Shown: one piece after another, positions 1-64,000 of the stretch
How positions within the stretch are numbered: position 1 is the stretch's first letter
How the letters are laid out: each line of letters starts with the position of its first letter
NCBI RefSeq assembly: GCF_014652215.1
Contig: NZ_BMYJ01000006.1
Coordinates: 116,534 to 180,533 of the forward strand
Direction: 5' to 3'
Length of the DNA stretch: 64,000 nt
Origin: Neogemmobacter tilapiae
GTDB taxonomy: Bacteria; Pseudomonadota; Alphaproteobacteria; Rhodobacterales; Rhodobacteraceae
Program-made: the position numbers and the translations under genes
The notes under the pieces: generated by a model
The model's input: only the letters and a program-made list of their open reading frames with translations
Databases searched by the model: none
Told to the model about the DNA's origin: nothing

Positions 1-28
1 CCCCCCCGCCGATGGGATCAGATCGCTC

Positions 29-1732
29 TTACTTGATCCGGTACCAGTCCGAAGCGCGGGACAGCTCGGCGTCCCAGGCCCCCATCACAACCCCGCCCAG
101 CGTGTTCGAGATGGCCGAGAAACGGCCACGATGCACAAGGGCGATGATCGTGCTGCTGTCTTTCGTCAGCATGTCGTTCAGCTTCTTGATGATTTCCGCA
201 CGTTTCGCGCGGTCACCCGTGGTGCGCAGTTCGGCAACCAAGGCGTCATAGGCCGGGTCGCAGAAACGGTTGATGTTTTCGCCCTGCCACTGAGTTTCCG
301 GGCTGGGGATCGCTTCACAGGTCAGCTGGCCCAGATACGTTTCCGGGTCGGTGCCATCCCATTCGTTGGCGTACATTTCCACGTCAGCATAGAACTTCTG
401 ATAGGTGTCGGGCGAAGCCGCGTCACCGCCGAAGAACACGCCCGGATCGATCTGTTTCAGCTCGACTTCAACGCCGATCTCATTCCACCAGCCTTTGACC
501 AAGGCTTGGAAGTCTTGGCGGATCGGGTTGACGGTGGTCTGATAGGTGATCGACAGTTTCACGCCGTCCTTGTCGCGGATACCGTCGCCATCGCTGTCGG
601 TCCAGCCCGCTTCGTCCAGAAGGGCCTTGGCCCCATCCAGGTTCTGCGTCAGGCATTCGGTGTTGTCCGAAGCAAAGTCAGCCGGAGCCGGCACATAGTT
701 GCAGGTCGGTTTGCCCGCTTGGCCATAGCCGATATCCACCAGCGCCTGACGGTCGATGGCAATCGACAGCGCCTTGCGCACCTTCACATCCGACAGGAAT
801 GGGTGTGGATGTTTCACGGTCGAACGTTCCGCTTCCGGCAGATCGGCGGCCGGGTTCGTCAGGTTCGTCTCGATCCGTTCCACCAGACCACCAAAGGCGC
901 TGATGAAAACGCCCTTGCCAGCCGCCGCCATTTCCTCTTGCAGTTCCGGGTTGATCTGCGTGTTCCACGCATAGTCGATCTCACCCGTTTCCATCACAGC
1001 CCGCGCCGCCGATTCCGAATCGCCGCCGCCTTTCAGCGTCACCGTTGCAAAGGCCGGTTTCGCCGGATCGCGATAGTTCGGGTTCGCCGCCAGCGACACC
1101 ACGTCATTCACCTTGAAATCGGTGACGACAAAGGGGCCGGTCCCAATCGGGTTAAAGTTCGCATCCGTGCATGTCGCCGCCGCAGCACCCAGGCAGTTCG
1201 CAAACTGCGCCTTTTGCAGCACGGGCGAGGTTGCCCCCACGAACGCCGTGTAAGGGTTCGCTTTCGGCGATTCAAAGGTGATCTTCACCGTCAGATCATC
1301 CACCGCCTCAATCGTCTTGATCCCGCCGAATTTCGACAGCTGCGCACAGCCACCTTCCGGATGGGTGCAATATTCATGCGTGAACAGCACGTCTGCCGAG
1401 GTCACCGCCGTCCCATCCGACCACAGCAGGCCGGGGGCCAGCTTCCAGGTGATCGAGGTCAGGTCGGCGGCCACACCGCCGTTTTCCAGCGTCGGGATTT
1501 CGGCGGCCAGACGCGGGAAAACCACGCCGTTCTCGTCAAAACCCGCCAGCGGCTCCAGCACCAAGGATGCCGCGTCAATGTCTTTCGTGCCGCCCGACAG
1601 ATAGGGCGTCATCACCGAAACCGCCTGCGAATACAGCAGTTTCAACTCGCCATCCGTGCCCCGTTCCGCTTGGGCCGCAGGGGCCAGCGCAAAGGCCGCT
1701 GTTGCGCCCAAAAGGGCTGTTCTCAATTTCAT
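29..1732 (-). CDS. ABC transporter substrate-binding protein, family 5 (peptide type)
   Basis: A 567-residue periplasmic binding protein of the Dpp/Opp family (SBP family 5), which delivers peptides or similar solutes to an inner-membrane ABC importer. The N-terminus is a Sec signal peptide with cleavage expected after AAQAE-type residues near 22. The mature protein has the family-typical size and the usual 'W.DG..vTsaDV.fT' segment near residue 110. Its ATG overlaps the TGA of the upstream ATPase gene (ATGA), so it is the third gene of the minus-strand operon. Placing the binding protein after two ATPases is less common than placing it first. Permease genes are not in the window and may lie beyond base 1. 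The true ligand cannot be read from the sequence; nickel, glutathione or sugar oligomers remain possible. Confidence 0.9.
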
Positions 1733-2790
1733 GCGCGTTCTCCTTGTTGGTTGGGCTCGATCGCCTCGGGTTTTTTAGGGCCGGTTGATCCGGCACGGTT
1801 TTGTATTTCCACGAAATGGCAGGCCACATGCCGCCCCGGCGCCACTTCCCGCAGGGCAGGGGCCTCGGTCTTGCAAATCGCCTCCACCTCTGGGCAGCGC
1901 GTGCAAAACGCACAGCCCTTCGGCGGGTTTGCCGGGCTGGGAACATCCCCCTTCAGAATGATCCGCTGCCGCGTTGTTTCTGCATTCGGGTCCGCCTCGG
2001 GCACCGCCGACAGCAGCGCCTTTGCATAGGGATGCAACGGGTTTGCATACAAATCATCCCGCGGCGACAGTTCTGCCACCCGCCCCAGATACATCACGCA
2101 AACCCGGTCCGCGATATGCCGCACCATCGAAAGGTCATGGCTGATGAACAGATAGGTCAGCCCCAGCTTGTCCTGCAAATCCTCCAGCAGGTTCACCACC
2201 TGCGCCTGAATCGACACGTCCAAGGCCGCAATCGGCTCATCACACACGATGAACTTCGGGTTCAACGCCAAGGCCCGCGCAATCCCGATCCGCTGCCGCT
2301 GCCCCCCCGAAAACTCATAGGGGAAACGGTTCTGGAAAATCCGGTTCAACCCCACTTGATCCATCAGTTCCAGCACACGCGCCTGCCGCCCCGCTGCGTC
2401 CAGATCAGTATGCTCCACCAAAGGTTCCCCGATGATTTCCGACACCGTCATCCGCGGGTTCAGGCTCGCCTGTGGATCCTGAAACACCATCTGCATCTTC
2501 GGCCGGATTGGCCGCAATTCTCCCACCGACAGGTCCGAAATATCCGTCCCGTCGATCCGGACCTTGCCCCCCGACAGGTCATACAGCCGCAAAAGCGCCC
2601 GCCCCACCGTCGATTTCCCGCAGCCCGATTCCCCCACCAGACCCAGGGTTTCCCCTTCAAAGATGTCGAAACTCACCCCATCCACGGCCTTCACATCGCC
2701 CGTATGACGCCGCAACACCCCTGTATGGATCGGGAAATACAGGCGCAGGTCTTCCACCTGCACCAATTTGCGCGGGCTTTCGTCAAGCAT
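1729..2790 (-). CDS. ABC transporter ATP-binding protein, DppF/OppF type
   Basis: A 353-residue cytoplasmic ATPase that powers the peptide-type importer together with the partner ATPase upstream. Visible motifs are Walker [10 protein letters not shown], the ABC signature SGGQRQRIG and Walker [13 protein letters not shown]. The C-terminal oligopeptide-transporter extension has the typical cysteine cluster ([14 protein letters not shown]). I chose the ATG at 2790 (MLDESP), which overlaps the upstream stop by 8 bases. A longer start at 2805 would only add five residues. Its TGA overlaps the next ATG, so the three genes look translationally coupled. Confidence 0.93.
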
Positions 2791-3784
2791 GGGCCACCTC
2801 GGCATTCACCACCCAATGGCAGGCCACATCATGCCCATGCCCCACCGGACGCCGCAGCGGGTTTTCCGCATCACACCGTTCAAACCGATGCGTGCAACGC
2901 GCACGAAACGCGCAGGCCGTCGGATGCGCTGTCAAAATCGGCGGCTGCCCCTCGATCACCTGCAACCGCGCCTGCCGCGCCCCCGTCAGATGCGGCACCG
3001 TCTTCAACAGCGCCCGCGTATAGGGATGCTGCGGCCGTGCAAACAAATCTTTCACCGGCGCCTGTTCCACCACTTGCCCGCCGTACATCACCATCACCCG
3101 GTCCGCGATGCCCGCAATCACCCCCAGATCATGCGTTATCCAGATGATCGCCATCCCCAGCTTTTTGCGCAGGTCTTTCACCAGCTCCAGAATCTGCGCC
3201 TGAATGGTCACGTCCAGCGCCGTCGTCGGCTCATCCGCGATCAGCACCTCTGGGTCGCAGGCCAAGGCAATCGCAATCATCACCCGCTGCCGCATGCCGC
3301 CCGAAAACTGGTGCGGATAGGATTTCAGCCGTTTGCGCGCATCGGGAATGCCCACCAGCTCCAGCAGCTCCACCGCCCGTTCCGTGGCCTGCGCCTTTGT
3401 CATCCCCATATGCAGCCGCAAAGGCTCCATAATCTGACTACCCACCGTGAACACCGGGTTCAGGCTTGTCATCGGGTCTTGGAACACAAATCCGATCCGC
3501 TTGCCGCGCACCCCCCGCAGCACTTCTGCCGGGGCTGTCCGCAGGTCAATATCCCCCAGCATCACCTGCCCACCGCGAATATCGGCCGGCGGCTGCGGCA
3601 ACAGCCCGATCAGCGACATCATCGTCACCGATTTGCCGGAACCGCTTTCCCCCACAACCCCCAGCAATTCGCCGGGTTGCAGATGAAAGCTGACGTTGTT
3701 CACCGCATGGACCTCGCCACCGCGAGTCCGGAATACCGTTTTCAAGTCCTTGACATCAAGGACGGGCAAGGCCCCATCGGGCAT
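2783..3784 (-). CDS. ABC transporter ATP-binding protein, DppD/OppD type
   Basis: A 333-residue ATPase, first gene of the minus-strand peptide-type operon. Walker [10 protein letters not shown] lies near residues 45-52, the signature is SGGMRQRV, and Walker B is [12 protein letters not shown]. The C-terminal extension [14 protein letters not shown] is the cysteine-bearing tail typical of Dpp/Opp ATPases. It pairs with the following DppF-type subunit to form the nucleotide-binding dimer. The 257-base region upstream of the gene also serves the divergent M20 amidohydrolase and contains a near-perfect palindrome that could regulate both. Confidence 0.93.
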
Positions 3785-4041
3785 CCATAGCTCCCCAGTT
3801 TCTTGTTTTTATTTGTTTTTCGGCGCGTTTTCGTTTTGCGACCGTTTTCTTTCGCCCATCTTGACGATTTTTCAACGTGCCGCAAGATTCGTTCGCGGAA
3901 ATAGTTGACCATCTGGACAAAAACCATTGAAAAGTGTCGAAGTGAAAGGGTTTAGCCCGGAAATGACGCAACGTTACGAAAGGGAAGGGGCCTTGCCCTT
4001 CCGTCGTGACAGGCGCAGGCTTCACCTCAAAGGAGACACCC
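3785..4041. promoter_or_regulatory. Divergent control region, peptide ABC operon / M20 amidohydrolase
   Basis: A 257-base AT-richer region between two divergent transcription units. It holds the palindrome at 3905-3920 and a GC hairpin in the amidohydrolase leader (GGAAGGG 3983-3989 with CCCTTCC 3996-4002). The ribosome binding site AAAGGAGA at about 4029-4036 fixes the M20 start. No protein-coding signal is convincing here. Confidence 0.6.
3905..3920. promoter_or_regulatory. Candidate operator palindrome
   Basis: The sequence TTGACCATCTGGACAA is a 7-2-7 inverted repeat with one mismatched pair. It lies midway in the divergent intergenic region. The shape resembles operators of GntR-family repressors, which often control peptide or amino-acid uptake genes. 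No such regulator gene is in the neighbourhood, so this is inference. Confidence 0.4.
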
Positions 4042-5204
<1,163 letters not shown>

Positions 5205-5208
<4 letters not shown>

Positions 5209-5569
5209 TCGGCGCGGTTCTGGTCGGCCTGATCGCGGCGCTGCATGTCTATATTCTGGTGCTGGAGATGTTCCTGTGGACGAAACCGCAGGGCCAAAAG
5301 GCCTTTAACCTGACACCAGAATTCGCCCAAGCCACCAAATCACTGGCCGCGAACCAGGGACTTTACAACGGCTTTCTGGCGGCGGGGCTGATCTGGGCCT
5401 TGCTGGCGCGAATACCGGGGGCAGGGCAGGGCAGGGCATCGCCCTGTTCTTCTTGACCTGCATTCTGGTGGCAGGCGTTTTCGGAGCTCTGACGGCAGCA
5501 CGCAAGATTCTGTTCATCCAATCCGTGCCCGCGATGTTGGCCCTATTGGCCGTTTGGAGCGGCGTTTAA
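5205..5569 (+). pseudogene. DUF1304 family membrane protein, frameshifted in a GGGCA repeat
   Basis: The first frame (5205-5456) encodes MIGAVLVGLIAALHVYILV..., the start of a small four-helix DUF1304-type membrane protein of unknown function. The reading frame then breaks, and the family-like C-terminal half (GIALFFLTCILVAGVFGALTA...) continues in the +2 frame to a TAA at 5567-5569. The break is exactly at four tandem GGGCA units (5419-5438). Removing one 5-base unit restores one continuous frame of about 119 residues, the normal family length. It is therefore a slipped-strand mutation, a phase-variable state or a sequencing error. The ATG overlaps the M20 stop (ATGA). Confidence 0.75.
5419..5438 (+). 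repeat. Tandem GGGCA x4 microsatellite inside the DUF1304-type gene
   Basis: Four perfect copies of GGGCA lie back to back. The flanking coding frames differ by 5 bases modulo 3, so loss or gain of one unit would switch the gene on or off. This is seen directly in the sequence; the biological switching is inference. Confidence 0.85.
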
Positions 5570-5589
5570 CAACAGTTTCCCGATGGGCT

Positions 5590-6249
5590 TCAACCCAAAA
5601 GGTTCCGTGCCAGGTCGGGAAGCGCGTCGAAATGATGCAGCAAGGCCTCCGGGGTCAGTCGGGCAATGGCTCGGCCTTCGGGCCCAAAGGTCACCAAGGC
5701 CACCGGAACGCCTACCGCCAAACCTGTTTTCCGGTCCGTTTCAGTATCGCCAATCAGCATTGACCGGTCAACCTGCCCTCCGGCACGCATCACCGATGCC
5801 AAATAGGGCGCAGGATCAGGTTTGCGGGTCGGCAATGTGTCAGCCCCGACCAAGGCATCAAACAGATTGCTGATCCCTAGGGCCGCAACCAGCTTTACCG
5901 CCAGCGCCTCGGGCTTATTCGTGCAAATCGCGGTGCGGAAACCATCCGCGCGCAAGGATCGCACCGCCTCTGCTGCGCCAGGATAAAGTCGTGTGTGAAC
6001 GGCAATTGCCGCGTCATAGGCGGCCAAAAGGCGCGGATATTGCGCGGTTTCCAACGCCGGATCGTCGATCCCCAGCCGAGAAAAGCCCAGCCGCAACATG
6101 GCCCGCCCACCGTGGAAGGCGGTGAGGGCATCCTCTGGCCCCAGCAGATTGCCATGCCCCAAATCGCGGAAACAAACATTCGCAGCCGCCAGCAGATCGG
6201 CCGAAGTATCGGCCAAGGTGCCGTCCAGATCAAAGACAACGGTCCGCAT
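5590..6249 (-). CDS. gph: Phosphoglycolate phosphatase, HAD superfamily
   Basis: A 219-residue HAD hydrolase that dephosphorylates 2-phosphoglycolate, made by Rubisco oxygenation or DNA repair. The ATG at 6249 places the catalytic motif FDLDGTLADT at residues 6-15. Further motifs are ICTNKP (motif II), KPDPAPY with the motif III lysine, and GDTETD (motif IV). An upstream in-frame ATG would add 32 residues ahead of the catalytic Asp motif and is unlikely. It is divergent from glmU with 83 bases between starts. Other small sugar-phosphate phosphatases of this class remain possible. Confidence 0.85.
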   Translation of the reverse strand: MRTVVFDLDGTLADTSADLLAAANVCFRDLGHGNLLGPEDALTAFHGGRAMLRLGFSRLGIDDPALETAQYPRLLAAYDAAIAVHTRLYPGAAEAVRSLRADGFRTAICTNKPEALAVKLVAALGISNLFDALVGADTLPTRKPDPAPYLASVMRAGGQVDRSMLIGDTETDRKTGLAVGVPVALVTFGPEGRAIARLTPEALLHHFDALPDLARNLLG

Positions 6250-6332
6250 GCTGTAACCTTCCGTGAGGAACCGCCCCTTGCGGCCTTGCCCCATGCGGGT
6301 AAAACGGGCGCAAGAATAAAGGAAGGGGCAGA

Positions 6333-7670
6333 ATGCAGGTTTCATTGATCATCCTTGCGGCAGGCATGGGTTCGCGGATGAATTCCGACCTGCCCAAGGT
6401 GCTGCACCCACTGGGCGCTGCACCGATGTTGCACCATGCCATGGCCGCCGGAAGGGCGCTGGAGCCGTCGAAGGTGATCGTTGTAACGGGCCATGGGGCG
6501 GAAGCCGTGGCCAAGGCCGCAGCGGCTTTTGACCCGGATGCGATCATCGCCCATCAGACCGAACAACTGGGCACCGGCCATGCCGTGGCGCAGGCCTTGC
6601 CGCATCTTTCGGGCGGCGATGCTGTGGTTCTTTATGGCGACACGCCCTTTGTCACCGCCGATACGCTGGAACGAATGGTCGAGGCGCGGGCGCGTCATGC
6701 GGTGGTGGCGCTTGGCTTTCATGCGGCTGACCCGGGGCGCTATGGCCGGATGTTGGCCGAGGGCGAGGATCTGCAACGCATCGTCGAATGGAAGGATGCC
6801 AGCGACGAACAGCGGGCGATCACCCTGTGCAATTCAGGCCTGATCTGTGCCGAAGCCGCGCTCTTGGCCGAACTGATCGCCGCCGTGGGCAACGACAATG
6901 CGGCGGGGGAATATTATCTGACCGACATCGTGGCCTTGGCCCGCCAGCGTGGCCATTCGGCAGGGGTCGTCATCTGCGACGAAAGCGAAACCCTGGGCAT
7001 CAACACCCGCGCCGAACTGGCGGGGGCCGAGGCCGCTTTTCAGGCGCGGGCGCGTTTGGACGCTTTGGAGGACGGGGTGACATTGACGGCCCCCGAAACC
7101 GTGTTTTTTGCCTTGGATACGTTCATCGGGCGGGATGCGGTGATCGGGCCGAACGTGATTTTCGGGCCGGGCGTGACCATTGAATCGGGGGCCGAGATCA
7201 AGGGCTTCTGCCATCTGGAAGGCTGCCATATCTCGCGCGGGGCGACAGTGGGGCCGTTCGCGCGGCTGCGTCCCGGGGCGGAACTGGCCGAGGATGTGCA
7301 TGTCGGCAACTTTGTGGAAATCAAGAACGCCGTGCTGGACGAAGGGGTCAAGGTGGGCCACCTGACCTATCTGGGCGATGCACAGATCGGTGAGTTTACC
7401 AACATCGGGGCGGGGACGGTGACCTGCAACTATGATGGGGTGATGAAGCACCGCACGGTGATCGGCGCACGGGCTTTTATCGGGTCGGACACCATGCTGG
7501 TGGCCCCGGTGACGGTGGGGGCAGGCGCCATGACGGCAAGCGGTTCGGTGATCACCGAGGATGTGCCGGCCGAGGCTATGGCCGTGGCGCGGTCGCGGCA
7601 GGTGAACAAGGCGGGGCTTGCGGTGCGGTTGATGGAACGGCTGCGGGCGATCAAAGCGGGGAAAGCGTAA
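6333..7670 (+). CDS. glmU: Bifunctional UDP-N-acetylglucosamine pyrophosphorylase / glucosamine-1-phosphate acetyltransferase
   Basis: A 445-residue two-domain enzyme that makes UDP-GlcNAc for peptidoglycan and LPS. The N-terminal uridylyltransferase has the signature LAAGMGSRMNSDLPKVLHPL (GS instead of the usual GT). The C-terminal half (from about residue 245) is a left-handed beta-helix of hexapeptide repeats with the acetyltransferase segment NFVEIKNAVL...YLGDA.IGEFTNIGAGT. A GGAAGGGG site precedes the ATG by 4 bases. The TAA is followed directly by the glmS ATG, so the two consecutive steps of the pathway are co-transcribed. Confidence 0.97.
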   Translation: MQVSLIILAAGMGSRMNSDLPKVLHPLGAAPMLHHAMAAGRALEPSKVIVVTGHGAEAVAKAAAAFDPDAIIAHQTEQLGTGHAVAQALPHLSGGDAVVLYGDTPFVTADTLERMVEARARHAVVALGFHAADPGRYGRMLAEGEDLQRIVEWKDASDEQRAITLCNSGLICAEAALLAELIAAVGNDNAAGEYYLTDIVALARQRGHSAGVVICDESETLGINTRAELAGAEAAFQARARLDALEDGVTLTAPETVFFALDTFIGRDAVIGPNVIFGPGVTIESGAEIKGFCHLEGCHISRGATVGPFARLRPGAELAEDVHVGNFVEIKNAVLDEGVKVGHLTYLGDAQIGEFTNIGAGTVTCNYDGVMKHRTVIGARAFIGSDTMLVAPVTVGAGAMTASGSVITEDVPAEAMAVARSRQVNKAGLAVRLMERLRAIKAGKA

Positions 7671-9479
7671 ATGTGCGGGATCATTGGCATTCTTGGTAAT
7701 CACGAGGTCTCCCCGCTGCTGGTCGAAGGCCTGAAACGGCTGGAATATCGCGGCTATGACAGCGCCGGGATTGCGACGATTCACGACGGGCGGCTGGATC
7801 GGCGGCGGGCGGTGGGCAAGCTGATCAACCTGTCGGACCATCTGGTTCACAACCCGTTGCCCGGCAAATCGGGGATCGGCCATACCCGCTGGGCCACGCA
7901 TGGCGGGGTGACGGTTCCGAACGCCCATCCGCATAAGGCGGGGCCAGTGGCGGTGGTACACAACGGCATTATCGAGAATTTCCGTGAGCTGCGGAATGAA
8001 CTGACCGCTGCGGGCTATGTCTTTGAATCGGAAACCGACACGGAGACGGTTGCGCTTTCCTTGCAAATGCAGATCGACCGGGGCCTTTCGCCCGTTCAGG
8101 CCGCTCAATCGGTCTTACCGCGCCTGCGGGGCGCTTTCGCCCTGTGCTGCCTGTTTGACGGCGAGCCGGACCTGATGATCGCCGCCCGCCATGGCCCGCC
8201 CTTGGCGATTGGGCATGGGGATGGCGAGATGTATGTCGGCTCGGATGCCATCGCGCTGGCCCCGCTGACCAATCAGATCACCTATCTCGAGGACGGCGAT
8301 TGGGCTGTGGTGCGCCGTTCGGGGGCCGAGATCTTTGGGCCGGACAATGCGCCGATCCAGCGGCAGAAGATGGTGGTGAACATCGACGCCACGCGGATTG
8401 AAAAGGGCGGGTTCAAGCATTTCATGGCCAAGGAAATCGCTGAACAGCCGGGCGTTCTGGCCGATGCGATGGCGCATTATCTGCAAGATGACCGACTGAA
8501 TATCGACGTGGATTTCGCGGGGGTGGGCCGGATCACGATGGTCGCTTGCGGGACGGCCTCTTATGCTTGTCATGTGGCGAAATATTGGTTCGAACAGATT
8601 GCGGGCCTGCCTTGCGAGTTCGATATTGCGTCCGAGTTCCGCTACCGGGAACCCGTTCTCTCGCCGACCTCATGGGCGCTGTTCGTCTCCCAGTCGGGCG
8701 AGACGGCGGATACTTTGGCCGCGCTTCGCTATGCCCGCGAACATGTCGCGCGGATTGTTTCGGTGGTGAATGTGCCCACGTCGAGCATCGCCCGCGAAAG
8801 CGATCTGGCGCTGCCGATCATGGCGGGGGTGGAGGTGGGCGTGGCCTCGACCAAGGCCTTTACCTGTCAGCTTTTGGTGCTGGCCTTGCTGGCCTTGAAG
8901 GCGGGCGTCGACCGGGGGCGGCTGGATGCGGCGGCTTTGGCGGGGCATATCGCAGCCCTGCGCGCCTTGCCGGGGTTGATGAACCACGCCCTGCAAATGT
9001 CGGGCGATATTGCGGGCGTGGCGGATGATCTGGCCCGGGCGCGGGATGTGCTGTTTCTGGGGCGGGGGGCGATGTTTCCGCTGGCCTTGGAAGGGGCGCT
9101 GAAGCTGAAAGAGATCAGCTATATCCATGCCGAGGGCTATGCCAGCGGAGAGCTGAAACACGGGCCAATTGCCCTGATTGATGAGGATGTCCCCGTCATC
9201 GTGCTGGCCCCTCGGGATGCTCTGTTCGAAAAGACCGTTTCGAACATGCAGGAGGTGATGGCCCGCAATGGGAAAGTCCTGCTGATTTCCGACAAGGCGG
9301 GGGTTGAGGAAGCGGGGCAGAAAACTTGGGCGCGGCTGATGATGCCCGATTGTTCGCCGATGTTCGCCCCGATTTTGTATGCCCTGCCCGCCCAGTTGCT
9401 GGCCTATCATACGGCGGTGGCGAAGGGGACGGATGTGGACCAGCCGCGGAATTTGGCGAAGTCGGTGACGGTGGAGTGA
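7671..9479 (+). CDS. glmS: Glutamine-fructose-6-phosphate aminotransferase (isomerizing)
   Basis: A 602-residue cytoplasmic enzyme that makes glucosamine-6-phosphate from fructose-6-phosphate and glutamine. MCGIIGILG supplies the N-terminal Cys nucleophile of the glutaminase domain. Two SIS sugar-isomerase domains follow, with SQSGETADT and the GRGAMFPLALEGALKLKEISY segment. The C-terminus DVDQPRNLAKSVTVE is the diagnostic family tail. There is no ribozyme-like leader; translation probably depends on coupling to glmU, whose stop codon abuts this ATG. Confidence 0.97.
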   Translation: MCGIIGILGNHEVSPLLVEGLKRLEYRGYDSAGIATIHDGRLDRRRAVGKLINLSDHLVHNPLPGKSGIGHTRWATHGGVTVPNAHPHKAGPVAVVHNGIIENFRELRNELTAAGYVFESETDTETVALSLQMQIDRGLSPVQAAQSVLPRLRGAFALCCLFDGEPDLMIAARHGPPLAIGHGDGEMYVGSDAIALAPLTNQITYLEDGDWAVVRRSGAEIFGPDNAPIQRQKMVVNIDATRIEKGGFKHFMAKEIAEQPGVLADAMAHYLQDDRLNIDVDFAGVGRITMVACGTASYACHVAKYWFEQIAGLPCEFDIASEFRYREPVLSPTSWALFVSQSGETADTLAALRYAREHVARIVSVVNVPTSSIARESDLALPIMAGVEVGVASTKAFTCQLLVLALLALKAGVDRGRLDAAALAGHIAALRALPGLMNHALQMSGDIAGVADDLARARDVLFLGRGAMFPLALEGALKLKEISYIHAEGYASGELKHGPIALIDEDVPVIVLAPRDALFEKTVSNMQEVMARNGKVLLISDKAGVEEAGQKTWARLMMPDCSPMFAPILYALPAQLLAYHTAVAKGTDVDQPRNLAKSVTVE

Positions 9480-9759
9480 CCGGGTTTTCACGCGTGAAAT
9501 GGGTGGTAAGGGGTTGATCTAAATTATCTATTCAATAATTTGAATACGATAATCCCCTGCCGTTAACCAGTGCAACGCGCCGGGGCCGAAGTGAATTTTC
9601 AACCAAGCATCCCGGTGTCCTGACGCGGCGGTGAAAGGGAAAGGATTTAGACAAACCGAAGAGTATGGCCAAGCAGTTAGAATGTAGAGAGTTGAGCAAA
9701 GTGGTCGTTGCAATGAAGAGTCTTGAAGGCACCGAAATACTCAAATCTGGAGAGCTTCC
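9480..9759. other. AT-rich intergenic region after glmS
   Basis: 280 bases with no convincing gene. Directly after the glmS stop is a perfect 14-base palindrome (9486-9499). The rest turns visibly AT-rich toward the next gene. A minus-strand reading of about 60 codons ending at 9528 (…HWLTAGDYRIQIIE) has protein-like character and could be a remnant, but nothing supports its expression. Confidence 0.4.
9486..9499. repeat. 14-base perfect palindrome TTTCACGCGTGAAA
   Basis: This self-complementary sequence lies 7 bases after the glmS stop. It could be a transcription factor site, a short-stem terminator without a T tract, or a copy of a dispersed palindrome. Only its symmetry is directly seen. 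Confidence 0.5.
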
Positions 9760-10380
9760 ATGATGAAGTTAAAAGGCATTCTGCTCGGCGTGGCCTTTCT
9801 GATTTCGACAGTTTGTTCCTCTTTTGGCGAGGAAAACAAATTTGTTGCGACGAACGTTGAATCTTTGCGTGATGTTGAAAACATTTTAAGAAATATTGCC
9901 ACGCCGACCTTGGAAGTATCACCAGAAAAGTTTTGCCTTGAAATCACCAAAACGTGGCTGAATGAGGGTGAGTTTAGCAATAAGTATGATTGCAAGGCAG
10001 TTCATTCCATTTGGAAGGTTAGCGATTTTGACAATATTTTCATTTGGGTTGATTGGGTTAAGGGAAGAGATATTGGGGTGTTTCTTGTCGATCGTTGGCA
10101 TAATATCACATTTTTTTATCTCCGAACTGGCGAATTTGAAAATTCCATTATTATAGAAAAAACAATTTCGCCGTTCAAGGTTCCAAAGGGTAGATGCACC
10201 GGGCCTAACTTCACCATATCACTTACTTTTACGCATGTTGTTGGAAGCGCCATTTTGAACAAATTTTCTTTGAACGCAGAACGGGAAGTCGCCGTTTGTC
10301 CGGGAGGTGTCAACCTGGAAGGGAAAAGGTCGCCGCATCAATTGGGTGGATTTTCTTATTGGATACAGGCATTGGATTGA
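9760..10380 (+). CDS. Exported hypothetical protein, AT-rich gene
   Basis: A 206-residue protein of no recognised family. It begins with a clear Sec signal peptide (MMKLKGILLGVAFLIS...SSFGEE, cleavage near residue 24), so it is likely periplasmic. The mature part is rich in Phe, Ile, Asn and Trp and has four cysteines that could pair (FCLEI, YDCKA, GRCTG, AVCPG). The codon use is far more AT-rich than in glmS upstream or the genes downstream, which suggests horizontal acquisition. The start is uncertain by one codon (ATGATG). It is flanked by intergenic gaps on both sides, so it is probably monocistronic. Confidence 0.7.
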   Translation: MMKLKGILLGVAFLISTVCSSFGEENKFVATNVESLRDVENILRNIATPTLEVSPEKFCLEITKTWLNEGEFSNKYDCKAVHSIWKVSDFDNIFIWVDWVKGRDIGVFLVDRWHNITFFYLRTGEFENSIIIEKTISPFKVPKGRCTGPNFTISLTFTHVVGSAILNKFSLNAEREVAVCPGGVNLEGKRSPHQLGGFSYWIQALD

Positions 10381-10409
10381 TGCAGTGTCAAGATTTGCAT
10401 GTCGTTCAA

Positions 10410-10427
10410 TTGCGTCCTACGACGCAA
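10410..10427. terminator. Inverted repeat after the AT-rich gene
   Basis: TTGCGTC and GACGCAA form a perfect 7-base stem with a 4-base loop, 30 bases after the stop of the exported hypothetical. It lacks a long T tract, so it could be a weak terminator or an operator for the next gene. Confidence 0.35.
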
Positions 10428-10543
10428 GTCATCGGTGCATTGCCCCCCCTCTCTTGTGCCCGCTACCCGCATGTATCAAGGTGCATGCAAAGTAGTTGCA
10501 CCACAAATACGACAGTCCCCCCAACCGTAAGGCCTTGAACCCC

Positions 10544-11092
10544 ATGGGCAAACGCTACCCCGAACTGCAACCTGACCAGATCGCCTTTATCGCCGAGCAA
10601 AAGGTGTTTTGCGTGGCCACCGCGCCCGTGACAGGCCGGGTCAATGTTTCGCCCAAGGGGATGGACTCGCTTCGTGTTCTTTCCCCCAGCCGCATCCTTT
10701 GGCTGAATGTCACAGGTTCCGGCAATGAAACCGCGGCCCATCTGGCCGAGGATCCGCGCATCACCCTGATGTGGATGGGGTTTGAGACGCGGCCCATCAT
10801 TCTGCGGGCCTATGGAACGGCCCAAGTCACGCATCACAATGAACCCGGCTGGGACGCGCTGGCCGCCCAACTGCCCGATGTGCCCGGCGCGCGGCAGATT
10901 GTCGATGTGGCGATTGAGCTTGTGCAATCCTCTTGCGGCTTTGCGGTGCCTTACATGGAGTTCAAGGGCGAGCGGCCCACCTTGCGGACATGGGCGGAGG
11001 GTAAGGGCGATCAGGGCTTGCGCGAATACTGGGCGGGGTGCAATGGGGAGACCATTGATGGCCAACCCACCGGAATCGAGAAAGCCCTATGA
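10544..11092 (+). CDS. Pyridoxamine 5'-phosphate oxidase-related flavin-fold protein
   Basis: A 182-residue protein of the split-barrel FMN-binding family. The segment FCVATAPVTGRVNVSPKGMDSLRVLSPSRI followed by WLNVTGSGNETAAHL is typical of the general-stress / PPOX subgroup rather than of PdxH itself. The substrate is unknown; FMN- or F420-type reductase or heme-binding roles occur in this fold. I chose the ATG at 10544 because the upstream in-frame codons (from 10496) have no family character. Its TGA overlaps the next gene's ATG (ATGA). Confidence 0.8.
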   Translation: MGKRYPELQPDQIAFIAEQKVFCVATAPVTGRVNVSPKGMDSLRVLSPSRILWLNVTGSGNETAAHLAEDPRITLMWMGFETRPIILRAYGTAQVTHHNEPGWDALAAQLPDVPGARQIVDVAIELVQSSCGFAVPYMEFKGERPTLRTWAEGKGDQGLREYWAGCNGETIDGQPTGIEKAL

Positions 11093-11760
11093 ACGCAAGC
11101 GACATCCTGCAACGGCTGGCCGATCTGGGCGATGCCCAGAAGGCCCAGGAAATGGCGGCCTATCACAAGGCGGACCGTCCCTATGACGGGATTGCTTTGC
11201 CCGATCTGGACCCTTTGCTGGCCGAATTGCGGCCCCTGCCCGTTGAAACGCGCGTTGATCTGGCGGCGGACCTTTGGGCCAGCAACCGGCATGAAGCGAT
11301 GATTTTGGCGGCGAAAATGCTGACGCAGGCGCGGATGAACCCGGATCAGGCGGTTTGGGATCTGATCAGCGGCTGGGTTCCCGGCTTTGACGCTTGGGCG
11401 ATTGCCGACCATGCCTGCAAGGCGGGGGAACGGCGGCTGGTGGCCGATCCTGCACGGCTGGATCAGGTGGAGGGCTGGCTGAACCACGAGACGATGTGGG
11501 TGCGGCGGGCGGCGCTGGTGATGACGCTGCCTTGGACCAAACAGAACCACCCGTCGGAAGATGAGATTGCGGTGCGGGATCGGGTGCTGGATTGGTGCGT
11601 TTTTCTGGCACCCGACCGGGATTGGTTCATTCAGAAAGCGATTGCCTGGTGGCTGCGGGAATTGTCGAAACATGACCCGGAACATGTGCGGGGCTTTCTG
11701 GCGGAACATGGGGAAAGTTTGAAGAAATTCGCGCGGGTGGAGGCGGGGCGGCTTTTGTGA
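11089..11760 (+). CDS. AlkD-like DNA alkylation repair protein (HEAT-like repeats)
   Basis: A 223-residue all-helical protein matching the AlkC/AlkD family of DNA glycosylases that remove N3- and N7-alkylpurines without base flipping. The sequence shows helical repeats with conserved Trp and Asp: LAADLWASNRHEAMILAAKM, GFDAWAIADHAC, HETMWVRRAALVM and WFIQKAIAWWLRELSK. This spacing is characteristic of the family. It overlaps the upstream flavin-fold gene by four bases and the next small ORF by four bases, so three genes form one unit. The catalytic activity is inferred from family membership. Confidence 0.8.
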   Translation: MNASDILQRLADLGDAQKAQEMAAYHKADRPYDGIALPDLDPLLAELRPLPVETRVDLAADLWASNRHEAMILAAKMLTQARMNPDQAVWDLISGWVPGFDAWAIADHACKAGERRLVADPARLDQVEGWLNHETMWVRRAALVMTLPWTKQNHPSEDEIAVRDRVLDWCVFLAPDRDWFIQKAIAWWLRELSKHDPEHVRGFLAEHGESLKKFARVEAGRLL

Positions 11761-11990
11761 GTTTTCGTTCGGGGGGGCTGGAGGCGATCCTGCGGTGGGA
11801 GTTGGCGCGGGGCAACAGGGTCCGCGACCAAGGGCCGTGGTTGCCGGATTGTCCGCTGCTGGTGATGCTGGATCGGCCCTTTGGGCGAAAGCATGGCGGG
11901 GCGGTGTATGAGGCGCTGAACGATCCGCATTATTGGCAGGCGAGTTACAGCGACGCGGCGACGGGGGAAGTGCTGGCCTGCGGTTTCTAG
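11757..11990 (+). CDS. Small hypothetical protein
   Basis: A 77-residue protein starting at GTG, overlapping the AlkD-like stop (GTGA). It has no signal peptide or recognisable domain. The segments AILRWELARGNRVRDQGPWLP and ALNDPHYWQASYSD look like a folded small protein rather than noise, and the codon use matches the neighbours. The coupling suggests co-expression with the AlkD-like gene. The function is unknown. Confidence 0.6.
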   Translation: MSFRSGGLEAILRWELARGNRVRDQGPWLPDCPLLVMLDRPFGRKHGGAVYEALNDPHYWQASYSDAATGEVLACGF

Positions 11991-12013
11991 GTTGCGGGGA
12001 ACGCGGTCGAGGG

Positions 12014-12040
12014 GAAAGGTGGGTTTTCACCCAACCTTTC
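12014..12040. terminator. Stem-loop terminator between convergent genes
   Basis: GAAAGGT/ACCTTTC and GGGT/ACCC form a stem with one bulged A and a TTTC loop, followed by GTTTT. It sits between the plus-strand small ORF and the convergent minus-strand LprI-like gene. Confidence 0.6.
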
Positions 12041-12074
12041 GTTTTGCGACCGGTCAAGGAAAGTGGGCTTGGCC

Positions 12075-12476
12075 CTATTGGGGATAGGGGGACATGCCCC
12101 CCAACGATTCGTTGGTCTTTTCAATCAGCACATCGCAGAGGCAGGCGACATCGGTGCAGGCATCGCGGCGGGCGATGACATCGGTATCGCGCGGCGGATT
12201 GCCGTGGTCGGTTTCCTGCCCGGTGGCGTTTTCGGTGGCATAGACCCAGGCCCAAGTGTTCAGCACCTCCATCTCCCACAGCAGGGGATCGTTGCAGAGG
12301 ATTTGATGGGCGGGCAGCGTGGGGGCATCGCAGGAAATGTCAGAGAGGATGTCCTGATAGTTGCTTTCCAGCCCGGAACGGGCGGCGGCGATGGCGGCAG
12401 GGTCGGCGCAGGATTGGGCAAGGGCCGGTTGGGCGATGGCAAGGACGGGCAGAAGTGTCATTGCGAACAGGCGCAT
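12075..12476 (-). CDS. Exported Cys-rich protein, possibly LprI-like (DUF1311)
   Basis: A 133-residue protein with a Sec signal peptide ending ALAQS (start ATG at 12476, MRLFAMTLL). The mature part holds cysteine-framed segments resembling the lysozyme inhibitor LprI N-terminal domain: ISCDAPTLPAHQILCNDPLL and then DACTDVACLCDVL. Family members are periplasmic, some inhibiting lysozyme. The match is from pattern only, so the assignment is tentative. The gene is divergent from nuoA across a 347-base region and convergent with the AlkD-like unit. Confidence 0.65.
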   Translation of the reverse strand: MRLFAMTLLPVLAIAQPALAQSCADPAAIAAARSGLESNYQDILSDISCDAPTLPAHQILCNDPLLWEMEVLNTWAWVYATENATGQETDHGNPPRDTDVIARRDACTDVACLCDVLIEKTNESLGGMSPYPQ

Positions 12477-12823
12477 AGCTAAACTTTCCAGTTTGAAATC
12501 GGGCCATTGCAACCTGTCATCTTGGCGCGCGGTTGGCAAGCCCCATCGCGGCCAACCGGCCGGCGCTGTGCGCCTTGGGGCGAAGGGCAGGGGCCGATGA
12601 TGTTTTGCCACAAGCCACTGAATTGGCTTTGCGGAAGTGTTGTGATGGGCAAGCCTGCGCCTTAATTCCCGACTGTTTTACTAAGCATAAGTGCTTGACT
12701 TTTTGATGCTTCTTTCCGGGCGTTTGGTTGACCCCGCCAAGGGGGCGGGGTAAACGAAACCCCAAGCGAGCGGGCGGCGGAATGTTGCCTGCATCTGCCG
12801 GTTGCCAGCTGAAGGAGCCCGCC
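12477..12823. promoter_or_regulatory. Divergent region upstream of the nuo operon
   Basis: 347 bases without a supported gene, expected to hold the nuo promoter. A CTTGACT box at 12694-12700 is a possible -35 element, but I see no good -10 at the right distance. An 8-base hairpin lies at 12731-12751. GAAGGAG at 12811-12817 is the nuoA ribosome binding site. Confidence 0.5.
12731..12751 (+). promoter_or_regulatory. GC-rich hairpin in the nuoA leader
   Basis: ACCCCGCC (12731-12738) and GGCGGGGT (12744-12751) form a perfect 8-base stem with a 5-base loop, about 70 bases before the nuoA start. It could stabilise the long nuo transcript or attenuate it. There is no T tract. Confidence 0.45.
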
Positions 12824-13713
<890 letters not shown>

Positions 13714-13722
13714 GAGGCGCAG

Positions 13723-14325
13723 ATGTCCGAAGCGCTGAACGATCTTGCTGCGCATATCGCGGCGAAACTGCCCGGCCAGATCGAAGGCCATGTGGTGGCC
13801 TTTGGTGAGCTGACGCTGACCATTGCGGGGGCCAATCTGGTGACCGTGATGGAGTTCCTGAAGGCGGACAGTTCCTGCAAATTCTCGTCGCTGGTCGATA
13901 TCACGGCGGTGGATCATCCCGAACGCCCGATGCGGTTCGACGTGGTCTATCATCTGCTGTCGATGTACCAGAACCAGCGCATTCGCGTGAAACTGGCCGT
14001 GGGGGAACAGGGGATGGTGCCGTCCTTGATCCCGGTGCATCCCTCGGCCAACTGGTTTGAACGCGAAGTGTTCGACATGTTCGGCATCCTGTTCAGCGGG
14101 CATCCTGACTTGCGGCGTCTGCTGACGGACTATGGTTTCCGGGGGCACCCCTTGCGCAAGGATTTCCCGACGACGGGTTATACCGAAGTGCGCTATGATG
14201 CGGTGCAAAAGCGTGTGGTCTATGAGCCGGTGAAACTGGTGCAGGAATACCGGCAGTTTGATTTCATGTCGCCGTGGGAGGGTGCCGAATACATCCTGCC
14301 GGGCGATGAGAAGAAGGCGGGTTAA
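13723..14325 (+). CDS. nuoC: NADH-quinone oxidoreductase subunit C
   Basis: A 200-residue hydrophilic subunit (30 kDa subunit type) of the connecting arm. The signature is [24 protein letters not shown], then [16 protein letters not shown]. The ATG has AGGAGG 7 bases upstream. It is a separate gene here, not the NuoCD fusion of Enterobacteria. The TAA is three bases before the GTG of the following thioesterase-like gene. Confidence 0.96.
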
Positions 14326-14328
14326 AGG

Positions 14329-14754
14329 GTGAAACCAGGTCTGGCCATCGGGGCGAAAGCCCGGTTCAGCCGCAAGGTGGCGGCGAATGACACCGTGCCG
14401 CGTCTGTTTGACGATGCGACGGTGATGGCGGGCATGCCCGATGTGCTGGCCACGGCGCGGATGGTGGGTTTGATGGAATGGGCCTGTGTGGAACAGATCG
14501 CGCCTTACTATGAAGCGGGCGAATGTTCCTTGGGCATCCATGTGGACGTCAGCCACGTGGCCCCGACGGCGCCGGGGATGCTGGTGACGGTGGACAGTGA
14601 AGTGACGGCGATCGACGGCAAATTCCTGTGGTTCAAGGTAACCGCGCGGGATGAGGCTGGTCTGATCGGCGAGGGGCGGCATCAGCGGGCGCTGGTGGAC
14701 GCGGCAAAGTTCGGGGCGAAGGCGGAAGCCAAGCGGAAGGAATGGGTGCAATGA
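14329..14754 (+). CDS. Hot-dog fold thioesterase-like protein inside the nuo operon
   Basis: A 141-residue protein with hot-dog thioesterase character: a [24 protein letters not shown] helix, then [25 protein letters not shown], and a C-terminal strand [25 protein letters not shown]. The pattern fits the fluoroacetyl-CoA thioesterase (FlK)-like group, including Thr/Glu/His positions in the first helix and strand, but the substrate is unknown. It begins at GTG three bases after the nuoC stop, and its TGA overlaps the nuoD start, so it is fully embedded in the operon. Extra ORFs (URFs) inside nuo/nqo clusters are known in Paracoccus and Rhodobacter. Confidence 0.8.
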
Positions 14755-15989
14755 TGGACGGGGATATCCGCCGGAACCACTATGACGACGGTTCGGCCGA
14801 CCTGGAAACAGGCGAACAGCGCATCCGCAATTTCAACATCAATTTTGGTCCGCAGCACCCGGCGGCGCACGGCGTGTTGCGTCTGGTGCTGGAGCTGGAC
14901 GGCGAGATTGTCGAGCGTTGCGATCCGCATATCGGTCTGCTGCATCGCGGCACCGAAAAGCTGATGGAAAGCCGCACCTATCTGCAAAACCTGCCCTATT
15001 TTGACCGGCTGGACTATGTGGCCCCGATGAACCAGGAACATGCTTGGTGTCTGGCCATCGAACGGCTGACAGGCACCGTGGTTCCGCGCCGCGCCAGCCT
15101 GATCCGGGTGCTTTATTCCGAAATCGGGCGGATTCTGAACCATCTGCTGAACGTGACGACACAAGCCATGGACGTAGGCGCGCTGACGCCGCCGCTTTGG
15201 GGCTTTGAGGAACGCGAAAAGCTGATGATCTTTTACGAACGGGCCTGCGGCGCGCGTCTGCATGCGGCCTATTTCCGTCCGGGCGGGGTGCATCAGGATC
15301 TGCCGCCCGCGCTGATCGACGATATCGACGCCTGGGCCGATGCCTTCCCGAAAGCCTTGGACGATATCGACAACCTGCTGACTGAAAACCGCATCTTCAA
15401 ACAGCGGAATGCGGATATCGGGATTGTCAGCGAGGACGACATCCAGAAATGGGGTTTCTCGGGCGTGATGGTCCGGGGTTCGGGCTTTGCCTGGGATCTG
15501 CGGCGCAGCCAGCCCTATGAATGCTATGACGAATTCGACTTCAAAGTGCCGGTCGGCAAGAATGGCGACTGCTATGACCGCTATCTGTGCCGCATGGCGG
15601 AAATGCGGGAATCGACCAGCATCATCAAACAGGCGATTGCGAAACTGCGGGCCGAACCGGGTGAGGTTCTGGCGCGGGGCAAGATGACGCCGCCGAAGCG
15701 GGGGGATATGAAAACCTCGATGGAGGCGCTGATCCACCATTTCAAACTGTATACCGAAGGCTTCCACGTGCCCGCGGGCGAGGTTTACGCGGCGGTTGAG
15801 GCACCGAAGGGCGAATTTGGCGTCTATCTGGTGGCGGATGGGACGAACAAACCCTACCGCGCCAAGATCCGCGCGCCGGGTTTCCTGCATCTGCAAGCGA
15901 TGGATTACATCTGCAAGGGTCACCAACTGGCCGACGTGTCAGCGATCATCGGAACGATGGACATCGTGTTTGGCGAGGTGGACCGGTGA
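14754..15989 (+). CDS. nuoD: NADH-quinone oxidoreductase subunit D
   Basis: A 411-residue (49 kDa type) subunit forming the quinone-reduction site with Nuo[21 protein letters not shown] near residue 30 carries the conserved quinone-site His. Further motifs are [12 protein letters not shown] and the C-terminal DIVFGEVDR. The start at 14754 (MDGDIRRN) matches Paracoccus and overlaps the thioesterase stop by one base. An ATG immediately before it (14751) is possible. Confidence 0.96.
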
Positions 15990-16255
15990 AATATCTGGCA
16001 ACATTGGCGCTGATGGCCCTGCCGATGGCAGCGCAGGCGCAGGACTACACCGAGGATCAACTGGTGGCTTTCGTCGCGGCCTTTATGGCGAACGGCTGCA
16101 CCATGACCGAGGATGAGGCCGTGGAACTGATGCCCGAGGCGGGCTTTGATCAGGAAACTTCAGCCTTGATCGCGAATGACCTGATTGATCAAGGTCTGGC
16201 GACCGCCGGTGAAGATGTAAATAGCCTGACCCTCTCGGCGGAGATTTGCGAATGA
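15986..16255 (+). CDS. Small exported Cys-pair protein 1 of the nuoD-nuoE trio
   Basis: An 89-residue protein starting at GTG, overlapping the nuoD stop (GTGA). A Sec signal peptide ends at AQAQD (about residue 19). The mature domain runs [16 protein letters not shown], then EAGF, then an amphipathic helix and a short beta-like end LTLSAEIC. The cysteines are C38 and C88 with exactly 49 residues between them, the same spacing as in the next two genes. No family with a known function is recognised. An envelope role linked to complex I is inference from position only. Confidence 0.85.
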
Positions 16256-16533
16256 TCGCGCGCTTGGGTCTTGGTCTGGTGATGGCGACGCTTTGGTCGG
16301 CCCCGGCCTTGGCACAGGATTTTTCCGACCGGGAACTGATGGCTGTGGTCGCAGTCTTTCAGGCCAAGCAATGCGTTCTGGGCTTTGAAGAGGCACCGAC
16401 GCTGATTCAGGCGGCAGGGATCGACGCGCCCCAGATGGGTCTGATCGTGGCTTGGCTGATCGAAGGCGAACATGCCGTGGTCAAGGATGATGGCAAGCTG
16501 CTGGTTCTGGGGCCGGGGATGTGCAAGCCATGA
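16252..16533 (+). CDS. Small exported Cys-pair protein 2 of the nuoD-nuoE trio
   Basis: A 93-residue paralog of the preceding gene, coupled to it by ATGA. The signal peptide [20 protein letters not shown] ends near AQD. The domain follows the same plan: ELMAVVAVFQAKQCVLG, QAAGID, a central helix, and [11 protein letters not shown] at the end. C41 and C91 are again 49 residues apart. An upstream TTG in frame would add two residues without benefit. Function unknown. Confidence 0.85.
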   Translation: MIARLGLGLVMATLWSAPALAQDFSDRELMAVVAVFQAKQCVLGFEEAPTLIQAAGIDAPQMGLIVAWLIEGEHAVVKDDGKLLVLGPGMCKP

Positions 16534-16811
16534 TGAAAAGCGCCCGCCTGACCGCCAGCCTGTTTATCTTGACCGCCGCGCCGACGCTGGCGACGGAAAC
16601 GGCAGAGGATGCAAACCTGGACAAGGTGATTCAGGTTTTTCTGGCCCATGAATGCGTGCTGACCCCCGACAACGGGGCGAAGGCAGAACAGGCCGCTGGC
16701 CTGTCGACCGAAGATTTCAGCAAGGCGATTGCCGTTCTGGAAAAGCGGGGGGATGTGAAGATCAACCCCGCAACGCTGGAATTCCGCCTGAACCACAAGG
16801 ACTGCCCCTGA
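16530..16811 (+). CDS. Small exported Cys-pair protein 3 of the nuoD-nuoE trio
   Basis: A 93-residue third paralog, coupled by ATGA to the second and by TGATG to nuoE. The signal peptide ends near TLATE. The domain shows [22 protein letters not shown], and an end [12 protein letters not shown]42 and C92 keep the 49-residue spacing. It is the most diverged of the three in the central helix, which is charged ([10 protein letters not shown]). Function unknown. Confidence 0.85.
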
Positions 16812-17896
16812 TGCTGCGCCGTTTGCACCCGATCCAACCGGAATCCTTTGCCTTTACCCCGGCGAACTATGTCTGGGCGCAGGGCCAGATCACCAAATAT
16901 CCGGCGGGTCGTCAGGCCAGTGCCGTGATTCCGCTGCTGTGGCGGGCGCAGGAACAGGAAGGCTGGCTTTCGCGGCCTGCGATTGAACATGTCGCGAACA
17001 TGCTGGGCATGGCCTATATCCGCGTGCTGGAAGTGGCGACCTTTTACTTCATGTTCCAATTGCAGCCGGTGGGCAGCGTGGCGCATATCCAGATTTGCGG
17101 GACGACATCCTGCATGATCTGTGGGGCCGAGGAATTGATCGCGGTCTGCAAGGAACTGATTTCGCCCAAGGCCCATGCTTTGTCGGCGGATGGCAAGTTT
17201 TCCTGGGAAGAGGTCGAATGCATGGGGGCCTGCGCGAATGCGCCGATGGCCCAGATCGGCAAGGACTATTACGAGGATCTGACGGCGGACAAACTGCGCG
17301 ACCTGATCGCGCGTTTCTCCAAGGGTGAGGTTCCCTTGGCCGGGCCGCAGAACGGGCGCTATGCCAGCGAACCTTTGGGCGGGCTGACCAGCCTGAAAGA
17401 TCACAAGGGGACCGGCGCGAAATACAATGGTTCGGTTCAGCGGGCCGTCGATATCGGCGATACGGTGAAACGGATCGACGGGACCGAGGTTCCGATCCTG
17501 ACGCCCTGGCTGGGCAAGGCCAAGCCTGCGACACCCGCCGTGGGCACGGCGAAAGAACCGAAACCCGGGGCAAGGCAGGTGGCCGATGCAACCGGTGTGA
17601 CGGTGCAGGAAGCCCCGGCCCAGTCGGTGGGCACGCCCGAGCCAAAGGTTTCGGCCAAGCCGCAGGGTTTGGATGCGCCGCGTGATGGCAAGGCCGATGA
17701 TCTGAAGGTGATTGTGGGCATTGGGCCGAAGCTGGAAGCCTTGTGTCACAAGCTGGGCTATTTCCACTTTGATCAGATCGCGGCCTGGACCCCGGCGGAA
17801 ATCGCTTGGGTGGATGACAATCTGGAAGGTTTCCGGGGGCGGGTGACGCGCGACAACTGGGTGGCGCAGGCGCGCGACCTGATGGCGAAGAAGTAA
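16811..17896 (+). CDS. nuoE: NADH-quinone oxidoreductase subunit E with C-terminal helix-hairpin-helix module
   Basis: A 361-residue version of the 24 kDa subunit, much longer than the usual 160-240. The N-terminal thioredoxin-like part binds cluster N1a through CGTTSC (about residue 95) and CMGAC (about 138). After residue 180 comes a linker of about 110 residues, poorly conserved and rich in Ala, Pro and Lys. A module from about residue 295 then reads [30 protein letters not shown], and [22 protein letters not shown] is a helix-hairpin-helix turn often annotated as 'predicted 5' DNA nuclease', without known activity here. The same module recurs in the next gene. Confidence 0.95.
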
Positions 17897-17914
17897 GGCA
17901 GAAGGCTGGGGCCG

Positions 17915-18544
17915 ATGGCACTGGACGGGAAAGATAGCGCAGGGATGGACAGTGCCGTGATGGGGCGCTGGCTCTTGTCGCTTGGTGCGGGCCTGCTGGC
18001 CTGGCTCGCCGTCTGGTGGCTGACGCCCTATCACCCGTTCATTGCGCTGGGGCTGGGGCTGGTTCTGGCGCCGCTGGTTTATATTTTGCTGAGCCGTCTG
18101 GGCATTCCCTATTCGGCACCCGTTTCGGGGCCGCAGGTTATGGTGGCGCCGCAGGTGGTTCCGGTCAGCTCGGCTGAGGCGGCAGAGAGCCTTTTGGCCA
18201 AGGCGCGCGAGGCGAAGCCTGTGACCGAGATCGAAACGGTGCTGGCCGATGGCCGCGCGAAGCGGCCGCCGACGCTGAATGCGGCGCGGGGTGGGTTGGC
18301 GGATGATCTGAAGATCATCAAGGGCATCGGGCCAAAGCTGGAACAGATGTGCCAGCGGATGGGCTATTTCCACTTTGATCAGATTGCGAATTGGACCGAG
18401 GCGGAAGTGGCCTGGGTTGATGAGAATCTGGAAGGTTTCAAGGGGCGGGTGACGCGGGACCGGTGGGTGGTTCAGGCGAAGGTGATCGTGGAGATCGGGC
18501 CCGAGGAGTTTTTGAAACAAGTGGCCACGGGGCGGGAATTCTGA
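17915..18544 (+). CDS. Membrane protein carrying the same helix-hairpin-helix module as NuoE
   Basis: A 209-residue protein with two predicted transmembrane helices (about residues 18-38 and 42-62: WLLSLGAGLLAWLAVWWL and HPFIALGLGLVLAPLVYILL), an Ala/Pro/Val linker, and a C-terminal module from residue 129. That module (DDLKIIKGIGPKLEQMCQRM, FHFDQIANWT, GRVTRDRWVVQAK) is roughly 70 percent identical by eye to the NuoE tail. The topology would put the module on the cytoplasmic side if the N-terminus is also inside. It starts 18 bases after nuoE. A role in tethering or assembling complex I is inference. Confidence 0.8.
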   Translation: MALDGKDSAGMDSAVMGRWLLSLGAGLLAWLAVWWLTPYHPFIALGLGLVLAPLVYILLSRLGIPYSAPVSGPQVMVAPQVVPVSSAEAAESLLAKAREAKPVTEIETVLADGRAKRPPTLNAARGGLADDLKIIKGIGPKLEQMCQRMGYFHFDQIANWTEAEVAWVDENLEGFKGRVTRDRWVVQAKVIVEIGPEEFLKQVATGREF

Positions 18545-18771
18545 TGGCCGCGCCGCATAGCGAAGGGAATGAGGCCGGTGCCCGCAAGGGGCGGCAGATT
18601 GCGCTTTTGATCGCGGCCACGGGCCTGATCTGGATCGGGGCGCAGTTTCTGGGCATGGCTTTGGGGATCAGCCACCGCTGGCTGGCCCTTGTCGATCTGA
18701 TGGCATTGGCGGGCTTTGTGCTGGCGCTGGTGATGACTTTTCAAATCTGGCGCGCGCGTCAGGGGAACTGA
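18544..18771 (+). CDS. Small two-helix membrane protein, DUF5337-like
   Basis: A 75-residue protein coupled to the preceding gene by TGATG. A basic N-terminus (EAGARKGRQ) is followed by two hydrophobic helices (IALLIAATGLIWIGAQFLGM and WLALVDLMALAGFVLALVM) and a basic end. This matches my memory of a small Rhodobacteraceae membrane family placed upstream of nuoF (DUF5337), which has no known function. The short length and operon position argue for an accessory membrane component. Confidence 0.7.
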   Translation: MAAPHSEGNEAGARKGRQIALLIAATGLIWIGAQFLGMALGISHRWLALVDLMALAGFVLALVMTFQIWRARQGN

Positions 18772-18780
18772 GGGCAGGAT

Positions 18781-20076
18781 ATGCTGAAGGACGAAGACCG
18801 GATCTTCACCAACCTCTATGGGATGCACGACCGTTCGCTGGCGGGCGCGAAAAAGCGTGGGCATTGGAGCGGGACCGCCGGCTTTATCAAGCAGGGCCGC
18901 GACTGGATCGTGGAACAGGTCAAGGCCTCGGGGCTGCGCGGGCGCGGTGGTGCGGGTTTCCCGACCGGTCTGAAATGGTCCTTCATGCCGAAACAGTCGG
19001 ATGGTCGTCCGTCCTATCTGGTAGTGAACGCCGACGAATCCGAACCGGGCACCTGCAAAGACCGGGAAATCATGCGCCACGATCCGCATACGCTGATCGA
19101 GGGCTGCCTGATTGCCGGGGCGGCGATGGGGGCGGTGGCGGCCTATATCTATATCCGCGGCGAATACATCCGTGAACGTGAGGCGCTGCAAGCGGCGCTG
19201 GACGAGGCCTATGACGATGGCCTGCTGGGCAAGAACGCCGCCGGGTCTGGCTATGATTTCGACGTTTACCTGCACCACGGGGCAGGGGCCTATATCTGCG
19301 GCGAGGAAACCGCGCTGTTGGAGTCCTTGGAGGGCAAAAAGGGCATGCCCCGGATGAAGCCGCCCTTCCCGGCGGGTTCGGGTCTGTATGGCTGCCCGAC
19401 GACGGTGAACAACGTGGAATCCATCGCCGTCGTGCCGACGATCCTGCGGCGGGGGGCGGATTGGTTCGCGTCCTTCGGGCGTCCGAACAATGTGGGGACC
19501 AAGATTTTCGGGATTTCGGGCCATGTGGTCCACCCATGCGTGGTCGAAGAAACCATGTCGATCCCGCTGAAGGAATTGCTGGAACGGCATTGCGGCGGCG
19601 TGCGCGGTGGGTGGAAGAACCTCAAGGCCGTGATCCCCGGCGGTTCGTCCGTGCCGATGCTGACAGCGGCGCAATGCGATGATGCGATCATGGATTTCGA
19701 CTGGCTGCGCGAACAGCGGTCGGGTCTGGGCACGGCGGCGGTGATCGTCATGGATCAGCAGACCGATGTGATCAAGGCGATCTGGCGGCTGTCGAAATTC
19801 TACAAGCACGAAAGCTGCGGTCAATGCACGCCTTGCCGCGAAGGCACGGGCTGGATGATGCGGGTGATGGACCGTCTGGTCAAAGGCGAGGCCGAGGTTG
19901 AAGAAATCGACATGCTGCTGTCGGTGACAAAACAGGTCGAAGGCCACACCATCTGCGCCTTGGGCGATGCGGCGGCCTGGCCCATTCAGGGCCTTGTGCG
20001 GGCTTTCCGCGACGAGATCGAGGATCGCCTGAAAGCCAAGAAAACCGGGCGCATGGGGGCTATGGCGGCAGAATGA
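18781..20076 (+). CDS. nuoF: NADH-quinone oxidoreductase subunit F
   Basis: A 431-residue (51 kDa type) subunit that binds NADH, FMN and cluster N3. [16 protein letters not shown] near residue 53 is the nucleotide-binding glycine loop. [11 protein letters not shown] and [17 protein letters not shown] form the FMN site. [12 protein letters not shown] near residue 343 and a later TICALGD supply the 4Fe-4S ligands. The ATG follows a GGGCAGGAT site. Its TGA overlaps the next ATG. Confidence 0.97.
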
Positions 20077-20450
20077 ACATGCGGATCACCCTTGCAATGA
20101 TGGCCCTGCTGGCGGTTTCCGCCTGCGGGGCCCCCATGCCCAACGGGCAGGGCAGCAAGGGTGGCGCGCGTTCTGGGCAGCAGATCGTGACCTTGGGCGA
20201 GGCGAGTTTCGTGGCCGAGGTTCAGCCGGGCAATGCCGGGCTGGTGATCTCCAAGGCCGGGGCTACGGCGGTGACGGGCCAGACGGTTCGCGTGACGCGG
20301 TCGGGTGCGGCGCTAGGTGCGGGCGACGGCAAGTTGGCGAAACAGGTGGCCATGGCGGCCTGCGGGCAAGCGGGCGGAGCCTTCAACGGGCAGGCCGTGG
20401 GCCGGGTCGTCGCGATGGGCGTCTGGGCGTTCGAGGGGGCATGTTCATGA
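20073..20450 (+). CDS. Small lipoprotein between nuoF and nuoG
   Basis: A 125-residue protein, ATGA-coupled to nuoF. The signal peptide ends in a lipobox-like LAVSAC at residues 14-19, so it is a likely lipoprotein. The mature part is Gly/Ala-rich with two further cysteines ([14 protein letters not shown]) that may pair. GC content matches the nuo genes, unlike the next ORF. No recognised family. Confidence 0.7.
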
Positions 20451-20842
20451 GAGCCCTATTCATACTTTCGGTTACTTTGTTGTCAGGGTGTGTTGAAACG
20501 CAACCTAGTTCAGCCCCCCTTACGAAAGGTGAGCTTGTTGCCTCCCATGACCCCAACGCAGAAGAACGTGGTTATGCAACGAACAGCGATGGCTCATTGC
20601 GTCTGGTAAACGGCAAACCAGAAGTAATTGCGCGTTTGGGTTCCAAAGTTGACATGATATCCGTCTCGCGTATCGGCGAAATGAAACTGTCCCCTGACGA
20701 CTACTTTCTAGCTAAAGGTATGGCAGACCATTTTTGTGAAATTACGCAAATGAAACCTGGCAGTTCCGAGGACGGCACTGGCTTGGCAACTCATGCTTAT
20801 TTCGAAAACGGAGTATGGGAGTTCTATCGCCTATGCCATTAG
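20447..20842 (+). CDS. Second small lipoprotein between nuoF and nuoG, AT-richer
   Basis: A 131-residue protein whose ATG at 20447 overlaps the previous stop (ATGA). The signal peptide [15 protein letters not shown] ends in a lipobox with the lipidated Cys at residue 15. The mature part contains GYATNSDGSLRLVNGKPEVIARLGSK, DHFCEIT and a terminal YRLCH; the two cysteines may pair. Codon use is clearly more AT-rich than nuoF or nuoG, suggesting later acquisition. No known family. Confidence 0.7.
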   Translation: MRALFILSVTLLSGCVETQPSSAPLTKGELVASHDPNAEERGYATNSDGSLRLVNGKPEVIARLGSKVDMISVSRIGEMKLSPDDYFLAKGMADHFCEITQMKPGSSEDGTGLATHAYFENGVWEFYRLCH

Positions 20843-21333
20843 AAAAGATGCACCTTGCCGAACTCAACGTGGGCCGCCTGATCGCGCCGACCGATGACCC
20901 TCGGGTTGCCGATTTCATGAACGCGCTGGATCGGGTGAATGGTCTGGGCAAGCGGATGCCGGGCTTTGTCTGGATGATGGAAGGCTCGGGCGAGCCGGGA
21001 ATGGGGAATACCGAGGCCAAGATCGGGGGCGATCCGCAATATGTGTCGAACCTAACGGTCTGGGAAAGCGTGGAAACGCTGGAACATTTCGTCTGGAACA
21101 CCGTGCATCGGCAGTTCTATGAACGCCGCGCGGAATGGTTTGAAGTGCTGGGCGAGATGCATTTCGTCATGTGGTGGGTGCCTGCTGGGCATAAACCCAC
21201 ATTGGACGAAGCCTTGGCCCGGTTGGAATATCTGAGGGCGCATGGCGACAGCGACCACGCCTTTGGCTGGAAATATCTGAAAGACGCGCGACTGTGGCGG
21301 GACCACGGCTGTTCGCATGTGGCGGCGGAGTAA
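20833..21333 (+). CDS. DUF3291 domain protein
   Basis: A 166-residue cytoplasmic protein of the DUF3291 type, related in fold to antibiotic-biosynthesis monooxygenases. Typical segments are HLAELNVGRLIAPTDDPRVADFMNALDRVN, NLTVWESVETLEHFVWNTVHRQFYERRAEWF and VMWWVPAGHKPTLDEALARLEYL. Its ATG lies within the end of the preceding lipoprotein gene (overlap of 10 bases). The function of the family is unknown; heme or small aromatic binding is only a guess from the fold. Confidence 0.8.
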   Translation: MPLEKMHLAELNVGRLIAPTDDPRVADFMNALDRVNGLGKRMPGFVWMMEGSGEPGMGNTEAKIGGDPQYVSNLTVWESVETLEHFVWNTVHRQFYERRAEWFEVLGEMHFVMWWVPAGHKPTLDEALARLEYLRAHGDSDHAFGWKYLKDARLWRDHGCSHVAAE

Positions 21334-21336
21334 CCC

Positions 21337-21741
21337 ATGTTGATAAAGACATTGGTCATCGCAAGTTGCTGTTCCTTGGCGACCTTTGGGGTTGCCGCTT
21401 CCGAAGTTTTGGCGGTCAGTTTCCTGCACTTTGGGCAGGGAACAATTTGTTCAAGCTCCAAACCAAACACCGATGTCGAAATGGTCGAAGAAGCCGATAG
21501 CTTTGGCATCGTACTCGACGGGGCGAACCTTCGTGAGCTTGAATTGACCTGCACGCTGACAGACGGCCGAAGCTTTATCTTTCCGGCTGGCGACTATTCT
21601 GACTCGCAAGCTGAATCTATTAACATCCTCTTAAGACCCGACGGAACTGGCGAGGTTTACAGAACTGGAATGCACGAGACCGGGCAAATGGCGACGATGT
21701 TAACCCATACCCTCAAAGACGCGCTGCGTTGGATAATGTGA
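21337..21741 (+). CDS. Exported hypothetical protein upstream of nuoG
   Basis: A 134-residue protein with a signal-peptide-like start ([22 protein letters not shown]). The mature part has cysteines near FGQGTICSS and LELTCTL and a segment [22 protein letters not shown]. It is AT-richer than nuoG. No recognised family. It lies three bases after the DUF3291 stop and 16 bases before nuoG. Confidence 0.65.
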
Positions 21742-21757
21742 CGGATCGGATCGGGAA

Positions 21758-23770
21758 ATGACCAACCTCAAGAAAATCAATATCGACGGCAACGAGATCG
21801 AGGTTGACGGTGCGATGACGATCATTCAGGCGGCCGAGGTCGCCGGGATCGAAATTCCGCGCTTCTGCTATCACGAACGTTTGTCCATCGCGGGGAACTG
21901 CCGGATGTGTCTGGTCGAGGTCGTGGGCGGCCCGCCCAAACCGGCGGCCAGCTGCGCGATGCAGGTGAAAGACCTCCGTCCCGGCCCGAATGGTGAGGCA
22001 CCGGTGGTCAAGACCAACAGCCCCATGGTCAAAAAGGCGCGCGAAGGCGTCATGGAATTCCTGCTGATCAACCATCCGCTGGATTGCCCGATCTGCGATC
22101 AGGGCGGCGAATGCGATCTGCAAGATCAGGCGATGGCTTATGGCGTGGATTTCAGCCGCTACCGCGAACCGAAACGCGCCAGCGACAATTTGAACCTTGG
22201 CCCCTTGGTCAAGACCGAAATGACCCGCTGCATTTCCTGCACCCGCTGCGTGCGCTTTACGACCGAGGTCGCGGGCATCACCCAGATGGGCCAGACCGGC
22301 CGAGGTGAAGACAGCGAAATCACCAGCTATCTGAACGAAACGCTGGCATCGAATCTTCAGGGCAACATCATCGACCTCTGCCCGGTGGGCGCGCTGACCT
22401 CGAAACCCTATGCCTTTACCGCCCGGCCTTGGGAACTGACCAAGACGGAAACCATCGACGTGATGGACGCTTTGGGCAGCAATATCCGGGTCGACACCAA
22501 GGGCCGCGAAGTGATGCGCATCCTGCCGCGCAACAACGACGGCGTGAACGAGGAATGGATTTCCGACAAGACGCGCTTTGTCTGGGACGGTCTGCGCCGC
22601 CAGCGGCTGGACAAGCCCTATATCCGTGAAAACGGCAAGCTGCGTGTCGCGACATGGGGCGAAGCCCTTGGTGCGGCGGCGGCGGCGATGAAGGGCAAAA
22701 AGATCGCTGGGATCATCGGCGATCTGGTGCCGGTGGAGGCCGCCTATTCGCTGAAAACCCTGGTCGAAGGGCTGGGTGGCCGCGTCGAATGCCGCGTCGA
22801 TGGCGCAGCGCTGCCTGCGGGCAACCGTTCGGCCTATGTCGGCAATGCTACGATCGAAGACATCGACACGGCGAAAAACATCGTGCTGATCGGAACCAAC
22901 CCGCGGGATGAGGCCCCGGTTCTGAACGCCCGGATCCGCAAGGTCTGGACCGCAGGGGCCAAGGTCACACTGATCGGCCAGCCCGTCGATCTGACCTATG
23001 ATTACACCCATGCCGGCACAGACCGCGTGGCCCTCGTGCGCCTGACCGCGCAGAATTACGAAAGCCAGCAGGGCGGTTTGGTGATCGTCGGGCAGGGCGC
23101 TTTGACCGGCGAGGATGGCACCAACATTCTGGCCCAGGTGATGAAGCTGACGCAGGCGATGGGGGCCAAGATGCTGGTCCTGCATACGGCGGCGGCGCGT
23201 GTGGGCGCGATGGACATCGGCGCTGTCACGAACGGCGGGCTGACGGCGGCGCTGGACGGGGCCGAGGTGATCTATAACCTTGGGGCGGATGAGATTGATC
23301 TGCCGGCGGGGGCTTTTGTCATCTATCAGGGCAGCCACGGCGACCGGGGCGCGCACAAGGCGGATGTGATCCTGCCGGGGGCCGCCTATACCGAAGAAAA
23401 CGGGTTGTTCGTCAACACCGAAGGCCGTCCGCAACTGGCCTTCCGCGCCGGGTTTGCCCCCGGTCAGGCGAAAGAGAACTGGGCCATCCTGCGGGCCTTG
23501 TCGGCTGAAATCGGCATGACGCTGGCCTGGGACTCGCTGGCACAACTGCGTCAGTCGCTGGTCAAGGCCCATCCCATTCTCGCGGGTGTCGATCAGGTGG
23601 CCGACAACGGCTGGAACGCCTTGCCTGTCGGGCAACTGGCCAAGGGCGACTTTATGCCCGCCGTTTCGGCGTTTTATCTGACCAACCCCATCGCGCGCGC
23701 CAGCGCCCTGATGGGGGAATTGCAGGGGATGGCCGACGGTCGGGGCAAAGCCCCGCTGGCGGCGGAATGA
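21758..23770 (+). CDS. nuoG: NADH-quinone oxidoreductase subunit G
   Basis: A 670-residue (75 kDa type) subunit holding clusters N1b, N4 and N5. The N-terminal ferredoxin-like site is [15 protein letters not shown] (from residue 37). The His-Cys3 site is [20 protein letters not shown], and the N4 site is [10 protein letters not shown] plus a downstream CPVGAL. The rest is a molybdopterin-oxidoreductase-like domain without cofactor ligands, as usual in this subunit. A run [19 protein letters not shown] is a conserved marker. Confidence 0.97.
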
Positions 23771-23816
23771 TGACAGTGCTAGAGCGCAGCGCAAAGGTTA
23801 TGGGGACGTAAGGCAG

Positions 23817-24854
23817 ATGGCGGAATTCCTGCAAACAGGCTTGGGGACGGCATTGCTGATTGCCGCGCAAAGCCTTTTGATCATTGGCTTTGTCATGATC
23901 AGCCTGCTGTTTCTGGTCTATGGCGACCGCAAGATCTGGGCTGCGGTCCAGATGCGGCGCGGGCCGAACGTGGTGGGGGCCTTTGGTCTGCTGCAATCGG
24001 TGGCCGATGCTCTGAAATATGTGGTCAAAGAGATCGTCATTCCCGCCGGGGCCGACCGTCCGGTGTTCTTTTTGGCGCCGATGCTATCCTTTGTGCTGGC
24101 GGTGGTCGGTTGGGCCGTGATCCCCTTCAACGATGGCTGGGTTCTGTCCGACATCAATGTGGCGATCCTGTTCGTCTTTGCGGTGTCGAGCCTTGAGGTT
24201 TACGGCGTCATCATGGGCGGCTGGGCCTCGAACTCCAAATACCCGTTCTTGGGCTCGCTCCGTTCCGCCGCGCAGATGATTTCCTATGAGGTCTCGCTGG
24301 GCCTGATCATCATCGGCATTATCATCTCCACCGGATCCATGAACTTCTCGGCGATTGTCGAGGCGCAGCGCGGTGATTACGGCCTCTTCAACTGGTATTG
24401 GGTCGCCCATTTCCCGATGGTCTTCCTGTTCTTCATCAGCGCCTTGGCCGAAACCAATCGCCCGCCCTTTGACTTGCCCGAGGCTGAATCGGAACTCGTC
24501 GCAGGCTTCATGGTGGAATATTCGTCCACGCCTTACCTGCTGTTCATGGCGGGCGAATACATCGCCATCTTCCTGATGTGCGCGCTGACCTCGCTGCTGT
24601 TCTTCGGCGGCTGGCTCTCGCCCATTCCGGGGCTGGCCGATGGCCCCTGGTGGATGATCGCCAAAATGGCCTTCTTCTTCTTCATGTTCGCCATGGTAAA
24701 GGCCATCGTGCCCCGCTACCGCTATGACCAGTTGATGCGGATCGGTTGGAAAGTCTTCCTGCCCATGTCGCTGGCTTGGGTCGTGATCGTGGCCTTCCTC
24801 GCCAAATTCGAAGTCTTCGGCGGCTTCTGGGCCCGCTGGATGGTGGGGGGCTGA
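23817..24854 (+). CDS. nuoH: NADH-quinone oxidoreductase subunit H
   Basis: A 345-residue membrane subunit with eight or more helices that forms the quinone-chamber floor. Motifs are [18 protein letters not shown] near residue 40 and [29 protein letters not shown]. It is preceded by a 46-base gap after nuoG. Its TGA overlaps the ATG of the following exported ORF (TGATG). Confidence 0.97.
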
Positions 24855-25570
24855 TGCGGATCATGGCGGCATTGGCTGTATCAATGATGGCAACGACGCC
24901 TCTTCAGGCGTGGGCCGATGCCGGGTTGGCGGCTGCCGTGGAAGATCTAACCCCACGCGTTCAAGCGATGTGCTCTAAGGAGTATGCGGCGAGGCTTGCT
25001 TCAGTAGATGCTTTAGCTAAAAGAACAAATTCCTTGTGGGTGCCTGGGTATGTAAATGGTAAACTCACACTGTTGGAGAAGACGGACCTTAAGGTCCGAC
25101 AACTCGAATTGTGGTTGTTTCCAAGGCCAGCAGAGTTGGGTCAACTCTCTGCGTGGGTTCTTACAATTGCAGAAACAAACAGCCTTTGGTTTGTGGCAAT
25201 GCAAATGGCTGCGGATTACCCTTCCTCACTGCCTGACGACGAGAAACAGGTTTATCTGGCTGAGTTGGAAGCTACTTTCAACGCGTTGACGGCCTCTGTT
25301 GCCTTAGCAAAGTGTTTGCAACCTTCTTCAGAGGTGGCCGTGATCGCGACAGAACAAGGCAAGACTTTTTTGTCGCGTCGGCGCGTGGAGGCCATCGGTG
25401 GTTTTGACCACGTCCTCCAGCAAGTCGAATGCACTCGGTTCATTGAGACCGTCGAACGTACCATTGCGGTCTACAAGGAAACCTCCGATTTGGACCAACT
25501 CGGAAAAAGAATACATGCGGGCCTGGAAGAAACCTTCGTTATTGGCTGCGACAAGGAAAAACTACAATGA
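24854..25570 (+). CDS. Exported hypothetical protein between nuoH and nuoI
   Basis: A 238-residue protein coupled on both sides: TGATG to nuoH, ATGA to nuoI. A signal peptide ends near WADAG (about residue 21). The mature part is largely helical with Leu/Ala heptad-like runs and four scattered cysteines (AMCSK, AKCLQ, VECTR, IGCDK), spaced so two disulfides are possible. Codon use is visibly AT-richer than nuoH and nuoI. No known family. Translational coupling means complex I stoichiometry and this protein are co-controlled. Confidence 0.7.
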
Positions 25571-26061
25571 CCCAAATCGACTGGACCCGCGCCACGAAAT
25601 ACTTCCTCTTGGCCGATTTCATCAAAGGCTTCGGCCTTGGCCTCAAGTATTTCTTTGCGCCCAAGGCGACGCTGAACTATCCGCATGAAAAGGGGCCGCT
25701 TTCCCCCCGCTTCCGTGGTGAACACGCCCTGCGCCGTTATCCCAATGGCGAGGAACGCTGCATCGCCTGCAAGCTGTGCGAGGCGGTTTGCCCGGCGCAA
25801 GCCATCACCATCGACGCCGAACCGCGTGACGACGGCAGCCGCCGCACCACGCGCTATGACATCGACATGACGAAATGCATCTACTGCGGCTTCTGCCAAG
25901 AGGCTTGCCCGGTGGACGCCATCGTCGAAGGCCCGAACTTTGAATTCTCGACCGAAACGCGCGAAGAGCTGTTCTACAACAAGGAAAAACTGTTGGAAAA
26001 CGGCGCCCGTTGGGAGGCCGAGATTGCCCGCAACCTGGAACTGGACGCGCCCTACAGATGA
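25567..26061 (+). CDS. nuoI: NADH-quinone oxidoreductase subunit I
   Basis: A 164-residue ferredoxin-like subunit with clusters N6a and N6b. The two 4Fe-4S motifs are [16 protein letters not shown] (from about residue 62) and [20 protein letters not shown] (from about residue 101). The N-terminal amphipathic stretch [14 protein letters not shown] anchors it to the membrane arm. Length and motifs are normal. Confidence 0.97.
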
Positions 26062-26465
26062 ATGACGCTTTCACCAAGATGTTCCAGCAGATGATGGAAA
26101 GCGGCCAGGAAATGGTCCGCGCCTTTAACCCTGCCTTGGAAAACATGCAGGTGAAGGGGTTGGAACAATTCCTGCCGACCATGCCCGCGAATGTCATGGA
26201 AATGTGGTTCGGCAAGACCTTCAACCGCGAAGGTCTGGATGCAAAGACCCGGCTTCTGGCCACCTTGGCGGCCCTTGTGGCGCTGGGTTCGCTGGCGGAA
26301 CCGCAGATCAAGCTGACGGTGCGTCATGCCTTGGAAGCGGGGGCGACAAAGCGCGAGATTGCAGAAGTGATCTGGCAAACGAGTATGTTCGGCGGGATGC
26401 CCGCCATGCAAAAGGCGCTGGAACTTGCCCAAAGCGTCTTTGCCGAGACGGAGGATGAGGCATGA
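26058..26465 (+). CDS. Carboxymuconolactone decarboxylase (CMD)-like protein
   Basis: A 135-residue protein, ATGA-coupled to both nuoI and nuoJ. The core is typical of the CMD / AhpD-like fold: [20 protein letters not shown], then [20 protein letters not shown] and [12 protein letters not shown]. The redox CxxC pair of true AhpD is absent, so it resembles gamma-carboxymuconolactone decarboxylase rather than a peroxidase. The helical N-terminus ([21 protein letters not shown]) is phasin-like. Its job in this operon is unknown. Confidence 0.85.
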
Positions 26466-27067
26466 CAATCGCCGACCTGGCCTTTTACGCATTTGCGATC
26501 ACGACGGTGGGGGCAGGCCTGATGGTGACCATCAGCCGCAACCCGGTGCATTCGGTGCTGTGGCTGATCTTGGCCTTTCTATCCTCGGCAGGGCTGTTCG
26601 TGCTGGTGGGGGCGGAATTCGTGGCGATGCTGCTGATCATCGTCTATGTCGGCGCGGTGGCGGTGCTGTTCCTGTTTGTGGTGATGATGCTGGACGTGGA
26701 TTTCGCCGAGCTAAAGGGCGAAATGGCGCGGACAATGCCCTTGGCCTTGCTGGTTGGGGTGGTGATCATCATGCAGCTGGCGATGGCCTACGGCGTCTGG
26801 GTGACGGGCGAGGGCGTGGTCCTGCTGGAACGGCCCGAGGCCCCTGCGGTGCAAAACACGGCAGCCATCGGCTTGGTGCTTTATGACAAATATCTCTATC
26901 TGTTCCAGACGGCAGGGATGATCCTGCTGGTGGCGATGATCGGGGCGATCGTTCTGACCCTGCGCCACCGTTCGGACGTGAAACGCCAAAACGTGCTGCA
27001 CCAGATGTGGCGCGACCCGGCAAAAGCGATGGAATTGAAGGACGTGAAACCGGGGCAGGGTTTGTGA
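26462..27067 (+). CDS. nuoJ: NADH-quinone oxidoreductase subunit J
   Basis: A 201-residue membrane subunit with five helices. [25 protein letters not shown] and [26 protein letters not shown] are the characteristic segments; the latter holds the pi-bulge helix tied to proton pumping. A C-terminal amphipathic stretch [18 protein letters not shown] follows. Coupled by ATGA to the CMD-like gene. Confidence 0.96.
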
Positions 27068-27073
27068 TGGGGC

Positions 27074-27132
27074 GATGGGCAGATTGCCCATCCTACGTTT
27101 GAACCACCAGTAGGATGGGCAATCTGCCCATC
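27074..27132. repeat. REPIN-like double palindrome
   Basis: Two 23-base arms (27074-27096 and 27110-27132) are exact inverted copies around a 13-base loop. Each arm is itself a hairpin (GATGGGCA-GAT-TGCCCATC). This nested structure is that of a REP doublet (REPIN), a short dispersed element mobilised by REP-associated tyrosine transposases. It begins six bases after the nuoJ stop. As RNA it would form a very strong stem-loop between nuoJ and the next ORF. Confidence 0.8.
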
Positions 27133-27176
27133 TTCGACAGAAACAAAAGGCCAAGCGGCCAAAGGGACAAGGGACG

Positions 27177-27758
27177 ATGACGGGAACACTGCGCAATCTG
27201 CTGGTTGCTTGTGGGATGCTGATGCTGGCATCGCCCGTTTTCGCGTGTTCGCCACTATACCATGAGGCGACGGGTAAAGTATTGTTAGGAGAAGCCTGCG
27301 CTGCAAAACACTCTCTAAACGGCCCTTACAGCGCAGAACTTTTTGAAGCTCGACCATGGGGCTTTGGAAAGATCATTCAAAAAGCCGACGTGCACAATGA
27401 ATACAAAGCTGGTGACTATTACATCGTGTCCGATTGCCAATCTAAAGAGGTTGTCGTTTGGGGCTCTGAGTATTTCATTTGCGAGGGTTCTGATGGTGAT
27501 GTCTTCGACAAGAGAGATGAAAGCGCGGCAAAGCTTTATAGCGAGATTGTTCTTGAAGAAGAGATTGGTGAGATTTTGACCATAGACCAAATCGTCCGGA
27601 GAGCAAGAAAGTTGCACGTACCTGAGATTACACTTGCGACAACATCATCTGGCCTCTGGTTCTTCGATGTCGAAACAGAAGTTGTGCCTTTCTCACTAGC
27701 CTGTGGATGTAAAACATTTTTCCCTCATATGGAAAAGTGGGAAGAAAGATCAGAATGA
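27177..27758 (+). CDS. Exported protein with C-terminal Cys-Gly-Cys motif, before nuoK
   Basis: A 193-residue protein with a Sec signal peptide ending ASPVFAC (cleavage near residue 23). The mature part has YYIVSDCQSKEVVVWG, then ILTIDQIVRRARKLHV and ACGCKTFFP near the end. These match in order the segments of the ORF after nuoK, so the two are divergent paralogs. The gene is clearly AT-rich. Its leader resembles the nuoK leader. No known family; the CGC motif suggests metal or disulfide chemistry in the periplasm (inference). Confidence 0.7.
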   Translation: MTGTLRNLLVACGMLMLASPVFACSPLYHEATGKVLLGEACAAKHSLNGPYSAELFEARPWGFGKIIQKADVHNEYKAGDYYIVSDCQSKEVVVWGSEYFICEGSDGDVFDKRDESAAKLYSEIVLEEEIGEILTIDQIVRRARKLHVPEITLATTSSGLWFFDVETEVVPFSLACGCKTFFPHMEKWEERSE

Positions 27759-27838
27759 TATCTTATGCTTGTGGCGAATTGATGCGGAAGAAGAGACGAC
27801 AATACCAAGGGCCAACCGGCCCCAGAGGGAAGTGAACG

Positions 27839-28144
27839 ATGGTCGGACTTGAACATTACCTGACAGTGGCGGCGGCGCTGTTTGTCATTGGCATCTTCGG
27901 GATCTTCCTGAACCGGAAGAACGTGATCGTCATCCTGATGTCGATCGAACTGATGCTTCTGGCGGTCAACATCAATCTTGTGGCCTTTTCGGCCTATCTG
28001 GGTGATCTGACGGGCCAGATTTTCACCATGTTCGTGCTGACCGTCGCGGCGGCCGAGGCGGCGATTGGTCTGGCGATCCTTGTGACCTTCTTCCGCACCC
28101 GTGGCACCATCGACGTCGAAGACGTCAACGTGATGAAGGGCTGA
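27839..28144 (+). CDS. nuoK: NADH-quinone oxidoreductase subunit K
   Basis: A 101-residue membrane subunit with three helices, homologous to MrpC/MnhC. Markers are [27 protein letters not shown], containing the conserved intramembrane Glu, and a second acidic residue in [19 protein letters not shown]. The ribosome site AGAGGGAAG lies about 8 bases upstream. It is flanked on both sides by the CGC-motif exported paralogs. Confidence 0.96.
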
Positions 28145-28148
28145 TCCC

Positions 28149-28625
28149 ATGCGCTGGGGGACAACGGCCATGCCAAAGCGGTTCGCCGCGATCACGACCG
28201 GGGCCTTGGCCCTGTCGTGCGGCATGGCGCAGGCCTGCGAGATCGCAATGCCCTCTTGCGCCAGTGCCTCAAATGGCCGGGTTTCGACGCTGTACGAAGA
28301 GGGTCCAAAAGACAGCGCATCGCTTTTCTTCGAAGACGATGCGGCGGGCGACCAGCCCGCGACGTTGTTCCTGATCGAATGCACGTCACGCAAAGGCGTC
28401 AAGATTGACCTGCCCGACGACGCGGATGGCTGGCTTCCGCCAAATGCCGTGCTGGATTACCTGCGCGAAGCCACGACCTCGGAAAAATCCTACAGCCTCT
28501 CGCAAATCCGGGCCGGTTTGCGGGCCTTGGGGCAGGACAGCCGCATGACGACACTGCCCGCCGGGCATTGCGGCTGCGAACTGCCCAAGATGGAAATCAC
28601 GGGCTGTGGGGAGTACGGCCCATGA
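28149..28625 (+). CDS. Exported protein with C-terminal Cys-Gly-Cys motif, after nuoK
   Basis: A 158-residue protein (151 if the second ATG at 28170 is used, which gives the cleaner signal peptide MPKRFAAITTGALALSCGMA). The mature part contains LFLIECTSRKGVKIDL, YSLSQIRAGLRALG and GHCGCELPKMEITGCG. It parallels the ORF before nuoK segment by segment but is GC-rich like the nuo genes, so it may be the older, resident copy. Function unknown. Confidence 0.7.
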   Translation: MRWGTTAMPKRFAAITTGALALSCGMAQACEIAMPSCASASNGRVSTLYEEGPKDSASLFFEDDAAGDQPATLFLIECTSRKGVKIDLPDDADGWLPPNAVLDYLREATTSEKSYSLSQIRAGLRALGQDSRMTTLPAGHCGCELPKMEITGCGEYGP

Positions 28626-28643
28626 CAAAAGCAAGACAGCACC

Positions 28644-28664
28644 CCAAGCCCCCTTGCGGCTTGG
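28644..28664 (+). promoter_or_regulatory. Hairpin upstream of nuoL
   Basis: CCAAGCC and GGCTTGG form a perfect 7-base stem with a 7-base loop in the 106-base gap between the CGC-motif gene and nuoL. It could be an mRNA processing or stabilising element. There is no T tract. Confidence 0.35.
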
Positions 28665-28731
28665 CGGATAAATAGACAGACAGCGCAAGCGCGCGATACT
28701 GACAACCGACCAACGACGGCAGGACGTTCCT

Positions 28732-30894
28732 ATGGCAACCATCATCCTTTTCGCCCCGCTTATCGGCGCCCTGATCTGCGGCTTTGGCTGGCGGTTCATT
28801 GGCGAAACGGCAGGGCAGGTGATCACCACCGCGCTGGTGTTTCTGGCGGCTTTCCTGTCCTGGGTCATCTTTCTGGGCTTTGATGGCGAAACCCAGCATA
28901 TCCAGATCCTGCGCTGGGTCGAAAGCGGGTCGCTGGCGACCGACTGGGCGATCCGGCTTGACCGCATGACGGCGATCATGCTGGTCGTCGTGAACTCGGT
29001 TTCCGCCCTCGTTCACCTCTATTCCTTCGGCTACATGGCGCATGACGAAAACTGGCATCATGGCGAGCATTACAAGGCCCGCTTCTTTGCCTATCTGTCC
29101 TTCTTCACCTTTGCCATGCTGACGCTGGTGACATCCGACAACCTGCTGCAAATGTTCTTCGGCTGGGAAGGGGTGGGCGTCGCCTCTTACCTTTTGATCG
29201 GGTTCTATTATCGCAAGCCAAGCGCCAATGCGGCGGCGATCAAGGCTTTCGTGGTCAACCGCGTGGGCGACTTTGGCTTTGCCCTTGGGATTTTCGCGCT
29301 GTTCTACCTGACGGGCTCGATCCGCTTTGACGATGTGTTCGCGGCAGGGCCGATGCTGGCAGAAACGCAATTGCATTTCCTGTGGACCGAATGGAATGCG
29401 GCGAACCTGATTGGGGTTTTGCTGTTCATCGGGGCCATGGGGAAATCGGCGCAACTGCTGCTGCACACCTGGCTGCCCGACGCGATGGAAGGCCCGACCC
29501 CGGTGTCGGCGCTGATCCATGCGGCAACCATGGTGACGGCGGGGGTCTTCCTTGTCTGCCGCATGTCGCCCATCTTTGAATATGCGCCGGAAGCGACGAC
29601 CTTTATCACCGTGCTGGGGGCGACGACCGCCTTCTTCGCGGCGACCGTGGGTCTGGTGCAGAACGACATCAAGCGGGTGATCGCCTATTCGACCTGCTCG
29701 CAACTGGGCTATATGTTCGTGGCGGCGGGCGTCGGCGTCTATTCCGTGGCAATGTTCCACCTGTTCACCCATGCCTTCTTTAAGGCGATGCTGTTCCTTG
29801 GGGCGGGTTCCGTCATCCATGCGACGCATCACGAACAGGACATGCGGAACTATGGCGGCTTGCGGAAAAAGATCCCGCTGACCTTCTGGGCGATGATGAT
29901 CGGCACCTTGGCCATCACCGGCGTGGGCATTCCGCTGACGCATTACGGTTTTGCCGGCTTCCTGTCGAAAGACGCGGTGATCGAAAGCGCCTGGGTGGGC
30001 AATTCCTACGCCTTCTGGATGCTGGTGATCGCGGCCTGCATGACCAGTTTCTATTCTTGGCGGCTGATGTTCCTGACGTTCTTTGGGGAAAGCCGCGCAC
30101 ATGGTCACGATGCCCACGGGCATGGCCATGATGCGCATGGGCATGACGACCATCACCATGAACCGCACGAAAGCCCAATGGTCATGTTGATCCCGCTGGG
30201 GGTTCTGGCCTTGGGTGCGGTGTTCAGCGGGATGTTGTGGTACAACGTCTTCTTTGGCGACGAGACGAAGTTGCGGGCGTGGTTTGGCATGGAGGCGGCC
30301 GCGCACCATGAGGCCGGGGCTGACGAGGGCCATGCCGAGGCTGCCGCGACCGAAGGTCACGCGGACCCCGTGGCGACCGAAGGCCATGCCGAAGTGGCCA
30401 CAGAAGAACATGCCGACGCTGGTCATGCGGTAGGTGTGGCCCCCAAAGGCGCGATCTTTATCGGTCCGGACAACCATGTGATCCATGCCGCGCATGAGGC
30501 CCCGAAATGGGTCAAGGTGTCGCCCTTTATCGCGATGGTGCTGGGCTTTTTGCTGGCCTATCAGTTCTATATCCGCAGGCCGGATTGGCCGGGGCGTCTG
30601 GCAAGGGCGCAGGCCCCGCTTTACAATTTCCTGCTGAACAAATGGTACTTTGACGAAATCTATGACTTCGTCTTTGTGCGGCCCGCCAAATGGCTGGGGG
30701 CCTTCCTGTGGAAGCGCGGCGATGGCAATGTCATCGACGGCGGTATCAACGGGCTGGCGATGGGGGTCATCCCCTTCTTCACGCGGCTGGCTGGCAAGGC
30801 CCAATCCGGCTATATCTTCCACTACGCTTTTGCGATGGTGATCGGGATCGCGCTTCTGATCACCTGGATGACGATGACAGGGGGCGCGCACTGA
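28732..30894 (+). CDS. nuoL: NADH-quinone oxidoreductase subunit L
   Basis: A 720-residue antiporter-like membrane subunit, about 100 residues longer than the E. coli protein. Core motifs include [25 protein letters not shown] and [23 protein letters not shown]. The extra length is mostly in two His-rich hydrophilic stretches, at about residues 455-480 ([17 protein letters not shown]) and 523-568 (repeated GHAE/GHAD units), between the late helices. The C-terminal lateral helix region and last helix follow. The His-rich loops could bind metal ions, by composition only. Confidence 0.95.
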
Positions 30895-30895
30895 T

Positions 30896-32437
30896 ATGAA
30901 CAACCTTCTGTCGATTGTCACATTCCTGCCCGCCGTGGCGGCCATCATCCTTGCGGTCTTTCTGCGGGGCAATGACCGCGCGGCGCAGGCCAATGCGAAA
31001 TGGGTGGCCCTGTTCGCCACAACGGCGACCTTTGTCGTCTCGCTGCTGATCCTTGCCAAGTTCGACCCGTCGAACACCGGCTTTCAACTGGTCGAAGAAG
31101 GCCAGTGGATCGCAGGGCTGAAATATAAGATGGGCGTCGATGGGATTTCGATCCTGTTCGTGCTGCTGACCACCTTTCTGATGCCAATCACCATCGCCGC
31201 CTGCTGGGAGGTGGAGCATCGGGTCAAGGAATACATGATCGCCTTCCTGATGCTGGAAACGCTGATGCTGGGCGTGTTCATGGCGCTGGATCTGGTGCTG
31301 TTCTACCTGTTCTTCGAGGCTGGTCTGATCCCGATGTTCCTGATCATCGGCATCTGGGGTGGCAAAGACCGCATCTATGCGGCCTTCAAATTCTTCCTCT
31401 ACACCTTCCTCGGCTCGGTTCTGATGCTGGTGGCCATGATCGCCATGTATGTCGATGCTGGCACCACGGATATCCCGACGCTGATGGCCCACAGCTTTGC
31501 CTCGGAATCCTTCAACGTCCTGGGCATTCATGTCGTGGGCGGGATGCAGACGTTGCTGTTCTTGGCCTTCTTTGCCAGCTTTGCCGTCAAGATGCCGATG
31601 TGGCCGGTGCACACCTGGTTGCCCGATGCCCACGTTCAGGCCCCCACCGCCGGTTCGGTCGTGCTTGCGGCGATCTTGCTGAAGATGGGTGGCTACGGCT
31701 TTCTGCGGTTCAGCCTGCCGATGTTCCCCATCGGGGCGGATGTGCTGACGCCGATGGTGCTGTGGATGTCGGCCATTGCCATCGTCTACACCTCGCTGGT
31801 GGCTTTGGCGCAAGAGGACATGAAAAAGCTGATCGCCTATTCGTCGGTGGCCCATATGGGCTATGTCACGATGGGTATCTTTGCGGCCAATCAGCAGGGG
31901 GTCGACGGGGCCATCTTTCAGATGCTCTCGCACGGGTTCATCTCGGGCGCGTTGTTCCTTTGCGTCGGTGTCATCTATGACCGGATGCACACGCGCGAGA
32001 TTGCGGCCTATGGCGGTCTTGTGAACCGGATGCCGCGCTATGCGCTGATCTTTATGTTCTTCACCATGGCCAACGTCGGCCTGCCCGGCACCTCGGGCTT
32101 TGTCGGCGAATTCCTCACCCTTGTCGGGGCCTTCCAAGCCAACACTTGGGTTGCTGCCATCGCCACCTCGGGCGTCATCCTGTCGGCGGCCTATGGTCTG
32201 TGGCTTTACCGCCGGGTCGTCATGGGCGACCTGATCAAAGAGGCGTTGAAGTCGATCACCGACATGACGGGCCGCGAAAAGGCGATCTTTGCGCCGCTGG
32301 TCTTTATGACCCTGCTGCTGGGTGTCTATCCGGCGCTGGTGACCGATCTGATCGGGCCTTCGACCAAGGCCCTTGTCGAAACCTATCAGGCTGCGCTGCC
32401 GGTGGTGGAAACCGCCGCAGCCGAAGCCCAGCACTAA
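30896..32437 (+). CDS. nuoM: NADH-quinone oxidoreductase subunit M
   Basis: A 513-residue antiporter-like proton-pumping subunit, starting two bases after the nuoL stop codon region. Markers are [47 protein letters not shown] and [20 protein letters not shown]. Length and motifs are normal for the family. It is followed by a GGAG site for nuoN. Confidence 0.97.
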
Positions 32438-32447
32438 GGAGCGGCAG

Positions 32448-33887
32448 ATGATCTCTACCGACCTCTCTGTCGTCCTGCCGGAAATCACGCTGGCGGTCTT
32501 TGCGATGGCCGCACTGATGTTTGGTGCCTTTGCGGGCAAGGACAAGGTGGCCCCGTTGCTGACCTGGGTCACGGCGGCTGTCTTTGCAGGCCTTGCGATC
32601 TGGATCGGTGCGGGCGTCGATGGCGCGCGCCCGGCCTTTGGCGGGCTGTTCCAGGATGACCCCTTTGCGCGTTTTGCCAAGGTCGTTGTCTTGCTGTCCG
32701 CAGGCGCGGTTCTGGTGATGAGCCAAGATTACATGCAGCGTCGTGGCCTGCTGCGTTTTGAGTTCCCCATTCTGGCGGCCTTGTCGGTTCTGGGGATGAT
32801 GCTGATGGTTTCGGCGGGCGATCTGATGTCGCTTTACATGGCGTTGGAGCTGCAATCACTGGCGCTGTATGTGCTGGCTGCGATGCGCCGCGATGCGGCA
32901 AAATCGACCGAGGCCGGGATGAAGTACTTTGTCCTTGGGGCGCTGTCGTCGGGTCTGCTTTTGTATGGCGCGTCGTTGACCTATGGTTTTGCAGGGACTA
33001 CGCAATTCGCCGGGATCATGGAAAAGGTTCATCACGGGGAAATGCCCTTGGGCCTGCTGTTCGGTCTGGTCTTCATGCTGTCGGGGCTGGCTTTCAAGGT
33101 ATCGGCGGCCCCCTTCCACATGTGGACGCCCGACGTCTATGAAGGCTCGCCCACCCCTGTCACCGCGTTTTTCGCCACGGCGCCGAAAGTGGCGGCGGTC
33201 GCCTTGCTGGCGCGTGTGGTGCAGGATGCTTTTGGTCATGTGCCGGGTGATTGGGGGCAGGTGTTGGCGGCGCTGGCCGTTGCGTCGATGTTCCTAGGCG
33301 CGATTGCCGCCATCGGGCAACGCGATCTGAAACGGCTTATGGCCTATTCGTCGATTGCCCATATGGGCTTTGCGCTGATGGGGCTGGCGGTGGGGACGGT
33401 GGCCGGTGTGCAAGCGACGCTGATCTATATGGCGATCTACGTGACCATGAACATCGGCACCTTCGCCTTCATCATGTCGCTGGAGCGGGACGGCAAGCCA
33501 GTGACCAGTATCGACAGCCTGCATATGTTCAGCCGCGTGTCGCCGGGGAAAACGATGGCCGTGCTGGTGCTGATGTTCAGCCTTGCGGGGGTTCCGCCGA
33601 TGCTGGGCTTTTTCGGCAAGTTCTATGTGCTGCGGGCGGCGGTCGATGGTGGAATGCTGTGGCTTGCGGTGGCGGGGGCGGTGGCCTCGGTCATCGGGGC
33701 CTTCTACTATCTGCGCATCGTCTATTTCATGTGCTTTGGCCGGGATGGCGAAGTGGTGGAAAGCCGGATGTCGCCCGCACAGTTTGTGGCTCTGGCCGGG
33801 TCGGCCTTGGTGATGCTGGTCGGTATTTTCAACCTGTTCGGGATCGAGCCTTTGGCCGCACTGGCGGCGGAAACGCTTGTCCGCTGA
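32448..33887 (+). CDS. nuoN: NADH-quinone oxidoreductase subunit N
   Basis: A 479-residue antiporter-like subunit, last of the 14 nuo genes. Markers are [47 protein letters not shown] and [18 protein letters not shown]. The ATG at 32448 follows AAGGAGCGGCAG; an in-frame start at 32373 lies within nuoM and is rejected. Its end overlaps the birA start by 11 bases. Confidence 0.97.
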
Positions 33888-34626
33888 GGCACCAGCCTGG
33901 CCTTCGGGCCTAGGCCGCGTTGTCACCGATACGGTGGACAGCACCAACCGGCTGGCGCAGCTTGTGCTGGCCGGGAATGGTGGGCGGGCCAGTTGGGTGA
34001 TGGCGGGACAACAGACAAAGGGCCGGGGCCGACGCGGGAGGCCTTGGTCTAGCCCGCGTGGCAATTTCTACGGCACGCTGGCGATGCGCCTGGAGGATCC
34101 ACCCGCGAAACGGGCCTTGCGCAGCTTTGTCGCCGCCTTGGCCCTGCGCGATGCCTTGGCCGATCTGACGGGGGCCGGGGCTGGTCTGCGGCTGAAATGG
34201 CCGAACGATGTGCTGCTGAATGGCGGTAAGGTGGCGGGTATCCTGCTGGAAAATGCGGGCGATGTTCTTTGCGTCGGCATCGGCGTCAACCTGATCGCCG
34301 GGCCGGATGACTTGCTGGTGGAGCCGGGGGCCGTGGCGCCGGTGACGGTTCTGGCGGAAACTGGGCAAAGGCTGTCGCCGGAAACCCTGCTGAATCATCT
34401 GGCCCCGGCCTTTGCCCGCTGGGATGCCATGCTGAACGCCGCAGGCTTTGCCCCGCTGCGCAAGGAATTTCTGGCCCATGCCGCCCGGCTGGGCCAGCAG
34501 ATCACGGCCCGAACGGGCAGCCAGATAAGGCAGGGCCGCTATGACGGGCTGGATGAAAACGGCGCGTTGATCCTGACGACATCACAGGGACAGGAAATTA
34601 TCCCCGCCGCCGAGGTGTTCTTTTGA
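33877..34626 (+). CDS. birA: Biotin-[acetyl-CoA-carboxylase] ligase
   Basis: A 249-residue biotin protein ligase that attaches biotin to carboxylase carrier proteins. [19 protein letters not shown] is the biotin-adenylate loop and [20 protein letters not shown] the second signature. There is no N-terminal winged-helix domain, so it is a catalytic-only (class I) ligase, not a repressor. It begins at TTG inside the end of nuoN and is followed by coaX, a conserved Rhodobacteraceae arrangement. Confidence 0.93.
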
Positions 34627-34664
34627 GCCGGATCACAAAGCCCGCTGATCGGAAAGGCTAAACC

Positions 34665-35441
34665 ATGCTTCTGGCGATTGACTGCGGCAACACCAACACC
34701 GTCTTTTCCATTTGGGACGGAATGCGCTTTCTGGCGACATGGCGGATTGCCACCGATCACAAGCGGACGGCGGATGAATATTTCGTCTGGCTGTCCAGCC
34801 TGATGAATCTGACGGGCACACAGGCCCACATCACCAAGGCCATCATTTCCTCAACCGTGCCCCGTGTCGTCTTTAATCTCCGCGTTCTCTGCAACCGCTA
34901 TTTCGACTGCCGCCCGCTTGTGGTGGGCAAACCGGAATGTGCCTTGCCGGTGGCCCCTCGGGTGGATCAGGGGGTGACGGTGGGGCCGGACCGGCTGGTG
35001 AACACAGTGGGCGCGCATGACCGGCATGGCGGCGATCTGATCGTGGTGGATTTCGGCACGGCGACGACGCTGGATGTGGTCGATCACGACGGCGCCTATG
35101 TCGGCGGCGTCATCGCCCCCGGCGTGAACCTGTCGCTTGAGGCGCTGCATATGGCGGCCGCTGCCCTGCCGCATGTCGATGTCAGTCGCCCGGCACAGGT
35201 GGTGGGGACCAACACCATTGCCTGTATGCAATCCGGGGTCTATTGGGGATACATCGGGCTGGTCGAAGGGATCATTGCCCGCATTCGGGCGGAACGCGAC
35301 CGGCCGATGAAAGTCATTGCCACCGGGGGGCTTGCCCCGCTGTTCCAGCAGGATACAACCGTATTCGACTCGGTCGAGGATGACCTGACCATGCATGGTC
35401 TGATGTTGATCGACCGCTACAATCACAAGGACGCGACATGA
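34665..35441 (+). CDS. coaX: Type III pantothenate kinase
   Basis: A 258-residue enzyme for the first step of coenzyme A synthesis, ASKHA fold. MLLAIDCGNTNTVFSIW is the phosphate-binding motif, GPDRLVNTVGA the pantothenate site and VVDFGTATTLDVVD the catalytic Asp segment. A GGAAAGG site lies 10 bases before the ATG. Coupled by ATGA to rnj. Confidence 0.96.
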   Translation: MLLAIDCGNTNTVFSIWDGMRFLATWRIATDHKRTADEYFVWLSSLMNLTGTQAHITKAIISSTVPRVVFNLRVLCNRYFDCRPLVVGKPECALPVAPRVDQGVTVGPDRLVNTVGAHDRHGGDLIVVDFGTATTLDVVDHDGAYVGGVIAPGVNLSLEALHMAAAALPHVDVSRPAQVVGTNTIACMQSGVYWGYIGLVEGIIARIRAERDRPMKVIATGGLAPLFQQDTTVFDSVEDDLTMHGLMLIDRYNHKDAT

Positions 35442-37111
35442 GCACCAATCGCCTGATCTATCTTCCCCTTGGCGGCGCGGGGGAGATCGGGATGAACTGC
35501 TACGTCTATGGCTATGGCCCGGCGGGCAAGGAACGGCTGCTGGTCGTGGATCTGGGGGTCACCTTCCCCGATATGGACACGACGCCGGGTGTCGATCTGA
35601 TCCTGCCCGATGTGTCTTGGCTGGCCGAACGCCGCGACCGGATCGAGGCGATCATCATCACCCATGCGCACGAAGACCACATTGGCGCTTTGGCGCATCT
35701 CTGGCCCGATCTCAAGGCCAAGGTCTATGCGCGGCGGTTCACGGCGGCCATCGGGCGGTTGAAGCTGGAAGAGGCGGGCCTGCCGCTGGATACGATCACC
35801 ACGGTCGAACCCCATCCGGCCCAGATCGAGGCGGGGCCCTTCAAGGTGCAATTCCTGCCCATCGCCCATTCGATCCCCGAAAGCAGCGCTTTGGTGATCG
35901 ACACGCCGTCGGGGCGGATCCTGCACAGCGGCGATTTCAAGCTGGATGAAACGCCCGTGGTGGGCGAAGGCTGGAACCCCGATCTTTTCGACAGCATTGC
36001 GCGGGAAGTGCCGGTTAAGGTGCTGATGTGCGATTCGACCAACGTGTTCTCACCCTTGCCGGGGCGTTCGGAAACGACGCTGCAAGCGCCGATCACCGAA
36101 TTGATCAAGGCGCAAAAAGGGATGGTCGTGGCCACGACCTTTGCCTCGAACGTGGCGCGGTTGAAGACACTGGCCGAGGCGGCACAGGCCGCGGGGCGGA
36201 CAATCTGCCTGATGGGCCGCGCCATGCAACGCATGGTCAAGGTGGCGCAGGAAACCGGCGTTCTGACGCATTTCCCGAGAACTATTCCGCCGGAACAGGC
36301 AGCCGAGGTGCCGCGCGGCAATCTGATGTTGCTGGTCACCGGTTCGCAAGGCGAACGCCGGGCGGCCACGGCGCAGCTTAGCCGTGGCAAGTATCTGGGC
36401 ATCGAGATGAAAGAGGGCGACACCTTCCTCTTTTCCTCGAAAACCATTCCGGGCAACGAACGCGACGTGATCCGTATCATGAACGCCTTCAGCGAAATGG
36501 GCGTGAACATCGTCGATGATCAGGGCGGCAAATATCACGTCTCGGGCCATGCCAACCGCCCGGACCTTGAGGCGGTTCATGCCCTGATCAATCCGGCGAT
36601 GCTGGTGCCGATGCATGGCGAACACCGCCACCTGCGCGAACATGCGCGGCTGGCGGCGGAACGGGGGATCACCGCAGATGTGATCACCAATGGCATGATG
36701 GTCAACCTGACGGGTGATGCGCCGGAAGTGGTGGAATACATCGAAACCGGCCGCGTCTATCTGGATGGTTCGGTGCTGATCGGCGCGATGGACGGGGTTA
36801 TCCGCGACCGTATCCGGCTGGCGCTGAATGGTCATGTGACGGTGACGGTCATTCTGGACGAGAATGACGAACTGCTGGGTGAGGCTTGGGTTGAACTTTA
36901 TGGCCTGCCCGCCAAAGGCCAGCGCGCCCCCGATCTGGCGGCGGCGATGGAATCCGAACTGACGGAAATGCTGAACGGGGCAGGGCGCAAGGTCTTGCGG
37001 GATGAGGACAAGACCGAAGAGGCGATCCGCCGCGTCGTGCGTCAGGTGGGGGTCGAAGAGATTGGCAAAAAGCCCGAGGTGACAGTGGTCGTCAGCCGGA
37101 TGGAAGCCTGA
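35438..37111 (+). CDS. rnj: Ribonuclease J
   Basis: A 557-residue metallo-beta-lactamase / beta-CASP ribonuclease with 5' exonuclease and endonuclease activity in RNA maturation and decay. ITHAHEDHIGAL near residue 73 is the zinc motif. Further signatures are HSIPESSALVIDTP, HSGDFKLDE, CDSTNVF and the beta-CASP segment GHANRPDLEAVHALINP with PMHGEHRHL. A C-terminal domain ends REEIGKK-like. A terminator follows 22 bases after the stop. Confidence 0.95.
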   Translation: MSTNRLIYLPLGGAGEIGMNCYVYGYGPAGKERLLVVDLGVTFPDMDTTPGVDLILPDVSWLAERRDRIEAIIITHAHEDHIGALAHLWPDLKAKVYARRFTAAIGRLKLEEAGLPLDTITTVEPHPAQIEAGPFKVQFLPIAHSIPESSALVIDTPSGRILHSGDFKLDETPVVGEGWNPDLFDSIAREVPVKVLMCDSTNVFSPLPGRSETTLQAPITELIKAQKGMVVATTFASNVARLKTLAEAAQAAGRTICLMGRAMQRMVKVAQETGVLTHFPRTIPPEQAAEVPRGNLMLLVTGSQGERRAATAQLSRGKYLGIEMKEGDTFLFSSKTIPGNERDVIRIMNAFSEMGVNIVDDQGGKYHVSGHANRPDLEAVHALINPAMLVPMHGEHRHLREHARLAAERGITADVITNGMMVNLTGDAPEVVEYIETGRVYLDGSVLIGAMDGVIRDRIRLALNGHVTVTVILDENDELLGEAWVELYGLPAKGQRAPDLAAAMESELTEMLNGAGRKVLRDEDKTEEAIRRVVRQVGVEEIGKKPEVTVVVSRMEA

Positions 37112-37133
37112 TCCACCGATCCGACAAGAAAAA

Positions 37134-37161
37134 GGGCGGGCCCATCGGCCCGCCCTTTTTT
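37134..37161. terminator. Bidirectional rho-independent terminator
   Basis: GGGCGGGCC (37134-37142) pairs with GGCCCGCCC (37147-37155) around CATC, with a T run after it and an A run before it. It terminates rnj on the plus strand and the DEAD-box gene on the minus strand. Confidence 0.9.
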
Positions 37162-37174
37162 ATTCTGCGCTGGC

Positions 37175-38845
37175 CTATTCGGGCTGCGCTTGCGCCATCA
37201 CGGGCGCGGCAATGTCATCCTCGGGCGTCACCTTGTCTTCGGGCAGGGCAAAGCTGCGCAGGATGAAATCGGGCACATGATCGCCCATCCCCACCACCGC
37301 AGGCCCCAGATCGCGCGAATAGTCCCTCCGCCGATCTTCGCGACGATCTTCCCGACGCTCGCCCGAACGATCCTCGCGCCGATCGCCATGGCGTTCCCCA
37401 TTGCGGTCCTCACGCCGGTCATTCTGCCGCCGGTCCCCATCGGCCCGCTCGCCCTCGCGCCGATCATCCCGCCGCTCACCATCCCGGCGCGGCCGATCCC
37501 GGCGTTCGTCATCCCGACGCGGGCGCGGCGCTTCAGCTTCCACCACGGCCACCACTTCCGCCTCAGCGGCCACGGCCGCAGGCTCACGCTTGATCCGCTC
37601 ACGCCCCCGGCTGCGGCTCGGGCGCTCGCCCTCCGCCCGCTCGGGCCGATCACTCGTGCGGCGGGTGCTGCCCTCGGGCCGCTCCTCAAAGCTAAAGCCT
37701 TCCGGCATCGCCCCACGCGGAATTGGATGTTTTACCAGCGACTCAATCGCCCCCAGATATTTGTCATCGGCCGGCGTCACGATGGTAAAGGCCTTGCCCT
37801 TACGCCCCGCCCGCCCTGTCCGCCCAATCCGGTGAACATAATCCTCCGGATGCGACGGTGCATCAAAATTGAACACATGGCTCACCGCCGGAATGTCCAG
37901 ACCCCGCGCCGCCACGTCCGACGCCACCAGCACATGCAGCGACCCATCGCGGAACCCATCCAGCGTCTTCATCCGCTGGCTTTGGTCCAGATCGCCATGA
38001 ATCGGTGCCGCGTTGAAACCATGCCGTTTCAGCGACTTGGCCACCACATCCACGTCCATCTTGCGGTTGCAGAAGACAATCGCGTTGGTGCAAGCCTCAC
38101 CTTCCGCCGCGATCAACGCCCGCAGTGCCGCCCGCTTCATCGCCGCCGCCGCATCCCGCCGCCCGCCCGGCAGGCTGATCAGGATCTGCTCAATCGTCTC
38201 CGAGGTCGTCGCCTGACGCGCCACCTCGATCTTCACTGCCCCCGTCAGGAAGGTGTTCGTCAGCCGCTCAATCTCTGGCGCCATCGTCGCCGAATAGAAC
38301 AGGGTCTGGCGGGTAAAGGGCGTCAGCTTAAAGATCCGCTCGATATCCGGGATGAACCCCATGTCCAGCATCCGGTCGGCCTCATCCACCACCATGATCT
38401 GCACGCCCGTCAGCAACAGCTTGCCGCGTTCCACATGGTCCAGCAGACGCCCCGGCGTGGCGATCAACACGTCCACCCCCCGGTCGATCAGCTTGTCCTG
38501 TTCGCCAAAGGACACGCCGCCAATCAGCAGCGCCTTGGTCAGCTTGGTGTGTTTCGCATAGGTGTCAAAGTTTTCTGCCACCTGGGCGGCCAGTTCCCGC
38601 GTCGGGCACAGAACCAGCGAACGCGGCATCCGGGCGCGGGCGCGGCCTTGGCCCAAAAGGGTGATCATCGGCAGGCTGAAAGAGGCCGTCTTGCCGGTGC
38701 CCGTCTGCGCGATGCCCAAGACATCCTTGCCTTGCAAGGCATGTGGGATCGCCTGCGCCTGAATGGGGGTCGGGGTTTCATAGCCGGTTTCGGCCACAGC
38801 TTGCAAAACGCGCGGGTCCAGCGCGAGATCGGAAAATTTGGTCAT
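37175..38845 (-). CDS. DEAD-box ATP-dependent RNA helicase, RhlE/DeaD type
   Basis: A 556-residue RNA helicase. The Q motif (FSDLALDPRVLQAV..GYETPTPIQ) is at the N-terminus, followed by AQTGTGKT, PTRELA, VVDEADRMLDMGF, SAT and HRIGRTGRAGRKG. After about residue 400 comes a long charged tail with runs of Arg, Asp, Glu and Gly (ERREDRREDRR-type repeats), likely RNA-binding and disordered. I use the ATG at 38845; a longer start at 38896 would precede the Q motif by 17 more residues. A hairpin lies just upstream of the ribosome site. Confidence 0.93.
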   Translation of the reverse strand: MTKFSDLALDPRVLQAVAETGYETPTPIQAQAIPHALQGKDVLGIAQTGTGKTASFSLPMITLLGQGRARARMPRSLVLCPTRELAAQVAENFDTYAKHTKLTKALLIGGVSFGEQDKLIDRGVDVLIATPGRLLDHVERGKLLLTGVQIMVVDEADRMLDMGFIPDIERIFKLTPFTRQTLFYSATMAPEIERLTNTFLTGAVKIEVARQATTSETIEQILISLPGGRRDAAAAMKRAALRALIAAEGEACTNAIVFCNRKMDVDVVAKSLKRHGFNAAPIHGDLDQSQRMKTLDGFRDGSLHVLVASDVAARGLDIPAVSHVFNFDAPSHPEDYVHRIGRTGRAGRKGKAFTIVTPADDKYLGAIESLVKHPIPRGAMPEGFSFEERPEGSTRRTSDRPERAEGERPSRSRGRERIKREPAAVAAEAEVVAVVEAEAPRPRRDDERRDRPRRDGERRDDRREGERADGDRRQNDRREDRNGERHGDRREDRSGERREDRREDRRRDYSRDLGPAVVGMGDHVPDFILRSFALPEDKVTPEDDIAAPVMAQAQPE

Positions 38846-38859
38846 AAGCGTCCTGTCTG

Positions 38860-38878
38860 GTGCGGAACCCTTCCGCAC
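38860..38878 (-). promoter_or_regulatory. Hairpin in the leader of the DEAD-box gene
   Basis: GTGCGGAA and TTCCGCAC form a perfect 8-base stem with a 3-base loop. On the minus strand it ends 14 bases before the ATG, just ahead of the AGGA ribosome site. It could influence translation in the cold, a common control point for such helicases (inference). Confidence 0.45.
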
Positions 38879-39008
38879 GGAATTGGTGGGACGCAAGTTT
38901 CCGGGCGCCCCGGCGTCATGGGCAGGCGTTACCTGCTGCCGTCCCGCTAGGCGATTTTGCGGGAAAGGTCAAGGAAACTGGCCCAATGACCCGACGAAAG
39001 GCGGGGCC

Positions 39009-39569
39009 TTACAGGGGTTTTGTGGCCAGAGCCGCCCGCAGCGCCGTCTCAAGACTGGCAAGGTCGGGGCAGGGGGTGAACAGGTTCTTGACCGACGCAT
39101 CGGCAAAGCCTTGGGCCACGATATGGTCGATCAGCGCGATCAAGGGCTGCCAATAGCCGTTGATGTCTAGCAGAAACAAGGGCTTGGAATGCAGGCCAAT
39201 CTGCGCCCAGGTCAGAACCTCAAAGAATTCGTCCAAGGAACCCGCCCCACCCGGCAGCACCACGATGGCATCCGAATTCATGAACATGACTTTCTTGCGT
39301 TCATGCATGTCTTCGGTGATCACCGTCTGGCTGAAATCGCGCGTGGCCCGTTCCCGGCCCAGCAGGTGGGTGGGAATCACCCCCAGCGTCGCGGCCCCCG
39401 CGTCCATCGCGGCCCGCGCCACCTCGCCCATGATGCCCACATCGCCCGCGCCATAGACCAGACGCCAATCGTTGCGGGCGATCACCGCACCAAAGCCTTG
39501 GGCGGCTTCGGCATAGGCCGGGCTATGGCCGGACCGCGCGCCGCAGAAAACACAAATGGAATGGCGCAT
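39009..39569 (-). CDS. LOG family protein (TIGR00730 type)
   Basis: A 186-residue Rossmann-like protein of the lysine-decarboxylase-like / LOG family, now known as phosphoribohydrolases acting on nucleoside monophosphates (cytokinin activation in plants and microbes). GAGDVGIMGEVARAAMDAG and VLPGGAGSLDEFFEVLTWAQIG are the two signatures; the usual PGGxGTxxE reads PGGAGSLDE here, Ser for Thr. It lies upstream of the DEAD-box gene with 163 bases between. Confidence 0.88.
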   Translation of the reverse strand: MRHSICVFCGARSGHSPAYAEAAQGFGAVIARNDWRLVYGAGDVGIMGEVARAAMDAGAATLGVIPTHLLGRERATRDFSQTVITEDMHERKKVMFMNSDAIVVLPGGAGSLDEFFEVLTWAQIGLHSKPLFLLDINGYWQPLIALIDHIVAQGFADASVKNLFTPCPDLASLETALRAALATKPL

Positions 39570-39656
39570 GGGCTGTCCCCGTGAAAAAGGTTGCGTAGGG
39601 CTTCAATATCGGAGTTTCTGAGAGAAGGAAAAGGTGCAGGGCAAAGGTTGGTCCAG

Positions 39657-41027
39657 ATGGCGCGGAACGGGCAGATGACTCCGGCTTTTTCATGGGCGCT
39701 GGCGATGGTGGTTGCTGGGGCCGTGGTGGTGATTGCGGTGGTGGCGATCTTGCCCAAAGAACCCTCGGTCGCCCCTAACGCGCCGCAGCCTGTGGCGGCC
39801 TTTGCGCCTGACAAGGCCCAACCGGCAGCGGAGGTGGCCACAGTCACACCGGCGCCGACGGAACCAAAGATCGAGGCCCCCCCGGCAACACCTGTCGTGG
39901 CCGCGCCTGAACCCGCCCCGGAACCGGCCCCGCCCGAAGTGGCCGAGGTCACCGCGCCACCCGCTGAAGACCCGGCCGAGGCCGAGGCCATCGCCGCCTT
40001 GGAACTGCCCACGCTGGAAACACCTGCCGAAGCGACGGTTGCGCCCGAGCCCAAAGTCGAAGCTAAACCTGTCTCTGCACCCGAGCCAGAACCCGCGCCC
40101 GAACCTGCATCGCCCGATCCGGTTGCACCTTCCTTCGATACGGTCCGCGTCGAGCCCGATGGGGCTGCCTTGGTCGCCGGGCGGGCCGATCCCGGTGCCA
40201 GGGTCGCGCTGATGGTCGAAGGCAAGCCCTTGGCCGAGGTGACCGCCGATGCCGCCGGGAATTTCGTGGCCATGTTCGACCTGCCCGCCGACGCCCAACC
40301 GCGCCTGATGTCACTCTTGGCGACAGATGGGGCAGGGCAGGAAATGCCGTCCTCTGACAGCGTCGCCATCGCCCCGATTGCCGCCCCGGTGGTCGAGATT
40401 GCGGTGGCCGAAGCGCCTGCCGTTAGCGAGCCGGCGCAAGCCCCCGCGGCCTTGGTTGTCTCACCCGAGGGTGCGCGGTTGGCACAAGCCGAACCCGCGC
40501 CCAGCCCGGTGACCATCGACACGTTCAGCTTTGACGCCGCAGGGGCCGCCCAACTTTCGGGCCGGGGGGCCGCAGGGGCCTCGGTGCGGCTTTATCTCGA
40601 CAATGCCGAAATGGCGTTGGTGCAGGTTGGCGAAAGCGGCCTCTGGCAGGCCGATCTGGCAGCGGTGGAACCGGGTTCCTATGTGCTGCGGGCCGATCAG
40701 ATGGGGCCAGGGGGGCAGGTTCTGGCCCGCGTAGAACAAGAAGTCACACGCGAGGCGATGCCCGAACCCGCCGTCGAACCCGAACCAATGGCCGTCGCCG
40801 AACCTGTGCCGGCCGCGCCGGAACCCGAAGCCGCCGCAAACCCCGAAACAGCCCCGCCAGCGCCGCTGACGGTGACGGTAAAGCCTGGTTATTCCCTTTG
40901 GCGCATCGCCAATGAACAGATGGGTGATGGGGTGATGTATGTGCAGGTGTTCGAGGCGAACAAGGACCAGATCCGCAACCCCGACCTGATCTATCCGGGC
41001 CAGGTCTTCACCATCCCCGCCCCCTGA
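39657..41027 (+). CDS. LysM-domain envelope protein
   Basis: A 456-residue protein with one N-terminal transmembrane segment (FSWALAMVVAGAVVVIAVVAI), a long Pro/Ala/Glu linker (about residues 40-160) and two Ig-like/bacterial repeats (DTVRVEPDGAALVAGRADPGARVAL and FSFDAAGAAQLSGRGAAGASVRL). The C-terminal LysM domain (VTVKPGYSLWRIANEQMG..QIRNPDLIYPGQVFTIP) binds peptidoglycan. The ATG at 39657 is preceded by AAAGG; 39675 or a TTG at 39591 are alternatives. Likely spans the inner membrane and reaches the cell wall. Confidence 0.85.
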   Translation: MARNGQMTPAFSWALAMVVAGAVVVIAVVAILPKEPSVAPNAPQPVAAFAPDKAQPAAEVATVTPAPTEPKIEAPPATPVVAAPEPAPEPAPPEVAEVTAPPAEDPAEAEAIAALELPTLETPAEATVAPEPKVEAKPVSAPEPEPAPEPASPDPVAPSFDTVRVEPDGAALVAGRADPGARVALMVEGKPLAEVTADAAGNFVAMFDLPADAQPRLMSLLATDGAGQEMPSSDSVAIAPIAAPVVEIAVAEAPAVSEPAQAPAALVVSPEGARLAQAEPAPSPVTIDTFSFDAAGAAQLSGRGAAGASVRLYLDNAEMALVQVGESGLWQADLAAVEPGSYVLRADQMGPGGQVLARVEQEVTREAMPEPAVEPEPMAVAEPVPAAPEPEAAANPETAPPAPLTVTVKPGYSLWRIANEQMGDGVMYVQVFEANKDQIRNPDLIYPGQVFTIPAP

Positions 41028-41044
41028 CCGGCGTGATCCACCGG

Positions 41045-41211
41045 CATGGCCTTCGGCCATAAGACTTTTGTTGGCCTCCGCTTCGCTGCGGCGATGGGAG
41101 GGCGGCTGCCCTCCCAAACCCTCCCGAGGTATTTGGGGCAAGATGAATGGGCTTTCATCTTGCCATAAATACCTGGGGGTGTGAGCAAAGCGAACAGGGG
41201 GCAAAGCCCCC
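41045..41211. repeat. Composite intergenic palindrome block
   Basis: The gap between the LysM gene and arsR is packed with hairpins. GGCC-type ATGGCC/GGCCAT lies at 41045-41059, and GGGAGGGC/GCCCTCCC at 41096-41115. A long imperfect palindrome spans 41121-41179 with arms containing GGTATTT and GGCAAGATGAA. GGGGGC/GCCCCC lies at 41197-41211. The CAAGATGAA-containing palindrome looks like an element scattered through Rhodobacteraceae genomes (from memory). It may also act as a terminator for both convergent genes. Confidence 0.6.
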
Positions 41212-41226
41212 TTGAATGTATCAGGC

Positions 41227-41610
41227 TTATGGCGCAGCCATGCCGCCGGATTCGTCGGGCACAGGGTCCAGCGAGACTTGCACCGCCCGTCGCGCCGCCC
41301 CGGCGCAGCAGGCGATGACCTCGGGATGGTCCATACAGCAGTCGTTCAGCAGATAGGACAGCACCCCCCCCAATCCCGCCGGATCGGCGGAATAGAACAC
41401 GTTCCGGCTGTCGCGCCGAGACTGGATCAGTCCCGCCTGTTCCAACTGGTTCAGATGAAACGACAGGCGCGAGGGCGAATGGCCCAGGCATTGCCCGATC
41501 TCCCCCGCCGCAAGCCCCGCCTTGCCCTTGGCCATCAGCAGGCGCAAAAGGTCCAGCCTTGCGGCATTGGCCAGGGCTTGCAGGGCGATCAGGGCTTGTT
41601 GCCGTTCCAT
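41227..41610 (-). CDS. ArsR family metalloregulator
   Basis: A 127-residue winged-helix repressor. The DNA-binding part shows ANAARLDLLRLLMAKGKAGLAAGEIGQCLGHSPSRLSFHLNQLEQAGLI. The C-terminal end has two vicinal cysteine pairs, NDCCMDH and IACCA, a plausible site for As(III), Sb(III) or another thiophilic metal. The recognition-helix ELCVCDL motif of classic ArsR is absent. It is divergent from an Atm1-type exporter, and a palindrome overlaps the exporter promoter, so it probably represses that gene. Confidence 0.88.
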   Translation of the reverse strand: MERQQALIALQALANAARLDLLRLLMAKGKAGLAAGEIGQCLGHSPSRLSFHLNQLEQAGLIQSRRDSRNVFYSADPAGLGGVLSYLLNDCCMDHPEVIACCAGAARRAVQVSLDPVPDESGGMAAP

Positions 41611-41631
41611 ATTTCAATTACTCATGAAGTC

Positions 41632-41659
41632 TTGAACGGTTCCGTTCTAGGCCTATCTG
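41632..41659 (+). promoter_or_regulatory. Promoter with operator upstream of the Atm1-type exporter
   Basis: TTGAAC (41632-41637) and TATCTG (41654-41659) make a -35/-10 pair with 16-base spacing. Within it, GAACGG (41634-41639) and CCGTTC (41642-41647) form a perfect 6-2-6 palindrome, a good place for the ArsR repressor to bind. Confidence 0.45.
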
Positions 41660-41708
41660 CCCTTCAGATCAATCCAGCATTCCAGCCAACCCAACAGATC
41701 GTGATCCC

Positions 41709-43532
41709 ATGTCTGACCTGACGCAAACTGCCCATGACAAGCCCGCCACCGGCTGGGAAACCATCCGCCGGGTGATCCCCTATCTTTGGCCCGACGGGCA
41801 GGGCTGGGTGAAACGCCGTGTCGTGGCCGCCTTGACCGTGCTGCTGCTTGCCCGTCTGGTGTCGGTCGCCACGCCGTTCTTCTACAAGGCCGCCGTTGAC
41901 ATGTTGGCTGGCGATGCCCCGCCGCCCGCCATGATGATGGCGCTGACCGCGGTAGGCCTGACCGTCGCCTACGGCCTCGCGCGGCTGGGCACGGTGGCGC
42001 TCAATGAACTCCGCGATGTGATCTTTGTCCGCGTCGGCCAGCGCGCCCTGCGGCAGCTGGCGCTGGAAACCTTCAACCACATCCACAAACTCTCGCTGCG
42101 CTATCACATCACCCGCAAGACCGGCGGGCTGTCGCGCATTATCGAACGCGGCGTCAAAGGCGTCGACTTCCTGCTGCGCTTCATGCTTCTGTCCATCGGC
42201 CCCTTGGTGCTGGAACTGACGATGGTTTCGGCCATCTTCTGGATCGTCTTTGGCTGGCAATACATGGCCGTCGTCGTTGTCACCATCACGCTTTACGTCA
42301 TGTTCACCTTCCGCATCACCGAATGGCGGGTGAAAATACGCAAGGAAATGAACGATCAAGACACCGACGCCAACCAAAAGGCCATCGACAGCCTTCTGAA
42401 CTATGAAACCGTCAAATATTTCAGCGCCGAAGGGCGCGAGGCGGCGCGCTATGACGTGGCGATGTCGGCCTATGAAAAGGCGGCGGTCAAAACCGGCTAT
42501 TCGCTGGCCTTCCTGAACTTTGGTCAGGCCCTGCTGATCACGGCGGGCCTCGTCATCGTCATGGTCATGGCCGCCTTTGGCGTGCAGGCCGGAACCCTGA
42601 CCGTGGGCGATTTTGTCATGGTCAACGCCTATATGATCCAGATCACCATGCCCTTGAATTTTCTGGGCACCGTCTACCGCGAAATTCGCCAAGCCTTGGT
42701 CGATATGGGCGAAATGTTTGGCCTTTTGAACCAACCGGCGGAGGTGGTGGATACCCCGAACGCCCCCGCACTCGCCGTCCAAGGCGGCGCGATCCGGTTG
42801 GAGGATGTGCGCTTTGCCTATGATGCCGACCGTCAAATCCTGAAAGGCGTCAGCTTGGATGTCGGCGCAGGCCAGCGCGTTGCCCTCGTGGGGCATTCGG
42901 GTTCCGGCAAATCCACCATCGGGCGGCTTTTGTTCCGCTTTTACGATGTGACCGGCGGCCGGATCACCATCGACGGGCAGGACATCCGCCAGATCAGCCA
43001 GCACAGCCTGCATCAGGCCATCGGCGTGGTGCCGCAGGACACCGTCCTGTTCAACGACACGATCTATTACAACATCGCCTATGGCCGTGATGGCGCGACC
43101 GAGGCCGAGGTTCACGCCGCCGCCCGCGCCGCCAAGATCCACGACTTTATCCTCTCGCTGCCCGATGGCTATGCCACCACCGTCGGGGAACGTGGCCTGA
43201 AACTGTCGGGCGGTGAAAAACAGCGGGTCGGCATCGCCCGCACCCTGCTGAAAAACCCGCCGATCCTGCTGCTGGACGAGGCGACGAGTGCTTTGGACAC
43301 CCAGACCGAACGCGACATTCAGGAATCCCTGCATGACATGGGGCAGGGCCGCACCGTCATTTCCATCGCCCACCGCCTTTCGACCATCGCCGACAGCGAC
43401 CTGATCGTGGTGATGGAGGCGGGGCAGGTGGTGGAACGCGGCACCCATGACCAGCTTTTGGCCATGGCCGGACGCTATGCCGCCATGTGGGCCCGCCAAT
43501 CGGCCGAAGAGGAAGAGGCCGAGGCGGCGTAA
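41709..43532 (+). CDS. Atm1/ABCB7-type ABC exporter
   Basis: A 607-residue half-transporter with a six-helix exporter domain (residues 1 to about 320) and an ATPase domain. Motifs are GHSGSGKSTIGRLLFRFYD (Walker A), LSGGEKQRVGIARTLLKNP (signature) and ILLLDEATSALDTQ (Walker B). The segment LRYHITRKTGGLSRIIERGVKG and EFVDV-like helices fit the Atm1 family, which exports glutathione conjugates, persulfides or metal-thiol complexes. Divergent ArsR control suggests heavy-metal detoxification here (inference). Confidence 0.9.
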   Translation: MSDLTQTAHDKPATGWETIRRVIPYLWPDGQGWVKRRVVAALTVLLLARLVSVATPFFYKAAVDMLAGDAPPPAMMMALTAVGLTVAYGLARLGTVALNELRDVIFVRVGQRALRQLALETFNHIHKLSLRYHITRKTGGLSRIIERGVKGVDFLLRFMLLSIGPLVLELTMVSAIFWIVFGWQYMAVVVVTITLYVMFTFRITEWRVKIRKEMNDQDTDANQKAIDSLLNYETVKYFSAEGREAARYDVAMSAYEKAAVKTGYSLAFLNFGQALLITAGLVIVMVMAAFGVQAGTLTVGDFVMVNAYMIQITMPLNFLGTVYREIRQALVDMGEMFGLLNQPAEVVDTPNAPALAVQGGAIRLEDVRFAYDADRQILKGVSLDVGAGQRVALVGHSGSGKSTIGRLLFRFYDVTGGRITIDGQDIRQISQHSLHQAIGVVPQDTVLFNDTIYYNIAYGRDGATEAEVHAAARAAKIHDFILSLPDGYATTVGERGLKLSGGEKQRVGIARTLLKNPPILLLDEATSALDTQTERDIQESLHDMGQGRTVISIAHRLSTIADSDLIVVMEAGQVVERGTHDQLLAMAGRYAAMWARQSAEEEEAEAA

Positions 43533-43589
43533 ATCCCCCGCAAATCCCCTTCGACCATCCAAGTGCCAACCTACGCCATCTGGCACGTT

Positions 43590-43612
43590 CCCCTCCCCCC
43601 TGTGGGGAGGGG
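43590..43612. terminator. GC-rich hairpin between convergent genes
   Basis: CCCCTCCCC (43590-43598) pairs with GGGGAGGGG (43604-43612) around CCTGT, followed by a G-rich stretch. It sits between the convergent Atm1-type and RTX-type genes. Its sequence resembles a hairpin often repeated in alphaproteobacterial intergenic regions (from memory). Confidence 0.55.
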
Positions 43613-43628
43613 GTGGGGGGCCTAGCCC

Positions 43629-44888
43629 CTACAGAATCAAAATATCCGCCGCCGTCAGCGTGGCCCCTGCCTGCAAATCGGCGATCAGCACCGGCGCATA
43701 GCGCCCGCCCGATCCATCCCGGTCAAACCACAGCTTGGTCGCATCGCTTTCCCAGATGAACCGGTCCCCCCGATCCCCCGCCCGGTTCGTCGTGCTTTCA
43801 TGAAAAGCCCCCGGCTTTATCGCCGATAGAATGCCTCCCGCCGTGAACCCGAACCCCGCCCGCGCAAAAGCCAGAAATTCGGCCACGCCCGCGCTTTGGA
43901 AATCGCTGATCCGGTCCCCGCCTTCGCCGACATTGTTGTAGATGAACATATCGTCGCCCAAAAAGCCCGAAAGCAGGTCTTTCCCGGCGCCCCCCACAAT
44001 CCTGTCAGCGACATTCCCGCCCAGAATCGTATCGGCCCCGCCCAGCCCCCGCAAATCGGTGCTCGCACTCAGATAGCCGACCAAACGATCATCGCCCCGG
44101 CCTGAACCCACAAGAATCTCGATACCCGCTACGACATCGCCCTTTGCCCAACCCTTGTTGTTTGCCGGGGTGTCCAGATCGACCCAGACCGCGCCTGTCG
44201 CCGCCCGGTAATCCATCGTGTCCACACCATCGCCGCCGTCGAAATCATCCATCGCACGGCCAGCGCGGAAAATGTCATTCCCGCCCTCGCCCTCGACGAT
44301 ACCAAAGGTGATTCCACCCTTGCTGTTGTCGATCAGGCCAGCGCCATTCCCCATCTTCACGGGCCCGATGATCTGACCGCTGTTCTGCACGATCAATGTG
44401 CCGCCCAGCATTGTCAGACCGCCCTGAATGCTGCCGGTATTCGTGACCGTCATCTTGGCCAGCGCATCCCCCAGCACGCCATAGCTTGTGCCAAAGATGT
44501 TGCCGCTGTTGGTCAATTCCGCCACCCCACCCGCGACGCTGGCATTCATATGGATCCCGATAAAGGCGGAAAAGATTGTGCCTGCGTTGTGAACCGTGGA
44601 ATTGCTGCTCGACAGGGCAAGGCCCGTACCCGCGCCGACGGCCGTGAAAAGCGCGCCATCCTCGCCGATGGTCACCGTGCAGGCCCCGGTCGTCAGTATG
44701 CGGACCGCATTCCAAGCCGCCGAAACTTTGCCATGAATAGTGACGTCGTAATCGCCGAAACCGTTGGCCAGCACCGCATTGCCGGCATTCGATTGCAAAA
44801 CGACATTGCGCCCGACAAGCAAGTCCTCTCCAACTGCAAGCGTATAGGCCGTAGGATCACCAATTTTTGTCTTCGCTTTGATCAACAT
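43629..44888 (-). CDS. RTX-type calcium-binding protein with beta-helix-like N-terminus
   Basis: A 419-residue secreted-type protein. Residues 1 to about 200 form short Gly/Asn/Thr repeats such as VHNAGTIFSAFIGI, LTNSGNIFGTSYGVLGD and VTNTGSIQGGLTMLGG, suggestive of a parallel beta-helix. Residues about 205-335 hold RTX nonapeptide-like units (GGDGVDTMDY, GSGRGDDRLVG, GLGGADTILGG, GGAGKDLLSG, LGDDMFIY). There is no Sec signal, and the C-terminus ADILIL fits export by a type I system, whose genes are not in the window. The adhesin or surface role is inference. Confidence 0.8.
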   Translation of the reverse strand: MLIKAKTKIGDPTAYTLAVGEDLLVGRNVVLQSNAGNAVLANGFGDYDVTIHGKVSAAWNAVRILTTGACTVTIGEDGALFTAVGAGTGLALSSSNSTVHNAGTIFSAFIGIHMNASVAGGVAELTNSGNIFGTSYGVLGDALAKMTVTNTGSIQGGLTMLGGTLIVQNSGQIIGPVKMGNGAGLIDNSKGGITFGIVEGEGGNDIFRAGRAMDDFDGGDGVDTMDYRAATGAVWVDLDTPANNKGWAKGDVVAGIEILVGSGRGDDRLVGYLSASTDLRGLGGADTILGGNVADRIVGGAGKDLLSGFLGDDMFIYNNVGEGGDRISDFQSAGVAEFLAFARAGFGFTAGGILSAIKPGAFHESTTNRAGDRGDRFIWESDATKLWFDRDGSGGRYAPVLIADLQAGATLTAADILIL

Positions 44889-45028
44889 TCTCTGCTCCTT
44901 GAAAAAATGGTCCGATAATGACCAAAAGCCTAGCGCCGATCCATTGACCCGTCAAACCGGGCAGGGCTTGGCAAGGCTTTGGCGTTGCGTGTAAGACGGT
45001 TGTCGTATGCGCACCCGAGGAGCAGGCC

Positions 45029-45706
45029 TTGAGCAATCCGGAAAGTTTTGTCGATGAAGTCTCCGAAGCGGTGCGCCGGGACAAGCTTTATGCCAGTTTC
45101 CGCCGCTATGGCTGGATCGGTCTGGTCGTCGTGCTGGCGATTGTCGGCGGGGCCGCTTGGAACGAATGGCAGAAGTCGCAGGCCGATAGCCGCGCGCAGG
45201 CCTTTGGCGATGCCGTTCTGACGGCCATCGAATCCCCCGATGCGGCGGCGCGGGCCAAGGCTTTGGCGGCGGTGCCTGCTGACGGTTCGCAGCTGGCGGT
45301 GCAGAAGTTGCTGGCTGCGACCGATGTTGACGGCGACCGCGCCGGAGCCGTTGCGGCGCTTGACGCATTGGCGGGCGACATGACGCAGCCTGAAACCTAC
45401 CGCGATCTAGCCCTGCTGAAATCGGTGCTGTTGCAGCCTGAACTGGCCTTGGCCGATCGCCGGGCCAAGCTGGAGCCTTTGGCGGGGCTGGGCCGACCGT
45501 TTAGCCTTTTGGCCCGCGAACAACTGGCGCTTATGCTGGCCGAAGAAGGAAAAACGGCCGAGGCGATTGCCGCGTTGACCGAATTGACCCAAGTGACCGA
45601 CGCGCCGGGCGGTCTGCGCCAGCGGGCGGGCGCGATGGTTGTGGCTTTGGGCGGTGTTCTGGATGAACCGGCCCCGGCAGAACTGCAAGAAGGGGCCAGC
45701 GAATGA
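45029..45706 (+). CDS. YfgM-like tetratricopeptide membrane protein
   Basis: A 225-residue protein with one N-terminal membrane anchor (YGWIGLVVVLAIVGGAAWNEW, about residues 28-48) and a periplasmic helical TPR_21-like domain. It starts at TTG (45029) with GAGGAG about 6 bases upstream. Position before bamB and der matches the yfgM-bamB-der order of other Proteobacteria. YfgM acts as a periplasmic chaperone partner of the SecYEG translocon in E. coli. Coupled to bamB by ATGA. Confidence 0.82.
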   Translation: MSNPESFVDEVSEAVRRDKLYASFRRYGWIGLVVVLAIVGGAAWNEWQKSQADSRAQAFGDAVLTAIESPDAAARAKALAAVPADGSQLAVQKLLAATDVDGDRAGAVAALDALAGDMTQPETYRDLALLKSVLLQPELALADRRAKLEPLAGLGRPFSLLAREQLALMLAEEGKTAEAIAALTELTQVTDAPGGLRQRAGAMVVALGGVLDEPAPAELQEGASE

Positions 45707-47043
45707 AGGCGCTTTCCGTTTCGCTGATCGCACTGCTCGCCCTTGGGGCCTGCGCTGAAAAAGAGGTGATCCTGCCCGGCGACCGTTTCGATGTGCGCGC
45801 CGATCTGGCCGCCTCGATCCCGACCGAGGCCGATCCACGGCCCACCGACACCACCGGCCAGATCGCCAATCAGGCCGCGCCGATTTCCCTGCCGGGGCAG
45901 GTGGCCAATGCCGATTGGACCCACCGCGCGGGCGGGGTTCGGCATGTCTCGCCCCATGGTGCCTTGTCCGCCGCCCCGCAGCGGGTGTTCAGCGTGAACA
46001 TCGGTCAGGGCAACAGTCGCCGCAACCGCATCAGCGCGGCCCCTGTCGTGGCGGGCGGCAAGGTCTTTACCCTTGACGCCACAGCGACCCTTGCCGCCAC
46101 CTCGACCAGCGGCCAATCGCTTTGGCAGGTGGACTTGACCCCCGCCAGCGACCGCGCCAGCGAAACCTCGGGCGGTGGCCTCGCCTTTGGTGCGGGTAAG
46201 ATCTTTGCCGCCACCGGCTATGGCGAGATCATCGCCCTTGATCCGGCCAGTGGCGCAATCCTCTGGCGGCAAAATCTGGATGCCACCGTCGCCGGTGCCC
46301 CTTCGGTCGAAGGCAACACCGTCTATGTCGTCAGCCGTGATTCTTATGGCTGGGCCATCGACACCGAAACCGGCCGCGTCAAATGGACGCTTTCCTCCAC
46401 CGCCGGGGCGGCGGGTATGGTCGGATCGTCTTCCCCCGCCATCACCGACACCACCGTTCTTTTGCCCACCGACTCGGGTGAACTCGTCGCTGCCCTCAAA
46501 GGCTCGGGCGTCCAGATCTGGAAAACCACCATCGCCGGCAACCGCCGTGGCCGCGCCTATGCGGGCATCCCCGATGTCACTGGCGATCCTGTCGTCATGG
46601 GCGATGTCACCTATGCGGGCAACGCCTCGGGCAAGACCTATGCGCTGTCTACCGCCTCGGGCGAGGTCCTTTGGCAGGCTGATGAAGGCGCCCTTGGCCC
46701 CGTCCTGCCCGTCGGCGGTTCGCTGTTCCTCGTGAATGATGAGGCGAAACTGGTCCGCCTTGACGCTGCAACAGGTAGCACGATCTGGTCAGTCGAAATG
46801 CCCTATTTCGTCAAGGAAAAGGTCAAAAAGCGCAAGGCCATCACCGCCCATTACGGCCCTGTTCTCGCCGGCGGCCGCATCGTCGTCGCCTCGGGCGATG
46901 GTCTTCTGCGCATGTTCAGCCCGGTCGATGGCAGCCTTGTCGCCACCGCCGAAATCCCCGGCGGGGCCACATCCCAGCCCGCTTTGGCGCAGGGAATGCT
47001 GTTCGTGCTGGGCGGCAATGGTCAACTTCACGCTTTCCGCTAG
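45703..47043 (+). CDS. bamB: Outer membrane assembly lipoprotein BamB-like (PQQ-type beta-propeller)
   Basis: A 446-residue lipoprotein with lipobox LLALGAC (lipidated Cys about residue 12), then an eight-bladed PQQ-like beta-propeller. Blade motifs include VFTLDATATLAATSTSGQSLWQVDL, IIALDPASGAILWRQNL, WAIDTETGRVKWTL and TYALSTASGEVLWQADE. It scaffolds the Bam complex that folds outer membrane proteins. It sits between the yfgM-like gene and der, the standard context for BamB. Confidence 0.9.
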   Translation: MKALSVSLIALLALGACAEKEVILPGDRFDVRADLAASIPTEADPRPTDTTGQIANQAAPISLPGQVANADWTHRAGGVRHVSPHGALSAAPQRVFSVNIGQGNSRRNRISAAPVVAGGKVFTLDATATLAATSTSGQSLWQVDLTPASDRASETSGGGLAFGAGKIFAATGYGEIIALDPASGAILWRQNLDATVAGAPSVEGNTVYVVSRDSYGWAIDTETGRVKWTLSSTAGAAGMVGSSSPAITDTTVLLPTDSGELVAALKGSGVQIWKTTIAGNRRGRAYAGIPDVTGDPVVMGDVTYAGNASGKTYALSTASGEVLWQADEGALGPVLPVGGSLFLVNDEAKLVRLDAATGSTIWSVEMPYFVKEKVKKRKAITAHYGPVLAGGRIVVASGDGLLRMFSPVDGSLVATAEIPGGATSQPALAQGMLFVLGGNGQLHAFR

Positions 47044-47089
47044 CGCAAAGCTGGTATAAGGCCCACGTTTCCTGTCTTGCGGAGGCCAC

Positions 47090-48550
47090 ATGTCCTTTAC
47101 CCTTGCCATCGTCGGCCGCCCCAATGTCGGCAAATCCACGCTGTTCAACCGACTCGTCGGCAAAAAGCTGGCCCTTGTCGATGACCAGCCCGGCGTCACC
47201 CGCGATCTGCGCGAAGGCGATGCCAAGCTTTTCGATATGCGCTTCACCGTCATTGACACGGCGGGTCTAGAGGATGTCACCGACGACAGTCTTCAGGGCC
47301 GCATGCGCCGCCTGACGGAACGCGCCGTCGATATGGCCGACATCTGCCTTTTCCTTGTCGATGGCCGTGCGGGCATCACCTCCACCGACCTCGTCTTTGC
47401 CGACATCCTTCGTCGCAAATCCGCCCGCGTCATCCTGGGCGTCAACAAGGCCGAGGGGAAGGCCGGGGATGCCGGGGCGCTGGATGCCTGGTCCATGGGC
47501 CTTGGCGAACCCGTCCGCCTTTCCGCCGAACATGGCGAAGGCATGGAAGACCTTTACCACATCCTCCGCCCCCTGGCCGACGAGTTCCAGGAACGCGCCG
47601 AAGCCGACGCGCCCCTTGTTGACGTGGACCTTGCCGAAGGCGAGGCCGACCTTGAGGGGACTGAGGCCGACTGGGCGCCCACTGAAAAGCACCCGTTGCA
47701 AATCGCCGTCATCGGTCGCCCCAATGCTGGGAAATCCACCCTCATCAACAAGATCCTTGGCGAAGACCGCCTTCTGACCGGGCCAGAGGCTGGCATCACC
47801 CGCGACGCCATTTCCCTTCGTGCCCAATGGCAGGGCACGCCCATCCGCATTTTTGACACCGCCGGAATGCGCAAAAAGGCCAAGGTCACGGAAAAGCTGG
47901 AAAAGCTGTCGGTCGCCGATGGCCTCCGCGCCGTTCGCTTTGCTGAGGTGGTCGTTGTTCTGCTGGACGCGGAAATCCCCTTTGAACAGCAAGACCTGCG
48001 CATCGCCGACTTTGCCGAAACCGAGGGCCGCGCTGTCGTGGTTGCCGTCAACAAATGGGACCTAGAGGGCGAAAAGCAGGAAAAACTGATGGCTTTGAAA
48101 GAGGCCTTTGAACGCCTTCTGCCCCAGCTGCGCGGGGCCCCCCTTGTCACCGTGTCAGCCAAGACGGGCCGCGGTCTGGACCGCCTGCATGATGCCATCC
48201 TGCGGGCCCATGCTATCTGGAACATCCGCGTCCCCACCGCCCGCCTGAACACCTGGTTGGGTGCCATGACCGAGGCCCATCCCCCGCCCGCGCCGGGCGG
48301 CCGCCGCATCAAGCTGCGCTACATGACCCAAGTCAAAACCCGCCCGCCGGGCTTTGTCGTCATGTGTTCCCATCCCGAAGACATGCCCGACAGCTATCGC
48401 CGCTATCTGGTGAACGGCCTGCGTGACCATTTCGATATGCCGGGCACGCCCATTCGCGTGACGATGCGGGGGCAGGGGGACAAGAACCCCTATAAGGCCA
48501 AAAAGAACTGGGGCGCCCCCAGCCGCTTGCGTAAGCACCTAGAGAAATAG
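47090..48550 (+). CDS. der: Ribosome biogenesis GTPase Der
   Basis: A 486-residue double GTPase needed for 50S subunit assembly. The first G domain has [12 protein letters not shown] and DTAGLEDV; the second, from about residue 205, has [23 protein letters not shown] and NKWD. A C-terminal KH-like domain ([27 protein letters not shown]) follows. The first domain's guanine motif reads NKAE, as is usual for EngA. Confidence 0.97.
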
Positions 48551-49133
48551 GCCCGGCAGCCTGCATCGCGGTTTCTCGCGCCCGTGTGACCGGCTCTGAG
48601 TCGGGTGCCTAGTCTGCATTCGCTTGCGAAGGGGCAGCAATGTCCCCTGCGCTTGATTTCTCCTACGACCAAAGTCGTAACGCAACCCAGTGTTGCGCCA
48701 ATGTGTCCAATTTCCGCCGCAGCGCGTGGCGATAAGACCCGACCGGGGCCAAAATTTCGCCTCAATCCAAGCGGTTTATTGCAACTATGAAGTGCATAAC
48801 TTCATGCGTCGCCCTGATGGATTGTGCAAGCTTGGGCGGGAATGGAAGGCGGATGATGCGGTGCAGGAATGGTATGGCAAGGGGGCCGTGGGGCGTTTTT
48901 CCACAGCAAACCGTGGCAGGGAACCGTCCTTGCAGCGAACTTCCGGATAAGCTGCTTGAAGGTGATGCGCCGGGATTCTGGCCAAGCCTCGGTAATTTCC
49001 TTCTTCCCCACCCCCGCCAAGGCCTTTGACTGATGGGAGAAGTTCAATCGACAAACCAAAACCCAAACGGAACAGAAACACGGCCGGAAAGCAGAAAGCC
49101 ATTCCGGCAAGGCACAGTAAAGGGGAAGTTGGA
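48551..49133. other. Long intergenic region with hairpins after der
   Basis: 583 bases with no supported protein gene. Hairpins occur at 48664-48679 and 48681-48697, and a partial one near AGGGGCA/TGTCCCCT (about 48631-48650). No Rho-independent terminator with a T tract directly follows der. The segment before the Roadblock gene includes AGGGGAAG at 49120-49127, its ribosome site. A small RNA or long leader is possible but not shown. Confidence 0.4.
48664..48697. ncRNA. Tandem hairpins, candidate structured RNA
   Basis: TACGAC/GTCGTA (48664-48679, 4-base loop) and CGCAAC/GTTGCG (48681-48697, 5-base loop) lie one base apart. Two adjacent perfect stems in a long gene-free region could be part of a small RNA or regulatory leader. 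Evidence is only the symmetry. Confidence 0.25.
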
Positions 49134-49487
49134 ATGAGCACGAATATCGCGGCAATCGGTGAGATTGACGGGTTCATCGGGGCTTGCTTGGTGGACAGCG
49201 ACACCGGCTTGATGCTGGCCTCGGAAGGGGGCGGCAAATTGGATCTGGAGGCGGCTTCGGCACTGAACGCGCAAGTGGTGCGGGCGAAACGTTCGGCGAT
49301 CGAGACGCTGAAATTGAACGATGTCATCGAGGACATTCTGATCACTTTGGGCAAACAGTTCCATCTGATCCGTCCGCTGGCGGCAAATCCCTCGGTGTTC
49401 ATCTATGTGGCTCTGGACAAGAAACAAGCGAACTTGGGCTTGGCGCGGATCAAGCTGAAACAGATCGAAGCCGGGATGGAAATCTGA
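49134..49487 (+). CDS. Roadblock/LC7 domain protein
   Basis: A 117-residue single-domain protein of the Roadblock/LC7 type, often partners of small GTPases such as MglA. The core shows IDGFIGACLVDSDTGLMLAS, an Ala-rich helix ALNAQVVRAKRSAIETL and DIIL-like strands (DVIEDILITLGKQFHLIRPL, SVFIYVALDKKQANLGLARI). The ATG at 49134 has AGGGGA 7 bases upstream; a longer start at 49026 is rejected. No partner GTPase is in the window. Confidence 0.85.
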   Translation: MSTNIAAIGEIDGFIGACLVDSDTGLMLASEGGGKLDLEAASALNAQVVRAKRSAIETLKLNDVIEDILITLGKQFHLIRPLAANPSVFIYVALDKKQANLGLARIKLKQIEAGMEI

Positions 49488-49507
49488 CGCCACAGTTTCC
49501 ACAGGGC

Positions 49508-49546
49508 AAACAAAAGCGGCGGTGTCAGGCACCGCCGCTTTTGTTT
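49508..49546. terminator. Bidirectional terminator, 17-base stem
   Basis: AAACAAAAGCGGCGGTG (49508-49524) pairs perfectly with CACCGCCGCTTTTGTTT (49530-49546) around a 5-base loop. It ends the Roadblock gene and the minus-strand ABC operon. Confidence 0.9.
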
Positions 49547-49554
49547 CTGCGGGA

Positions 49555-51627
49555 TCAATTGACCTTTATCACCGGCTCCATCCCATCCAGAACCGGGGAC
49601 GGCAGATGACATTTGATCTGGTGACCGCCCGTCAGGGTTTGTACTGGCGGCATTACGGTTTCGCACAGGCCGCCTGATACCTGCGATTTCCAGCGGCAGC
49701 GCGTTTGAAACGGACAGCCCGGCGGCGGGTTGACGGCGCTGGGGATATCGCCTTCCAACACGATGCGCTGGCGTTTGACATGGGTATCCGCAACCGGCAC
49801 CGCCGAAAGCAAAGCCTCGGTATAGGGGTGATAGGGTGGGGCAAAGACCTGCTCGGTCGTCCCCATCTCCACGACGTGCCCCAGATACATGACCATGACC
49901 CGGTCCGACAGATAGCGGACGATCGACAGGTCATGGCTGATGAAAAGCAGGGTCGTGCGGTTCTGCCGCTGGATATCCATCAACAGATCGGTGACAGCCG
50001 CCTGAACCGACACATCCAGCGCCGAAACGGGCTCATCGGCGACCACAACTTTGGCCCCGCCCGCAAAAGCCCGGGCAATACCCACCCGCTGCTTCTGCCC
50101 GCCCGAAAGCTGGCGCGGCATCCGGTCGGCAAAAGCGCGGGGCAGCTTCACAAGATCCAGCAGTTCCAGCATCCGGTCGTGCCGGTCGGCATCGGAGGAT
50201 CCCTGCCCAAAGATCTCTAACGCCCGAATGATCTGCCGCCCGACGGTCATCGAGGGGTTCAGCGTGTCGAACGGGTTCTGGAACACCATCTGCACCCCGG
50301 AAACCGTCTCGGTGGACCGCTTTTGAATCGGCGTGTTCTGGATATCGCGATCATAGAGCATGATCTTGCCAGCTGTGGCCGTTTCAAGCCCCATCAAGAC
50401 CTTGGCAAGCGTCGATTTCCCGCAGCCGGATTCGCCGACGATGGCCAAGGTTTCCCCCGCCCGTGCCTCGAACGACAGGGTCTCGTTGGCTTTGACCACC
50501 TTTTTGACATTGCCGCCAAAGATGCCGCCGCCACCGACCTCGTAATACTTCTGCAAATCCTCCATCCGCAGGATCACCTCGCCGGGTGGAATGGCGGGGG
50601 GTCGCGACGGGGCGGCGGGGGGATGGGACCAGTCGATTTCGCATTGGCGCAGGCAGCGGGTTTGATGATCGGGCGTGGCCTCTTCCATCGCGATGTCCCG
50701 CGCATCGCAGACCCCCGCCACGAAATAGGAACAGCGGGGGCCAAAGTTGCAGCCCTTGGGCCGTTCATGCGGTAGGGGGAAGTTGCCGGGAATAGGCACC
50801 AAAGGGCGCGTGGTCTTGTCAGCGCCGGGCAGGGGAATGGCGCGGAAGAGGGCTTGGGTATAGGGGTGCCGCATGTGGTCGAACACTTCGGCAATCGGCC
50901 CGGTTTCGACCGCTTCGCCAGAATACATCACGGCGATGCGGTCGCAGACATCCAGCACAAGCCCAAGGTTGTGCGAGATGAACAAAAGCGCCGTGCCATG
51001 CTTGTCGGCCAGATCGCGGACCAGATCGACGATGCCAGCCTCGACCGTCACATCCAGCGCGGTGGTGGGCTCATCCAGGATCAGAAGCGAGGGTTTCGAC
51101 ATCAGCGCCATCGCAATGACGATGCGCTGCTGCTGGCCGCCGGAAAGCTGGTGGGGATAGGAATTCAGAATGCGATCCGGGTCGGGCAGGCGGACATCGG
51201 CGACCATCTGGCGGGCACGGGCCATGGCGTCGGCCTTGGAGGTGCCCTCGTGCAGCATCGGCACCTCGGCCAATTGCGCGCCGATCCGCATGGCGGGGTT
51301 CAGGCTGGCCATGGGTTCCTGATAGATCATGGCGATTTGCGACCCGCGGATCTTTGACAATTCGCGGTAGGGCAGGGTGACCAGATCACGCCCCTTGAAC
51401 AGGATCCGCCCGCCCGTGATGCGGCCGGTCTTGCCCAGTTCCCGCATCACAGCCAAGGCGACGGTGGATTTGCCGCAACCGGATTCGCCGACAAGGCCCA
51501 TCGCCTCACCGGGCATGACCTTGCAGGAAAAATCCATCACCGCCGGAATTTCACGGGAACGGGTGAAGAAGGTGATCGAAAGGTTCTCGATCTCTAGCAG
51601 CGGTTGGTCGGGTGTCCATTCGGTCAT
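49555..51627 (-). CDS. Fused double ATP-binding protein of a peptide-type ABC importer (DppD-DppF)
   Basis: A 690-residue protein with two complete ATPase domains, the DppD and DppF functions in one chain. The first has [18 protein letters not shown] and [12 protein letters not shown]; the second, from about residue 360, has [20 protein letters not shown] and VVVADEPVSALD. Each is followed by an oligopeptide-type Cys segment (CNFGPRCSYFVAGVC and CPFQTRCRWKSQVSGGLC). The ATG at 51627 (MTEWTPD) lies 25 bases after the permease stop; a longer start would run back into the permease gene. Confidence 0.92.
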   Translation of the reverse strand: MTEWTPDQPLLEIENLSITFFTRSREIPAVMDFSCKVMPGEAMGLVGESGCGKSTVALAVMRELGKTGRITGGRILFKGRDLVTLPYRELSKIRGSQIAMIYQEPMASLNPAMRIGAQLAEVPMLHEGTSKADAMARARQMVADVRLPDPDRILNSYPHQLSGGQQQRIVIAMALMSKPSLLILDEPTTALDVTVEAGIVDLVRDLADKHGTALLFISHNLGLVLDVCDRIAVMYSGEAVETGPIAEVFDHMRHPYTQALFRAIPLPGADKTTRPLVPIPGNFPLPHERPKGCNFGPRCSYFVAGVCDARDIAMEEATPDHQTRCLRQCEIDWSHPPAAPSRPPAIPPGEVILRMEDLQKYYEVGGGGIFGGNVKKVVKANETLSFEARAGETLAIVGESGCGKSTLAKVLMGLETATAGKIMLYDRDIQNTPIQKRSTETVSGVQMVFQNPFDTLNPSMTVGRQIIRALEIFGQGSSDADRHDRMLELLDLVKLPRAFADRMPRQLSGGQKQRVGIARAFAGGAKVVVADEPVSALDVSVQAAVTDLLMDIQRQNRTTLLFISHDLSIVRYLSDRVMVMYLGHVVEMGTTEQVFAPPYHPYTEALLSAVPVADTHVKRQRIVLEGDIPSAVNPPPGCPFQTRCRWKSQVSGGLCETVMPPVQTLTGGHQIKCHLPSPVLDGMEPVIKVN

Positions 51628-51652
51628 GGCGGGTGCCTTTTCGGGCAAGAGG

Positions 51653-52858
51653 TCAATCCTTAAGGCTTTCTTCACGCAGGGCATCGGCCAGCAGGTTCAG
51701 GCCAAGGACCAGCGACATCAGCGCAGCGGCGGGAACAACGGCGGCGTGGGGGAAGGTGGACAGCAGCTTGCGGCCCGCGTTGATGGTGGAACCCCAGTCT
51801 GGGCTTTCCGGCGAAACGCCCAGACCAAAGAAGCCCAAAGTGCCCAGCAGGATGGTGGTGTAACCGATCCTTAGGCAGAAATCGACGATCAGCGGGCCAC
51901 GGGCATTGGGCAGGATTTCCCACAGCATGATATACCACGGGCTTTCGCCGCGGGTCTGGCTGGCGGCGATATAGTCCCGCGCGCGAAGGTCCAAGGTGAT
52001 GCCGCGCACGATGCGGAACACGGTGGGGGCAGACACAAAGACGACCGCGACAAAGACGTTCAGCAGATTGGGCTTCATCGCCCAGACGCCCAGCGGGTCG
52101 GCATTGAGGGCAAGGCCAGACCAAGCCCACAGGCCGAGGGTCAGGGTGATGGCCAGATAGATGTTGCGGCGTTTGGGATCGGTGTGGAAACGGCTGTTCC
52201 AAAGGATCGCCAGAAAGATCACCGGGAACAGGAACAAGACGGCGGCCATGACATTGGGGATCGAGGCGCGCCAGACCTTGCCCATCCACAGCGGGATTTC
52301 CGGGCCGGTGACCTGAATTTCTGGCGTGACGAGCAGGTAGAACAGCAGGATCACGGGGAAGGCCAGCACAAGGTTCGCCAGAAACGACAGGAAGGTGTCG
52401 AGCTTGCCGCCGAAATACCCGGCGGGCAGGCCAAGGGTGATGCCGGTCATGAAAGCGACAAGCGTGGCAGCGGGGGCGATGGTTAAGACATCGCGCGCTC
52501 CCATAACCACGCGGGAAAAAATGTCGCGCGCCAGATGATCACCGCCCAAGATGTAATAGGGATAAAGCCCCTCGGGTGCTTTGAGCGGGCTGCCGGGCAG
52601 GGCATGTTTCATGCCTGACAGCTGCGTCAGCGGGTCATGTGTGATGATCAGCGGGGCAAAGATTGCGGCATAGACCCAGATCATGACCAGGATCAGGCCG
52701 GAAATGCCCATCGGGCTGCGGAACAGGCGACCGTAAAGTCCAAGGCGGCGCTGCATGGCAAAGGACAGGCCAAGTTGCAGGGCCAAGGCGGCCCAGACCG
52801 GCCAAAGCTGGATCACGATGCGGGTGGTGATTTGCAGGGCGGTCAAAGGTTCCATCAT
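51653..52858 (-). CDS. ABC transporter permease, DppC type
   Basis: A 401-residue inner-membrane permease. The N-terminal segment and a long loop (DPLTQLSGMKHALPGSPLKAPEGLYPYYILGGD-like) are followed by GARDVLTIAPAATLVAFMTGITLGLPAGY and the EAA loop RDYIAASQTRGESPWYIMLWEILPNARGPLIV. It is longer than usual for DppC (about 300) because of an insertion around residues 205-275 with extra hydrophobic helices. Starts five bases after the upstream permease stop. Confidence 0.9.
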   Translation of the reverse strand: MMEPLTALQITTRIVIQLWPVWAALALQLGLSFAMQRRLGLYGRLFRSPMGISGLILVMIWVYAAIFAPLIITHDPLTQLSGMKHALPGSPLKAPEGLYPYYILGGDHLARDIFSRVVMGARDVLTIAPAATLVAFMTGITLGLPAGYFGGKLDTFLSFLANLVLAFPVILLFYLLVTPEIQVTGPEIPLWMGKVWRASIPNVMAAVLFLFPVIFLAILWNSRFHTDPKRRNIYLAITLTLGLWAWSGLALNADPLGVWAMKPNLLNVFVAVVFVSAPTVFRIVRGITLDLRARDYIAASQTRGESPWYIMLWEILPNARGPLIVDFCLRIGYTTILLGTLGFFGLGVSPESPDWGSTINAGRKLLSTFPHAAVVPAAALMSLVLGLNLLADALREESLKD

Positions 52859-52862
52859 GCCC

Positions 52863-53930
52863 TCACGACAGCCGGATACGGGGGTTAAGGAGGGCATAGC
52901 CCAGATCGGACAGCATCTGCGTGATCAGCACGACCAGAACGGCGGCGACCGAACAGCCCAAAAGCAGGGGGATGTCGTTGTTCCCAGCGGCCTGCACCAG
53001 CGTCCAGCCAAAGCCTTTGTAGTTGAACAGGGTTTCGGTGATGACGACTCCGTTCAAGAGCCAAGGGAATTGCAACATGATCACGGTAAAGGGTGCGATC
53101 AGGGCGTTGCGCAACGCATGGCGCAGCACGACAGCGCGGAAGGGCAGGCCTTTCAGCCGCGCGGTGCGAATGTATTGCGCCGTCATCACCTCGGCCATTG
53201 AGGCGCGGGTCATGCGGGCGATATAGCCGATGCCGTAAAGTGCCACTGTGGCAACGGGCAGGGCAAAGTTTTCAAAGGTGATCGCGTCCATCGCGCTGAC
53301 GGACGTGCCCTTCAGCAGCGCGCCGCTGGAGATGAGCCCCCAATCCTTGGCCAAGGCCGAAAGCCCCGCGCCCGCCGTGCCCAGAAAGGCGATGAGCAAG
53401 ACACCCGAGACATATTCCGGCGTGGCGGAACTGGCGATGGCGACGGTGGAAAGGGCGCGGTCGGTGCGGGAGCCTTCGCGCATCCCGGCCAGAACGCCGA
53501 TCAGCAGCGAAATGGGCACCATGACAATCATCACCCAAAGCATCAACCAGCCGGTCGCCGCCAGTTTTTCCTCCAGAACGGTGGCGACGGGCTGTTTGAA
53601 AACGGTGGAAAAGCCCCAGTTGCCCTGTAGAAGCCCACAATAGGTGCTGCCCTGTTCGACGCAGCGCCCGCGCGTGACGCCCTTGTCATCGGTATGGGTC
53701 CAGCCGGGGGCAACGCCCAGCCATTCGCCATAGCGCACGACCAAGGGGCGGGCATGGCCGTTCTGTTCGAGCCAAGCCAGAACGGATTCGTCGGTCATCC
53801 GCACCGACCCTTCGGACCGGGCGAGCTTTTCCAGATTGGGCGGCAGGTTGGTCAGGGCAAAGACCACAAAGGTCAGCGCCAAGGCGGTCAGGGCCATCAC
53901 GCCCAGTCGTCGCAGCAGAAAACGCATCAT
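52863..53930 (-). CDS. ABC transporter permease, DppB type
   Basis: A 355-residue permease with the family N-terminus (MMRFLLRRLGVMALTALALTFVVFALTNLPP) and the EAA loop QYIRTARLKGLPFRAVVLRHALRNALIAP. A periplasmic insert at about residues 75-105 contains two cysteines (GRCVEQGSTYCGLLQG) that could form a disulfide. It follows the binding protein gene across a 105-base gap with a stem-loop. Confidence 0.92.
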   Translation of the reverse strand: MMRFLLRRLGVMALTALALTFVVFALTNLPPNLEKLARSEGSVRMTDESVLAWLEQNGHARPLVVRYGEWLGVAPGWTHTDDKGVTRGRCVEQGSTYCGLLQGNWGFSTVFKQPVATVLEEKLAATGWLMLWVMIVMVPISLLIGVLAGMREGSRTDRALSTVAIASSATPEYVSGVLLIAFLGTAGAGLSALAKDWGLISSGALLKGTSVSAMDAITFENFALPVATVALYGIGYIARMTRASMAEVMTAQYIRTARLKGLPFRAVVLRHALRNALIAPFTVIMLQFPWLLNGVVITETLFNYKGFGWTLVQAAGNNDIPLLLGCSVAAVLVVLITQMLSDLGYALLNPRIRLS

Positions 53931-54000
53931 GGCGCGGCCCCCTTTGTGAAGGGCAGATTGTCAGGCATCAGGGCGATCTGGCGGGGCATGGCTGGATCAT

Positions 54001-54025
54001 GCCGCGCGCCACAGGGTCGCGCGGC
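54001..54025 (-). terminator. Stem-loop between binding-protein and permease genes
   Basis: GCCGCGCG and CGCGCGGC form a perfect 8-base stem with a 9-base loop, ten bases after the binding-protein stop. Such loops often partially terminate or protect the upstream mRNA, giving more binding protein than permease. Confidence 0.55.
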
Positions 54026-54035
54026 ACAATGTCGA

Positions 54036-55670
54036 TCAGGCCAGCGACCATTTGTAATGGTGATGTTCAAAGGACGGGTGCATATCCATCACCACGCCTT
54101 CGCGAGCGTGACGGAACAGCGACCGCCAATAGGGCTGGATCATCACGCCTTCGTCTTGCAGGATTTTGCACATCTGGCCCGTCAACTCACGCCGTTTGTC
54201 GGCATCGGCGATCGAGAGGGCTTGGGTCATCAGCGCATCGAATTCGGCGTTCGACATCGCCGATTCGTTCCACGAACCTGTCGAGGTATAGGCCAGCGAC
54301 ATATTCTGCACGGCCAAGGGGCGGTGGTTCCATGTGGTGGCCGAGAACGGGTATTTCATCCAGTCGTTCCAGAAGGTGGCCCCCGGCAGGATGGTCCGTT
54401 TGATATTCACGCCCGCGTCGCGCATCTGTGCCGCGATGCTGTCGCAAGTCGCCGCCTCGAACGCGTCGTCCAGCGAGATGAGTTCGAATTCGGCATCGGC
54501 CAGACCGGCGGCTTCCAGCGCCGGCTTGGCCAGCGACGGATCGACAACCTGCGGTGGCAGGGTCGGATATTCCGGGTGAACCGGGCAGGCATGGTGGTTT
54601 TCAGCCACGGAACCGTTGTTGTTGTAACCCAGTTCAAGCACGATCTTGTTGTCCACCGCAGCCTGAAGCGCGCGGCGCACCGAAGCCTCTTTATACAGGT
54701 CCGAGGTCCAGTTGAAGCGCACGACCAGCGTGTTGGCCGTCACCGCCTCAATCTTTTTCCAGCCCATGCCGTCAAGGATTTCGATGAATTCGCCGACCGA
54801 TTCATAGTTCACGTCGATCTCTTCGGCCCCGGCCAGTGCGACCATCGCCGAAGGGTCGGTGCCAAAGTCGATGTAGTGGATTTCGTCCAAGGGGGCCGTG
54901 CCGCCCCACCAAGTGTGGTCCGCATTGCGCACCAAGGTCATCTTTTGCCCGACCGAGATTTCGCCGGGCAGATAGGGCCCGGTGCCAACCGGTGCGGTCG
55001 AAGGATCGGCCCCATCGGCAAGGCTGGAATGGACGACAGCCGCCGGATAGTCGGCCAGGTTCGGCACAATGGCGATGTCGGGGGCCGAGAGCGACAGTTT
55101 CACAGTGTTGGCATCGACCACGGTCACAGCGCCATCGCGGATCGTCTTGGTGTCGGGGTTGGTCAGGCCGGGGAAGCGCGAAGCCATGGCGTTGCCCTCG
55201 ACATTGCCATCGCACCAGCGGGCAAAGTTGCGGGCCACATCCTCGGCGGTGAAATCCTCACCGTTGTTCCATTTCACGCCCTGACGGACGTTCAGAACAT
55301 ATTCCGTGGCGTCGTCATTCACCGTCCAGCCTTCCAGCAGGCGGCCTTCGAACGTGCCATCGGCATTGTACTGGATCAGATATTCCAGCCAGCCGCGATA
55401 GACATTGGCGATCTGCGGCCAGTCCGACAGGCGCGGATCTTTCAGCGCCTTCGTCTCCATCGCCATGCGCAGGATACCGCCCTGTTTGGCCTCTTGTGCC
55501 ATCACCGGAGCCACGGCCCCCATCAAGCCATAGGCGGCGGTGGCGCTGACGCCCATTGCCGTGGCGCGGGTTAGAAATTCCCGGCGGCTCAGATGGCCGG
55601 CTTGCAGTTCTTGGGCATATAGGCGGGCGGCGGGGTGAATCCGGCCTTCGCGTGAGAAAATCTTGGTCAT
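54036..55670 (-). CDS. ABC transporter substrate-binding protein, family 5, Tat-like signal
   Basis: A 544-residue periplasmic binding protein. The N-terminal region has [35 protein letters not shown]-type sequence, with SRREF matching a twin-arginine export signal. The mature part follows the SBP-5 plan ([52 protein letters not shown]). The ligand is unknown. The start at 55670 is favoured over an upstream ATG at 55760. First structural gene of the second peptide-type operon, behind the AraC gene. Confidence 0.92.
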
Positions 55671-55891
55671 TGTCGTCTCCCTGACGTGGCATGCTTGGTG
55701 CGTGCGGTCGCCCGTTGTCCGGGACTGTGACGCAATTTTTGTGACAGCCGCCAAGGCCAAGCAGCGGCCCTGAGCTTATGCCCATTCGGCATGGTTTTTG
55801 CCCAAGCGTCAACGTCGCGTTTCGACGGTTTGGAACAAAATTGCGACATCGGCCTCGATTTACGGGCCGATGCCTGCACGCTTTGCGGTGG
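55671..55891 (-). promoter_or_regulatory. Control region of the second peptide-type ABC operon
   Basis: 221 bases upstream of the binding-protein gene, between it and the AraC-type regulator. It contains a direct repeat TGTGAC-8 bases-TGTGAC (55726-55745) and a palindrome ATGCC-CATTC-GGCAT near 55777-55791. AraC-family proteins commonly bind direct repeats near the promoter, so these are candidate sites. Confidence 0.45.
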
Positions 55892-56698
55892 TCAGCCCGC
55901 CCGGCGGAACCCGGTGGGTGAGGCGCCTGTCACATGTTGGAAGGCCCGCGTGAAATAGGCGGCTGAGGTAAAGCCCAGTTCCTGCGCGATGCGGGAAACC
56001 GGCACGCGGGTTTCGGACAAAAGCTTGCGCGCCTCAAAAATCCGGCGGTCTTGCAGGATGGCATGGGCCGATTTGCCGCAGGCCTGATTGCAGCAGCGCG
56101 TCAGATGCGTGGCCGTCACACCCAAGGCTTCGGCAAAGTCGGCCACGCCCATTCCGGAACGGAACTCGCGTTCCAACAGCGCCGTATAGCGGGCGACAAG
56201 GCGTTTTGAGGCGTCGGTTTTCGCCGGAGCCTCGGGCGGTTGTTTGGCGATCTGGCGCTCCAGCCAGACGCCCAGCAGGCCAAGATGATGGCGCGCGGCG
56301 CGGTCATGGCCGGGGGCGGAACTGTCCAATTCGCGCTGAATGGTGTCCAGCATGACGTTCAGTTCCTGCTGGGGAAAGGTTTCCCGGATGCGCAGGTGGT
56401 GCGCCTGATGGGGCAGGGTCACATCGGTATCACGCCCGAAATAGACGGCGGTACCAAAGACGGAAGGCCCGGCCTCAAAACCGTGCATGACGCCGGGCGG
56501 GATGAAGATCGCGTTGTTGGCCGTATAGCCGCGCGTGTTGCCCGCAATGGTGATGCGGCCCTGACCCTTGGTGAACCAAAGGAGAAGCGGTTCATTCACC
56601 GCGCGCATCGCTTCGGTCCGCCAGCGTCCGCCAGCGGCCATCCTTGGAATAGCCACCAGCCGCAGCCGTGAGGGGGCTACTGGTTCGATCATGGCCAT
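55892..56698 (-). CDS. AraC family transcriptional regulator
   Basis: A 268-residue regulator with an N-terminal cupin-like sensor (LWFTKGQGRITIAGNTRGYTANNAIFIPPGVMHGFE) and a C-terminal double helix-turn-helix (GVADFAEALGVTATHLTRCCNQACGKSAHAILQDRRIFEARKLL, and RIAQELGFTSAAYFTRAFQHVTGASPTGFR). It lies upstream of, and in the same orientation as, the second peptide-type ABC operon, so it is the probable regulator of that operon. The ATG at 56698 (MAMIEP) is chosen over a far upstream start inside miaA. Confidence 0.9.
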   Translation of the reverse strand: MAMIEPVAPSRLRLVAIPRMAAGGRWRTEAMRAVNEPLLLWFTKGQGRITIAGNTRGYTANNAIFIPPGVMHGFEAGPSVFGTAVYFGRDTDVTLPHQAHHLRIRETFPQQELNVMLDTIQRELDSSAPGHDRAARHHLGLLGVWLERQIAKQPPEAPAKTDASKRLVARYTALLEREFRSGMGVADFAEALGVTATHLTRCCNQACGKSAHAILQDRRIFEARKLLSETRVPVSRIAQELGFTSAAYFTRAFQHVTGASPTGFRRAG

Positions 56699-56835
56699 CG
56701 TCTCTGCTCCGTACCTGTTCGTTTTAGACCGGCACGCCTGATTATTATTTTGTGGGAAGGGTGCCGGGCATCCGATTGGAAGACAAGCACTATCTGGAAT
56801 ATGGGGTCGTGGACCGGCGCAGATTGGCCACAGGG

Positions 56836-57678
56836 TCAGGTTAGGTGCAGCCGCTCCCAAGCCTTCATCCGGCTGCGAAACCATGTGCGCTGACGCTTGG
56901 CATATTGTCGGCTGGCGGCTTGGGCACAAGATGTGGCTTCTTCCAGCGTCATTTCGCCGCGCAGATGGGCGACCAGTTCCGGCGCGCCGATGGCCTGGGC
57001 CCAGGGGGCTGCGGCTTCCCAAAAGGGCAGATTGGCGCGGGCTTCGTCCAAGGCCCCACCCTGAAGCATCGCCAGAAAGCGCGAATCGATTCGCGCGGCC
57101 AGCCAATCGCGGTCGGATGTCAGCACCACGGCGCGGGCGGTCGCGGAAAGGGGCAGGACGGGGGGGGGTGTTTCGTCCTGCCAAGACGACAGGGGCCGCC
57201 CGGTTGCGCGCCAAACCTCCCACGCCCGTTTGATACGCGCGGGGTTCTGCTGGTCAATCCGGCTGGCTGTTTCGGCGTCCAGTGCTGTCAACATGGTGGC
57301 GGCATCCAAGGTGTCAGCCTCGGCGCGGACCTCGGGCGGGATGGGGGGGATATCGGCCAGACCTTCGGTCAGGGCCGACAGATATAGCCCGGTGCCGCCG
57401 ACGATGATCAGCCTTTCGCCGCTGGCCAGCAGGTCGGTCACCTGCCGCAGCCAATGGCCGACGGAATAGGGCTGACCGCGCGCCACATGGCCGTAAAGGG
57501 CGTGGGGATGGGAAGCCATCTCTGCATCCGTCGGCCGGGCCGACAAGATCTGCCAGCAATCATAGACCTGCAAGGCATCGGCATTGACGATGATCCCGCC
57601 ATCCCGCGCCATATCCATCGCCAGCGCCGATTTGCCGCTGGCGGTTGGCCCGGCGATCAGGACATGATCTTGACGCAT
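56836..57678 (-). CDS. miaA: tRNA dimethylallyltransferase
   Basis: A 280-residue enzyme that isopentenylates A37 of tRNAs reading UNN codons. [18 protein letters not shown] near residue 6 is the P-loop. Other markers are [35 protein letters not shown] and [20 protein letters not shown]. The ATG at 57678 gives the standard N-terminus; a longer start would add 33 residues. It is divergent from pyrH with 79 bases between starts. The gene is slightly shorter than the E. coli enzyme. Confidence 0.95.
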
Positions 57679-57757
57679 CACTGGGTTCCCGGTTGATCCT
57701 GCCCCGGTTTTCCGACATTTTGCGCCAAGCCGCCAGAGCGCCAAAAAGGAAATCCCC

Positions 57758-58483
57758 ATGAGCCAAGCCCCCGCCACAACCTACAGCCGTGTCATGCTGA
57801 AAATCTCGGGCGAGGCGCTGATGGGCGACCAAGGCTATGGCCTGCATCCGCCGACCGTTCAGCGCATCGCGCAAGAGGTAAAGTCAGTGCGCGATCTGGG
57901 CGTGGAAATCTGCATGGTGATTGGCGGGGGGAACATCTTTCGCGGGTTGGCGGGGTCTGCCCAGGGGATGGAACGGACGACGGCAGACTATATGGGGATG
58001 CTGGCGACGGTGATGAACGCCTTGGCTATGCAATCGGCGCTGGAACAGATCGGGGTCTTTACTCGGGTGATTTCGGCGATCCCGATGGATCAGGTCTGCG
58101 AACCCTATATCCGCCGCCGGGCTGTGCGACATCTGGAGAAAAAGCGGGTTTGCATCTTTGCGGCAGGGACGGGAAACCCCTATTTCACCACCGATACGGC
58201 AGCAACGCTGCGGGCCAATGAAATGACCTGTCAGGCGATCTTTAAAGGGACCAAGGTGGATGGGGTCTATGACAAGGATCCCAAGAAACACGCCGATGCG
58301 AAACGCTATGATCTGGTGAGCTATGACGAGGTTCTGCAAAGGAACCTGGGCGTGATGGATGCCAGCGCGATTGCCTTGGCACGGGACAATTCGCTGCCGA
58401 TTATTGTGTTCAGCTTGGATGAACCCGGCGGCTTCCGGGGCATTCTGGCGGGGCAGGGGACTTATACACGGGTTCACGGATGA
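57758..58483 (+). CDS. pyrH: UMP kinase
   Basis: A 241-residue amino-acid-kinase-fold enzyme that phosphorylates [19 protein letters not shown] is the nucleotide motif, [10 protein letters not shown] the phosphate loop and [17 protein letters not shown] the UMP site. It opens the pyrH-frr-uppS-cdsA-dxr-rseP block. Its TGA overlaps the start of the following exported Cys-pair protein (ATGA), which is unusual because frr normally follows directly. Confidence 0.97.
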
Positions 58484-59316
58484 AAATCGGCTTTGCTCTG
58501 ATTCCACTACTGGTTTTGACAACCAGTCCCGTTGCTGCTGACCAGGCCGAATTGTTGGAGTTTATGGGAGGGCAAGGTTGCACGTTTGGCGCAGACAGCC
58601 GTGCTGCGGCGGTGGAAGCGGGGTTCGCGGAAGCGGACATCGACGCCTTGACAACCACGGCTTTGCTGGATGGCGCTGCAAATCAAGAGGGTGCCTACGT
58701 TGTTCTTTCGGAAGAACTTTGCACCATCCGCCTGCCAGACATTCCAAGTCGCTACAAGACGACCTCGCCCGAGATAGTGGCTATAACCTCTGCCGTTGAT
58801 GCTTTTGTAGCTGACGGCGATCACGGGTGCTTTCTGCTTGAGCCAATTGAAGCATTCGACAAATTCAAGGGCGGTGCTAAAGGTGCGGGTTATCTCGATT
58901 ATTTGCGTTTCGTGGCCTCGGCCATGGTCGCCGGTGACCTTACGGCATATGGGACAGACCCGCTTCATATTTTCCCGGGTTTTCAGGTGGTTACAGGCAA
59001 CTGTGCGCAAATCCCACATATTCAAGATATCCAGCGCAGCCATCAAACGCTTGCTTTCGTCTTTGGCCCGATGATCCGCAAAGTCGGCGCCGAACGAGAA
59101 TGCGGTGATGATGATCGTTATGTGCTGAATGATGCGCACAGCGCGGAGCTTTTGCGAAGGCAAAAAGTCGCACAACTGGGCTTTGTGCCAGCCAATGAAT
59201 GGATGTGGGCTGAGGTTACATTCATTGCCATAGGTGCGGGGTGGTACGAAAACATGACAGCAACGGAGATGGGCACACCACGACCGCCTTTGTGTCATTA
59301 TCGGCGGAACACGTAG
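58480..59316 (+). CDS. Exported protein with one or two nuo-trio-type Cys-pair domains
   Basis: A 278-residue exported protein (signal peptide ends near PVAAD, residue 21), ATGA-coupled to pyrH. The first domain (residues about 22-85) matches the nuoD-nuoE trio: [36 protein letters not shown]34 and C81 are 46 residues apart. A second, degenerate copy seems to follow: [30 protein letters not shown] (C117 and C175). A C-terminal tail of about 100 residues is unrelated. The second half is AT-richer than pyrH. Function unknown. Confidence 0.8.
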
Positions 59317-59532
59317 CTTGTGGCGCAAGGACCCGCTTCCATAGCCAACGGCTCACTTCGTCTACAATAGAAGAAGCGCCTCAGATTCTTCTGCGTCTTG
59401 GGAGAGGGGTAATACAAAGGTTCATGCGAAGGTGCCTTAAGGCCACGTTTGCGGAAATCGCCGGGCCTGCTATAGAGGCGCGAACGGGTCCTCGGGCCCC
59501 AAACGGACAACAGCAAAAGGGGCGGCATAATC
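59317..59532. promoter_or_regulatory. frr upstream region
   Basis: 216 bases between the exported protein and frr, containing a likely frr promoter (59449-59476). No gene is supported here. Confidence 0.5.
59449..59476 (+). promoter_or_regulatory. Candidate frr promoter
   Basis: TTGCGG (59449-59454) and TATAGA (59471-59476) with a 16-base spacer, about 57 bases before the frr ATG. It would allow frr-uppS-cdsA-dxr-rseP to be transcribed separately from pyrH. Confidence 0.4.
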
Positions 59533-60093
59533 ATGGCCCATGAAGACATCGAAATTGACACCGACGCGCTGCAACGGCGGATGGACGGGGCGATGAATGC
59601 GTTGAAGGTGGAGTTCAGCAGCCTGCGCACGGGGCGCGCGTCGGCCTCGTTGCTGGATGCCATACAGGTGGACGCCTATGGCCAGATGACGCCGGTCAAC
59701 CAGCTGGGAACGGTGAATGTGCCCGAGCCGCGGATGGTCGTGATCAATGTCTGGGACAAGGGCATGATCGGCAAGGTTGAAAAGGCGATCCGCGAAAGCG
59801 GCATCGGGATCAACCCGGTGACCGATGGGCCGCTGATCCGCCTGCCGATCCCTGAATTGAACGAAGAACGCCGTCGCGAACTTTCCAAGGTGGCGGCACA
59901 ATATGCCGAAAGCGCCAAGGTCGCGATCCGCAACGTCCGCCGCGATGGGATGGATCAGATTAAAAAGGCCAAGGGCATGGGCGAGGACGATCAGAAGATG
60001 TGGTCGGAAGAGGTGCAGGAACTGACCGACAAGGCGATTGCGGCGGTCGACAAGGCTTTGGAATCGAAACAGGCCGAAATCATGCAGGTCTAG
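59533..60093 (+). CDS. frr: Ribosome recycling factor
   Basis: A 186-residue factor that splits post-termination ribosomes with EF-G. The signature segments are [40 protein letters not shown] and [23 protein letters not shown]. Length is standard. It follows its own putative promoter. Confidence 0.97.
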
Positions 60094-60199
60094 AACCTGA
60101 AATCGGCGGCCCTCGGCCCAAGGTCGGGGGCGCAAGATTTTCTGCGGTTATTTTGCGAATTCATGCGATAGACGAAAGGCCCGGATTGGTCGGGCAACA

Positions 60200-60955
60200 A
60201 TGAGGCGGGCTTTCTTGGGCAGGCAGGATCAGACAGGCGACAGGCCAGAGCGCAGTGTTGACCATGTGGCCATCATCATGGATGGCAATGGGCGCTGGGC
60301 GGTCAACAAGGGCTGGCCGCGTCTGGTGGGGCATCGCAAAGGGGCGGAACGGGTCAAGGAAATCGTGCGCTGCGCACCGGATCTGGGGATCCGCTGGCTG
60401 ACGATCTATGCGTTTTCGACGGAAAACTGGAAGCGTTCGACCGAAGAAGTGCTGGGCCTGATGTCGATCTTTGCCCGCTACATTGAGCGTGAGGCGGACC
60501 GGCTGGCAGCCGAAGGGGTGCGGATGCGCTTTATCGGCGACCGTTCGCGGCTGGACCCGAAGTTGCAGCGGCTGATGGCGGGGATTGAACAGCGCACTTC
60601 GGGGTTGAGCCGTCTGAACCTGACGGTGGCGATCAACTATGGCGGGCGGGATGAATTGGCGCGGGCCGCCAAACGGCTGGCGCAGGATGTGGCGGCGGGT
60701 CTGATTGCGGCTGATCAGGTGGATCAGGCGGCGCTGGAAGCGCGGCTGGACACGGCGGGTCTGCCGGATCCGGATCTCGTCATAAGGACCAGCGGCGAGA
60801 CGCGGACCTCGAACTTTCTGCCTTGGCAATCGGCCTATGCCGAATATGAATTCACGCCGATCCTTTGGCCCGATTTCACCCGCGATGAGCTGGCGCGGAT
60901 TGTGGGGCAGTTCGGCGGACGCGAAAGACGGTTTGGCGGGGTGATGGGGGCATGA
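60200..60955 (+). CDS. uppS: Isoprenyl (undecaprenyl) diphosphate synthase
   Basis: A 251-residue cis-prenyltransferase making the lipid carrier for peptidoglycan. HVAIIMDGNGRWA near residue 22 carries the catalytic Asp, followed by GHRKGAERVKEIV, YAFSTENWKRS and DLVIRTSGETRTSNFLPWQSAYAE. The N-terminus has about 20 extra residues rich in Arg. Its TGA overlaps cdsA (ATGA). Confidence 0.96.
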   Translation: MRRAFLGRQDQTGDRPERSVDHVAIIMDGNGRWAVNKGWPRLVGHRKGAERVKEIVRCAPDLGIRWLTIYAFSTENWKRSTEEVLGLMSIFARYIEREADRLAAEGVRMRFIGDRSRLDPKLQRLMAGIEQRTSGLSRLNLTVAINYGGRDELARAAKRLAQDVAAGLIAADQVDQAALEARLDTAGLPDPDLVIRTSGETRTSNFLPWQSAYAEYEFTPILWPDFTRDELARIVGQFGGRERRFGGVMGA

Positions 60956-61854
60956 CCGAACAAGTGGCGAAGGGGCGCTGGTCCGATCTGGGGCGGCGGC
61001 TGGTTTCGGCTGTGGTGCTGGTGGCTATTGCTGCCGTGGACATCTGGACGGGTGGGCTATGGTTCATCTTGATGGTGGCTGGGCTGGTTGGGTTGATGGC
61101 TTGGGAGCTGGATCGGATGACGGCGCCTGACGGCGAATTGGTGCAGGCGCCGGGGCTGGCGCTGATGGCTGCCATTTGCTTGTTCGGGGCTGTTGGTTTT
61201 TCTGCGCCGATTGACGTGGCCCTGATCGGCGTGATCGCTGTGGGCTTTCTGGGAACTGACCGTCGGCAGCGGGTGCCTGCCACGCTGGCGATTCTGGCGA
61301 TCATGCTGGCCGCGATGCAGCTTTGTCTGTTGCAGCATAAGCAGGGGACGCCTGCCCTGCTGTGGCTGATCGGGGTGGTCATCGCCTCGGATGTCTTGGG
61401 CTATTTTGCCGGGCGTTTGTTGGGCGGGCCGAAGTTCTGGCCGGCGATAAGCCCAAAGAAAACCTGGTCGGGCACTGTTGCTGGCTGGATTGGGGCCGGG
61501 CTGGTGGGTCTTGGTTTTGTGACTTGGGGCGGGGCACCTTGGGGGCTGGTCTGGGTTTCGGCGTTGCTGGCTTTGGCTGGTCAAATGGGGGATATCGGCG
61601 AAAGCTGGCTAAAGCGGCAGGCGGGCGTGAAGGACAGTTCCAATTTGATCCCCGGCCACGGCGGGGTGATGGATCGGTTTGATGCGCTGACCGGGGCGGC
61701 CTTGGCGCTGTTTTTGCTGCTGCATTTCTTTCCGGCCTTGCCGCTGCCCTTGGCCGAGCCGGACTTGGATCAGGGTCTGATCCGCTTTGAAATCCCGCTG
61801 GAAGACAGCGTTCCGTCCGAACCCGAGTTGTTCGGCCCGCGTATTCAGCCCTGA
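60952..61854 (+). CDS. cdsA: Phosphatidate cytidylyltransferase
   Basis: A 300-residue integral membrane enzyme that makes CDP-diacylglycerol. Multiple hydrophobic helices precede the signature ESWLKRQAGVKDSSNLIPGHGGVMDRFDAL (about residues 215-244). After it come one more helix and an acidic tail (EIPLEDSVPSEPELFGPRIQP) of about 35 residues, which is not usual in shorter homologs. The first 20 residues are basic. Confidence 0.93.
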   Translation: MTEQVAKGRWSDLGRRLVSAVVLVAIAAVDIWTGGLWFILMVAGLVGLMAWELDRMTAPDGELVQAPGLALMAAICLFGAVGFSAPIDVALIGVIAVGFLGTDRRQRVPATLAILAIMLAAMQLCLLQHKQGTPALLWLIGVVIASDVLGYFAGRLLGGPKFWPAISPKKTWSGTVAGWIGAGLVGLGFVTWGGAPWGLVWVSALLALAGQMGDIGESWLKRQAGVKDSSNLIPGHGGVMDRFDALTGAALALFLLLHFFPALPLPLAEPDLDQGLIRFEIPLEDSVPSEPELFGPRIQP

Positions 61855-61858
61855 TCCG

Positions 61859-63049
61859 ATGCGGCGGGTATCGGTTTTCGGCGCGACGGGTTCGATCGGG
61901 GAAAGCACCTTTGATTTGCTGCTGCGCGGCGGGGGGCATCTGGCCTATCAAACGGTGGCTCTGACCGGGGGGCGGAATGTGACGCGCTTGGCCGAAATGG
62001 CGCGGGCCCTGCGGGCCGAGGTGGCCGTGACGGCGCATGAAGACTGTCTGACCGACCTGCGGCGGTTGCTGGAAGGCAGCGGTGTGCAGGTGGCCGCCGG
62101 CGAGGCGGCGTTGCGCGAGGCGGCAGAGCGGCCCGCCGATTGGGTCATGTCGGCGATTGTGGGGGCGGCGGGGCTGGCCCCCGGCATGATCGCGCTGGAA
62201 CAGGGGGCGACGCTGGCGCTGGCCAACAAGGAAAGCCTTGTGACGGCGGGCGAGTTGCTGATGCAAACCGCCGCGCGGCACGGGGCGCGGGTTCTGCCCG
62301 TGGACAGCGAACATTCGGCCATCTTTCAGGCGCTGGTGGGCGAAGATATTGCGACCGTAGAACGCATCATCCTGACCGCCTCGGGCGGGGCGCTGCGCGA
62401 CTGGCCTTTGGAAAGGCTGGCCACGGCCAGCGTGGCCGAGGCTTTGGCCCATCCGAACTGGTCGATGGGGCCACGGATCACCATCGACAGCGCGTCGATG
62501 TTCAACAAGGCGCTGGAGGTGATCGAAACGCGAGAGTATTTTGGCGTCGCACCGGAACAGATCGAGGTGATCATTCACCCCGAAAGCCTGATCCATTCGA
62601 TGGTGGGGTATAGCGATGGGGCCATTATGGCGCATCTGGGGGCGCATGACATGCGCCATGCCATTGGCTATGCGCTGAACTGGCCGGAGCGGCAGGAATT
62701 GCCGGTGGCCCGGTTGAATTTCGCCGAAATCGCACGGTTGAGTTTTCGTGCGCCCGAAGACGCGCGTTACCCGGCGCTGCGGTTGGCGCGCGAGGTGATG
62801 GCGGTGCGCGGCAAGGCCGGAACGGTGTTCAATGCGGCAAAAGAGGTGGCGCTGGATCATTTCATCGCTGGTTCCTGCGGCTTCCTTGAAATGGCCGGAA
62901 TTGTCGAGGACACGCTGTCGTGCATGGCCGGTCAGTTGACACTGAGCGCAGCCCCTGTTTCCTTGGCCGAGGTTCTGGAAACCGACGCTTTGGCGCGGGT
63001 CCGGGCGGCAGAAATGGCGGATAAGTTGCAAAGGGAAAAACGGACGTGA
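61859..63049 (+). CDS. dxr: 1-deoxy-D-xylulose 5-phosphate reductoisomerase
   Basis: A 396-residue enzyme of the MEP isoprenoid pathway. GATGSIGEST near residue 8 binds NADPH; ALANKESLVTAGELL, DSEHSAIFQ, ASGGALRDW and HPNWSMGPRITIDSASMFNKALEVIE are the substrate and metal-site segments. The ATG at 61859 is four bases after the cdsA stop; the longer frame from 61787 lies inside cdsA. Overlaps rseP by GTGA. Confidence 0.96.
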   Translation: MRRVSVFGATGSIGESTFDLLLRGGGHLAYQTVALTGGRNVTRLAEMARALRAEVAVTAHEDCLTDLRRLLEGSGVQVAAGEAALREAAERPADWVMSAIVGAAGLAPGMIALEQGATLALANKESLVTAGELLMQTAARHGARVLPVDSEHSAIFQALVGEDIATVERIILTASGGALRDWPLERLATASVAEALAHPNWSMGPRITIDSASMFNKALEVIETREYFGVAPEQIEVIIHPESLIHSMVGYSDGAIMAHLGAHDMRHAIGYALNWPERQELPVARLNFAEIARLSFRAPEDARYPALRLAREVMAVRGKAGTVFNAAKEVALDHFIAGSCGFLEMAGIVEDTLSCMAGQLTLSAAPVSLAEVLETDALARVRAAEMADKLQREKRT

Positions 63050-64000
63050 ACCTGTTCGAAAGCCTGCCCGATTTCGGTGGCGGAATTCCCTTTACCGTCG
63101 TGGCCTTTGTGATCGCCTTGTCGATCATCGTCTTTGTGCATGAATATGGCCACTATATCATTGGTCGCTGGTCGGGCATCCATGCCGAAACCTTTTCCAT
63201 CGGCTTTGGACCGGTGCTGTTTTCGCGGGTCGATAAGCGCGGCACGAAATGGCAGGTCGCGGCGATTCCGCTGGGCGGCTATGTCAAGTTTCTGGGCGAT
63301 GCGAATGCCGCCTCGTTGAAGGATGGCGAGGCGATGGAGGGGCTGTCGCAGGTCGAACGCCGCCATACGATGCACGGCGCACCGCTTTGGGCGCGGGCGG
63401 CGACGGTGGCGGCCGGGCCGGGGTTCAACTTTATCTTTGCGCTGCTGGTCTTTGCGGGCATGAGCCTGTGGTTTGGTGTGGCGACCGAACGCGCGGTGGT
63501 GGGTGAGTTGAAACCTATTCCCGGTGTCGATCTGGTGCTGAAGCCGGGCGATGTGATCCTATCGATCAACGGCCAGCCGACGCCGGATCTGGAGGCGTTG
63601 GCCAAAGTGCAGGAAGGTTTGCGGCAAGAGCCCTCGCTGAGCTTGGAAATTGAACGGACGGGGCAAAAGCAGGTCGTGGAAACGCCGAACCTCACCTTGC
63701 CTTATGTGGAGTTTGTGAACCCACAGAGCGCGGCGAGCGAAGCTGGGATCGAATCTGGTGATCGGGTGATTGCGATCGACGGAAAGCCGATTTTTGCATT
63801 TGCTGACATTCGAGCGAATGTGGACGCATCCGGTGGAAAGCCTTTGGAACTGACCATCTTGCGCAGCGATCAGAGGCTTAATTTGATCATGTCTCCGAAA
63901 TGGACAGATACACAGGGGGAAGATGGTAACTTTGAGCGCCGCCTGCTTCTGGGCCTGTCCGGTGGGCTGTTCTTTACCCCTGAACTGCGTTCGGCGGGCC
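63046..64000 (+). CDS. rseP: RIP metalloprotease RseP, partial (runs off the window)
   Basis: An intramembrane site-2 protease beginning at GTG (63046, overlapping the dxr stop), with 318 codons before the window end. The zinc motif HEYGHYIIG lies near residue 32 after a first hydrophobic helix. Two PDZ domains are visible (PGVDLVLKPGDVILSINGQPTPDLEALAKV and GIESGDRVIAIDGKPIFAFADI). The C-terminal LDG membrane part lies beyond base 64000. It cleaves anti-sigma factors and remnant signal peptides. Confidence 0.95.
   Translation, partial: MNLFESLPDFGGGIPFTVVAFVIALSIIVFVHEYGHYIIGRWSGIHAETFSIGFGPVLFSRVDKRGTKWQVAAIPLGGYVKFLGDANAASLKDGEAMEGLSQVERRHTMHGAPLWARAATVAAGPGFNFIFALLVFAGMSLWFGVATERAVVGELKPIPGVDLVLKPGDVILSINGQPTPDLEALAKVQEGLRQEPSLSLEIERTGQKQVVETPNLTLPYVEFVNPQSAASEAGIESGDRVIAIDGKPIFAFADIRANVDASGGKPLELTILRSDQRLNLIMSPKWTDTQGEDGNFERRLLLGLSGGLFFTPELRSAG

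Follow-up and report, generated by a model that had tools for sequence, protein, structure and literature searches.

Familiar examples of simple-sequence contingency loci are the repeat tracts of Haemophilus and the pentanucleotide tracts of the Neisseria opa genes. Such tracts are usually longer than the one considered here, and recur in several genes. To our knowledge, no well-studied simple-sequence contingency locus is known in Rhodobacteraceae, and a literature search joining simple sequence repeats, contingency loci, phase-variable and alphaproteobacteria returned no paper, which does not prove that nothing is in print. In Escherichia coli K-12, one survey reports no pentanucleotide repeats by its criteria (PMC7015867). 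The three-unit 6-bp repeat in mutL of Salmonella is reported to undergo conversion between functional and defective alleles (PMC2955026). Finally, the three-unit repeat of lacI, studied in Pseudomonas putida, is reported to give the largest fraction of lacI-inactivating mutations, by gain or loss of CTGG; which of the two happens is said to depend on how the gene is oriented relative to the replication fork (PMC3485313).

The window, that is, the whole 64,000-nucleotide stretch of Neogemmobacter tilapiae DNA analysed here, contains a DUF1304 gene interrupted at four tandem GGGCA units, and it shares something with each of these systems. Like the E. coli lacI (CTGG)3 hotspot (PMC3485313), the array is a short non-triplet repeat in a coding region, in which one unit more or less breaks the frame; by this analogy, both may be read as mutational hotspots and not as evolved switches. 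It differs from lacI in its 5-base unit, in its four copies (three presumed before) and in the gene concerned, and the repeat is known from sequence alone. The likeness to Salmonella mutL is that of a low-copy tandem repeat in which a change of one unit alters function. However, the 6-bp unit of mutL gives an in-frame change that, according to the report, was followed in culture (PMC2955026), whereas the window has a frameshift in one consensus sequence. With simple-sequence contingency loci, as the survey describes them (PMC7015867), the array has in common that a non-triplet repeat lies within an ORF, the window copy being out of frame. In contrast to such loci, it consists of four units in one gene and is absent from the relatives read.

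Structure of the interrupted DUF1304 gene

The features around the array are the following.

4042..5208, + strand: M20-family amidohydrolase gene (TIGR01891), intact, 388 aa from the ATG at 4042; PF01546 and PF07687; TIGR01891 score 362.7 bits against a cut-off of 153.75 bits
5205..5208, + strand: ATGA, the DUF1304 start over the M20 stop, read from the sequence; also read in the relatives L092, L094, L097, L111, L013, L015 and L016
5205..5456, + strand: N-terminal part of DUF1304, an 83-aa ORF; PF06993 positions 2-65, 98.3 bits, E 3.3e-28
5419..5438, + strand: perfect (GGGCA)x4 at the frame change, read from the sequence; by hydropathy, at the join of hydrophobic segments 2 and 3
5438..5569, + strand: C-terminal part of DUF1304 in the -1 frame; PF06993 positions 71-110 (5438-5566), 43 bits, E 5.1e-11
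5590..6345 (ORF bounds), - strand: HAD-family hydrolase, the convergent downstream neighbour, called as an ORF; PF13419, 92.1 bits

DUF1304 proteins are small membrane proteins of unknown function, about 119 aa long when intact. Both halves of the window gene score above the curated PF06993 cut-off of 26.9 bits, which places the gene in the family by profile score. No single frame continues across the 110 PF06993 positions: positions 2-65 are in one frame and 71-110 in the other, or 65-110 in a search of the whole genome, which recovered these two known pieces and no further DUF1304 copy. The two frames meet at the array (5419-5438, GGGCAGGGCAGGGCAGGGCA), and the four perfect GGGCA units that the preliminary description had placed at the frame change are confirmed. 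The 83-aa ORF leaves the family frame for its final seven residues, RASPCSS, and stops at the TGA at 5454-5456, while the -1 frame is open through to the stop of the family, the TAA at 5567-5569.

The comparison set consists of ten intact DUF1304 genes linked to M20. Seven of them (L092, at the same place as L003, and L093, L094, L096, L097, L100 and L111) were drawn from 30 DUF1304 loci, and three (L013, L015 and L016) from 80 M20 loci. An M20 match was found near DUF1304 in 7 of the 30 loci, about 1,500 bases being examined on each side for most. From its ATG to the family stop, the window gene has 365 nt, against 360 nt in nine of the ten relatives and 354 nt in the tenth (L096), stop included. 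The window gene thus exceeds the common length by one 5-base GGGCA unit; this difference is a whole number of repeat units, as slippage or a recent pseudogene would have it, and the gene is, as previously stated, one unit away from full length. The window copy thus resembles the family in the scores of its two halves and in its neighbourhood, which is that of the intact relatives, and differs in being interrupted and one repeat unit longer.

Hydropathy gives four hydrophobic segments in the intact L092 protein (residues 4-20, 57-73, 77-93 and 100-116), and two are left in the 83-aa product. An AlphaFold2 model from an alignment of three intact relatives (mean pLDDT 60.4, pTM 0.43) is too poor for a fold search; its one use is that it is consistent with two helices being separated at about residues 68-73. 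A sequence search of the PDB with the alignment of the intact relatives gave four matches at E <= 1, the best at E 0.068, which were treated as chance.

Upstream of the lesion, the M20 gene is untouched. It is preceded by a ribosome-binding-like AAGGAG at 4030-4035, and its protein has full-length matches in relatives with identity up to 82%, the nearest being from a Rhodobacteraceae bacterium, Tabrizicola, Rhodobacter and Cypionkella, which would place the window in Rhodobacteraceae. The true start of the HAD-family gene is probably the ATG at 6249. A promoter and terminator scan of 3800-5700 gave no promoter-like site and two terminator-like sites, compared with 2.4 in shuffles. The DUF1304 gene had also been described as translationally coupled to the M20 gene. 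The ATGA overlap on which this was based is real and is kept in 7 of the 10 intact relatives, the two genes being separated by about 150 to 660 bases in L093, L096 and L100; the coupling itself is what such an overlap would suggest.

The array in relatives and in the genome

The relatives compared belong to other genera, the genus itself being represented by one genome. None of the ten intact M20-linked genes has a GGGCA tandem array at the site. The corresponding letters are CCGGGGGCAGGGCGGGAG in the nearest relative, L092, and CCGGGGCAGGGGCAGGCG in L093; the spot is therefore G-rich and loosely repetitive. Among 394 genomes of the family, GGGCAx4 is present in eight, including that of N. tilapiae, and none of the 43 further genomes that carry DUF1304 has it anywhere. 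In the seven other genomes, the tracts are 4 to 6 units long. In genome G326 (L127:1501-1530), six GGGCA units, a longer tract than that of the window, lie inside an open stretch of 302 codons from stop to stop. In genome G345 (L124:1501-1525), five units end 4 bases from the end of the stretch, probably a contig end, so that the repeat would lie at an assembly break. A plasmid search gave 29 records with relatives of the DUF1304 N-terminal half.

The genome comprises 3,620,462 bases in 27 contigs and is 99.78% complete. GGGCAx4 occurs a single time in these 3.62 Mb. Arrays were surveyed in a sample of 460,533 bases, made up of 20 stretches and the window, and compared with one first-order Markov resampling per threshold. 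Apart from the GGGCA array, the sample has no perfect 5-mer array with at least 3 copies, nor any perfect 4-mer array of at least 4 copies or 6- to 8-mer array of at least 3 copies. The resampled sequence contained one 5-mer array of at least 3 copies and none of at least 4. Because it is the sole 5-mer array of its kind in the sample, and resampling gives none of at least 4 copies, the GGGCA array is more than chance and is unusual in its own genome. Shorter repeats in the same sample are not commoner than resampling predicts: homopolymers of at least 8 were observed 17 times versus 62 in resampled sequence (2 versus 13 for at least 10), and dinucleotide tracts of at least 4 copies 39 times versus 102.

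Apparent dispensability of the gene and age of the lesion

DUF1304 is carried by 44 of the 394 family genomes, and in 4 of these 44 (N. tilapiae, G021, G266 and G215) the gene is interrupted or incomplete. In G021, a genome that is 79% complete, the frame changes after a run of seven T (L131:2375-2685), which may point to an error or to a pseudogene. Close to the start of the gene in G266 (L132:2023-2337) stands a TAA, immediately followed by an ATG, and the gene perhaps encodes a shorter protein or is a pseudogene. The copy in G215 lacks the C-terminal half and has other lesions; its sequence is the same as L014, from Rhodobacter calidifons. In L014 (4214-4381; L133 is identical), DUF1304 stands behind the same M20 gene, changes frame early and lacks its C-terminal half. 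Since the lesions differ, those in the four copies look to have arisen independently. The broken frame of the window, which relatives might have shared in a further decayed state, is not shared, and L014 appears to have decayed on its own.

The M20 loci point in the same direction. With the N piece as query, 4 of the 80 gave a match at E 1e-3, namely the intact L013, L015 and L016 and the decayed L014. In five further loci that were read out (L012 and L017-L020), the M20 gene is not followed by DUF1304; these include L012, which has the closest M20 protein (82%). The other 71 loci were searched with the two DUF1304 pieces alone, and some of them end at contig ends. The DUF1304 gene seems dispensable, given that it is carried by 44 of 394 genomes and interrupted or incomplete in 4 of its 44 carriers.

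To place the lesion in time, the N piece (70 codons) and the C piece (43 codons) were compared separately with nine intact relatives. In the nine comparisons, pN was 0.19-0.37 and pS 0.52-0.67 for the N piece; for the C piece, pN was 0.24-0.31 and pS 0.55-0.88, with pN below pS in 9 of 9. Among 36 pairs of intact relatives, mean pN was 0.234 (N) and 0.233 (C). The C-terminal frame thus still looks coding, as judged from its substitutions, and it contains no further stop, as would be the case in a recent pseudogene. Because the downstream frame runs uninterrupted to the family stop and is still coding-like, the lesion would be either recent on a between-genera scale or not real. The pN/pS signal dates it loosely, since the relatives belong to other genera and most of the signal therefore predates any recent event. 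The C piece differs from intact copies a little more (identity 0.51-0.67) than these differ from one another (0.53-0.84), and this extra divergence would fit an older lesion. That the gene has not decayed further would also be expected if it switches or if the sequence is in error.

Origin of the four-unit allele

The preliminary description saw in the array a way to turn the gene on and off by repeat length. Under such phase variation, the DUF1304 protein would be made with 3 or 6 units and not with 4 or 5, units would be gained and lost often enough within a population for this to act as a switch, and selection would keep the tract for that purpose. Several observations agree with this: the coding region has, precisely where the frame changes, a perfect non-triplet repeat able to shift it, (GGGCA)4 at 5419-5438; this array is conspicuous in its own genome; and the rest of the gene is still coding-like. 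Moreover, a tract of only three units in Salmonella mutL is reported to convert functional into defective alleles and back (PMC2955026). However, retention of the repeat in orthologues with varying copy number, as expected of a contingency locus, was seen in none of the ten relatives, all from other genera, nor does GGGCAx4 occur in the genomes of the 43 other carriers. The tract of four units is short; the lacI repeat is reported to be a hotspot with three (PMC3485313). The 460 kb surveyed hold no similar array (no other 5- to 8-mer array of at least 3 copies, no 4-mer array of at least 4), and the MutL-domain gene is in an open frame of 621 aa, which gives no sign of a mutator through MutL loss. 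We consider phase variation quite unlikely, and it is still harder to believe that the array is an evolved low-copy pentanucleotide switch by which a bacterium of the Rhodobacteraceae type reversibly silences a DUF1304 membrane protein whose gene follows that of an M20 amidohydrolase. The earlier account is accurate as a description of the locus, but its switch reading goes beyond the data, and the finding is an ordinary one.

Two other explanations were considered. In the case of a sequencing or assembly error, it would have three units and an intact gene. This would account for the downstream half being coding-like and without a further stop, and for the fact that the sole departure seen is one extra unit in a short repeat. 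On the other hand, a repeat of 15 or 20 bases is easily spanned by one read, and a genome 99.78% complete in 27 contigs fits a good assembly; an error is unlikely. Alternatively, ribosomes might undergo leaky or programmed -1 frameshifting at the G5 run (5417-5421), aided by an RNA hairpin that the repeat would form with the GCCCTG behind it, to give a near-normal protein of 121 aa. The shift required is indeed -1, a GGG codon follows a G at 5417-5420, and for the RNA around the array a fold of -41.3 kcal/mol is predicted (z -2.23), a stability reached by 3 of 200 shuffles. However, the score of this fold is modest and could simply follow from the GC-rich repeat, and the intact relatives need no shift. 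Programmed -1 sites have a slippery X_XXY_YYZ motif before a stimulating structure. The window lacks an in-frame heptamer of this kind, the CCG GGG GCA at 5415-5423 permitting just a single-codon G_GGG slip, and frameshift decoding appears very improbable.

We therefore favour, with a probability of about 0.73, a one-off insertion of one unit by slippage, leading to a recent loss of function, and not an evolved switch. Gain of one unit by slippage is the simplest account. The ancestor presumably had three GGGCA units, and replication slippage in this short tract would have added one unit of 5 bases. The frame would then be lost after hydrophobic segment 2, with translation stopping at 83 aa and yielding a truncated product without segments 3 and 4. 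The RNA hairpin predicted at the array may assist slippage, or a ribosomal -1 slip at the G5 run. Most likely, this is a simple loss-of-function allele of a gene that is often absent or lost in this bacterial family. Like any short-repeat frameshift, the four-unit allele might revert by loss of a unit, which would involve no selection for switching.

In this sense, the locus adds a further example of short-repeat slippage breaking a gene that relatives often do without. It also carries a caution, namely that an off-frame repeat is not always a switch. If, after all, the number of units should vary within a population, an alphaproteobacterium would have a low-copy contingency locus, through which DUF1304, a family of unknown function, could be approached.
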